NCBI GenBank assembly: GCA_024709365.1
Contig: JANJWV010000174.1
Span: 1 to 32,751, forward strand
Direction of reading: 5' to 3'
DNA: 32,751 bases
Source of the DNA: Desulfomicrobium sp.
Lineage (GTDB): Bacteria; Desulfobacterota; Desulfovibrionia; Desulfovibrionales; Desulfomicrobiaceae
Each line of letters opens with the position of its first letter. Positions within the stretch are counted from its first letter, which is position 1. The position numbers and the translations under genes are program-made. Below are positions 1-32,751 of the stretch, in pieces. The notes beneath the pieces are model-generated. The model was given only the letters and a program-made list of their open reading frames with translations, was not told the DNA's origin and made no database searches.

Positions 1-1
1 C

Positions 2-499
2 GTGAAAGAGCCCGCGCCCGAACCCGGCGAAGCCCCGGCCGACTACGCGGCCCGCATGGCCCGCATCAAGGGCGCCGACATCGCTGCCCGCCACCCCGAC
101 AAGGTCGTGCTCTCGGCCGACACCATCGTGGTCCGGGGAACGGACATCCTCGGCAAGCCGCAGGACCGTCGCGAGGCCGTCGAAATGCTTTCGTCCCTGT
201 CCGGCGGCTGGCACGAGGTCATCACGGGTTTCTGCGTGCTGTGCGACCGCGACGCCCTGACCGTCTGCCGCACCGTGACGACCAGGGTGCACATGGCCGA
301 CAACTCCCCGGAAATGCTCGCGGCCTACGTGGCCACGGGCGAGCCCATGGACAAGGCCGGCGCCTACGGCATTCAGGGCATTGGCGCCTTCCTCGTGGAC
401 GAGGTGCAGGGTTCCTACACCAATGTGGTCGGCCTGCCTCTGCGTTCGGTGCTGAACATCCTCCTTGAAATCGGAGCCATCGGAGTCGCCGATGCCTGA
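2..499 (+). CDS. maf: Maf family nucleotide pyrophosphatase (5' truncated by window edge)
   Basis: Maf proteins hydrolyse non-canonical or methylated nucleoside triphosphates (or dTTP/UTP) to monophosphates in the cytoplasm. The visible 165 residues contain the family's SADT segment with its conserved Asp (residue 40 counted from position 2), GKP (51-53) and the DKAGAYGIQG block (117-126). The N-terminal SGSPRR-type nucleotide-binding motif is missing. A GTG lies at position 2, but the family is usually near 190-210 residues, so the true start is almost certainly upstream of the window. The stop overlaps the next gene (pgpA) by 8 bases, which suggests translational coupling. Family assignment is secure; whether it is of the dTTP/UTP or m7GTP type cannot be decided without the N-terminus. 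Confidence 0.9.
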   Translation: MKEPAPEPGEAPADYAARMARIKGADIAARHPDKVVLSADTIVVRGTDILGKPQDRREAVEMLSSLSGGWHEVITGFCVLCDRDALTVCRTVTTRVHMADNSPEMLAAYVATGEPMDKAGAYGIQGIGAFLVDEVQGSYTNVVGLPLRSVLNILLEIGAIGVADA

Positions 500-974
500 A
501 ACCAAACCCGAGACGCTCTCCTCCCGGCTGGCGGCCCAGCTTGCCACGCTGGGCCCGGCCGGACGCATGCCCAAGGCCCCGGGCACGTGGGGTTCCCTGG
601 CGGCCGCGGCGGCGGCTCCGTTCCTGTTCCTGCCCCTGCCCCTCTGGGTGCGGATCGCGGTTCTGGCCCTCCTCTTTCCCCTCGGCGCCTGGTGCGCCGG
701 GCGGACGGAAACATGCCTGTGCTGCAAGGACCCGTCGTGCGTGGTGGTCGACGAACTGTGGGGGCAGTGGATCGCCCTGCTCCCCCTGAGCGCTGCCGAA
801 CCGCTGTGGATCGTCCCGGCCTTCCTGCTCTTCCGCCTTTTCGACATCGCCAAGCCCTGGCCCGTGCGGGCCTCGGAACGCTGGCTGCCCGGCGGGTGGG
901 GCATCATGATCGACGACGGGTTCGCCGGCCTGTATGCCCTGCTCGTCCTGCTGGTCTGCCGCGCCCTGTTCTAG
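492..974 (+). CDS. pgpA: Phosphatidylglycerophosphatase A
   Basis: PgpA dephosphorylates phosphatidylglycerophosphate to phosphatidylglycerol at the inner membrane. The 160-residue protein has the family signature GTWGS (about residues 27-31), a VVDELWGQW segment carrying the acidic metal-binding residues, and FDIAKPWPVR followed by GIMIDDGFAG near the C-terminus. Hydrophobic segments at about 34-65, 90-110 and 143-158 fit a membrane enzyme. I chose the ATG at 492 because GGAG sits 6-7 bases upstream and conserved sequence begins soon after; an in-frame ATG at 465 would add nine unconserved residues inside maf. It overlaps maf by 8 bases and is followed within 3 bases by hrpB, so the three genes look like one operon. 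Confidence 0.9.
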   Translation: MPETKPETLSSRLAAQLATLGPAGRMPKAPGTWGSLAAAAAAPFLFLPLPLWVRIAVLALLFPLGAWCAGRTETCLCCKDPSCVVVDELWGQWIALLPLSAAEPLWIVPAFLLFRLFDIAKPWPVRASERWLPGGWGIMIDDGFAGLYALLVLLVCRALF

Positions 975-977
975 GCC

Positions 978-3425
978 ATGACGCCCCCTGCCACGCTTCC
1001 GCCGCTTCCCATAGACGCAGTCCTGCCCGACCTGGCGCAGGCCCTGCACACGGACACGGCCTGCGTGATCCACGCCCCGCCGGGCAGCGGCAAGACCACG
1101 CGCATCCCCCTGGCCCTCATGGACGCTCCCTGGGCCACCGGGCGCAAGATTCTCATGCTCGAACCCAGACGCCTGGCCGCGCGCGCCGCGGCCCGCCACA
1201 TGGCAGGCCTCTTGGGAGAGAAGGCCGGGGAGCGCGTCGGCTACCGCACGCGCCTGGACATACGTGTCTCGGCCTCAACCCGCGTCGAGGTCGTGACCGA
1301 GGGCATCCTGACCCGCATGCTGCAGCACGACCCCGAACTCACGGGCTACGCCTGCGTCATCTTCGACGAATTTCATGAAAGAAGCCTCCAGGCCGACCTG
1401 GGCCTGGCCCTGTGCCTGGAAGTGCGCGCCGCCCTGCGGCCCGACCTGCGCCTGGCCGTCATGTCCGCCACCCTCGACGTGGAGGCCGTGGCCGACCTCC
1501 TGGCCCCGTGCCGCATCCTGTCCTGCCCGGGGCAGGCCCACGCGGTGGAGACCCGCTACCTGCGCCTGCCCGAGCGTTTCGTCGAAGAGCGCATGGCCCG
1601 CGCCATCGCCCTGGCCCTGGCCACGGAAACGGGAAGCATCCTGGCCTTCCTGCCCGGAGCCCGCGAAATCCGCCGCACGGAGGAACTCCTCGGCGCGCCA
1701 TCCACCGGCGTGGAGATCCACCCGCTCCTGGGCGCCCTGACCGCGGCCGAGCAGGACCGGGCCATCTCCCCGCCCCAGGCAGGAACGCGCAAGGTTGTGC
1801 TGGCCACGGCCATCGCCGAAACCTCCCTGACCATCGAGGGCGTGCGCGTCGTCATCGACAGCGGCCTGGCCCGCCTGCCCCGCTTCGACCCCAGAAGCGG
1901 CATGACGGTCCTGGTCACGGAGCCCGCCTCCCTGGCCACCGTGGCCCAAAGGCAGGGCCGCGCCGGCCGCACGGAGCCGGGCGTGTGCCTGCGCCTCTGG
2001 GACCCGGCCGACGAGGTCAGCCGCAAACCCTTCCCCGCCCCGGAAATGCTGGAGGCCGACCTCACCCCCCTGGCCCTCGACTTGGCCCTGTGGGGCGCGG
2101 CCTCCCCCGCGGACCTCGCGTGGCTGACCCCGCCGCCGGCCGGAAATTTCCTGAGCGCCAGACGCCTCCTGCGTGAGCTCGGCGCCCTCGACGACGTGGG
2201 GCGCATCACGGCCCACGGCCGCGACATGGCCGCTCTGCCCCTGCACCCGCGCCTGGCCCACATGGTCCTCTCGGCCAAATGCATCGGCCACGGCCCCACC
2301 GCGGCCCACCTGGCCGCCATCCTGGGCGAACCGGGCCGCATCATGCGCTCCTCCCCGGACCTGCGCGAAGCCGTGAGGCCGCGGGGGCTGTCCGACACAC
2401 TGCGGGCCTCCATGGAGCAGATCGCCCGACTCGCCTCCATAAAACCTGGGCCCGTGGACCCCGAAGCCGCCGGTCTCCTGACCGCCCTGGCCTATCCGGA
2501 CCGCATCGCGCGCCGCCAGGAGGACGGGTCCTACAGGCTGACCAGCGGCCGAAAGGCCGTCTGGCCGGGACCGAGCACCCTGTCAGGCCTCGAATTCCTG
2601 GCCGTCGCGCAACTGGACGGCAGCGCCGACAACGCCCGGATCTGGCAGGCGGCCCCGCTCTCGTGGCAGGAAATGCACAAGCATTTCGGGGATCTGATGC
2701 GCTTCGAGGACGAGGTGCGCTTCGACCCGCTCCTCGACCGCGTGGTCAGCCGCCGCAAGCTGATGCTCGACGCGCTCTGCCTGCGGGATGAACCTCTGGC
2801 CGCCGACCGGGATGCCGTGACCCGGGCGCTCCTGGCCGGACTCAAAGACATTTCGCGCCTACCATGGGATGACCAGAGCCGCGCCCTGCGCGACCGAGTT
2901 CGCTTTCTGCGCAGCATCGACGACACGGCCTGGCCCGACCTGTCCGACGCCGCTCTCCAGTCCTCCCTGACCGACTGGCTGGGCCCATTCGCAACCGGCG
3001 CACGCTCCACGGCCGACCTCGCCAGGGTGCCGCTCCTGGAGGCCCTGAAAAACCTCATCGGGTGGGATAAACTCAAACTCCTGGACCGCCTGGCCCCGGA
3101 ACACCTTGACGTCCCCTCGGGCGCCCGGCGCCGCGTCGACTACTCCCCGGAATCCGGCCCCGTCCTGCCCGTCAAGCTCCAGGAAATGTTCGGCTGCGCC
3201 GACACCCCCACCCTGGCAGGCGGCCAATACCCCCTCGTCCTGCACCTGCTCTCCCCCGCCGGCCGCCCCCTGCAGGTCACCCGCGACCTGCCCTCCTTCT
3301 GGAAGAACGGCTACCCCCTCGTGCGCGCCGAAATGCGCGGCCGCTACCCCAAACACCCCTGGCCCGAAGACCCGGTCACAGCCATGCCCACGGCCAAGAC
3401 CAAGAAGGCCATGACGCCGAGATAA
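978..3425 (+). CDS. hrpB: ATP-dependent RNA helicase HrpB
   Basis: HrpB is a DEAH/RHA-type superfamily 2 helicase whose physiological RNA target is not established in most bacteria. The 815-residue length matches the family. Visible motifs are Walker A APPGSGKT (33-40), motif II DEFH (130-133), motif III SAT (163-165), and motif VI QRQGRAGR (about 323-330). The C-terminal third carries the HrpB-specific tail ending in KYPKHPWPEDP-like sequence (here RYPKHPWPEDP), typical of the family. The ATG at 978 is three bases after the pgpA stop with only a weak upstream purine stretch, so translation may depend on coupling. A 9-bp stem hairpin follows 15 bases after the stop. Confidence 0.93.
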   Translation: MTPPATLPPLPIDAVLPDLAQALHTDTACVIHAPPGSGKTTRIPLALMDAPWATGRKILMLEPRRLAARAAARHMAGLLGEKAGERVGYRTRLDIRVSASTRVEVVTEGILTRMLQHDPELTGYACVIFDEFHERSLQADLGLALCLEVRAALRPDLRLAVMSATLDVEAVADLLAPCRILSCPGQAHAVETRYLRLPERFVEERMARAIALALATETGSILAFLPGAREIRRTEELLGAPSTGVEIHPLLGALTAAEQDRAISPPQAGTRKVVLATAIAETSLTIEGVRVVIDSGLARLPRFDPRSGMTVLVTEPASLATVAQRQGRAGRTEPGVCLRLWDPADEVSRKPFPAPEMLEADLTPLALDLALWGAASPADLAWLTPPPAGNFLSARRLLRELGALDDVGRITAHGRDMAALPLHPRLAHMVLSAKCIGHGPTAAHLAAILGEPGRIMRSSPDLREAVRPRGLSDTLRASMEQIARLASIKPGPVDPEAAGLLTALAYPDRIARRQEDGSYRLTSGRKAVWPGPSTLSGLEFLAVAQLDGSADNARIWQAAPLSWQEMHKHFGDLMRFEDEVRFDPLLDRVVSRRKLMLDALCLRDEPLAADRDAVTRALLAGLKDISRLPWDDQSRALRDRVRFLRSIDDTAWPDLSDAALQSSLTDWLGPFATGARSTADLARVPLLEALKNLIGWDKLKLLDRLAPEHLDVPSGARRRVDYSPESGPVLPVKLQEMFGCADTPTLAGGQYPLVLHLLSPAGRPLQVTRDLPSFWKNGYPLVRAEMRGRYPKHPWPEDPVTAMPTAKTKKAMTPR

Positions 3426-3440
3426 GACTGCCTCCGGCGG

Positions 3441-3460
3441 GCAGGGGACTCGTCCCCTGC
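3441..3460 (+). terminator. Hairpin after hrpB, probable terminator
   Basis: A perfect 9-bp stem, GCAGGGGAC paired with GTCCCCTGC, with a 2-base turn lies 15 bases after the hrpB stop. It is followed by a pyrimidine-rich, moderately T-rich tract rather than a clean T run. It is probably an intrinsic or partly Rho-assisted terminator for maf-pgpA-hrpB. It directly abuts the first copy of the long palindromic repeat, so it could be part of that element. Confidence 0.55.
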
Positions 3461-3474
3461 ACCCCTTTCATCTC

Positions 3475-3690
3475 TTTCCTCACACCCGTCCACCCTGCCT
3501 CAAGCGATCCGTCGTGGGTCGGGCAAGGGCTGTCGGCTGTTTGACCGAGCCAGGCATCGTTTGCTTCCCGGCCGCGTGCCGGACAACGCGCCGCCCTCCG
3601 GCCCAAAGCTCAAGGCCGGGAAGCATTACGAGGCCCGCGAGGAAGTTCCGGCAGTCCTTGCCCGGCCCGCGACGGATCGCGTCCACCTGA
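3475..3690. repeat. Long palindromic intergenic repeat, copy 1
   Basis: About 216 bases recur at 4321-4538 in the same orientation, with roughly a dozen substitutions and one 2-base gap (about 94% identity by eye). The element is itself a long imperfect inverted repeat. Bases 3504-3536 pair with 3648-3680 (33 pairs with four non-Watson-Crick positions), and TGCTTCCCGGCC at 3562-3573 pairs perfectly with GGCCGGGAAGCA at 3614-3625. It can form a rod about 177 nt long, with a loop region at 3574-3613. No transposase is nearby. Short open frames run through it on both strands, but they track the palindrome and lack ribosome binding sites, so I do not call genes here. It may be a MITE-like element or a structured RNA. 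Confidence 0.85.
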
Positions 3691-3779
3691 AAAAACGTCC
3701 AGCTCACGAGTCCCGACCGCGGCGATTCCCGTGTCAAACCATGGACAACACCAGCCTTTCGTCACAATCTCTTCTCAGG

Positions 3780-4115
3780 CTATGCGTCAACCTCCACGAC
3801 TGCGGCTTCAGGAGCGTTAGCCATGACGGATTGAATCCCCTTATCCCTTGAGGCCACAGTTTCGTACTGCTGGCTGGTGCCGATGACCAGATGGTTTGCG
3901 GCAAGAAGACTGAACGCATACTTTCCCGATTTTGTTTCAATTTTCTTGAACCGCTCTTCCACGACCGCATTCTTCTTTACTGATTCAATCCCGTTTTTAC
4001 ATCCACCTTTGTCTTTATACCCCTCACTTCCGAGAATGATCTGCCCGTTCCCGGACTTGAGACGAAAACGAAATTCCCCGGCCCTGTCCATGTACATTTC
4101 AAATTTCCCAGCCAT
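3780..4115 (-). CDS. yegP: YegP-like DUF1508 tandem-repeat protein
   Basis: A 111-residue protein made of two DUF1508 (YegP) units, roughly residues 1-55 and 56-107. Each has the family pattern of an F..y.. strand, an FRFRLKSGNGQIIL/YAFSLLAANHLVIG strand, an SEGY/SQQY segment, and a closing helix with GIESVKKNA/GIQSVMANA. The family is small, cytoplasmic and of unsettled function, with stress-related hints in E. coli. AAGGAGG sits about 7 bases before the ATG. The gene is visibly AT-richer than its neighbours (many TTT, AAA and ATT codons) and lies between two direct repeat copies. Both points suggest acquisition by transfer. A candidate promoter lies at 4169-4198. Confidence 0.88.
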   Translation of the reverse strand: MAGKFEMYMDRAGEFRFRLKSGNGQIILGSEGYKDKGGCKNGIESVKKNAVVEERFKKIETKSGKYAFSLLAANHLVIGTSQQYETVASRDKGIQSVMANAPEAAVVEVDA

Positions 4116-4168
4116 TGTGCCCTCCTTATGAGTTCAGAATTGTGCAAATAAACTCGATTTACATAATG

Positions 4169-4198
4169 TTTATCGCACCATTTCAGCACATAAGGCAA
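4169..4198 (-). promoter_or_regulatory. Candidate sigma-70 promoter for yegP-like gene
   Basis: On the minus strand, TTGCCT (4193-4198) and GATAAA (4169-4174) are separated by 18 bases, in the AT-rich stretch 53 bases upstream of the yegP-like start. The match to consensus is moderate and there is no experimental support. Confidence 0.4.
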
Positions 4199-4200
4199 GA

Positions 4201-4227
4201 ATTGAACGAATTTTTATTCAGTTCAAT
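4201..4227. promoter_or_regulatory. AT-rich dyad just upstream of the yegP-like promoter
   Basis: ATTGAAC (4201-4207) is mirrored by GTTCAAT (4221-4227), and the inner GAAT pairs with ATTC around a TTTT loop. It lies immediately upstream of the proposed -35 box. It could be an operator for a dimeric regulator or the stem of a small terminator. It falls in the gap 4116-4603, which otherwise holds the second long repeat and the selB terminator. Confidence 0.4.
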
Positions 4228-4320
4228 AACACCGGCGGCAACAGAAACAATCCAGACGTCCCACAAGGACAACTTGAGTCGGTGACAACCCACTGGCGCT
4301 GCAACACATACACCTCTTTC

Positions 4321-4538
4321 TTTCCTCACACCCTTCCGCCCCGCCTCAAGCGTTCCGGCGCGGGCCGGGCAAGGGCTGTCGGCTGTCCGACCGAGCCAGG
4401 CATCGTTTGCTTCCCGGCCGCGTGCCGGACAACGCGCCGCCCCTGCCCAAAGCTCAAGGCCGGGAAGCATTACGAGGCCCGCGAGGAAGTTCCGGCAGAC
4501 CTTGCCCGGCCCGCGACGGATCACGCATCCCGCCCCTG
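4321..4538. repeat. Long palindromic intergenic repeat, copy 2
   Basis: Direct copy of 3475-3690, starting with the same TTTCCTCACACCC and ending near a shared CCTGAAA. It keeps the internal 12-bp perfect inverted repeat and the long outer arms. In the outer stem, two positions that are G-U type in copy 1 are Watson-Crick here, while two others are worse. The two copies bracket the yegP-like gene and its promoter. Copy 2 sits directly before the hairpin that ends the opposing selB transcript. Confidence 0.85.
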
Positions 4539-4544
4539 AAACGA

Positions 4545-4571
4545 AAGAATCCCCGCCAAGGCGGGGACTCT
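4545..4571 (-). terminator. Rho-independent terminator of selB
   Basis: Read on the minus strand, TCCCCGCC and GGCGGGGA form an 8-bp GC-rich stem around a TT loop, followed by the T-rich run ATTCTTTCGTTT. It begins about 35 bases after the selB stop codon. The T-rich side is on the minus strand, so it serves selB; no + strand gene ends here. Confidence 0.75.
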
Positions 4572-4603
4572 TCACATCGCACAAACAGATCGAACCGGAT
4601 CCA

Positions 4604-6508
<1,905 letters not shown>

Positions 6509-6517
6509 GCCGTCCTC

Positions 6518-7879
6518 CTAGCTGCGGTAGAATGCTGAGTAGGCCAGAACCGTCGCGTACAGGTCCGCCTTGGAGCTGATCTCGAAGGGGCTGTGCATGG
6601 ACAGCACGCCGGGACCGAAGTCGATGATCTCCATGCCGTAGACGGCCAGATCCTTGGCCACGGTGCCCCCGCCGCCCTCGTCGACCTTGCCCATTTCGGC
6701 CATCTGCCAGGGGATGTTCTCGGCCGCGAGCAGGGCCCGGAACCAGGCCACGTACTCGCAGTCGGCCTCGCTGGCCCCGTACTTGCCGCCGTGGCCCGTG
6801 AACTTGGAGAAGACCGGGCCATGGCCCAGGAGGGAGGCGTTGAACTTGTCGTGCACGTCCTGGTAGTCCGGGTCCAGGGGGCAGTGCACGTCGGCCGACA
6901 CGGCCTTGGTCCGGCCCAGGACGTGGCGCAGGCGGGTCCGGGGTTCCCAGGCGTCGAGGACGTCCTCCAGGGCGTGCTCCATGAAGCGCGACTTGGCGCC
7001 GGTCGCGCCGTCGGAGCCGATCTCCTCCTTGTCGAAGAGGAGCAGGACCTGAGTATGCTCCCCGGCCGGCGCGTCCAGAAAGGCTTTGAGCGACGTGAAC
7101 ACGCACAGGCGGTCGTCCTGGCCGTAGCCACCCAGCATCGATCGGTCCAGGCCAACGTAGCGCGCCCTGCCTGCGGGCACGACCTGCAGTTCGGCGCTGA
7201 AGAGGTCCTCCTCGCCGATGGAGTAGCGTTCGTGAAGGAGTTCGAGGACCTTCTGCCTGACCTTGGCTTCATCACCGGCCGTCGCCGGTTCGTGCCCGAA
7301 GGCCAGGTTCAGCTTTTCGCCGACGAAAGCCTTCTCCACGGTCTCCTCACGCTGCTTTCGCGCCAGGTGGGGCAGCAGGTCCAGGACCGTGAACACCGGG
7401 TCGGTCTCGTCCTCGCCGATGCAGACCGGGATGACGCGGCCGTCCATGGCCACCACGGTGCCGTGCAGGGCCAGAGGCCTGGCCAGCCACTGGTATTTCT
7501 TGATGCCGCCGTAATAGTGCGTCTTCATGAGAGCCACCTGACACTCCTCGTGCAGCGGGTGCTGCTTGAGGTCCAGGTGCGGCGTGTCGGCGTGGGCGGT
7601 GATGAGCCGCAGGCCCTGCGACAGGGGGGCGCTGCCCCTGCGGGCCAGGAGCACGGCCTTGGAACGGAAGGGGATCATGGCCAGGCCGTCCGACAGCCCT
7701 GCGGGAAAGCCCGCGGCCGCGCCCTGCTCCAGAACCCAGGCGATGGTCTCCCGCTCGGTCTTGCACCGCGTCAGGAATTCGAGAAACTCCTCGGCCAGCG
7801 CGTCCATCCGCGCCCTGTCGCCGTCTGCACCGTAGCGTTCCCAGCAGCTCTTCGCCGCGTACTTCAGGACCTCATCCAT
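6518..7879 (-). CDS. M18 family aminopeptidase (aspartyl aminopeptidase type)
   Basis: A cytosolic zinc-dependent aminopeptidase that removes N-terminal residues, often acidic ones, from peptides. At 453 residues it is the usual M18 length. Zinc and catalytic motifs are HADTPHLD (96-103), the acidic DKEEIGS (283-289), and a late MHSPFEISSKAD segment (about 431-442) carrying the last zinc-ligand His. An intact KYQWLARPLALHG stretch supports the family. The gene is 85 bases downstream of the rubredoxin gene, across a strong terminator, and 9 bases upstream of selB. It therefore probably has its own promoter or read-through transcription. The assignment is family-level; substrate preference is not readable from sequence. 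Confidence 0.92.
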   Translation of the reverse strand: MDEVLKYAAKSCWERYGADGDRARMDALAEEFLEFLTRCKTERETIAWVLEQGAAAGFPAGLSDGLAMIPFRSKAVLLARRGSAPLSQGLRLITAHADTPHLDLKQHPLHEECQVALMKTHYYGGIKKYQWLARPLALHGTVVAMDGRVIPVCIGEDETDPVFTVLDLLPHLARKQREETVEKAFVGEKLNLAFGHEPATAGDEAKVRQKVLELLHERYSIGEEDLFSAELQVVPAGRARYVGLDRSMLGGYGQDDRLCVFTSLKAFLDAPAGEHTQVLLLFDKEEIGSDGATGAKSRFMEHALEDVLDAWEPRTRLRHVLGRTKAVSADVHCPLDPDYQDVHDKFNASLLGHGPVFSKFTGHGGKYGASEADCEYVAWFRALLAAENIPWQMAEMGKVDEGGGGTVAKDLAVYGMEIIDFGPGVLSMHSPFEISSKADLYATVLAYSAFYRS

Positions 7880-7908
7880 CGCGTTCTCCTCGAAAATCCA
7901 TCCAACAG

Positions 7909-7940
7909 AAAAAAAGGGAGCGGAATCGCTTCCCGCTCCC
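7909..7940 (-). terminator. Strong rho-independent terminator after rubredoxin gene
   Basis: On the minus strand GGGAGCGG pairs perfectly with CCGCTCCC across a 9-base loop and is followed directly by seven T residues. It sits about 25 bases past the rubredoxin stop, so it ends the S1/rubredoxin transcript before the aminopeptidase-selB pair. Confidence 0.88.
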
Positions 7941-7964
7941 CACGAACTCGAATACCGTCAGGCC

Positions 7965-8129
7965 TCAGCCCATCTTCTCGAAGTATTCCTTTTCCGCACC
8001 GCACTTGGGGCAGACCCAGCCTTCGGGCAGATCTTCGAAAGCGGTCCCCGCCGGAATGTTGTTGTCGGGGTCGCCTTCAGCCGGGTCGTACACGTAGCCG
8101 CACGGACATTCCCAACGTTCCATGGCCAT
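7965..8129 (-). CDS. Rubredoxin with CxC/CxxC iron site
   Basis: A 54-residue protein with the rubredoxin pattern [30 protein letters not shown] and a C-terminal EKEYFEK. Rubredoxins are small one-iron electron carriers, in sulfate reducers often serving oxygen or superoxide reduction. The second knuckle is the usual CPKCG (CxxCG, Cys 40 and 43). The first reads WECPCGY, that is Cys-Pro-Cys (residues 8-10), one residue shorter than the classic CxxC. The sequence around it is otherwise intact, so this looks like a real variant and not a frameshift. GGAGG lies 5 bases before the ATG at 8129; the ATG at 8123, two codons in, is an alternative start with 11-base spacing. Confidence 0.92.
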
Positions 8130-8177
8130 GGTTGCCTCCATCGGAGTTGAAGTGAACGGAATGAAATCCTTAAGGAC

Positions 8178-9593
8178 CTAGCTCTTCTTCTTCAAGGCCT
8201 TGGCCAGGGCGTCGCCCAGGGAACCCATGTCGCCGCCGGCCTGGGGCTTGTAGCCCTTCCAGTCGGAGACCTCCTCCTTCTTTCCGGTGCCCAGGCTGAT
8301 CTTGCGGTCGCGCAGGTTCACGCTCTCGATGCTGACCACGACCTTGTCGCCGGCTCCGAGTTTGTCGAACTTCACCTCGCCCTCGGCCTTGGCCATGACG
8401 GACTGGGGCAGAAGCCCGGTCACGCCCGGCTCCAGATTGACGAAGAGTCCGAACTGCTGGCGCTTCTCGACGGTGCCCTCGAAGGTCTGGCCCACGGGGT
8501 ACTTGTCGGCCACGGTCAGCCACGGGTCGCCCTCGGCGTCGCGCATGCTGAGCGAAATGCGCTGCTTTTCCACGTCGATCTGCTTGATCACGGCCGCGAC
8601 CATGTCGCCGACCTGGACAACATCGCCGGGCTTGTTCACACGCTTGGCGTAGCTCATCTCGCTGACGTGGACCAGGCCCTCGATGCCGGGCGCGATCTCG
8701 ACGAAAGCGCCGAACTCCATGAGCTTGACGACCTTGCCCGTGACCTTGTCGCCGTCCTTGAAGCGCTCGGTCACGGTCTTCCACGGGTCGTCCTGGGCCT
8801 GCTTGATGGACAGGGACAGGCGCGTCTCGCCGGGCTTCTTGCCGGCGCTGGTCCCGAGATACTTGACCCGCACGCGGTCACCCACGGACAGGGCCTCCTC
8901 GGGGCTCTGGATGCGGGCCCAGGCGATTTCGGAGATGTGCACCAGGCCTTCCACGCCAGGCACCAGCTCGACGAAGGCGCCGAAGGCTGCCAGGCGGGTG
9001 ACGGTGCCCTCGACCACGTCGCCGGGCTTGACGCCGTCGAAGAACTCGGCGCTGGCCTGCTGCTGCTCGACTTCGAGCAGGGCGCGGCGGGAGACCACGA
9101 TGTTGCGTCCGCCCTCGGTCAGCTTGGTGATGCGGAACTGCAGGGTCTGCCCGACGTAGTCCTCGGGGTTGGCCACGTAGCGCGAGTCGATCTGCGACAC
9201 GGGGCAGAAGGCGCGGCGCTTCATGATCTCGACGTGGAAGCCGCCCTTGATCTGCTCCCTGACCTTGCCCTCGACCGGAACCCCTCCGTCATAGGCGTCC
9301 TGGAGCATGTTCAGCCCTCCGGCGCCGGTCAGCGCCTTGGACAGACGCACGCTGTCGTCGGTCAGTCCCACCACGTAGAGTTCCAGCGTGTCGCCTTCGG
9401 CCACGGTCGGTTCCCCGGCGTCGTTCAGCAGTTCCTCACGGTCCACGATGCCGTCCACGGACGCGCCGCAGTCGACGAACACCGACTTCTGGCCGATGGA
9501 GATGACCGTTCCGGATACCTTGTCCCCTGCCTTCAGGGCCGCCTTGCGCTGGGATTCGTAGGAGGCGAACAGCTCGGCAAAATCTTCGCTCAT
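8178..9593 (-). CDS. rpsA: S1 RNA-binding repeat protein (ribosomal protein S1 type)
   Basis: A 471-residue protein with five recognisable S1 OB-fold repeats at about residues 21-86, 105-170, 189-264, 280-352 and 367-435. The two central ones carry the classic GAFVEL/EI..G.EGLVHISE/HVSE motif. Ribosomal S1 binds mRNA and helps load it onto the 30S subunit; E. coli S1 has six repeats, so this is one repeat shorter. The C-terminal tail is Lys-rich (KALKKKS). I lean to an S1-type protein, but this could be an extra S1-domain paralogue; the gene symbol is tentative. It lies 29 bases downstream of the cyclophilin gene and 48 bases upstream of rubredoxin on the same strand. Confidence 0.85.
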   Translation of the reverse strand: MSEDFAELFASYESQRKAALKAGDKVSGTVISIGQKSVFVDCGASVDGIVDREELLNDAGEPTVAEGDTLELYVVGLTDDSVRLSKALTGAGGLNMLQDAYDGGVPVEGKVREQIKGGFHVEIMKRRAFCPVSQIDSRYVANPEDYVGQTLQFRITKLTEGGRNIVVSRRALLEVEQQQASAEFFDGVKPGDVVEGTVTRLAAFGAFVELVPGVEGLVHISEIAWARIQSPEEALSVGDRVRVKYLGTSAGKKPGETRLSLSIKQAQDDPWKTVTERFKDGDKVTGKVVKLMEFGAFVEIAPGIEGLVHVSEMSYAKRVNKPGDVVQVGDMVAAVIKQIDVEKQRISLSMRDAEGDPWLTVADKYPVGQTFEGTVEKRQQFGLFVNLEPGVTGLLPQSVMAKAEGEVKFDKLGAGDKVVVSIESVNLRDRKISLGTGKKEEVSDWKGYKPQAGGDMGSLGDALAKALKKKS

Positions 9594-9622
9594 GTTTGAT
9601 TACCTTACTTCAACGTCTTGCG

Positions 9623-10123
9623 TCATTCAAAACGGGTAATGGAGTTGATGGACACCTGGTCGGCGGGTGCGTGTTCGTGGTCGCCCTGGGGTTTGACCCG
9701 GACTTTCTCAATTTTCTTGACCACATCCATCCCGTCAATGACCTGACCGAAAACGCAGTAGCCGAACTCTTCCTCGCCCTGATGGTCAAGGTCCGGGTTG
9801 TCGACCGTATTGATGAAAAACTGGGCGCAGGCGCTGTGCGGGTCCGCGGTGCGGGCCATGGCCACGGTGCCTTCGAGGTTCTTGAGGCCGTTCGTGGCCT
9901 CGTTGACGATGGGCGCCTTGACCGGCTTTTCGCGCATCATGTTGTCGAGGCCGCCGCCCTGGATCATGAATCCCTTGACGACCCTGTGGAACAGGGTGCC
10001 GACGTAGAAATCCTCATCCACGTAACTCAGAAAATTGGCCACCGTCTGCGGGGCCTTGTCCGCGAAGAGCTCGACCAGGAACTCCCCCTTGGTCGTGTCC
10101 ACCAGGACCACCGGATTGCTCAT
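9623..10123 (-). CDS. ppiB: Cyclophilin-type peptidyl-prolyl cis-trans isomerase
   Basis: A 166-residue single-domain cyclophilin without a signal peptide, so probably the cytoplasmic enzyme that speeds Xaa-Pro isomerisation during folding. The active-site segments FHRVVKGFMIQGG (Arg in FHR), GTVAMARTADPHSACAQFFI and FGYCVFGQVIDGMDVV are intact. GGAGGAAGG lies just before the ATG. The gene is upstream of the S1-protein gene with 29 bases between, and probably cotranscribed with it. The upstream gap to the lipoprotein gene (10124-10313) holds an AT-rich hairpin and a possible promoter. Confidence 0.93.
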   Translation of the reverse strand: MSNPVVLVDTTKGEFLVELFADKAPQTVANFLSYVDEDFYVGTLFHRVVKGFMIQGGGLDNMMREKPVKAPIVNEATNGLKNLEGTVAMARTADPHSACAQFFINTVDNPDLDHQGEEEFGYCVFGQVIDGMDVVKKIEKVRVKPQGDHEHAPADQVSINSITRFE

Positions 10124-10155
10124 TCCTTCCTCCAGAAAATTGTCTCAACAAAAAC

Positions 10156-10193
10156 GGAGCATAAAAATATACGGCTCCGGGCCGTTTGGCAAA
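10156..10193 (-). promoter_or_regulatory. Candidate promoter and overlapping AT-loop hairpin upstream of ppiB
   Basis: On the minus strand TTTGCC (10188-10193) and TATATT (10166-10171) are 16 bases apart and 43-70 bases upstream of the ppiB start. The same bases form a small hairpin (GGAGC at 10156-10160 pairing with GCTCC at 10174-10178, 13-base AT-rich loop) followed on that strand by TTTTTG. It could equally be a weak terminator of the preceding lipoprotein transcript. The two readings are not exclusive. The rest of 10124-10313 shows only minor hairpins. Confidence 0.35.
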
Positions 10194-10313
10194 CCCTTTG
10201 CCGCTGTCCCCGAACGCCGCGCAGCGCCCGCAAAAGCCGCATGGTGCCGGATCGGCAGCAACCCGCCGGAACCTTGGGAGCAGAGTGCGAATCTGCCCTT
10301 CAGTCGCGAAGGA

Positions 10314-10466
10314 TCATTGCGTCTTGCCCTTGCGATACCCGCTCTTGAAATCGCTGGCCGCGTTCTCGACACTCTTGACCGTTTTCCCGGTCCATTCGCC
10401 CATGGTCGAGCAGCCGGTGCCCAGAAAAGCAATCAGGCACGCCGCGACAATCCAGCATCTCCACAT
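10314..10466 (-). CDS. Small entericidin-like lipoprotein (50 aa)
   Basis: A 50-residue protein with a short hydrophobic leader (IVAACLIAFLGTG) ending at Cys19. A polar helix with TVKSVENAASDFKSGYRKG follows. The layout resembles entericidin-type lipoproteins (leader, Cys, then an amphipathic GKxVKSxENA-like helix), but the residues just before the Cys are not a perfect lipobox. The start is set at 10466 because AGGAGG lies 7 bases upstream; a longer frame exists with no such site. It follows the cation transporter gene by 47 bases on the same strand. Function is unknown; a small envelope-stress lipoprotein is a guess. Confidence 0.7.
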   Translation of the reverse strand: MWRCWIVAACLIAFLGTGCSTMGEWTGKTVKSVENAASDFKSGYRKGKTQ

Positions 10467-10513
10467 GGCGAACCTCCTGTCCCGTGCGCCGGTCGTGTCC
10501 GAAGCGCGGCCCT

Positions 10514-11449
10514 TCATTTTTCCTCCGGCTGGCAGCGTCTGTCGCACAACCCGCCCACCTTCCATCCGTCGAAGGAGGCATGATCCTCCCGCGGCTCAAC
10601 GTGGATGGTGATCTGCGCCCCGGGCAGGGCGGCGCGGATGCGTTCCTCCACGCCGCAGCAGAGGTCGTGGGAATGCTGCACCGTCATGGCGCCCGGAACG
10701 AGCAGGTGAAAATCCACGAACCGCACCGAACCGGCCCTGCGCGTTCGCAGGGCGTGATATTGAGTACCTTCCCCGGCCGTCTGCCCGATGGCTGCGATAA
10801 TGGATTCAACCTCGCTGGGCGGGAGGCCTTCGTCCATGAGGCCGGCCACGGAGCGGCGCACGAGAGAAATGCCGGTCCAGACGATGTTGACGGCCATGAT
10901 AAAGCCCAGCACCGGGTCCAGGATCTGCCACGATGGGGGCGCGAAGAGCATGACGCCCAGGGCGGCCACCAGCCCGGCCGAAGTCCAGACGTCCGTCAGG
11001 AGGTGCTTCGCGTCGGCCTCCAGCACGATGTTGTCGTACTCCCTGGCGGCGCGGAGCATGACCTTGGCGGCGATGAAATTCACGGCCCCCGCAGCGGTGG
11101 CCACGACGATGCCCGTCCCGAGAGCCTCCAGGGGCTGGGGGTTGAAGAACCGCTGCACCGAGGCATAGGCGATGCCCACAGCCGCGACGCAGATCAGCGC
11201 GCCCTCCATGCCGCTCGAAAGGTATTCGGCCTTGCCGTGTCCGTAGGCATGGCAGTCGTCGGCGGGCCTGTGGGCCGCGATGATGGCCAACAGCGCGATG
11301 ACGCCGGCCGTCAGGTTGACCACGGACTCCACGGCGTCGGAGAAGAGACCCACGGAACCCGTCAGGAAAAAGGCCCCGAACTTCAGGGCCATGGTCAGGA
11401 GCGAGGCGCCGATGGAAAGGTAGGCGTACCTGCGGGCGTGGATCTGCAC
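10514..11449 (-). CDS. Cation diffusion facilitator (CDF) family metal transporter
   Basis: CDF proteins are dimeric inner-membrane antiporters that export divalent metals such as Zn, Fe, Mn or Co in exchange for protons. The 311-residue protein has six predicted membrane segments. The second contains FSDAVES with Asp38, and the fifth has HLLTD (HxxxD). The loop HGKAEYLSS after the second segment is a family hallmark, and a cytoplasmic C-terminal ferredoxin-like domain (about residues 205-300) is present. The end is rich in Cys and His (HSHDLCC and a late CDRRC), which may add metal sites. It is 12 bases downstream of the cupin gene. The metal cannot be predicted safely. Confidence 0.92.
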   Translation of the reverse strand: MQIHARRYAYLSIGASLLTMALKFGAFFLTGSVGLFSDAVESVVNLTAGVIALLAIIAAHRPADDCHAYGHGKAEYLSSGMEGALICVAAVGIAYASVQRFFNPQPLEALGTGIVVATAAGAVNFIAAKVMLRAAREYDNIVLEADAKHLLTDVWTSAGLVAALGVMLFAPPSWQILDPVLGFIMAVNIVWTGISLVRRSVAGLMDEGLPPSEVESIIAAIGQTAGEGTQYHALRTRRAGSVRFVDFHLLVPGAMTVQHSHDLCCGVEERIRAALPGAQITIHVEPREDHASFDGWKVGGLCDRRCQPEEK

Positions 11450-11461
11450 GGCGGGCCTCGA

Positions 11462-11812
11462 CTAGATTTCCGGCGCCCCGGCCGGGATCAGGCACAGGAA
11501 GGTCAACGGCGCGGAGCCCGCGTTGCGGATCTGGTGTTCCTCCTCGCCGGGCACGAAAACCGCGTCGCCAGGCCCCACCGGCACCCATTCGCCCGCCCTG
11601 AAGACCTCGCCCTGGCCGGCGTGGAAGAAGATCTCGTGTTCCCAGGCATGGGTGTGGCGCGGCGTGTGGCCGCCGGGAGCGAGATCGAAGCGGCGCATGC
11701 AGAAATTGGCCGCGCCGTCGCCGTGGCCGATGATCACTCGCCCGGTGACGCCGCTGGCCGGACCAGAATTGAAGTGGACCGGTTCGGGGGCCGTGGTGGA
11801 TATGACTTTCAT
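11462..11812 (-). CDS. Single-domain cupin protein
   Basis: A 116-residue double-stranded beta-helix protein with both cupin motifs. Motif 1 reads HTHAWEHE (His53, His55 and Glu60 as likely metal ligands) and motif 2 reads PGEEEHQIRN (His93). Small stand-alone cupins bind a metal and act as sensors, isomerases or dioxygenases; no specific reaction can be assigned. I chose the ATG at 11812, where conserved sequence starts and AAAGGA lies 11-12 bases upstream. A longer frame reaching 11899 would overlap the next gene. It sits between the transglutaminase-like gene and the CDF transporter, 12 bases from the latter, so a metal-related role is possible. Confidence 0.85.
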   Translation of the reverse strand: MKVISTTAPEPVHFNSGPASGVTGRVIIGHGDGAANFCMRRFDLAPGGHTPRHTHAWEHEIFFHAGQGEVFRAGEWVPVGPGDAVFVPGEEEHQIRNAGSAPLTFLCLIPAGAPEI

Positions 11813-11849
11813 GGGTGTTGCCGTCCTTTGCTGCAGAAATTGTTCGTGT

Positions 11850-12428
11850 TCAGTAATTCCAGACGTCGAAGAAATTGAAGCCGATGAGCACGTGCACATC
11901 CCTGCGGGCCGACAGGAACACGCTCCCGCGCACCGGGCTGAAGGAGAACATGCCGTTGTCGAGCATCCAGAAATCGTCGGGTGTGTCCTGGACGATGGCG
12001 AAGGAATGCCGCCGCCCGGCGAACTCCACCGAGACCACGCCCAGGGCGTCGTCAGGAAAACCCGCGTCGCGCAGCCGGTGCATGATGGCGATGGACTGGT
12101 CCAGGCTGATGCCCCGGCCCTTGTCCAGGGTCACGGAGGAAGGGCGCCACAGGTCCCCCAGCTCGTGCTTGATCTCAAGCAGCGTACGGCGGTGGATGCG
12201 ACGCATGAGGGCCAGGTCCACAGTGCCTTTCAAGGCCTTGACCGGGCGGTCGTTCTCGAAAGTCATGGACTCCATCTGCGTCTTCTGCCATGTGCAGACG
12301 TCATCGTACAGGGGGCTGTTGCGCACGCGGTCATTGCGCACGAAGGATAGCTTCCCGGGCCGTAGCGCATAGAGCCAGCCGCGAGCCGTCGAAAGGGCGT
12401 ATCCGGACCAATATTTCAAGACATGCAT
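11850..12428 (-). CDS. Transglutaminase-like (BTLCP-type) protein with catalytic Cys apparently replaced
   Basis: A 192-residue protein with no signal peptide or membrane segment. Residues 103-160 fit the core of bacterial transglutaminase-like cysteine proteinases (BTLCP): a GDCEDYA-type helix start, an alpha-beta turn 'aGfPddaL', HAVLxV, and a vLDN strand. Here these read GISLDQS (106-112), AGFPDDALGVVSV, HSFAIV (His141) and FWMLDN (Asp157). The nucleophile position aligns with Ser108 and no Cys is nearby (only Cys45 exists), so it may be inactive as a protease. AGGAG precedes the ATG at 12428. The family call is by pattern from memory, so confidence is moderate. It is the first gene of the - strand run ending at 9623. 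Confidence 0.6.
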   Translation of the reverse strand: MHVLKYWSGYALSTARGWLYALRPGKLSFVRNDRVRNSPLYDDVCTWQKTQMESMTFENDRPVKALKGTVDLALMRRIHRRTLLEIKHELGDLWRPSSVTLDKGRGISLDQSIAIMHRLRDAGFPDDALGVVSVEFAGRRHSFAIVQDTPDDFWMLDNGMFSFSPVRGSVFLSARRDVHVLIGFNFFDVWNY

Positions 12429-12458
12429 GACGTTCTCCTGACTGTCGGTGAACGCCTC

Positions 12459-12487
12459 TTATTCAGGATTGGGCCTTCCTTTGTCAA
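12459..12487 (-). promoter_or_regulatory. Candidate sigma-70 promoter for the 12428 gene run
   Basis: On the minus strand TTGACA (12482-12487) and GAATAA (12459-12464) are 17 bases apart, about 30 bases upstream of the first ATG at 12428. The -35 is perfect; the -10 is fair. It is back-to-back with the TetR promoter in the 222-base divergent gap. Confidence 0.5.
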
Positions 12488-12520
12488 TTTGCTCCGCCGC
12501 CGCAGGCGCCGCCCCCCTCG

Positions 12521-12549
12521 TTGACAAACAGCCCCGGCCCCCATATTGA
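12521..12549 (+). promoter_or_regulatory. Sigma-70 promoter of the TetR gene
   Basis: TTGACA (12521-12526) and TATTGA (12544-12549) with 17-base spacing, about 100 bases upstream of the TetR start codon. The -10 overlaps a dyad (ATTGA at 12545-12549 mirrored by TCAAT at 12558-12562), which could be the binding site of the TetR protein itself or of another dimeric repressor. Confidence 0.55.
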
Positions 12550-12650
12550 TTGGGTATTCAATTTAAGACGTTACGACGAGTTCGCCCCTCGGGCCCGCTC
12601 ACGGCACCGGGAATTTGTCGCCAGCACCATCAGGAGAACGGGAACACACC

Positions 12651-13235
12651 ATGGCCAACGGACCGACAAAGAAAGAACTGCTGCTCAAGGCCGCCAAGGA
12701 ACTTTTCAGCGAACACGGGTACTCGGAAACGACCTTCAAGAAGATTTCCGACCGCGCCGGCGTGGCCCTGGGACTGCTCACGCACCATTTCGGCAACAAG
12801 GAGAAACTCTTCCTGACGGCCGGGCTCGACGTGCTGCACGAACTCATCCAGACCATCAAGACCAACCTCCAGGGCGTGCCCAACGGCCTCGAAGCCGTAC
12901 GCATCTTCGCCAACACCTACTTCGACTTCGCCCGCAACCCCCGGCAGGACTTCATGGTCCTCGTCCGCTGCTCACCCTTCAGCGACCTCAAGACCACCGA
13001 GGACAAGGAATTCATGATCCGCACCTTCTCGGAACTCTACGACGTGCTGCGGGACTGCGTGGAACTCGGCGTGAAGGACGGCACCATCCGCCCCGTGGAT
13101 CCGCAGCGCGCCTCGGTGGTGGTCTTCTGCAACCTCGTCGGCGGCATCCGCCACGGGCTGCTCACGCCCTACGGTGACGTGAACCTCTTCGACGACATCG
13201 TCGAATTCGTGATCTACGGCCTCAAGGCCCGTTGA
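12651..13235 (+). CDS. TetR/AcrR family transcriptional regulator
   Basis: A 194-residue regulator. Residues 8-55 form the TetR DNA-binding domain with the typical pattern LLKAAKELFSEHGYSETTFKKISDRAGVALGLLTHHFGNKEKLF in the window frame (helix-turn-helix about 28-47). The remaining helices form the ligand and dimer domain, with no recognisable ligand signature. I chose the ATG at 12651; AGGAG lies 14 bases upstream, rather far, and a TTG at 12615 would add 12 residues. Family knowledge suggests repression of neighbouring or own genes. The promoter dyad at 12545-12562 fits autoregulation, and the divergent gene run at 12428 is a possible second target. Confidence 0.9.
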   Translation: MANGPTKKELLLKAAKELFSEHGYSETTFKKISDRAGVALGLLTHHFGNKEKLFLTAGLDVLHELIQTIKTNLQGVPNGLEAVRIFANTYFDFARNPRQDFMVLVRCSPFSDLKTTEDKEFMIRTFSELYDVLRDCVELGVKDGTIRPVDPQRASVVVFCNLVGGIRHGLLTPYGDVNLFDDIVEFVIYGLKAR

Positions 13236-13261
13236 AAGTCACCCGCCGGACATTTTTTCCT

Positions 13262-13291
13262 TTGGCCTTTTGATTGGCGGACGTGTATGGT
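13262..13291 (+). promoter_or_regulatory. Candidate promoter of PilZ gene
   Basis: TTGGCC (13262-13267) and TATGGT (13286-13291), 18 bases apart, 57 bases before the PilZ start. Both boxes match consensus only partly. No clear terminator was seen between the TetR stop (13235) and this point. Confidence 0.35.
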
Positions 13292-13348
13292 GGATCATCC
13301 CCCCGCCTGCGGGAGGATCGTCTCATGCGTTCCACTCAGGAGGCATCC

Positions 13349-13687
13349 ATGCCGGAAAAACGCAAATCATCACGAACCGCATGTTTCGAAAGTTGTCTTG
13401 TGCGGCCATATTCCGGCGACTCCGCCTCATGCCCCTCCCTGATTCTGAACTACAGCCAGAGCGGCCTCAAGATCGAAACCGAATACCCGTTGCGCAACGA
13501 CGAGCACATCAAGATCTGTGACCTCGACGATGCCGTCGACGCGATGATTGCCGGAATGGGTCACCGCGTCGGCAAGGTGCGCTGGTGCACTCCCGGCCCT
13601 GCCCTCCCCTCCGGCCTCTACGAGGCCGGCATCACGCTGATCGGCGGGGTCTCCGGGAACCTCAGCCGACGCAACCCGCCGAAATAG
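13349..13687 (+). CDS. PilZ-like domain protein
   Basis: A 112-residue protein fitting the PilZ c-di-GMP receptor fold. It has an N-terminal RKSSR (RxxxR, residues 5-9) followed by a strand, then NYSQSGLKI (residues 34-42), matching the [D/N]xSxxG motif with Asn in the first position, and a later strand VGKVRWC. These are the residues that contact c-di-GMP in PilZ domains, so binding is plausible. AGGAGG is 5 bases before the ATG at 13349; earlier in-frame starts lack a site. The same region also encodes a REC-GGDEF cyclase (16228), a possible source of its ligand. Role and target are unknown. Confidence 0.65.
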   Translation: MPEKRKSSRTACFESCLVRPYSGDSASCPSLILNYSQSGLKIETEYPLRNDEHIKICDLDDAVDAMIAGMGHRVGKVRWCTPGPALPSGLYEAGITLIGGVSGNLSRRNPPK

Positions 13688-13750
13688 CTCCACGACTGCG
13701 ACCATCCGCCCCCCCGTGCCGTCCACAGCTCCGGGCCGGAAAACAAGTGC

Positions 13751-13779
13751 TTGAACTGGAGCGTGGACGAGGCTAGGAT
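13751..13779 (+). promoter_or_regulatory. Candidate sigma-70 promoter of M23 peptidase gene
   Basis: TTGAAC (13751-13756) and TAGGAT (13774-13779) with a 17-base spacer, about 92 bases upstream of the peptidase start. Each box matches four or five consensus bases. Confidence 0.45.
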
Positions 13780-13871
13780 GCGTGACTGTTTCGGCGGACG
13801 ACGCAGCTTTTTTCCTTCCGGGAGGATCCCGGACGCCGCCCTCGCCAAACCTCAACGCCCCGCAAGGACGT

Positions 13872-15269
13872 ATGACCAGAAAGAGACGAAACACCCACCG
13901 CAGGCAGCCCAACATCTTTCGAAAGAATTCCTCCAAGTCCTCCCGCGCTGCGCTGCCATTTCTCGCCTTCCTGGGAATCCTGATCATCGGCGGCGCCGTT
14001 GCCTTCAATTTCCTGGCCCCCGAGGAAATCCAGTCGAGCGTCGACTACAGCGCCATGGGCGTAGCCGCCCGGCATGACGTCCAGCCGTCGGAAAACGTCG
14101 AGGCGCAGCCCACCGACCCCCGCGAACTCCCGGTGGCGGAAGCCCCGCGCGATCCCGAAATCACCCGCATGACCGGCATCATCAAGAACGGCGACACGCC
14201 GTCGTCCCTTCTCGAAGGCTGCATGGCCCTGCCGGAGATCTACAACCTGTGCAACGAAAGCAAGAGCGTCTATTCCCTGAGCAACCTCAAGGCCGGGCAG
14301 CCCTGGACCATGATCTACTCGGGGGACGCCCTCGTCGGACTTGAGTACGAGATCGACGCTGAGGAGCGTCTCGTCGTCTCCATGACGGACGGCGGGTTCG
14401 AGTTCCGTCGTGAGGCCATCCCCTACGAAATCGAGACCAAGACCGTCTCCGGGGTCATCGAGAACAGCCTGTTCGGCGCCATCGGCCAGGCCGGAGAGAA
14501 CGACGAACTCGGCATCAGGCTGGCGAACGTCTTCGCCTACGACGTGGATTTCACCCGCGACCTGCGCCAGGGCGACACGTTCAAGGCCATCATCCAGAAA
14601 CGATACCGGGAAGGGAGCTTCGTCGGCTACGGCCCCCTGGCCGCGGCCAGCTTCACCAACCAGGGCCAGACCTTCTACGCCTACAGCTACACAGACAAAA
14701 ACGGGAACACCGCCTACTACGACCAGAACGGCCGCCCGCTGCGCAAGGCCTTCCTGAAGTCGCCGCTGCCCTTCACCCGCATCTCCTCGGGCTACACCAT
14801 GAGCCGCATGCACCCCATCCTGAAGTACCGCCGGCCCCACCAGGGCGTCGACTACGCCGCGCCCACGGGCACGCCCATCAGCACCGTTGCCGACGGCATC
14901 GTCGCCCAGGCCGGGTCCAACAGCTCCCAGGGCAAGTTCGTGCGCGTCATCCACAGCAACGGCTACGAGACCATCTACAACCACATGAGCAAATTCGCCC
15001 AGGTCTCGAAAAAGGGGGCCAGGGTGAAGCAGGGACAGGTCATCGGCTATGTCGGCAGCACGGGCTACGCCACGGGGCCGCACCTGGATTTCCGCATGCG
15101 GCAGAATGGCAAGCTCGTGAACCCGCTGAAACTCAAGGTCATGCCCGCCGACCCCATCGCCAAGAAGGAGATGCCGAATTTCAAGGCCGCCATCGCGGCC
15201 TGGAAATCGCAGCTCGAAGAACCGGTCCAGGCCGCCGCCCTGGAGCAGCCGACGCCCACCGTCCAGTAA
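13872..15269 (+). CDS. Membrane-anchored M23 family metallopeptidase (OapA/YebA type)
   Basis: A 465-residue protein with a basic cytoplasmic tail, one membrane segment (about 28-48), a low-complexity linker, an OapA/LysM-like region (about 97-145) and a C-terminal M23 (LytM) domain (about 310-425). Such proteins cleave or help cleave peptide cross-links of peptidoglycan in the periplasm during growth. Zinc motifs are HQGVD (His323, Asp327) and a NHMSK His at 371. The second motif, normally HLHF, reads GPHLDF (His404, Asp406), so the last zinc ligand is Asp in place of His. AAGGA precedes the ATG at 13872; a longer frame to 13782 would run through the promoter. Activity may be altered or retained with an Asp ligand. 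Confidence 0.88.
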   Translation: MTRKRRNTHRRQPNIFRKNSSKSSRAALPFLAFLGILIIGGAVAFNFLAPEEIQSSVDYSAMGVAARHDVQPSENVEAQPTDPRELPVAEAPRDPEITRMTGIIKNGDTPSSLLEGCMALPEIYNLCNESKSVYSLSNLKAGQPWTMIYSGDALVGLEYEIDAEERLVVSMTDGGFEFRREAIPYEIETKTVSGVIENSLFGAIGQAGENDELGIRLANVFAYDVDFTRDLRQGDTFKAIIQKRYREGSFVGYGPLAAASFTNQGQTFYAYSYTDKNGNTAYYDQNGRPLRKAFLKSPLPFTRISSGYTMSRMHPILKYRRPHQGVDYAAPTGTPISTVADGIVAQAGSNSSQGKFVRVIHSNGYETIYNHMSKFAQVSKKGARVKQGQVIGYVGSTGYATGPHLDFRMRQNGKLVNPLKLKVMPADPIAKKEMPNFKAAIAAWKSQLEEPVQAAALEQPTPTVQ

Positions 15270-15298
15270 CCCCGGCAGCCTCCGACCCGGCGCGCCGC

Positions 15299-16054
15299 CT
15301 AATCCGGCGCGCCCGGCACCACCCGGGCCAGACAGACCTCCCGGCCGTGCTCCTCGCCCGACATGGCCACCCTCACTCCCCCCTGCCCGTCCGCCTCGTG
15401 ACGGATCACGACGCCGTCGCCGGCCATGACCTCGCGGGCGTGCCGGATGCGGACGAAACGCACGCAGCGCCCGCCGATGCCGAACAGTTCGAGATGATCG
15501 GCGACCCAGTCCACGTAACGCAGATTGTTCATGTGCCCGAGGGCGTCGATATCGCTGACGCGCACGACTCTGCTCTCTGACGGCGCGGTTTCCGCGGGAG
15601 CTTCCAGCTCGGACAGCGGCTCGCCGAACGCCGGGGCGGGCAGCAGATCCCAGGGCAGAGAGAAGAAGGACTCGGCCTTGCGCGGGCGGCGGCTCTCCAG
15701 GTCCAGGCCGAACCACGCGCTCGTGCCCAGGGCGACCACCCGCCCCTCTCCGTCCAGAATGCGGAAGTCGCGATGGCACAGCAGACGCTCGGCGCGGGTC
15801 GGCCAGGTCTGGACCCGCAGCGTCTCGCCCAGGATGGGAAAACGCAGGACCTGCATGGCCTGCTCGCGCAGAACCCAGGCGATGCCAAGACGCCCCAGCC
15901 TCGTCATACCGAAGCCGAGACGTTCGGCGTGGCGCCCCGCGCTTTCCTGGGCGAAGCGGCACAGGGAGGTGATGGTGCACTCGCCCGCGGGGCCGGTATG
16001 GTACAGCTGGACGGTCTTGTCCTGTTCAAAGAGATAGCTGTCGGAAGTTGTCAT
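15299..16054 (-). CDS. Acyl-ACP thioesterase (FatA/FatB family)
   Basis: A 251-residue double-hotdog thioesterase that hydrolyses acyl-ACP to free fatty acid. The N-terminal hotdog includes RLGRLGIAWVLREQ and WPTRAERLLCHRDFRI. The C-terminal one has DIDALGHMNNLRYVDW (about 170-185), matching the D.N.H.NN.KY..W catalytic motif of the family (His and Asn ligands). It lacks the plant transit peptide, as in bacterial members. I use the ATG at 16054, with AAGGA 6 bases upstream. It converges with the M23 gene; GC-rich GGCGCGCC repeats lie across the 29-base gap. It stands alone, so its pathway role is uncertain; fatty acid release from the Fab system is the family's role. Confidence 0.88.
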   Translation of the reverse strand: MTTSDSYLFEQDKTVQLYHTGPAGECTITSLCRFAQESAGRHAERLGFGMTRLGRLGIAWVLREQAMQVLRFPILGETLRVQTWPTRAERLLCHRDFRILDGEGRVVALGTSAWFGLDLESRRPRKAESFFSLPWDLLPAPAFGEPLSELEAPAETAPSESRVVRVSDIDALGHMNNLRYVDWVADHLELFGIGGRCVRFVRIRHAREVMAGDGVVIRHEADGQGGVRVAMSGEEHGREVCLARVVPGAPD

Positions 16055-16227
16055 GGCATGTCCTTGCAACATTTTTTGTCCAGCGCAGGTAGCCCGTTTT
16101 GCCGGCGGCGGCAAGAAGCGGCAGGCTTCTTCATCTACGATGGCCATGTTCGGGCCGAGGCTCTCGGTTGCATGAAAAGGGGAATGCGACTACATGATTA
16201 AGGAGAACACACAGCAGGCGACGCCCC

Positions 16228-17199
16228 ATGATCCGCGCCACGCTGCGGCAACCCTCCAGGAGCGACACATTGTCCCACGTGCCCAGCAACCAGACGATCC
16301 TGATCGTCGACGATGAGCCCATCAACATCAAGGCGCTCCAGCTCGTCCTCGGGGACGAACACAACCTCGTCTTCGCCACGACCGGAGAGATGGCCCTGGA
16401 GATGGCCGCCAACGACCCGCAGCCCGACCTCATCCTCATGGACATCGTCATGCCCGGCCTGGACGGTTTCGAGGTCTGCGAACGGCTCAAGAACAATGCC
16501 CGGACGCGGGACATTCCCGTGGTCTTCCTCACGGCCAGATGGGAGACGAGCGAGGAAGCCAGGGGGCTGGAGCTCGGGGCCGTGGACTACATCCGCAAGC
16601 CCTTCAGCCCTCCCATCATCAAGGCCCGCATCCGCAACCATCTCGAACTGAAAAAGACCCGGGACCTTCTCGAAAACCTGTCCACCCTCGACGGCCTGAC
16701 CAACATCCCCAACCGGCGTCGCTTCGACGAGATATTCGCCCACGAGTGGAACAGGGCCGTCCGCAACAAGTCCCCCCTTTCCCTGCTCTTCATCGACATC
16801 GACCATTTCAAGAACTACAATGACTGCTACGGCCACCTGGCCGGGGACGACTGCCTCAAGGCCGTGGCCAGGATCCTGCAGTCATCGATGGGGCGCGCGG
16901 CCGACTTCCTGGCCCGCTTCGGGGGGGAAGAGTTCATCATCCTGCTTCCGGACACGCGGGAAAACGGATGCCGCTACCTGGCCGAGGCTATCCGCAACGC
17001 CGTGGAGAAGCTGAACATCGAGCACAAGGCCTCGCCCGTGGCGGACCACATCACCGTGTCCATCGGCGCAGTGACATGCGCCGACGTTACGAACTGCGAC
17101 CGCGACCGGCTCCTCGAACACGCCGACAGACTCCTCTACCAGGCCAAGCATGAAGGACGGAACAGGGTCACGTCGCAGACCGTGCCCGAAGGGTCATGA
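16228..17199 (+). CDS. REC-GGDEF diguanylate cyclase (PleD/WspR-like)
   Basis: A 323-residue response regulator whose N-terminal REC domain has DDE (28-30), phospho-acceptor Asp72 in LMDIVMPG, and Lys125. The C-terminal GGDEF domain has an intact GGEEF (232-236) preceded by RAAD (223-226) at the five-residue spacing of the inhibitory I-site. It should make c-di-GMP from GTP when phosphorylated, with product feedback. The start is uncertain: an ATG at 16228 has a poor, distant site, while a TTG at 16270 in the same frame has AGGAG 7 bases upstream and would give a compact REC start. No kinase is adjacent on this strand; kinases of the - strand cluster starting near 19200 are candidates. Confidence 0.92.
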   Translation: MIRATLRQPSRSDTLSHVPSNQTILIVDDEPINIKALQLVLGDEHNLVFATTGEMALEMAANDPQPDLILMDIVMPGLDGFEVCERLKNNARTRDIPVVFLTARWETSEEARGLELGAVDYIRKPFSPPIIKARIRNHLELKKTRDLLENLSTLDGLTNIPNRRRFDEIFAHEWNRAVRNKSPLSLLFIDIDHFKNYNDCYGHLAGDDCLKAVARILQSSMGRAADFLARFGGEEFIILLPDTRENGCRYLAEAIRNAVEKLNIEHKASPVADHITVSIGAVTCADVTNCDRDRLLEHADRLLYQAKHEGRNRVTSQTVPEGS

Positions 17200-17242
17200 A
17201 AACGCGGGGCCCGCGAGAGCCCCGAACCGCATGGAGGGAAGG

Positions 17243-17764
17243 ATGGAACTTTCAGGAAAGCGCTTCGTCATTCTGGTCGACACCCAGTTCAACGACCACG
17301 AATTCTGGTACCCGTATTTCCGCCTGAAGGAGGCGGGCGCCGAAGTGACCGTGGTGGCTTCCGCGGCGGGCAAGACCTACGAGGGCAAGTACGGCACCCC
17401 GGCCAAGGCGGACAAGACGCCGGCCGAGATCAGCGTCGCGGACTATGCGGGCATCATCATCCCCGGCGGATACGCCCCCGACCACATGCGCCGCGACCAG
17501 AACATGGTCAGCCTGGTGCGCGCCTTCGACCAGCAGGGCAAGATCGTCGCGGCCATCTGCCATGCCGGCTGGATGCTCGTCTCGGCAGGCGTCCTCAAGG
17601 GCCGCACCGTGACCTCGTTCTTCGCCATCAAGGACGACCTGGTCAACGCCGGGGCCACGTGGCGCGACAATGAAGTCGTCACCGACCGCAACATGATCAC
17701 GAGCCGCACGCCCGAAGACCTGCCCGCCTTCATGCGAACCATCATCGCCGCCGGCAAGGGCTGA
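17243..17764 (+). CDS. DJ-1/PfpI family protein
   Basis: A 173-residue DJ-1/PfpI fold protein with the nucleophile elbow AAICHAGW (Cys106, followed by His107), GGYAPDHMR (75-83) and a Glu20 in the DHEFW segment. The family includes glyoxalases, deglycases and stress proteases; AICHAGW fits the PfpI/YhbO type better than ThiJ. GGAGGG precedes the ATG at 17243 by about 4-5 bases. The gene starts 43 bases after the diguanylate cyclase stop and ends at a strong bidirectional hairpin, so it may be cotranscribed with it. Function is inferred as protection from reactive carbonyls or oxidative stress. Confidence 0.85.
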   Translation: MELSGKRFVILVDTQFNDHEFWYPYFRLKEAGAEVTVVASAAGKTYEGKYGTPAKADKTPAEISVADYAGIIIPGGYAPDHMRRDQNMVSLVRAFDQQGKIVAAICHAGWMLVSAGVLKGRTVTSFFAIKDDLVNAGATWRDNEVVTDRNMITSRTPEDLPAFMRTIIAAGKG

Positions 17765-17796
17765 TCGTCGAACAGGTTCCCTGGCCTTCCGGCAAC

Positions 17797-17840
17797 GAAA
17801 AAGCCATGGCCCGCATCTGCCGCGGCCATGGCTTTTCTTT
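17797..17840. terminator. Bidirectional terminator between DJ-1 gene and REC-CBS gene
   Basis: AAAAAGCCATGGCC (from 17798) pairs with GGCCATGGCTTTTC (17824-17837) through a 12-base loop, and T runs follow on both strands (TTTTCTTTTT on + and the A run on the other side). It lies 33 bases after the DJ-1 stop and 22 bases past the stop of the convergent - strand gene, so it can end both transcripts. Confidence 0.85.
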
Positions 17841-17861
17841 TTCGCGACCCGGGAAATCGCG

Positions 17862-18773
17862 TCAGCGGACCAGATCGCGATGCAGGATGAGGCGGGATAT
17901 TTCCTGAAAGAGCTCCTGCTCCCGCACGACGCCGATGATCCTGCCGTCACGCTCCACGGCCACGCGGCGACGGTTTTCCTCGCACAGCAGGAACGCCACG
18001 TGCATGAGGTTCGCCTCGCAGTTCACGACCGGAGACCTCGGGTTCATGATGTCGCGCACCTTCATGGATTCCAGTGCGTGCGCTCTCGTGTTGAAAAAAC
18101 CCGTCCAGAACATGGGCGAGAACTTCGTGCACGGCAGCAGGGAACCGTCCTCGGCCAGGAGGTGAGCCGGAATCATGGCCTGGATGAGGTTGCGCATGGT
18201 CAGTACGCCCACCAGTTCATCCCTGTCGAAGACGAGCACCGCGCGGTGTCCGGATTCCATGACGAGCCCCGAGGAGACGAAGTTCTCGAAGGACCTGCCG
18301 AGGGCCTCGATGCCCTCACGGACCGTGCACGATGCCTGCACGCACGTGTACCGCTCGATGGGGATCATGACCTCCGTGACCTTCCGTTCCCTGGGCGGGC
18401 CGCTTTTCGGGGCGGTCACGGCGTCATGGATTCGTCCCACGAGGACGTCCAGGTCGCACGGCTTGCAGAGGAAGTCGAATGCGCCGGCCTCCAGGGCTTT
18501 GCGCGCCCCCTCCTCCTCGCCGTGCCCGGTGAAGATGATCACCCTGGTCCCGGGCTTCATGGCCAGAATGCGCGGCAGGGCCTCGTCCCCGCTCAGGCCC
18601 GGCATGCGGATGTCGAGGAGGATGACGTCCGGGGACATGGTCTGCAGCAGATCCAGCACCTGGTCCCCGTTCTCGGCCGGGGTCACGAAGAATCCCTTGA
18701 GTTCCAGAATCTTTCCGATTGTCGCCCTGAAACGGGCTTCGTCGTCCGCGACGACGACATGCGGCCTGCTCAC
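17862..18773 (-). CDS. Response regulator fused to two CBS domains
   Basis: A 303-residue protein with a REC domain (residues 1-120; DDE at 10-12, Asp54 in LLDIRMPG, Thr-Gly-His in FTGHGEE, Lys in LCKPC) followed by two CBS domains (about 131-205 and 238-300), each with the TEVMIPIER/RDIMNPRSP entry motif. CBS pairs bind adenosine nucleotides, so the output may be gated by AMP/ATP state. The linker (205-240) is Met, Trp and Phe rich. It is the last gene of the eleven-gene - strand run and starts 30 bases after the preceding regulator stop. It lacks a DNA-binding or enzymatic output domain, so it probably acts by protein contact. Confidence 0.9.
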   Translation of the reverse strand: MSRPHVVVADDEARFRATIGKILELKGFFVTPAENGDQVLDLLQTMSPDVILLDIRMPGLSGDEALPRILAMKPGTRVIIFTGHGEEEGARKALEAGAFDFLCKPCDLDVLVGRIHDAVTAPKSGPPRERKVTEVMIPIERYTCVQASCTVREGIEALGRSFENFVSSGLVMESGHRAVLVFDRDELVGVLTMRNLIQAMIPAHLLAEDGSLLPCTKFSPMFWTGFFNTRAHALESMKVRDIMNPRSPVVNCEANLMHVAFLLCEENRRRVAVERDGRIIGVVREQELFQEISRLILHRDLVR

Positions 18774-18803
18774 TTCGCGCCTCCCGCTGTAGGTTCCTCG
18801 GCA

Positions 18804-19229
18804 TCAGCGCGCCGGGGACAGTTTCCATATTTCATAAGCCGTCCTGACCCGTTCCATGAGATGCGACATGTCCACGGGCTTGACCAGGAAATCGAACGCG
18901 CCCCTGGTCAGGCACGCCGCCGCGTCGTCCGCCGAAGCGTGCCCCGTGAGGATGATGACCTGCACGGCCGGGTGATGGTCCCTGATCTTTCCGAGCACTT
19001 CCTGCCCGTTCATGCCCGGCATCTTCAGGTCAAGGACGACGACCTGACACGTTTTTTCCCGAAGCAGGTCGACCGCATCCCGTCCCGAAGTGCAGAGCTC
19101 GACGTCGAACCCGCTGCGACGGAACACTTTCGCCGCGGTCTGCAGATAGCTTTCCTCGTCGTCCACAAGCAGGACCCGCAACGAATCGTCCGCCACGTTC
19201 ACCTCGACGTTGACCTGGTTCACCTGCAT
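18804..19229 (-). CDS. Single-domain response regulator (REC only)
   Basis: A 141-residue receiver with VDDEE (22-26), phospho-acceptor Asp67 in VVLDLKMPG, TGHAS and LVKPVD. A 15-residue Val/Asn-rich N-terminal extension precedes the receiver. No output domain is present, so it is a CheY-like or relay intermediate. I place the start at the ATG at 19229; conserved receiver sequence begins 16 codons later. Only 4 bases separate it from the stop of the sensor kinase gene at 19234, so the pair is surely cotranscribed and the kinase is its likely phosphodonor. Confidence 0.88.
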   Translation of the reverse strand: MQVNQVNVEVNVADDSLRVLLVDDEESYLQTAAKVFRRSGFDVELCTSGRDAVDLLREKTCQVVVLDLKMPGMNGQEVLGKIRDHHPAVQVIILTGHASADDAAACLTRGAFDFLVKPVDMSHLMERVRTAYEIWKLSPAR

Positions 19230-19233
19230 GCGC

Positions 19234-20907
19234 TCACGGGGCCTGCGACGGCACCCTGGGCAGCAGAACAAAAAACGTCGACCCCTGTCCCTTGACGCTT
19301 TCGAAGTCCAGAACACCCTTCATGCTCGTGACGATGCCGTGGCATACGGACAGCCCCAGCCCCGTGCCGCTGCCTGCGGGCTTGGTGGTGAAGAAGGGCG
19401 TGAAGATGAGGGACTGCTGTTCATGGCCGATGCCGACACCGTTGTCCGCGATGGCGATGCGCACCTTGTCCTCGCCCTCCGGCGCACACGACAGGACGAT
19501 CTCACCCGGCCTCGCCCCGCCGGTCTCGCCGATGGCGTAGATGGCGTTGTTGAGGAGGTTGAGCAGCACCTGCTGCAGGCGGCCCGGGTCCACGTGCACG
19601 ATGAGCCGGGACGGGGACATGTTCAGCTTGAGCGCGATGTTGTTGAGCTGAAGCTTCTTCTGGACCATGGTCAGCACTTCGGGGACGAACCTGGCCAGAT
19701 CGATGTTCTGCTCTTCGGTATTGCCGGCCCGGCCGAAACTCAGGATCGAATGCGTGATGCGCGCGCACCTGTCGACCTGCTGCTTGATCTGCCCCACGCT
19801 GGCCATGATCTCGTCGACGTCCTTGAGCGCGTCCCGGTCATCCCCGGCGCGGGTCCTGAACTCCTGCAGGAGCATGTCCATGTAAGCCTGTTCGCTCTTC
19901 ATGATCTGCAGAGGGTTGTTGATCTCGTGGGCGAACCCCGCGGCCATCTCCCCCAGCTCGGCAAGCCGGCCGGCCCGGTAGAGCTGCTCGCGCAGCTTCT
20001 CCCTCTCCTCGTCGCGCATCAGGAGCATCTTCTCCACGTACGCGGTCAGGTACAGCGAGGACAAAAAAACCACGATGCCGCCGAACAGGACGGACAGCCC
20101 CACGAACAGCACGGCCGAACGGGTGGCTCCGAAAAGCGTGGGCGCCGACTCGCGCGTGACCACCACCCAGCCGCCGTTGCGCATGACGCCGCTGGCATAG
20201 GACACGCCCGACTCCTCATCCAGGAAGGCGGACCCGACCCGCTCCGGGAACACGGGGCCTGCCAGATCCCTGTCCCGGGTCAGGATCTGACCGCCGCTGC
20301 CGGCCATGATATCCCCGTCCCTGCCGACGAGAAAGACGTCCACGCCGCTCACGCGGGAGGCCATGAGCGTGCGGGTCAGGACTTCCGGGGCCACGGAGAC
20401 CCGCAGGACCGTGGCACCGCCGCCTGATTCCAGGCGCCGCGCCAGCACGAAATGGGGCAGGCCCATCTGTCCCGCCATGACTCCGCTGACGCTGCTCCCG
20501 TTTTCGAGGGCCTCCTCGAGCCAGCGCCCGGGCAGGATGTGGCCGCCTTTGTAGACCCTCGGCCCGGCGTAGGCCAGGACCTCTCCCTCCTGGTCCACCA
20601 CGGCCACGTCGACCACTTCCCCGCGCTTGTCGTGCAGCGTGTCCAGCACGCTCCGCAGGGAAGCCCCGCCCGGACCGGTCTGCCCCTGCATCAGGGCCAG
20701 GTCGCCGAGGCAGTCATCCAGGTAGCGGTCCAGAATGGTGACGTACTGCGTGGTCAGGAGGGAGAGCCTGCCGAGCGTCCCCTGCTGGACATGGCTCCAG
20801 AAAAGATACCCCCCCGTGCCCAGGGCGAGAACCACCGGCACGAAGGGGGCTACGAGCAACGCGATGAAAAAATTGCGTTTTATGGTTTGGCGTGTGTACT
20901 GGCGCAT
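19234..20907 (-). CDS. Membrane sensor histidine kinase (dCache-type sensor)
   Basis: A 557-residue kinase with two membrane segments (about 13-36 and 264-288), a periplasmic sensor of about 225 residues with Cache-like strands (VVDVAVVDQEGEVLAYAG, VFLVGRDGDIMAGSGG, GVMRNGGWVVVTRESA in reading order), and no HAMP or PAS. HisKA follows with His327 in GFAHEINNPL, then HATPase_c (N-box LLNLLNNA, G-boxes DNGVGIG and GTGLGLS). The C-terminal end GSTFFVLLPRV is intact. It is NtrB-like in the H-box. The gene starts 9 bases after the upstream single-REC gene stop and is followed within 4 bases by another REC gene. Signal unknown. Confidence 0.9.
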   Translation of the reverse strand: MRQYTRQTIKRNFFIALLVAPFVPVVLALGTGGYLFWSHVQQGTLGRLSLLTTQYVTILDRYLDDCLGDLALMQGQTGPGGASLRSVLDTLHDKRGEVVDVAVVDQEGEVLAYAGPRVYKGGHILPGRWLEEALENGSSVSGVMAGQMGLPHFVLARRLESGGGATVLRVSVAPEVLTRTLMASRVSGVDVFLVGRDGDIMAGSGGQILTRDRDLAGPVFPERVGSAFLDEESGVSYASGVMRNGGWVVVTRESAPTLFGATRSAVLFVGLSVLFGGIVVFLSSLYLTAYVEKMLLMRDEEREKLREQLYRAGRLAELGEMAAGFAHEINNPLQIMKSEQAYMDMLLQEFRTRAGDDRDALKDVDEIMASVGQIKQQVDRCARITHSILSFGRAGNTEEQNIDLARFVPEVLTMVQKKLQLNNIALKLNMSPSRLIVHVDPGRLQQVLLNLLNNAIYAIGETGGARPGEIVLSCAPEGEDKVRIAIADNGVGIGHEQQSLIFTPFFTTKPAGSGTGLGLSVCHGIVTSMKGVLDFESVKGQGSTFFVLLPRVPSQAP

Positions 20908-20916
20908 ATGCTCCCG

Positions 20917-21330
20917 TCAGCGCAGGCCGCTTTCCTCGAAGGCCCTGTAGGCCGTCTCCACGACAATCTTCAGCGACACGGGCTTGAGCAGGTACGCATA
21001 GGCGCCGTAGGCCATGCCGCGCATGCCCATCTCTTCCCCGCCGTGACCGGAGAGCAGGATGACCTGCGTCCTGGGCCAGCCGAGCTTGATCTCGCGCAGG
21101 GTTTCGATGCCGTCCATGCCGGGCATCATGACATCGAGGACGACGACGTCGAAACGCTCTTTCTGGAGAAGACGCAAGGCTTCCTGGCCGCCGCCGACGC
21201 CCGTGACCTCGAACCCTCTGCGTTCGAGGCGCTTGACCAGGGTTTCCATGAAATCCAGCTCGTCATCGACCACCAACACTCTCGGCCCGGCATGCACGGG
21301 CACGATCTGGACGCCATTTTTTTCAGTCAT
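20917..21330 (-). CDS. Single-domain response regulator (REC only)
   Basis: A 137-residue receiver with VDDEL (21-25), phospho-acceptor Asp66 in VVLDVMMPG, SGHGG and LLKPVS. An 18-residue N-terminal lead precedes it. It has no output domain. Its start overlaps the 3' end of the second sensor kinase gene (stop at 21323) by 8 bases, which indicates translational coupling to that kinase; the other kinase follows 9 bases downstream. The sequence resembles the other single-REC genes of this run at the EVLREI-like helix (here ETLREIKLG). Confidence 0.88.
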   Translation of the reverse strand: MTEKNGVQIVPVHAGPRVLVVDDELDFMETLVKRLERRGFEVTGVGGGQEALRLLQKERFDVVVLDVMMPGMDGIETLREIKLGWPRTQVILLSGHGGEEMGMRGMAYGAYAYLLKPVSLKIVVETAYRAFEESGLR

Positions 21331-22981
21331 GGTGTTTCACCGGCAGGAGGATTGTGAATTCGGTTCCCGTTCCGACCTTGCTGTCGAAGCGGATGCTGCC
21401 TCCGAGCTTGCTGATGATGGAGTAGCTGATGGACAGGCCCAGGCCCGTACCCTCGCCAACCTTCTTGGTGGTGAAGAACGGGTCGAAAATCCGCCCCTGA
21501 ACCTCCTTGTCCATGCCCGGACCGTCGTCGCGGATGCCGATCCTGACCATCCTCGACTCCGCATCCACCCCCGTGGACACGGTGATGTGTCCATTGCGCC
21601 CGATGGCGTCGATGGCGTTGTTGAGCAGGTTGAGCAGGACCTGCTGTATCTGCGAAGCGTCCGACTGGATGCTTGGAAGATCCGGCGACAGTTGCCAGAT
21701 CATCTCGATGTCCCTGAACTTGATCTCGTTGTCGAGGAAGGTCAGGGTCTGCCTGATGACGTCGTTGACGGAAATGTCGTTGCATACCGGCTCCATGCGC
21801 CGCGCGAAGCCGAGCATCCTGTGCACGACGTTGCCCGCGCGCTCCACGTGCTGCTCGATCTTGGCCACGGCGTCCTCGAACTCCTTGAAGTTGGGGCTGG
21901 CCTGCACGTCCTCCTCCTCCAGCAGATCCCTCATCCACCCCGCCTTCTCCCGGATGACGGCCAGGGGGTTGTTGACCTCGTGAGCCACGCCGGCCGCCAG
22001 CTTGCCCAGGGCGGCCATCTTGCTGGACTGAATGAGTTCCTCGTTGAGCTGCGCCTGCTGCCGGTCGCTGCGCTCCTGCTGGGCGACGATCATGCGCGTG
22101 ATCAGGAGTGTCCCGATGATGATGACGGCGACCCCGCCGCCCATGAGGCCCCAGGTCGCGGCCTGCGTCCTGAAGAGCGGCCGGAGTTCTCCATGCTGGT
22201 CCTCCTCGATGACCAGCAGCCAGTCCTTCTGTTCGAGCCAGATGCCGCCCACGAAGATCTTCTTGTTGTTCATCTCGTGTTCCATGACCTTGGCCCCGGA
22301 AAACGAAGACCTGAGGAACGGGGCGAATATCTCCATGACCTTGTTGCCGAAGCGTGGCCTGGTCTGGAGCTCGCCGGAGCGGTTGACCAGGTAGGCGTCG
22401 CCGAGGTCGCCGACCTGCAGCCAGCGCACCAAAGAATCGAAGATGTCGGAATCGATGGTCGCCCGCAGAATCCAGACCTTGCCCTTCTCCTGCTTGGTCA
22501 CGGCGATGATCATGTGCGGAAAGCCCCGGAAACCCTTGAACACGTCCGAGACGTAAACCTTGCGCACCATGACCTCGTTGAACCACGTCTCGTTCCTGTA
22601 GTTGGCCTGGGACAGGTTGTAGGGTCCGGAATAGCTGACGTGCACCCCGTCCTCGTTGATCAGCCCGAGGTCGATGAAGGTCTTGGAGCTCATCTGCATG
22701 GTGTTCAGGATGCTCTCCAGCATGTCGGGCGAGGACAGGGCCTCTACGGAATGGGAGTTGGCGATGGTGCGCAGCTGGGCAACCTGCTCGCGCAGAAAGA
22801 GGTCGATGCCCTGCCGCTTGTTCTCTGCGAGGGTGGCGAGGTTCGCCTGGACCTTGGAGTGATAGGTCGACGCGAACATGGAATACATGGTCACGCCCAG
22901 CACGATGAGCGGGATGAGGGAGAAGCCCAGGGCCGTTACGGCTATCTTTGTTCCAAGATACTTGAGCCCGAAAGCTGGCAT
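21323..22981 (-). CDS. Membrane sensor histidine kinase (dCache-type sensor)
   Basis: A 552-residue kinase with membrane segments at about 13-36 and 277-298, a periplasmic double-Cache-like sensor (WILRATIDSDIF, DAYLVNRSGELQTRP, WLLVIEEDQHGE in order), HisKA with His334 in GVAHEVNNPL, and HATPase_c with LLNLLNNA, DDGPGMD and GTGLGLS. It ends in EFTILLPVKHHD. The architecture and H-box are close to the second kinase (19234), suggesting duplication and divergence of the sensor domain. The start at 22981 has a GGGGTG purine stretch 5 bases upstream. It is 80 bases after the previous REC gene, the largest gap in this part of the run. Confidence 0.9.
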   Translation of the reverse strand: MPAFGLKYLGTKIAVTALGFSLIPLIVLGVTMYSMFASTYHSKVQANLATLAENKRQGIDLFLREQVAQLRTIANSHSVEALSSPDMLESILNTMQMSSKTFIDLGLINEDGVHVSYSGPYNLSQANYRNETWFNEVMVRKVYVSDVFKGFRGFPHMIIAVTKQEKGKVWILRATIDSDIFDSLVRWLQVGDLGDAYLVNRSGELQTRPRFGNKVMEIFAPFLRSSFSGAKVMEHEMNNKKIFVGGIWLEQKDWLLVIEEDQHGELRPLFRTQAATWGLMGGGVAVIIIGTLLITRMIVAQQERSDRQQAQLNEELIQSSKMAALGKLAAGVAHEVNNPLAVIREKAGWMRDLLEEEDVQASPNFKEFEDAVAKIEQHVERAGNVVHRMLGFARRMEPVCNDISVNDVIRQTLTFLDNEIKFRDIEMIWQLSPDLPSIQSDASQIQQVLLNLLNNAIDAIGRNGHITVSTGVDAESRMVRIGIRDDGPGMDKEVQGRIFDPFFTTKKVGEGTGLGLSISYSIISKLGGSIRFDSKVGTGTEFTILLPVKHHD

Positions 22982-23061
22982 ACATTCACCCCGTCTTGGT
23001 GTTTCTCCGCACGGACGTCATCGGCGAAGCGTCGCCTTCTGAAAGCTCGTGTCTCTCGTCC

Positions 23062-23466
23062 CTACGCATTGGCGAACCGCAGCGCGAGCAGCCTGTCGTA
23101 CAGCATGTCGATGCGTTCGAGCAACTCCTCGACGGAACAGGGTTTGAGCAGGAAATCGTTGGCTCCCCCGCGCATGACGTCGAGGGCGATATCCGTATGG
23201 GCGTGCCCCGACAAAATGATCACCCCGAAGTCGTCTCCCTTCAGGCGGCGCATTTCGCGCAGCACTTCAACACCGTTCAGCCCGGGCATCCGGATGTCAA
23301 GGATGACGATGTCCACCGGATTGGCTGTGAACCAGTCCAGTCCGTCCCGACCCGAATGGGCCGTGACCACGTCGAGCTTCTTGCGGCGCAGAAACTTGGT
23401 GATGGTGGCCAGGAACTGTTCCTCGTCGTCCACGAACAGAAGCTTGCAGTTTTCGAGGGAACTCAT
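23062..23466 (-). CDS. Single-domain response regulator (REC only)
   Basis: A 134-residue receiver with VDDEE (12-16), phospho-acceptor Asp57 in VILDIRMPG, SGHAH and LLKPCS, and no output domain. In its 'LLKPC' and 'DIRMPG' words it is closest to the REC part of the REC-CBS protein at 17862. It starts 15 bases after the unknown membrane protein gene stop, so it links the exporter part of the run to the kinase part. Confidence 0.88.
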   Translation of the reverse strand: MSSLENCKLLFVDDEEQFLATITKFLRRKKLDVVTAHSGRDGLDWFTANPVDIVILDIRMPGLNGVEVLREMRRLKGDDFGVIILSGHAHTDIALDVMRGGANDFLLKPCSVEELLERIDMLYDRLLALRFANA

Positions 23467-23481
23467 GATTCCTCCGGCGGT

Positions 23482-24282
23482 TCAGGCGTTTACCGGGCAC
23501 GCGATATCGCCCGGACGAACCTGGGCGTTTTCCCGGACATGGAGAGCGACGTGACCTTTCTCGCACGAAACGACCGTCCCGAAGCCGACATCGCCGCGCA
23601 AGGGGCGGCTGAAACGGAAGACTGCGCCCTCCGGGATGTCGGAGAGGCCCCCCATGTCGGCGGTGACCTCCACGTGTCCGTCGATCGTCTTCATGCGAAA
23701 TATCTCGCCGCACCCGTGCGCCACGAGTTCGCTATGCCATTTTCTTCCAAGCAGGTAATTCCCGCATCCGACGAGAATTCCCACCGCTCCGAGGCAGGCG
23801 GCCAGGAAGCGCGGTTCGACGGCGAGCCAGCGCGTGATCATGGACGGGGACGCCGCCCGGCGCTCCTGGGCGCCGGCGAAGACGCGCACGCTGAAGACCA
23901 GGGCGGGGTTCTGCTTCTCGCCGAACCTGTCGCGCACCCTGATCTCGTAAGTGCCGGGCATGGTGCGAGTGTCCGCCTCCAGATGCCCGCGCCACATGCC
24001 TCCTCCGAACATGTACCCCGTGAAGATGCCCTCGGGTACCAGTCGCAGGGAGCCATCGGCGGCCATGCCCTCTATGACGAAGTCCTCGATGCGCTCGGTC
24101 TTGGGGGGAAGAGGGCCGCTCAGCTGGTACCGCTCTCCCGGGATCAGCCGGACAAGGCCCGAGCTGCCGAGTATGCCGCCGCGCAGCCCGTCAAAAAGAG
24201 CCAGCAGGGCCAGCCCCAGCAGGACCATGGCCACGCGCCCGCTCAAACGCTGCATGCGCCAGATCCGCTCGGCCCTGATCAC
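23482..24282 (-). CDS. Unknown two-segment membrane protein
   Basis: A 266-residue protein I do not recognise. A membrane segment at about 17-35 is followed by a beta-rich periplasmic part (about 36-150, ending in a strand pair PGTYEIRVRDRFGE and ALVFSVRVFAG), a second membrane segment at about 157-176 and a cytoplasmic beta-rich tail (about 177-266). The start is the GTG at 24282, overlapping the previous gene's TGA in a GTGA arrangement with GGGGAAG upstream; a longer ATG at 24321 would overlap much more. The topology would suit a sensor or scaffold passing a periplasmic state inward. The overlap means it should be made in fixed ratio with the 24279 protein. Confidence 0.7.
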   Translation of the reverse strand: MIRAERIWRMQRLSGRVAMVLLGLALLALFDGLRGGILGSSGLVRLIPGERYQLSGPLPPKTERIEDFVIEGMAADGSLRLVPEGIFTGYMFGGGMWRGHLEADTRTMPGTYEIRVRDRFGEKQNPALVFSVRVFAGAQERRAASPSMITRWLAVEPRFLAACLGAVGILVGCGNYLLGRKWHSELVAHGCGEIFRMKTIDGHVEVTADMGGLSDIPEGAVFRFSRPLRGDVGFGTVVSCEKGHVALHVRENAQVRPGDIACPVNA

Positions 24283-24509
24283 GCCGCTTCCCCGCAGGCC
24301 ATCAGGTTCCGCCGCAGCCAACGCTTGCCGGCCCAGCCCAGGGCGAAGATCGGCAGCAACAGCCCGCCGAACGCCTTGAGGAAGACCAGCGTGAATTCCT
24401 CGGGGTTGCCCGAAGCCAGGTACATGGCCACGGTCAGGGCAGCGAGGACGAGACCGTTGACGGAAAGGACCAGAATTTTGTGCAGGAGGAAGAATCTGTA
24501 TTCGCTCAC
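24279..24509 (-). CDS. Small two-helix membrane protein
   Basis: A 76-residue protein of unknown function with two hydrophobic segments (about 10-31 and 41-60) and a basic end (KRWLRRNL). The start codon is GTG, with AAGGAG 8 bases before it. Its stop overlaps the next gene's start by four bases (GTGA). It is 75 bases downstream of the lipoprotein gene across a strong GC hairpin. It is probably a partner of the 23482 membrane protein. Confidence 0.7.
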   Translation of the reverse strand: MSEYRFFLLHKILVLSVNGLVLAALTVAMYLASGNPEEFTLVFLKAFGGLLLPIFALGWAGKRWLRRNLMACGEAA

Positions 24510-24533
24510 GGGAGACTCCTTGAGGGTGAGGGT

Positions 24534-24572
24534 GCGCGGGGCGGTCCGGGAGGGGGATCGGCCGCCCCGCGC
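24534..24572 (-). terminator. Intercistronic 11-bp GC hairpin after lipoprotein gene
   Basis: GCGCGGGGCGG (24534-24544) pairs perfectly with CCGCCCCGCGC (24562-24572) around a 17-base loop, in the 75-base gap between the lipoprotein and the small membrane gene. No T run follows on the minus strand, so it is more likely a partial terminator or an RNA processing and stability element that lowers expression of the downstream genes than a full stop. Confidence 0.55.
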
Positions 24573-24584
24573 ATCCTCGGGGCG

Positions 24585-25196
24585 TTACTTCTTGAAGATG
24601 TCGGTCTTGCTGATGTTCATGAAACGGATGGCCTTGCCTTTCTCCTTCCAGTAGATGCGCACTTCGTCACCCGCGTCCCAGGTATGCTCGGGGAAAGCGA
24701 AGTAATCCTCGGGTACGCTGAAGGTCGCGAGCATCTTCTGGCGTCCGGAGTAGATGGCGATGGTCTTCTTTTCCTGGTCGACCACCGGAAACTTCTTGGC
24801 GGCATTCTTGTCCTTGTCGAAAACCAGGGGATGATCCTTGGCGATATCCTTCTGCACGTCGACGATCTCGATGGGAAGATCTTCGATGGCCTGGCTGTTG
24901 GGGTTGAAGATCCTGATGAACTTCTTGTCCACGTCGAGCTTCATGCGCAGGCCGATCTTGGGGTCCGCCCCGCGTTCCGCCGGGTCCGTAGGCATGGTGT
25001 AGGTGTGCGGCGGCAGAATCGAATAGTCGGGATTCTGCGAATCCATGTTCTTGTCTTCGATGACGGTCACGGTCTGCTTGTCCTTGTCGAAGGCGATGAC
25101 GCGACCCTGGTCGACCTTGCCGTATTCTTCGCAACCCAGCGCACCGAAGGCCAGCATCGCGAGGGAGAGCAGGAAGAGTGTGCATTTGATATTCAT
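24585..25196 (-). CDS. Secreted lipoprotein (DUF4881-like)
   Basis: A 203-residue protein with a leader LFLLSLAMLAFGALGC and a lipidated-looking Cys22, then a soluble beta-rich domain with a repeated IAFDKDK...VVDQEKK...YSGRQ pattern and the late segment VRIYWKEKGKAIRFMNIS. I associate it, from memory, with the Desulfovibrionales lipoprotein family DUF4881; no function is known. AGGAG is 7 bases before the ATG. It lies 29 bases downstream of the exporter gene, so it is probably an envelope partner of the exporter. Confidence 0.75.
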   Translation of the reverse strand: MNIKCTLFLLSLAMLAFGALGCEEYGKVDQGRVIAFDKDKQTVTVIEDKNMDSQNPDYSILPPHTYTMPTDPAERGADPKIGLRMKLDVDKKFIRIFNPNSQAIEDLPIEIVDVQKDIAKDHPLVFDKDKNAAKKFPVVDQEKKTIAIYSGRQKMLATFSVPEDYFAFPEHTWDAGDEVRIYWKEKGKAIRFMNISKTDIFKK

Positions 25197-25225
25197 GAGT
25201 CTTCTCCTATTCGTTGGGCGCTGTG

Positions 25226-26278
25226 CTAGCGGTTCTTCTTCATGGCCAGTTCCCTCTTGGCGCCCTGGACCATGCGGACAAAGATGTACACGGACATGCT
25301 GGCCACGAGCCCGAGGACCAGCGTCGTCGACGCGGCGTCCAGAATGGACTTGTAGGCCGGCATCCAGGGCTGGACCAGCTTGAAGAGGATGGAGACCGCG
25401 CAGCCGACGACAGCCAGGCCGAAGGCGATGCGGATGCCGTAACCCTTGATGTACTTGGTGGCCACCGCGCCGACCTGAGCGCCCATGGCGGCGCCGACGA
25501 GCATGATCATGGCGGCGACGAGTTCAGTGCGGCCCTTCCAGGTGTAGGTAGCGGCACCGTAGAGGCCGGAGATGGCGACTTCGAAGAGGTCGGTGCCGAC
25601 GGCGACGTGGGTCGGGCAGCCGATGAGGTAGATCAGGGCGGGCATGCGGATCAGACCGCCGCCGATGCCCAGGATGCCGGCCAGCCAGCCCGTGAAGAAA
25701 CTGACGGCGATGGGCAGCCAGGCGGAGCAGTAGATGCCCGCTTCCTTCAGGTGGACCATGGGCGGGATGTGGATCTTGTGCAGCTTGGAGGCGAAATCGA
25801 TGCCCTGGACGCTGTCATCGAGGACCTCGCCGCGGGCGGCGGCGGCGCGCTCAAGTTTCTTGCGCTTGCCGACGTCGTGGAAGACCATCCAGGCGATGCC
25901 GGCCAGCAGCGCGATGTAGATCCAGCGCACGACCTTCTCGACGCTGCCTATGCGTTCCAGCCACATGACCATCTGGGCGCCGGCCTCGAAGCCGACGACG
26001 GTGCCGACAAGCATGATGAGGCCCAGTTTGTAGTCGACGTTGCCGAACTTGCCGTGGCGCATGGTGGAAATAAGGGACTTGCCCGCCATGTGGGCGATGT
26101 CCGTGCCGATGGCAAACGCCATGGGGAAGCCCAGGATGTTCAGGCCCGGGGTGACCATCCAGGCGCCGCCCATGCCGAAGAAACCGCCGATGATGCCGAC
26201 GCCGATGCCGAGGATGATCAGGCCGGGCCAGAAGATTTTAACGCCCGCGATGGGCATGAGTACGTATAGCCATTCCAT
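25226..26278 (-). CDS. TauE/SafE family exporter/permease
   Basis: A 350-residue inner-membrane protein with two homologous halves, each with the TauE/SafE glycine-rich motif GIGVGIIGGFFGMGG (about 25-39) and GILGIGGGLIRMP (about 200-213), and 8-9 membrane segments. The half junction (about residues 125-190) is cytoplasmic and charged. The family moves sulfite, sulfonates, organosulfur compounds or carboxylates; direction and substrate are not set by sequence. I chose the ATG at 26278 with AAGGAG 8 bases upstream. It is 29 bases downstream of the small protein gene 26308 and 29 bases upstream of the lipoprotein gene, in the sigma-54-driven run. For a sulfate reducer a sulfur oxyanion or small acid substrate is a fair guess. 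Confidence 0.88.
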   Translation of the reverse strand: MEWLYVLMPIAGVKIFWPGLIILGIGVGIIGGFFGMGGAWMVTPGLNILGFPMAFAIGTDIAHMAGKSLISTMRHGKFGNVDYKLGLIMLVGTVVGFEAGAQMVMWLERIGSVEKVVRWIYIALLAGIAWMVFHDVGKRKKLERAAAARGEVLDDSVQGIDFASKLHKIHIPPMVHLKEAGIYCSAWLPIAVSFFTGWLAGILGIGGGLIRMPALIYLIGCPTHVAVGTDLFEVAISGLYGAATYTWKGRTELVAAMIMLVGAAMGAQVGAVATKYIKGYGIRIAFGLAVVGCAVSILFKLVQPWMPAYKSILDAASTTLVLGLVASMSVYIFVRMVQGAKRELAMKKNR

Positions 26279-26307
26279 GTGCGTATCTCCTTGATGGTGT
26301 GTTCGGT

Positions 26308-26607
26308 TTAGTGGCCGGGCAGGTCTTTGGACTTCAGGTCGATGCCGATATGCGACATGATGATGTCGGCCAGCACGCCGAAGACCACGCCTGTGACCGG
26401 GATCAGGACGACCGTCAGGATCATGAACTGGAAATGGCTTTCGTTGTACAGGTTCGCCCACCATGCCATCACGCCCGTCAGCTTGCGCGTATCGGCCACC
26501 AGGACGATGGGGGCCGCGCCTCCGCCGCCGGCTGCCAGGGCGAAGCCCGGACTGACCAGAATCATTGCTATGAGGGACCACCACAGTCTGCTCAATTTCG
26601 CTTTCAT
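26308..26607 (-). CDS. Small exported/membrane protein preceding the exporter
   Basis: A 99-residue protein with a signal peptide-like N-terminus (KLSRLWWSLIAMILVSPGFALA, cleavage near AAGGGG) and one further long hydrophobic segment (about 60-83). The remaining loop has WWANLYNESHFQF. I do not recognise the family. GGAGG is 6 bases before the ATG at 26607. It is the first gene after the sigma-54 promoter and lies 29 bases upstream of the TauE/SafE gene, so it could be a subunit of that exporter. Confidence 0.75.
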   Translation of the reverse strand: MKAKLSRLWWSLIAMILVSPGFALAAGGGGAAPIVLVADTRKLTGVMAWWANLYNESHFQFMILTVVLIPVTGVVFGVLADIIMSHIGIDLKSKDLPGH

Positions 26608-26635
26608 CGTAACCTCCAGATTGTTTGCACCCACT

Positions 26636-26706
26636 GTCCGGGCGTTGCCGCCGGACCATTCCCCAACCGTCTCAGTTCCGGAATCGTCTTCCGCCGTGCT
26701 CGGCGG
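26636..26706 (-). promoter_or_regulatory. Two hairpins in the leader of the sigma-54-driven run
   Basis: The roughly 116-base leader between the predicted start point (about 26724) and the ATG holds CCGCC/GGCGG (26691-26706, 6-base loop) and a perfect 6-bp GTCCGG/CCGGAC stem (26636-26656, 9-base loop). They may stabilise the leader. They resemble no riboswitch class I know. Confidence 0.35.
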
Positions 26707-26734
26707 TTTGATCGCGCATACTGATTCGGAATAG

Positions 26735-26749
26735 GCAAAGGCCGTGCCA
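26735..26749 (-). promoter_or_regulatory. Sigma-54 (-24/-12) promoter of the exporter-signalling run
   Basis: The minus strand reads TGGCACGGCCTTTGC, matching the sigma-54 consensus TGGCACG-N4-TTGC at every fixed base. Transcription would start near 26724 and run into the 26607 gene. I found no equally good site elsewhere in the window. The 80-110 bases upstream carry the TTGCGCAA palindromes, at the usual distance for activator binding sites. Confidence 0.85.
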
Positions 26750-26770
26750 ACGAGGATGCGAAGATATAAC

Positions 26771-26799
26771 TATCCAAATTAATGGATAATAATATTATC
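26771..26799. promoter_or_regulatory. Two overlapping AT-rich dyads in divergent gap
   Basis: TATCCA (26771-26776) mirrors TGGATA (26783-26788), and GATAAT (26785-26790) mirrors ATTATC (26794-26799). They lie between the sigma-54 promoter and the TTGCGCAA sites, about 47-75 bases upstream of the predicted start point. Possible use: IHF-like bending or a second regulator site. Confidence 0.4.
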
Positions 26800-26834
26800 T
26801 TGCGCAAAAAATCACAAAGGTGCATATTGCGCAA
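26800..26834. promoter_or_regulatory. Paired TTGCGCAA palindromes, candidate activator sites
   Basis: Two perfect 8-base palindromes TTGCGCAA, at 26800-26807 and 26827-26834, with centres 27 bases apart, in the gap between the sigma-54-driven run and the divergent AAA+ regulator gene. They lie about 76-110 bases upstream of the predicted sigma-54 start and 42-76 bases before the regulator's ATG. A third partial copy (TTCGCAA) is at about 26841. Position and symmetry suit a dimeric regulator acting on both genes. Confidence 0.5.
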
Positions 26835-26875
26835 CGAAACTTCGCAATCACGATTTCACCCGTGTGGAGGTATCG

Positions 26876-29449
26876 ATGCGCTATTCCTACCCACCCATTC
26901 TCAATCCGGTTTTGAAGATCGAAAAACCGGTCAAGGAGTGGAGCATCACCCGTATCCTGCTTGTCCTGGGGACGCCGCTCGTGGCCCTCGTCCTGCTCCT
27001 GATGACGGCCGCGACCTCCCGTATCACCACCCACTACCTTAACCGCGCCTCCGCGCGGAACGCCCACACCAGGGCCCTGGCCCAGGCTCACGAACTCCAG
27101 CAACTGCTGAAGGAGGCGCGGTACGAACTGCTCAACCTGGCGGGATCGGACCTGACCCCGTCGGCCATCCAGAGATACATGATGGATAAGCCGACCACGA
27201 AGCGGAACAAGTACTGCGAAATCGCCTTCCACGGCACGTCACAGGCGGATAATTTCGTGCTTCTGAACACGGGAGAGCAGGTCTGGCGCGTTCCGGACGA
27301 ACAGGCGGCGGCCGTCAAGTTCGGGACCTTCAAGCGCAAGGAGCGCATCGGCGGGAAAATTCAGGATTTCGTGCAGGTGGACCAGCCCATGCAGGTCTAC
27401 TACACCAGCGTACCGTACCTGGGGTCCGTGGAAAACATGGAGTTCTCGGTCATCAGGCTGAGCACGCCGGTCATCGGGGAAAACGATTCGTTTCAAGGGT
27501 ATCTGACACTGTCCGTGGACATTCTCGAAATACAACGGATCATGGCCCTGTTCTCGTCCCGGCAGTCGCCCCTCTACATCTTCCCCCAAGAGAAGGAGAG
27601 GAACAGGAGCTTCTTTTTCGACGCTTCCGGTTGGCTCATCTGCGAGACCGCCGACCCTTCAGGGCCCCAGAACAGGGTCTCCATCGACGACATCCGCACC
27701 GGGCTCCAGGGTGATCTCGGCAGGCCGGGCTTCGACAGCGCCTTCCGTCCGAGCCCACAGTACGAGGAGTACTGGTCGGTGGTTTCGGCGGTGCAGTCGG
27801 GCAAGGACGGCGAGATCGGCTTTTCCAACTTTCTCCACGACCCCAACAAGATCGGCAAGGACCACTACCTGTACTATGTCCCCATCCGCTTCCAGGAGAG
27901 CCCCGAGCAGGATCCCGTCATCATCGGCGGCATCGGCTGCATCGACACGAGCTACATGCTCAAGACGTCGCGGCACGACGTGGCCACCGCCCTCGGCATT
28001 TCCTGGGTCTCCGCGGTTCTGCTGACGTTCGGCGCATTCGTCTATCTCGAACGTCGCATCAGCAAACCCCTTGTCCGCCTGACCAGGGCCACGGAGAACA
28101 TCGCTCTCGGCGACACCGAAGCAAATCTGGAATTGGCGCCTCTGCCTCGGGAACTGGGACACCTTCAGCACGCCATCAACATCCTGCTCCTTCAATTGCG
28201 CAATACGCGTAATGAATCGCGCATACGACAGGGCGTCTTTCTTGAAGAGATGAAGCGGCAACCGGTCTGTCTCGACACCCTCACGGATGGAGGGACGGAC
28301 AGGGACGCACCGCAGGCAGCGGAAAAGGAATTCGGCATCGTCGGCAACAGCCTGGCCGTACGCAACCTGGCCGGGATGATCCGCAAGGCGGCGCACGTCA
28401 TGGCCGACGTCCTGATCGTCGGGGAGACGGGTACGGGCAAGGAACTGGCCGCCGAAGCCATCCACAGGGCCAGCAGCCGATCATCGGGGCCGTTCATTTC
28501 CATCAACTGCGGCGCCCTGGACGAGAATCTGCTCATGGACGCCCTCTTCGGCCACGTCAAAGGGGCATTCTCCGAAGCCAAGACCGACCGCAAGGGGGCC
28601 TTCCTTGCAGCAACGGGAGGCACGCTGCACCTCGACGAAATCGGCAACGCCTCCCCGAAAGTCCAGCAGGCGCTGCTGCGAGCCCTCGCCGTGCGGCGCA
28701 TCCGCCCCCTTGGCACCGACCAGGACCAGCCCTTCGACGCCAGGGTCATCGCGGCCACCAACGTCGACCTCCGCGAAAGCGCCACGAACGGCACCTTCCG
28801 CGAGGACCTCTACTACAGGCTGGCGGTCATCACCATCACCACCCCCCCCTTGCGTGACCGCAGGGAAGACATCCCCGCCCTGGTCCGCTACTTTCTCATG
28901 GAACACGCTTCCGGCAGGAGCATCCCCGAACTGAGCAGAGGCGCGCTGGACAAGCTGATGCTGCACGACTGGCCCGGCAACATACGCGAACTCAAGAACT
29001 GCATCACCCGGGCCATGACCTTTGCCGAAGGCAGCATCCTGCTGTCCGAGCACATCGTCCTGGGACAGCCCACGCCTCAGGCCCCTGCGGCTTCGCCACA
29101 CATCGAGACGCCGACTCCCGAGGCCAGGACGCCGAGACGGGACGAAACCCCGCCCAAGGCCGACGACCGCGCAAACGGTCCGGGCGATGCCCTCGGCGCT
29201 ACCCCGTCGCCCATGTCTCCGCCTGATTCTGACGCACCGCCTGAACTCTCCGTGCGGCAGCGCAAGGCATGGCCGACGATCGTGAAAAACGGTGGCACGA
29301 ACCGTGCACAGTATCAGGAGGCGGTCGGCGAGGAGGTTTCCGTCCGAACCGCGCAATACGACCTGCAGGAACTGGTTGCCCGGGGCCTGCTGAAGAAGAC
29401 CGGGAAAGGGCCATCCTCACGGTACGTCCTGACCGGAAGGTTCAGATAA
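26876..29449 (+). CDS. Membrane-bound sensor-AAA+ regulator of the sigma-54 activator type, GAFSEA variant
   Basis: An 857-residue protein with two membrane segments (about 24-45 and 370-390), a large Cache-like periplasmic sensor between them, a HAMP domain (about 390-445) and a sigma-54 activator-type AAA+ domain (about 484-720). Walker A is GETGTGKE (about 514-521) and Walker B TLHLDEIG (about 580). The loop that contacts sigma-54, GAFTGA, reads GAFSEA (about 563-568). The C-terminus has a Pro-rich linker then a winged-helix-like tail (about 795-857) with SVRTAQYDLQELVARGLL, in place of the Fis-type helix-turn-helix. GGAGG is 5 bases before the ATG at 26876. It is divergent from the sigma-54 run and 22 bases upstream of the PEP-synthase-like gene. 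Confidence 0.88.
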   Translation: MRYSYPPILNPVLKIEKPVKEWSITRILLVLGTPLVALVLLLMTAATSRITTHYLNRASARNAHTRALAQAHELQQLLKEARYELLNLAGSDLTPSAIQRYMMDKPTTKRNKYCEIAFHGTSQADNFVLLNTGEQVWRVPDEQAAAVKFGTFKRKERIGGKIQDFVQVDQPMQVYYTSVPYLGSVENMEFSVIRLSTPVIGENDSFQGYLTLSVDILEIQRIMALFSSRQSPLYIFPQEKERNRSFFFDASGWLICETADPSGPQNRVSIDDIRTGLQGDLGRPGFDSAFRPSPQYEEYWSVVSAVQSGKDGEIGFSNFLHDPNKIGKDHYLYYVPIRFQESPEQDPVIIGGIGCIDTSYMLKTSRHDVATALGISWVSAVLLTFGAFVYLERRISKPLVRLTRATENIALGDTEANLELAPLPRELGHLQHAINILLLQLRNTRNESRIRQGVFLEEMKRQPVCLDTLTDGGTDRDAPQAAEKEFGIVGNSLAVRNLAGMIRKAAHVMADVLIVGETGTGKELAAEAIHRASSRSSGPFISINCGALDENLLMDALFGHVKGAFSEAKTDRKGAFLAATGGTLHLDEIGNASPKVQQALLRALAVRRIRPLGTDQDQPFDARVIAATNVDLRESATNGTFREDLYYRLAVITITTPPLRDRREDIPALVRYFLMEHASGRSIPELSRGALDKLMLHDWPGNIRELKNCITRAMTFAEGSILLSEHIVLGQPTPQAPAASPHIETPTPEARTPRRDETPPKADDRANGPGDALGATPSPMSPPDSDAPPELSVRQRKAWPTIVKNGGTNRAQYQEAVGEEVSVRTAQYDLQELVARGLLKKTGKGPSSRYVLTGRFR

Positions 29450-29471
29450 CAGCCGCCCGCGAGGATGTATC

Positions 29472-32030
29472 ATGGGATTGCGCAATTTTCTGGATTCGCT
29501 GATCCGACGGAAGAAGGAGCAGCCCGAAAGTGAGGCGCTGCTGCGCTCCTTCCGCCTGCAGTACATGCATTTCAAGGACCTGCTGCTGTCCAACGCGGAA
29601 CTCGGGACGATCATGGCCGAGATCGACGAGAAGCTCAAAGGCTCGAACCTGTTCAGCATGAGCGAGATCCGCGCCCTGGCCACCAGGAGCGTCTTCCACA
29701 CCATGCGCATGGTCACGGCCCTGAACGCCATCTCCGGCGACCGCTACGCCGTGCTTCATGATATGGTCGAGCACATCAATTCGCGGATCACCGGCATCCT
29801 CGACAGCAAGCCGCAACCCGCCATCCGTGACTACACCTTCACCATGGACGCCGTGGACAAGGACCTCGTCGACGTCGTCGGCGGCAAATGCGCAAATCTC
29901 GGCGAAATGCGCAATCGCGCAAACATCCCGACCCCGCCCGGTTTCGCGATCACCACGGCCGCGTACGAGGCATTCCTCAACAGCGAAGGGCTGCGCGACG
30001 AAATCCTCAAGCTGCTGCGCGAGGCCCGCCCCGACGCCCCGGCTTCGGTCGTGTCCGTCTCCGAGGCCATCTTCAGGACCATCGATGGCGTGGCCGTGCC
30101 CGCCGACGTCATGAAATCCCTGCTCCAGGCCTGGGACTCGACCTTCGACGACCCCGCCGGGACCCGTGCGGCACTTCGCTCCAGCGCCATCAGCGAGGAC
30201 GGCATCCTGTCCTTCTCCGGGCAGTACCGGACCATCCTCGGCGTCAGGCGGGACAGCCTCGAAAGCGCCTTCCGCGAAGTGCTGGCCAGCCTCTTCTCCC
30301 CCCGTGCCATCACCTACCGCATCCACCACGGCGTATCCTTCGAGCAGTGCGCCATGGGCATGGCCTGCATCCGCATGGTCGACGCGGCGGCCAGCGGCAT
30401 CGTCTTCTCGCGCCACCCCGTGAACCCGCTGTCCGACGAGATGGTCCTCAATGCCGTCTGGGGCCTCGGTGCCTACGCCGTGGACGGCATCATCGAGCCG
30501 GACACCTGGCAGATCAAACCCGGCGCACCCCCGAGCATCACCCTGCGCAACATCGCCGACAAGCCCGTGCGGCTCGTGTCCGACGCTTCGGGCAAACACG
30601 AGGAAAGCGTGCCCGACCATCTGCGTCGCGCGCCCTGCCTCGAACCGCACCACGTCTTCGAGCTCGCGGACATCGCCGCCCGCCTCGAAGCCCACTACCA
30701 CCACCCCCAGGACATCGAGTGGGCCCTGGACGCCGACGGCCGGATCCTGATCCTGCAGAGCAGGCCCATGCGGCTGGCGCACGCACACCACGGCGGCCTC
30801 GCCACCCAGGCCATCGAGGGCGCGCGACTCATCCTCGAGGGAGCGGAGATCGCCTGCTCCGGCATCGGCACCGGTCCTGCAGTCCTGGCGGAAGGGCTGC
30901 CGGACCTGGCGGACTTCCCCGAGGGCGGCATTCTCGTCGCGCCCCACTCCCTGCCCAATTACGTTCTGGTCATGAACAGGGCCCAGGCCATCGTGACCGA
31001 GGCAGGCAGCATCACGGGGCACATGGCGTCACTGGCCCGCGAATTCAACGTGCCGACGCTGCTCAACGCCAAGGGCGCCGTCAGCCTGATCCCCGCGGGC
31101 GGCCAGGTCACGGTGGACGCCATCACCGGCCGCGTCTACGCCGGAGAGGTGCCCGAGCTCATGGCCTTCAAGTCCTCGCGCAGCGTACGCGTCGCCGACA
31201 CGCCCGTGCACGCCGTCCTGCGCCAGGTCGCGGATCAGATCATACCCCTGCACCTGCTGGACCCCAAGTCCCCGGTCTTCAAGCCCGAGTCCTGCACCAC
31301 CCTGCACGACGTCATGCGTTTCGTGCATGAACTCTGCTACACCGAGATGTTCCGCATCAGCGACCGGGCTTCGGACGCAGGGTCCGTGTCCTGTCAGCTC
31401 AAGGCCAAGCTGCCCATCGACCTGCACCTCATCGACCTCGGCGGAGGGCTGAAGGATGTCGACGGACCGTACGTCTTCCCCGACCAGGTCACCTCCGAAC
31501 CCCGGGCCGCCCTGCTGTCCGGCATGCTCAGTCCGAACGTGCACGTCCGCGGGCCGAGGCCCGTCGACGTCGGGGGGTTCATCTCGGTCATGAGCCAGCA
31601 CATGCTCGAACCCCCGACCGTCCAGGCCCAGCGCTTCGGCGAGCGCAGCTACGGCATCATCTCCGACAAGTACCTGAACTTCAGCTCCCGCGTCGGCTAC
31701 CATTACAGCGTCGTGGACGCCTATTGCGGCGAGACCGTGTCCAAGAACTACATCACGTTCCAGTTCAAGGGCGGGGCGGCCGACGAGATCAGGAGGGAAC
31801 GCAGGGTCAGATGCATCGCGCTGATTCTCGACCGGCTCGGGTTTGCCACGGACGTCCGCGGCGACATGACCCAGGCCAAGTTCCAGAAATACTCGCGCAC
31901 GGAAACGGCGGAACGCCTGGACCAACTCGGCAGGCTGCTCATCGTCACCCGGCAGATGGACATGCTCATGACCAGCGAAAACGCGGTGAAGGTCATGGCC
32001 GACAATTTCATGTCGGGAGTGTACCACTGA
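29472..32030 (+). CDS. PEP-synthase-like phosphotransferase with unusual C-terminal domain
   Basis: An 852-residue protein. It has an N-terminal helical region (about 1-115), a PPDK/PEP-synthase ATP-grasp domain (about 125-440; GGKCANLGEM near 133, RSSAISEDG near 235, and IEWALDADGRILILQSRP near 415), and a swivelling phosphohistidine domain (about 465-565) with the catalytic His517 in SITGHMASLARE. The usual C-terminal PEP/pyruvate-binding barrel is absent. Residues about 570-852 form a different domain with VGYHYSVVDAYCGE and NYITFQFKGGAADE. So ATP-to-His phosphotransfer is likely, but the final acceptor is not the standard one. Rifampin phosphotransferase is a precedent for such rewiring. 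A paralogue follows. Confidence 0.8.
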   Translation: MGLRNFLDSLIRRKKEQPESEALLRSFRLQYMHFKDLLLSNAELGTIMAEIDEKLKGSNLFSMSEIRALATRSVFHTMRMVTALNAISGDRYAVLHDMVEHINSRITGILDSKPQPAIRDYTFTMDAVDKDLVDVVGGKCANLGEMRNRANIPTPPGFAITTAAYEAFLNSEGLRDEILKLLREARPDAPASVVSVSEAIFRTIDGVAVPADVMKSLLQAWDSTFDDPAGTRAALRSSAISEDGILSFSGQYRTILGVRRDSLESAFREVLASLFSPRAITYRIHHGVSFEQCAMGMACIRMVDAAASGIVFSRHPVNPLSDEMVLNAVWGLGAYAVDGIIEPDTWQIKPGAPPSITLRNIADKPVRLVSDASGKHEESVPDHLRRAPCLEPHHVFELADIAARLEAHYHHPQDIEWALDADGRILILQSRPMRLAHAHHGGLATQAIEGARLILEGAEIACSGIGTGPAVLAEGLPDLADFPEGGILVAPHSLPNYVLVMNRAQAIVTEAGSITGHMASLAREFNVPTLLNAKGAVSLIPAGGQVTVDAITGRVYAGEVPELMAFKSSRSVRVADTPVHAVLRQVADQIIPLHLLDPKSPVFKPESCTTLHDVMRFVHELCYTEMFRISDRASDAGSVSCQLKAKLPIDLHLIDLGGGLKDVDGPYVFPDQVTSEPRAALLSGMLSPNVHVRGPRPVDVGGFISVMSQHMLEPPTVQAQRFGERSYGIISDKYLNFSSRVGYHYSVVDAYCGETVSKNYITFQFKGGAADEIRRERRVRCIALILDRLGFATDVRGDMTQAKFQKYSRTETAERLDQLGRLLIVTRQMDMLMTSENAVKVMADNFMSGVYH

Positions 32031-32145
32031 TTTACCGTCTGCCCGGACAGTTGCGGGCCGGTGCCGTAACGTGTCACAGAAACTCCAGGACGATCAGGCC
32101 CGGTTCCTCCGGCCATGAATGCGGTCCTGCATCGCGGAGCGTCAC

Positions 32146-32751
32146 ATGAACCTCATCCAGCGCATCAGAAACATCTTTTCCCCGCCTCCGCCTCCCGAAA
32201 CCAGCCAGGACAACGGACAGGAGGACATGTTCCGGGCCAGGTACCAGGCCTTCCGGCGCCTGCTCTCGGCCAACAACGGGGCCCTGGACTTCATGACCGA
32301 GCTCGAGGAGGCGGCCATGGGCCGCCGTCACTTCGGCATGCATTTCGTGCGCTCGCGGGTGACCGGCGCGACGACCAAAGTCTTCAACATCGTCGAGAAC
32401 CTGCTCTATCTCGCCCCCGGCAAGTACCTGGCCCTGCGCGACACCCTGCGCGACATCCAGGAGCGGATCCAGGAAAGCCTGGCGACCGGTCAGGCCGTCC
32501 GCCGCCGCGAATTGATCCTGGACCTCGAGGACATCACGGCCGGCGACGTCGGCGATGTCGGAGGAAAAATGGCCAACCTGGGGGAACTCAGGAACACCCT
32601 GCACATCTCCGTGCCCCGCGGCTTCGCCGTCACCGCCCACGCCTACGAGTCCTTCATGCAGCACACGGGGCTCTGGGAGGAGATCAACTGCCTCGTCCTC
32701 GGCCACCCCATGGCCGCGCATTTCAGCGCCTGCCCCCTGCCGGACACGGAC
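32146..32751 (+). CDS. Second PEP-synthase-like phosphotransferase (3' end beyond window)
   Basis: The 202 visible residues match the start of the previous gene: a helical lead, then DLEDITAGDVGDVGGKMANLGELRN (window frame), aligning with DAVDKDLVDVVGGKCANLGEMRN, and VPRGFAVTAHAYESFMQHTGLWEEI aligning with the same region. GGAG is 6 bases before the ATG at 32146; an ATG at 32119 in frame lacks a site. The frame is open to the window end. The catalytic His and C-terminal domain are not visible. The 115-base gap after the first paralogue shows no strong promoter or terminator, so they may be cotranscribed. Confidence 0.8.
   Translation, partial: MNLIQRIRNIFSPPPPPETSQDNGQEDMFRARYQAFRRLLSANNGALDFMTELEEAAMGRRHFGMHFVRSRVTGATTKVFNIVENLLYLAPGKYLALRDTLRDIQERIQESLATGQAVRRRELILDLEDITAGDVGDVGGKMANLGELRNTLHISVPRGFAVTAHAYESFMQHTGLWEEINCLVLGHPMAAHFSACPLPDTD

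Follow-up and report, generated by a model that had tools for sequence, protein, structure and literature searches.

A family of large folded repeats with a patchy distribution in Desulfovibrionales, two copies of which flank yegP in a Desulfomicrobium genome

Dispersed palindromes in bacterial genomes are usually short, and their function is disputed. Among the described systems, REP/BIME elements are palindromes of 20–40 bp that carry a GTAG or CGTC tag (PMC3733652), while ERIC, Correia/NEMIS, RUP and the Rickettsia palindromic elements are MITE-type repeats with RNA structure (reviewed in PMC2229807). The locus analysed here lies in a 32,751-nucleotide contig of Desulfomicrobium sp. (GCA_024709365.1, JANJWV010000174.1; hereafter the window), which belongs to a genome (G000) of 3.65 Mb in 239 contigs. 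Its two repeat copies, R1 and R2, belong to an apparently undescribed family of large folded repeats that is patchily distributed in Desulfovibrionales; no description of the family was found in the literature.

Two repeat copies in the window and the extent of their family

A preliminary description of the window had placed two near-identical copies of a palindrome of about 217 bp, in the same orientation, around a yegP-like gene. The two copies were confirmed by a repeat search of the window, which showed direct repeats in register at 3473–3596/4319–4442 (93%) and 3589–3681/4433–4525 (92%). Inverted arms were found in both copies, those of R1 being 88% complementary over 33 nt and those of R2 lying at 4354–4382/4492–4520. 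The copies are indeed palindromic, but the palindrome proper takes up only about 175–177 bp, and the rest of the ~217 bp is mainly a conserved 5′ flank with a few 3′-side bases (Table 1). The folding energy of R1 was −125 kcal/mol compared to −84.8 ± 4.5 kcal/mol for shuffled sequences (z = −8.85). The bracketed gene is yegP as proposed, its product matching Pfam DUF1508 with an E value of 1e-40, and it is AT-richer than its surroundings (GC 0.49 compared to 0.643 for the window, 0.71 for hrpB and 0.675 for selB). In agreement with the same description, no transposase was found adjoining the copies. The small palindrome to the left of R1 (GCCTCCGGCGGGCAGGGGACKCGTCCCCTGCACCCC) accompanies many copies of the repeat, is itself repeated between copies in L116 and L119, and was noted also at L121; it looks like an independent repeat family.

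Table 1. Coordinates of features in the window, and target duplications at loci of related elements
Feature	Position	Strand	Remarks
Repeat copy R1	3504..3680	+	outer stem 3504–3536/3648–3680 (33 bp), conserved core, inner hairpin
Repeat copy R2	4350..4524	+	architecture and orientation as R1
Conserved 5′ flank of R1	3473..3503	+	common to R2 and copies in relatives; direct repeat begins at 3473
Conserved 5′ flank of R2	4319..4349	+	second direct-repeat copy, from 4319
Separate small palindrome GCCTCCGGCGGGCAGGGGACTCGTCCCCTGCACCCC	3430..3465	.	belongs to the tandem unit in some relatives
yegP (DUF1508), low GC	3780..4115	−	bracketed here, unbracketed in G013 and G002
hrpB	978..3425	+	left neighbour of R1
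selB	4604..6508	−	right neighbour of R2
Target duplication CTCCTTGCAA			L195
Target duplication AGTCAGAGGC			L208
Target duplication TTCCAGGCAC			L148
Target duplication AGCCCCTCTC			L173
Target duplication GATAACCAA			L193

A BLAST search of G000 with R1 gave 46 matches, with near full-length copies at 78–94% identity and more diverged ones below; several contigs of this assembly end within a repeat copy. A pattern search with the core identified 26 places, and a covariance model built from 31 copies detected 28 copies in the genome, among them R1 (G000:C14:3519–3668, 140 bits) and R2 (G000:C14:4365–4512, 141 bits). Given these 28 model copies, and more than 25 further matches by BLAST alone, R1 and R2 are no two-copy accident. 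The genomic BLASTN search proposed in the preliminary description revealed a multi-copy family. The pattern named there as refuting mobility, two copies alone at fixed positions with yegP always in between, was not observed.

The distribution of the family was determined at several levels. A strict two-part pattern, searched in 84,980 species genomes, was found only in Desulfomicrobium-named records and in one unplaced ‘Proteobacteria’ MAG, which is the same-genus genome G012. With the covariance model, 18–54 copies were detected in eight other Desulfomicrobium genomes, 4 and 6 copies in a further two, whereas five genomes of the genus had none. Across the order, the model matched in 25 of 297 genomes, representing 7 of 55 genera and five families including that of Desulfomicrobium, in a patchy manner; the only match in one of these families (f5, L147) is near-equal to a Desulfomicrobium copy, lies at a contig end and may be contamination. 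In a 395-genome sample of the phylum the model matched no genome but G000. Plasmids, phages and IMG/VR contained no match to the repeat family, and no Rfam family came near threshold over the repeats in the window region and five further loci.

Fold architecture and evolution of copies in place

Read in order along the model strand, the repeat consists of the outer stem, the loop CTGTCY, the segment GAC-Y-GA-N-CC-A-GGC-A-TCGTT, an inner stem of 10–12 bp, a loop of ~30 nt, the segment TACGA-G-GCC-N-GN-GA-R-GGAGTT and again the outer stem. The outer stem is ~33 bp long (32–34 bp in 123 of the 191 intact copies) and its sequence is wholly different between subfamilies. Both stems vary in sequence yet stay complementary, around an almost invariant core with tandem G·A mismatches.

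Covariation was counted on a hand-written structure. The results showed that 96.5% of cells were paired, compared to 32–46% in controls with the structure slid along the alignment. The share of paired cells is inflated, since most of the copies retrieved had ranked high among the hits, where well-paired ones are favoured. Double-change cells numbered 292, compared to 87 ± 8 in shuffles, and 29 of 41 pairs change on both sides; the covariation score was 0.638, whereas shuffles scored 0.188 and slid structures no higher than 0.187. Of 200 copies, 196 and 191 (at least 95%) retain the tandem GA/GA mismatch, and the pair adjoining it switches between U-A (130) and C-G (56). Results also showed that in the outer stem G·T wobbles outnumber A·C by 404 to 52, or by 226 to 37 in the genus without duplicates and recurrent positions (a ratio of about 6–8:1), with 39 to 11 in the other genomes. 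This excess indicates that one strand is the preserved fold, and folding with DNA parameters gave the model strand a better structure than its complement in 165 of 191 copies. Taken together, the covariation supports a fold of one strand, as is asked of a structured RNA. By eye, no T run of the kind found in an intrinsic terminator was seen 3′ of the right arm in R1 or R2, nor generally in other copies.

Copies were regarded as orthologous if both flanks matched between genomes. Among 57 ortholog pairs, 110 double changes that keep the base pair were observed, together with 105 one-sided breaks. In the 38 ortholog pairs outside tandem arrays, divergence was 24–25% in the flanks, 19% in the apical loop and 11% in the outer stem. 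The inner stem diverged by 4.6%, and the left and right cores by 3% and 5%. As up to four errors in the ~20-nt left core were allowed when copies were detected, the 3% divergence there is not due to detection bias alone. According to these data, the repeat fold is maintained across species by paired mutations at identical sites.

Compensatory pairs can, however, also arise without selection, by template switching between the arms (PMC8794818). The family might accordingly comprise plain selfish MITE/REP-like repeats with no host function, whose stems are complementary through template-switch repair of quasi-palindromes. Such repair is a documented form of hairpin upkeep (PMC8794818). This reading is also favoured by the terminal repeats and target duplications described below, by the tandem arrays and the remnants of collapsed copies, and by the five genus genomes without copies. 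Nevertheless, template switching does not predict the kept mismatches, the wobble asymmetry or the slow core: repair of the arms would also remove the mismatches (GA/GA, A·G and internal loops), would yield equal numbers of G·T and A·C, and would not slow the core to 3–5% with flanks at 25%. We therefore consider it unlikely that the family is purely selfish and has no host function.

Mobility and the hrpB–selB gap

The suggested assignment of the copies to a MITE-like family spreading near genes is supported by their multi-copy, intergenic occurrence and by the presence of the same core within TIR-bounded elements in another family of the order. MITE-like elements of ~250 bp with ends CAGGGCAATTTTGTTCTCAC contain this core in genus g7 (family f4) and in G031 (g5), and target duplications of 8–10 bp flank such elements at L148, L173, L193, L195, L208 and other loci (Table 1). 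A second element set has ends GTAACTACTCAG...CTGAGTAGTTAC. The Desulfomicrobium copies, including those of the window, have no such terminal repeats, and no target duplication was seen around them. They amplify as tandem units, with a period of ~272 bp in L116 and ~270–300 bp in most other arrays, and copies are lost by hairpin collapse, arm remnants remaining in G004 and G011. Other elements of ~190 bp in g7 (L190, L204 and L191), with ends CAGGGCAATTTTGTTCTC, carry CGATTC-type tandem repeats in place of the folded core, and in G037:C17 (L185 2156, 2369) one copy adjoins a more diverged core copy (CTGTCTGACCGAGCTTGC...), a possible nested insertion.

Two candidate sources of mobility were rejected. 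An IS4-type DDE_Tnp_1 was considered as the source of the TIRs, and none of the DDE_Tnp_1 genes of five genomes has ends matching the repeat elements. A RAYT was considered as the mobiliser; Y1_Tnp is absent from G000 and present in 9 of 16 genus genomes, and inspection of eight Y1 loci showed no neighbouring model hits except two weak ones at a single locus, which represent an unrelated REP-like repeat. In G012 a pair of copies is located ~0.6 kb away from one Y1 gene, a nearness that may be due to chance. At L222 600–1450 (G011:C63), a Y1 transposase gene lies between two copies of an unrelated REP-like repeat, possibly as foreign sequence in this MAG.

The gap between hrpB and selB was compared across sister genomes. 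The gene order is hrpB–R–yegP–R–selB in the window, hrpB–R–T6SS cargo–R–selB in G003 and R–T6SS cargo–R–yegP–R–selB in G007. In G013 (three copies) and G002 (two copies), yegP adjoins selB unbracketed and all copies are on its other side; G001 contains two adjacent copies with no cargo between them and no yegP, and G004 contains one copy and a remnant, again without yegP. The cargo between the two copies in G003 (L115 1035–5074; also L114 in G007) is a block of ~4.3 kb that, judged from its translations, reads like a T6SS-linked module encoding a DUF4123-like protein, a lipoprotein and a lipase-like protein. In G012 (L118 ~550–1300), a toxin–antitoxin-like pair, recognised by eye, lies upstream of a repeat copy in the same gap, which seems to be a hot spot for insertions. 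No empty site for a Desulfomicrobium copy was obtained, the gene order beyond selB being different in the copy-free genomes.

Flank comparison showed that the left flank of R1 corresponds to the hrpB-side flank of the first G003 copy (0.86) and its right flank to the yegP-side flank of the second G007 copy (0.91), and that the second G003 copy has the left flank of the second G007 copy (0.89) together with the selB-side right flank. These matches fit the junctions expected of recombination between direct copies. The variability of the gap would be due to the homology that direct copies provide for deleting or exchanging the intervening yegP and T6SS cargo, and the comparison as a whole fits a gain or loss of yegP and other genes between repeat copies.

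The preliminary description had also proposed insertion of a cassette between repeats. This idea holds in so far as copies delimit modules that come and go in the window and its nearest sisters, G007 and G003; it does not hold for yegP, which is unbracketed in G013 and G002 and was therefore not brought in by R1 and R2 as a unit. A composite cassette, with R1 and R2 as the two ends of a single mobile unit by which yegP entered the gap, would explain why direct copies bracket the low-GC yegP in the window and in G007 and the T6SS cargo in G003 and G007. However, yegP stands unbracketed within the same gap in two genomes, neither a transposase nor a target duplication was found around the R1/R2 pair, and the two adjacent copies of G001 enclose no cargo, so that such a unit is highly improbable.

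Orientation of the copies, their interpretation and comparison with known systems

Among 139 placed copies of the genus, 3 overlap a called gene, as determined with a crude gene caller. The copies lie in convergent (64), tandem sense (51), tandem antisense (16) and divergent (8) gaps, whereas in sampled stretches of G002 and G013 about one fifth of background gaps are convergent and about one quarter divergent. The tandem sense to antisense ratio was 10:1 in G012 and 8:2 in both G002 and G013, and was 16:8, which is not significant, after clustering; the sense bias is only suggestive because the single-linkage clustering overmerged flanks, which hold other repeats. One repeat copy is followed, ~130 nt downstream and in like orientation, by a TPP riboswitch (L137 1783–1885).

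Orientation was also compared with the direction of replication as given by GC skew. The result showed that the model strand coincides with the lagging strand at 31 of the 37 merged loci of G002 (P = 5e-5) and at 30 of the 41 of G013 (P = 0.0015), two counts that are not independent since many loci are common to both genomes. Within convergent gaps the bias was 9:0 in G002 and 8:4 in G013. Called genes in the sampled stretches showed no comparably strong bias (leading:lagging 113:129 in G002 and 90:108 in G013). In both chromosomes the orientation of the repeats switches near the GC-skew switch points.

One explanation is that the folded strand plays its part at the replication fork, in the form of single-stranded DNA, as an IS200/IS605-, REP- or attC-like hairpin acted on by a recombinase or nuclease, and has no RNA role. 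The lagging-strand placement in both genomes is consistent with this, as are its persistence in convergent gaps, where transcription cannot distinguish the two orientations, and the fact that the poorer-folding strand is the would-be single-stranded lagging template. However, G000 contains no Y1 transposase and the eight Y1 loci elsewhere had no hits to the family, insertion preference alone leaves the slow in-place evolution of old copies unexplained, and the strand bias may stem from palindrome survival rather than function. An exclusive role as DNA hairpin is thus rather unlikely.

We lean towards interpreting R1 and R2 as copies of a non-autonomous, MITE-derived repeat of Desulfovibrionales with one conserved folded strand and a host-selected, RNA-like structure. 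The family would be mobile in origin, with the conserved structure in present use, and we infer its molecular function as follows. The preserved strand may act as RNA in 3′-untranslated or convergent intergenic transcripts, where it would work as a stable 3′ block or processing structure with a core recognised by a putative protein; a benefit to the host would lead to retention of copies that had probably spread by a transposase not found here and then by tandem duplication. Use as RNA is suggested by the tandem G·A core, the wobble asymmetry and the 3′-end location. R2, however, is antisense to yegP and selB and so does not fit a simple sense 3′-UTR rule. Orientation follows the replication strand and therefore points to DNA as much as to RNA, and the bias leaves a DNA role open. 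It may be speculated that G·T is favoured since the RNA would stay paired, with A·C mismatches left on the strand exposed as lagging template. A further possibility, which we put forward tentatively and with some doubt, is that the repeats are an undescribed structured-RNA class, a rod with a ~33-bp stem, a tandem-G·A core and an inner hairpin. Such an RNA, with tens of copies in each genome that has it, would be carried by transposon-like elements and would have been adopted by the host as a selected 3′-end structure with an orientation fixed with respect to the replication fork.

With the large invariant core, the in-place compensation, the wobble signature and the replication-strand bias, it becomes directly testable in culturable sulfate reducers whether such palindromes are selfish DNA, RNA elements or replication structures, and the hrpB–selB gap is a clear example of repeats delimiting modules gained or lost. 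As with REP/BIME, the palindromes occur in many copies, for the most part downstream of genes in tandem or convergent gaps, and they are plausibly transcribed, often clustered, and associated with cargo and insertion hot spots. Unlike REP/BIME, the repeat is ~175 bp long, its invariant core is interior, and its stem is fixed at ~33 bp in length and varies freely in sequence; its stem base, which reads CAAG/CGAG at the left and in many cases GGCCGC at the right, has no GTAG or CGTC tag, and no RAYT (Y1) transposase is linked to it in G000. As with ERIC, Correia/NEMIS, RUP and the Rickettsia palindromic elements, the copies are non-autonomous, ~100–250 bp long, intergenic and foldable if transcribed, and the f4 copies share with MITE-type repeats their terminal repeats and target duplications. 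They differ from these repeats in that Desulfomicrobium copies have no such ends, a conserved interior tandem-G·A core is common to elements with different ends, and slow evolution and compensation in place were measured. The repeats resemble integron attC sites in keeping their structure while the stem sequence varies, in having one active strand fold and in being able to delimit cassette-like cargo; by comparison of architecture only, the conserved part of the repeat is interior and not at the base as in attC, and the module losses seen here fit homologous recombination between near-identical copies.
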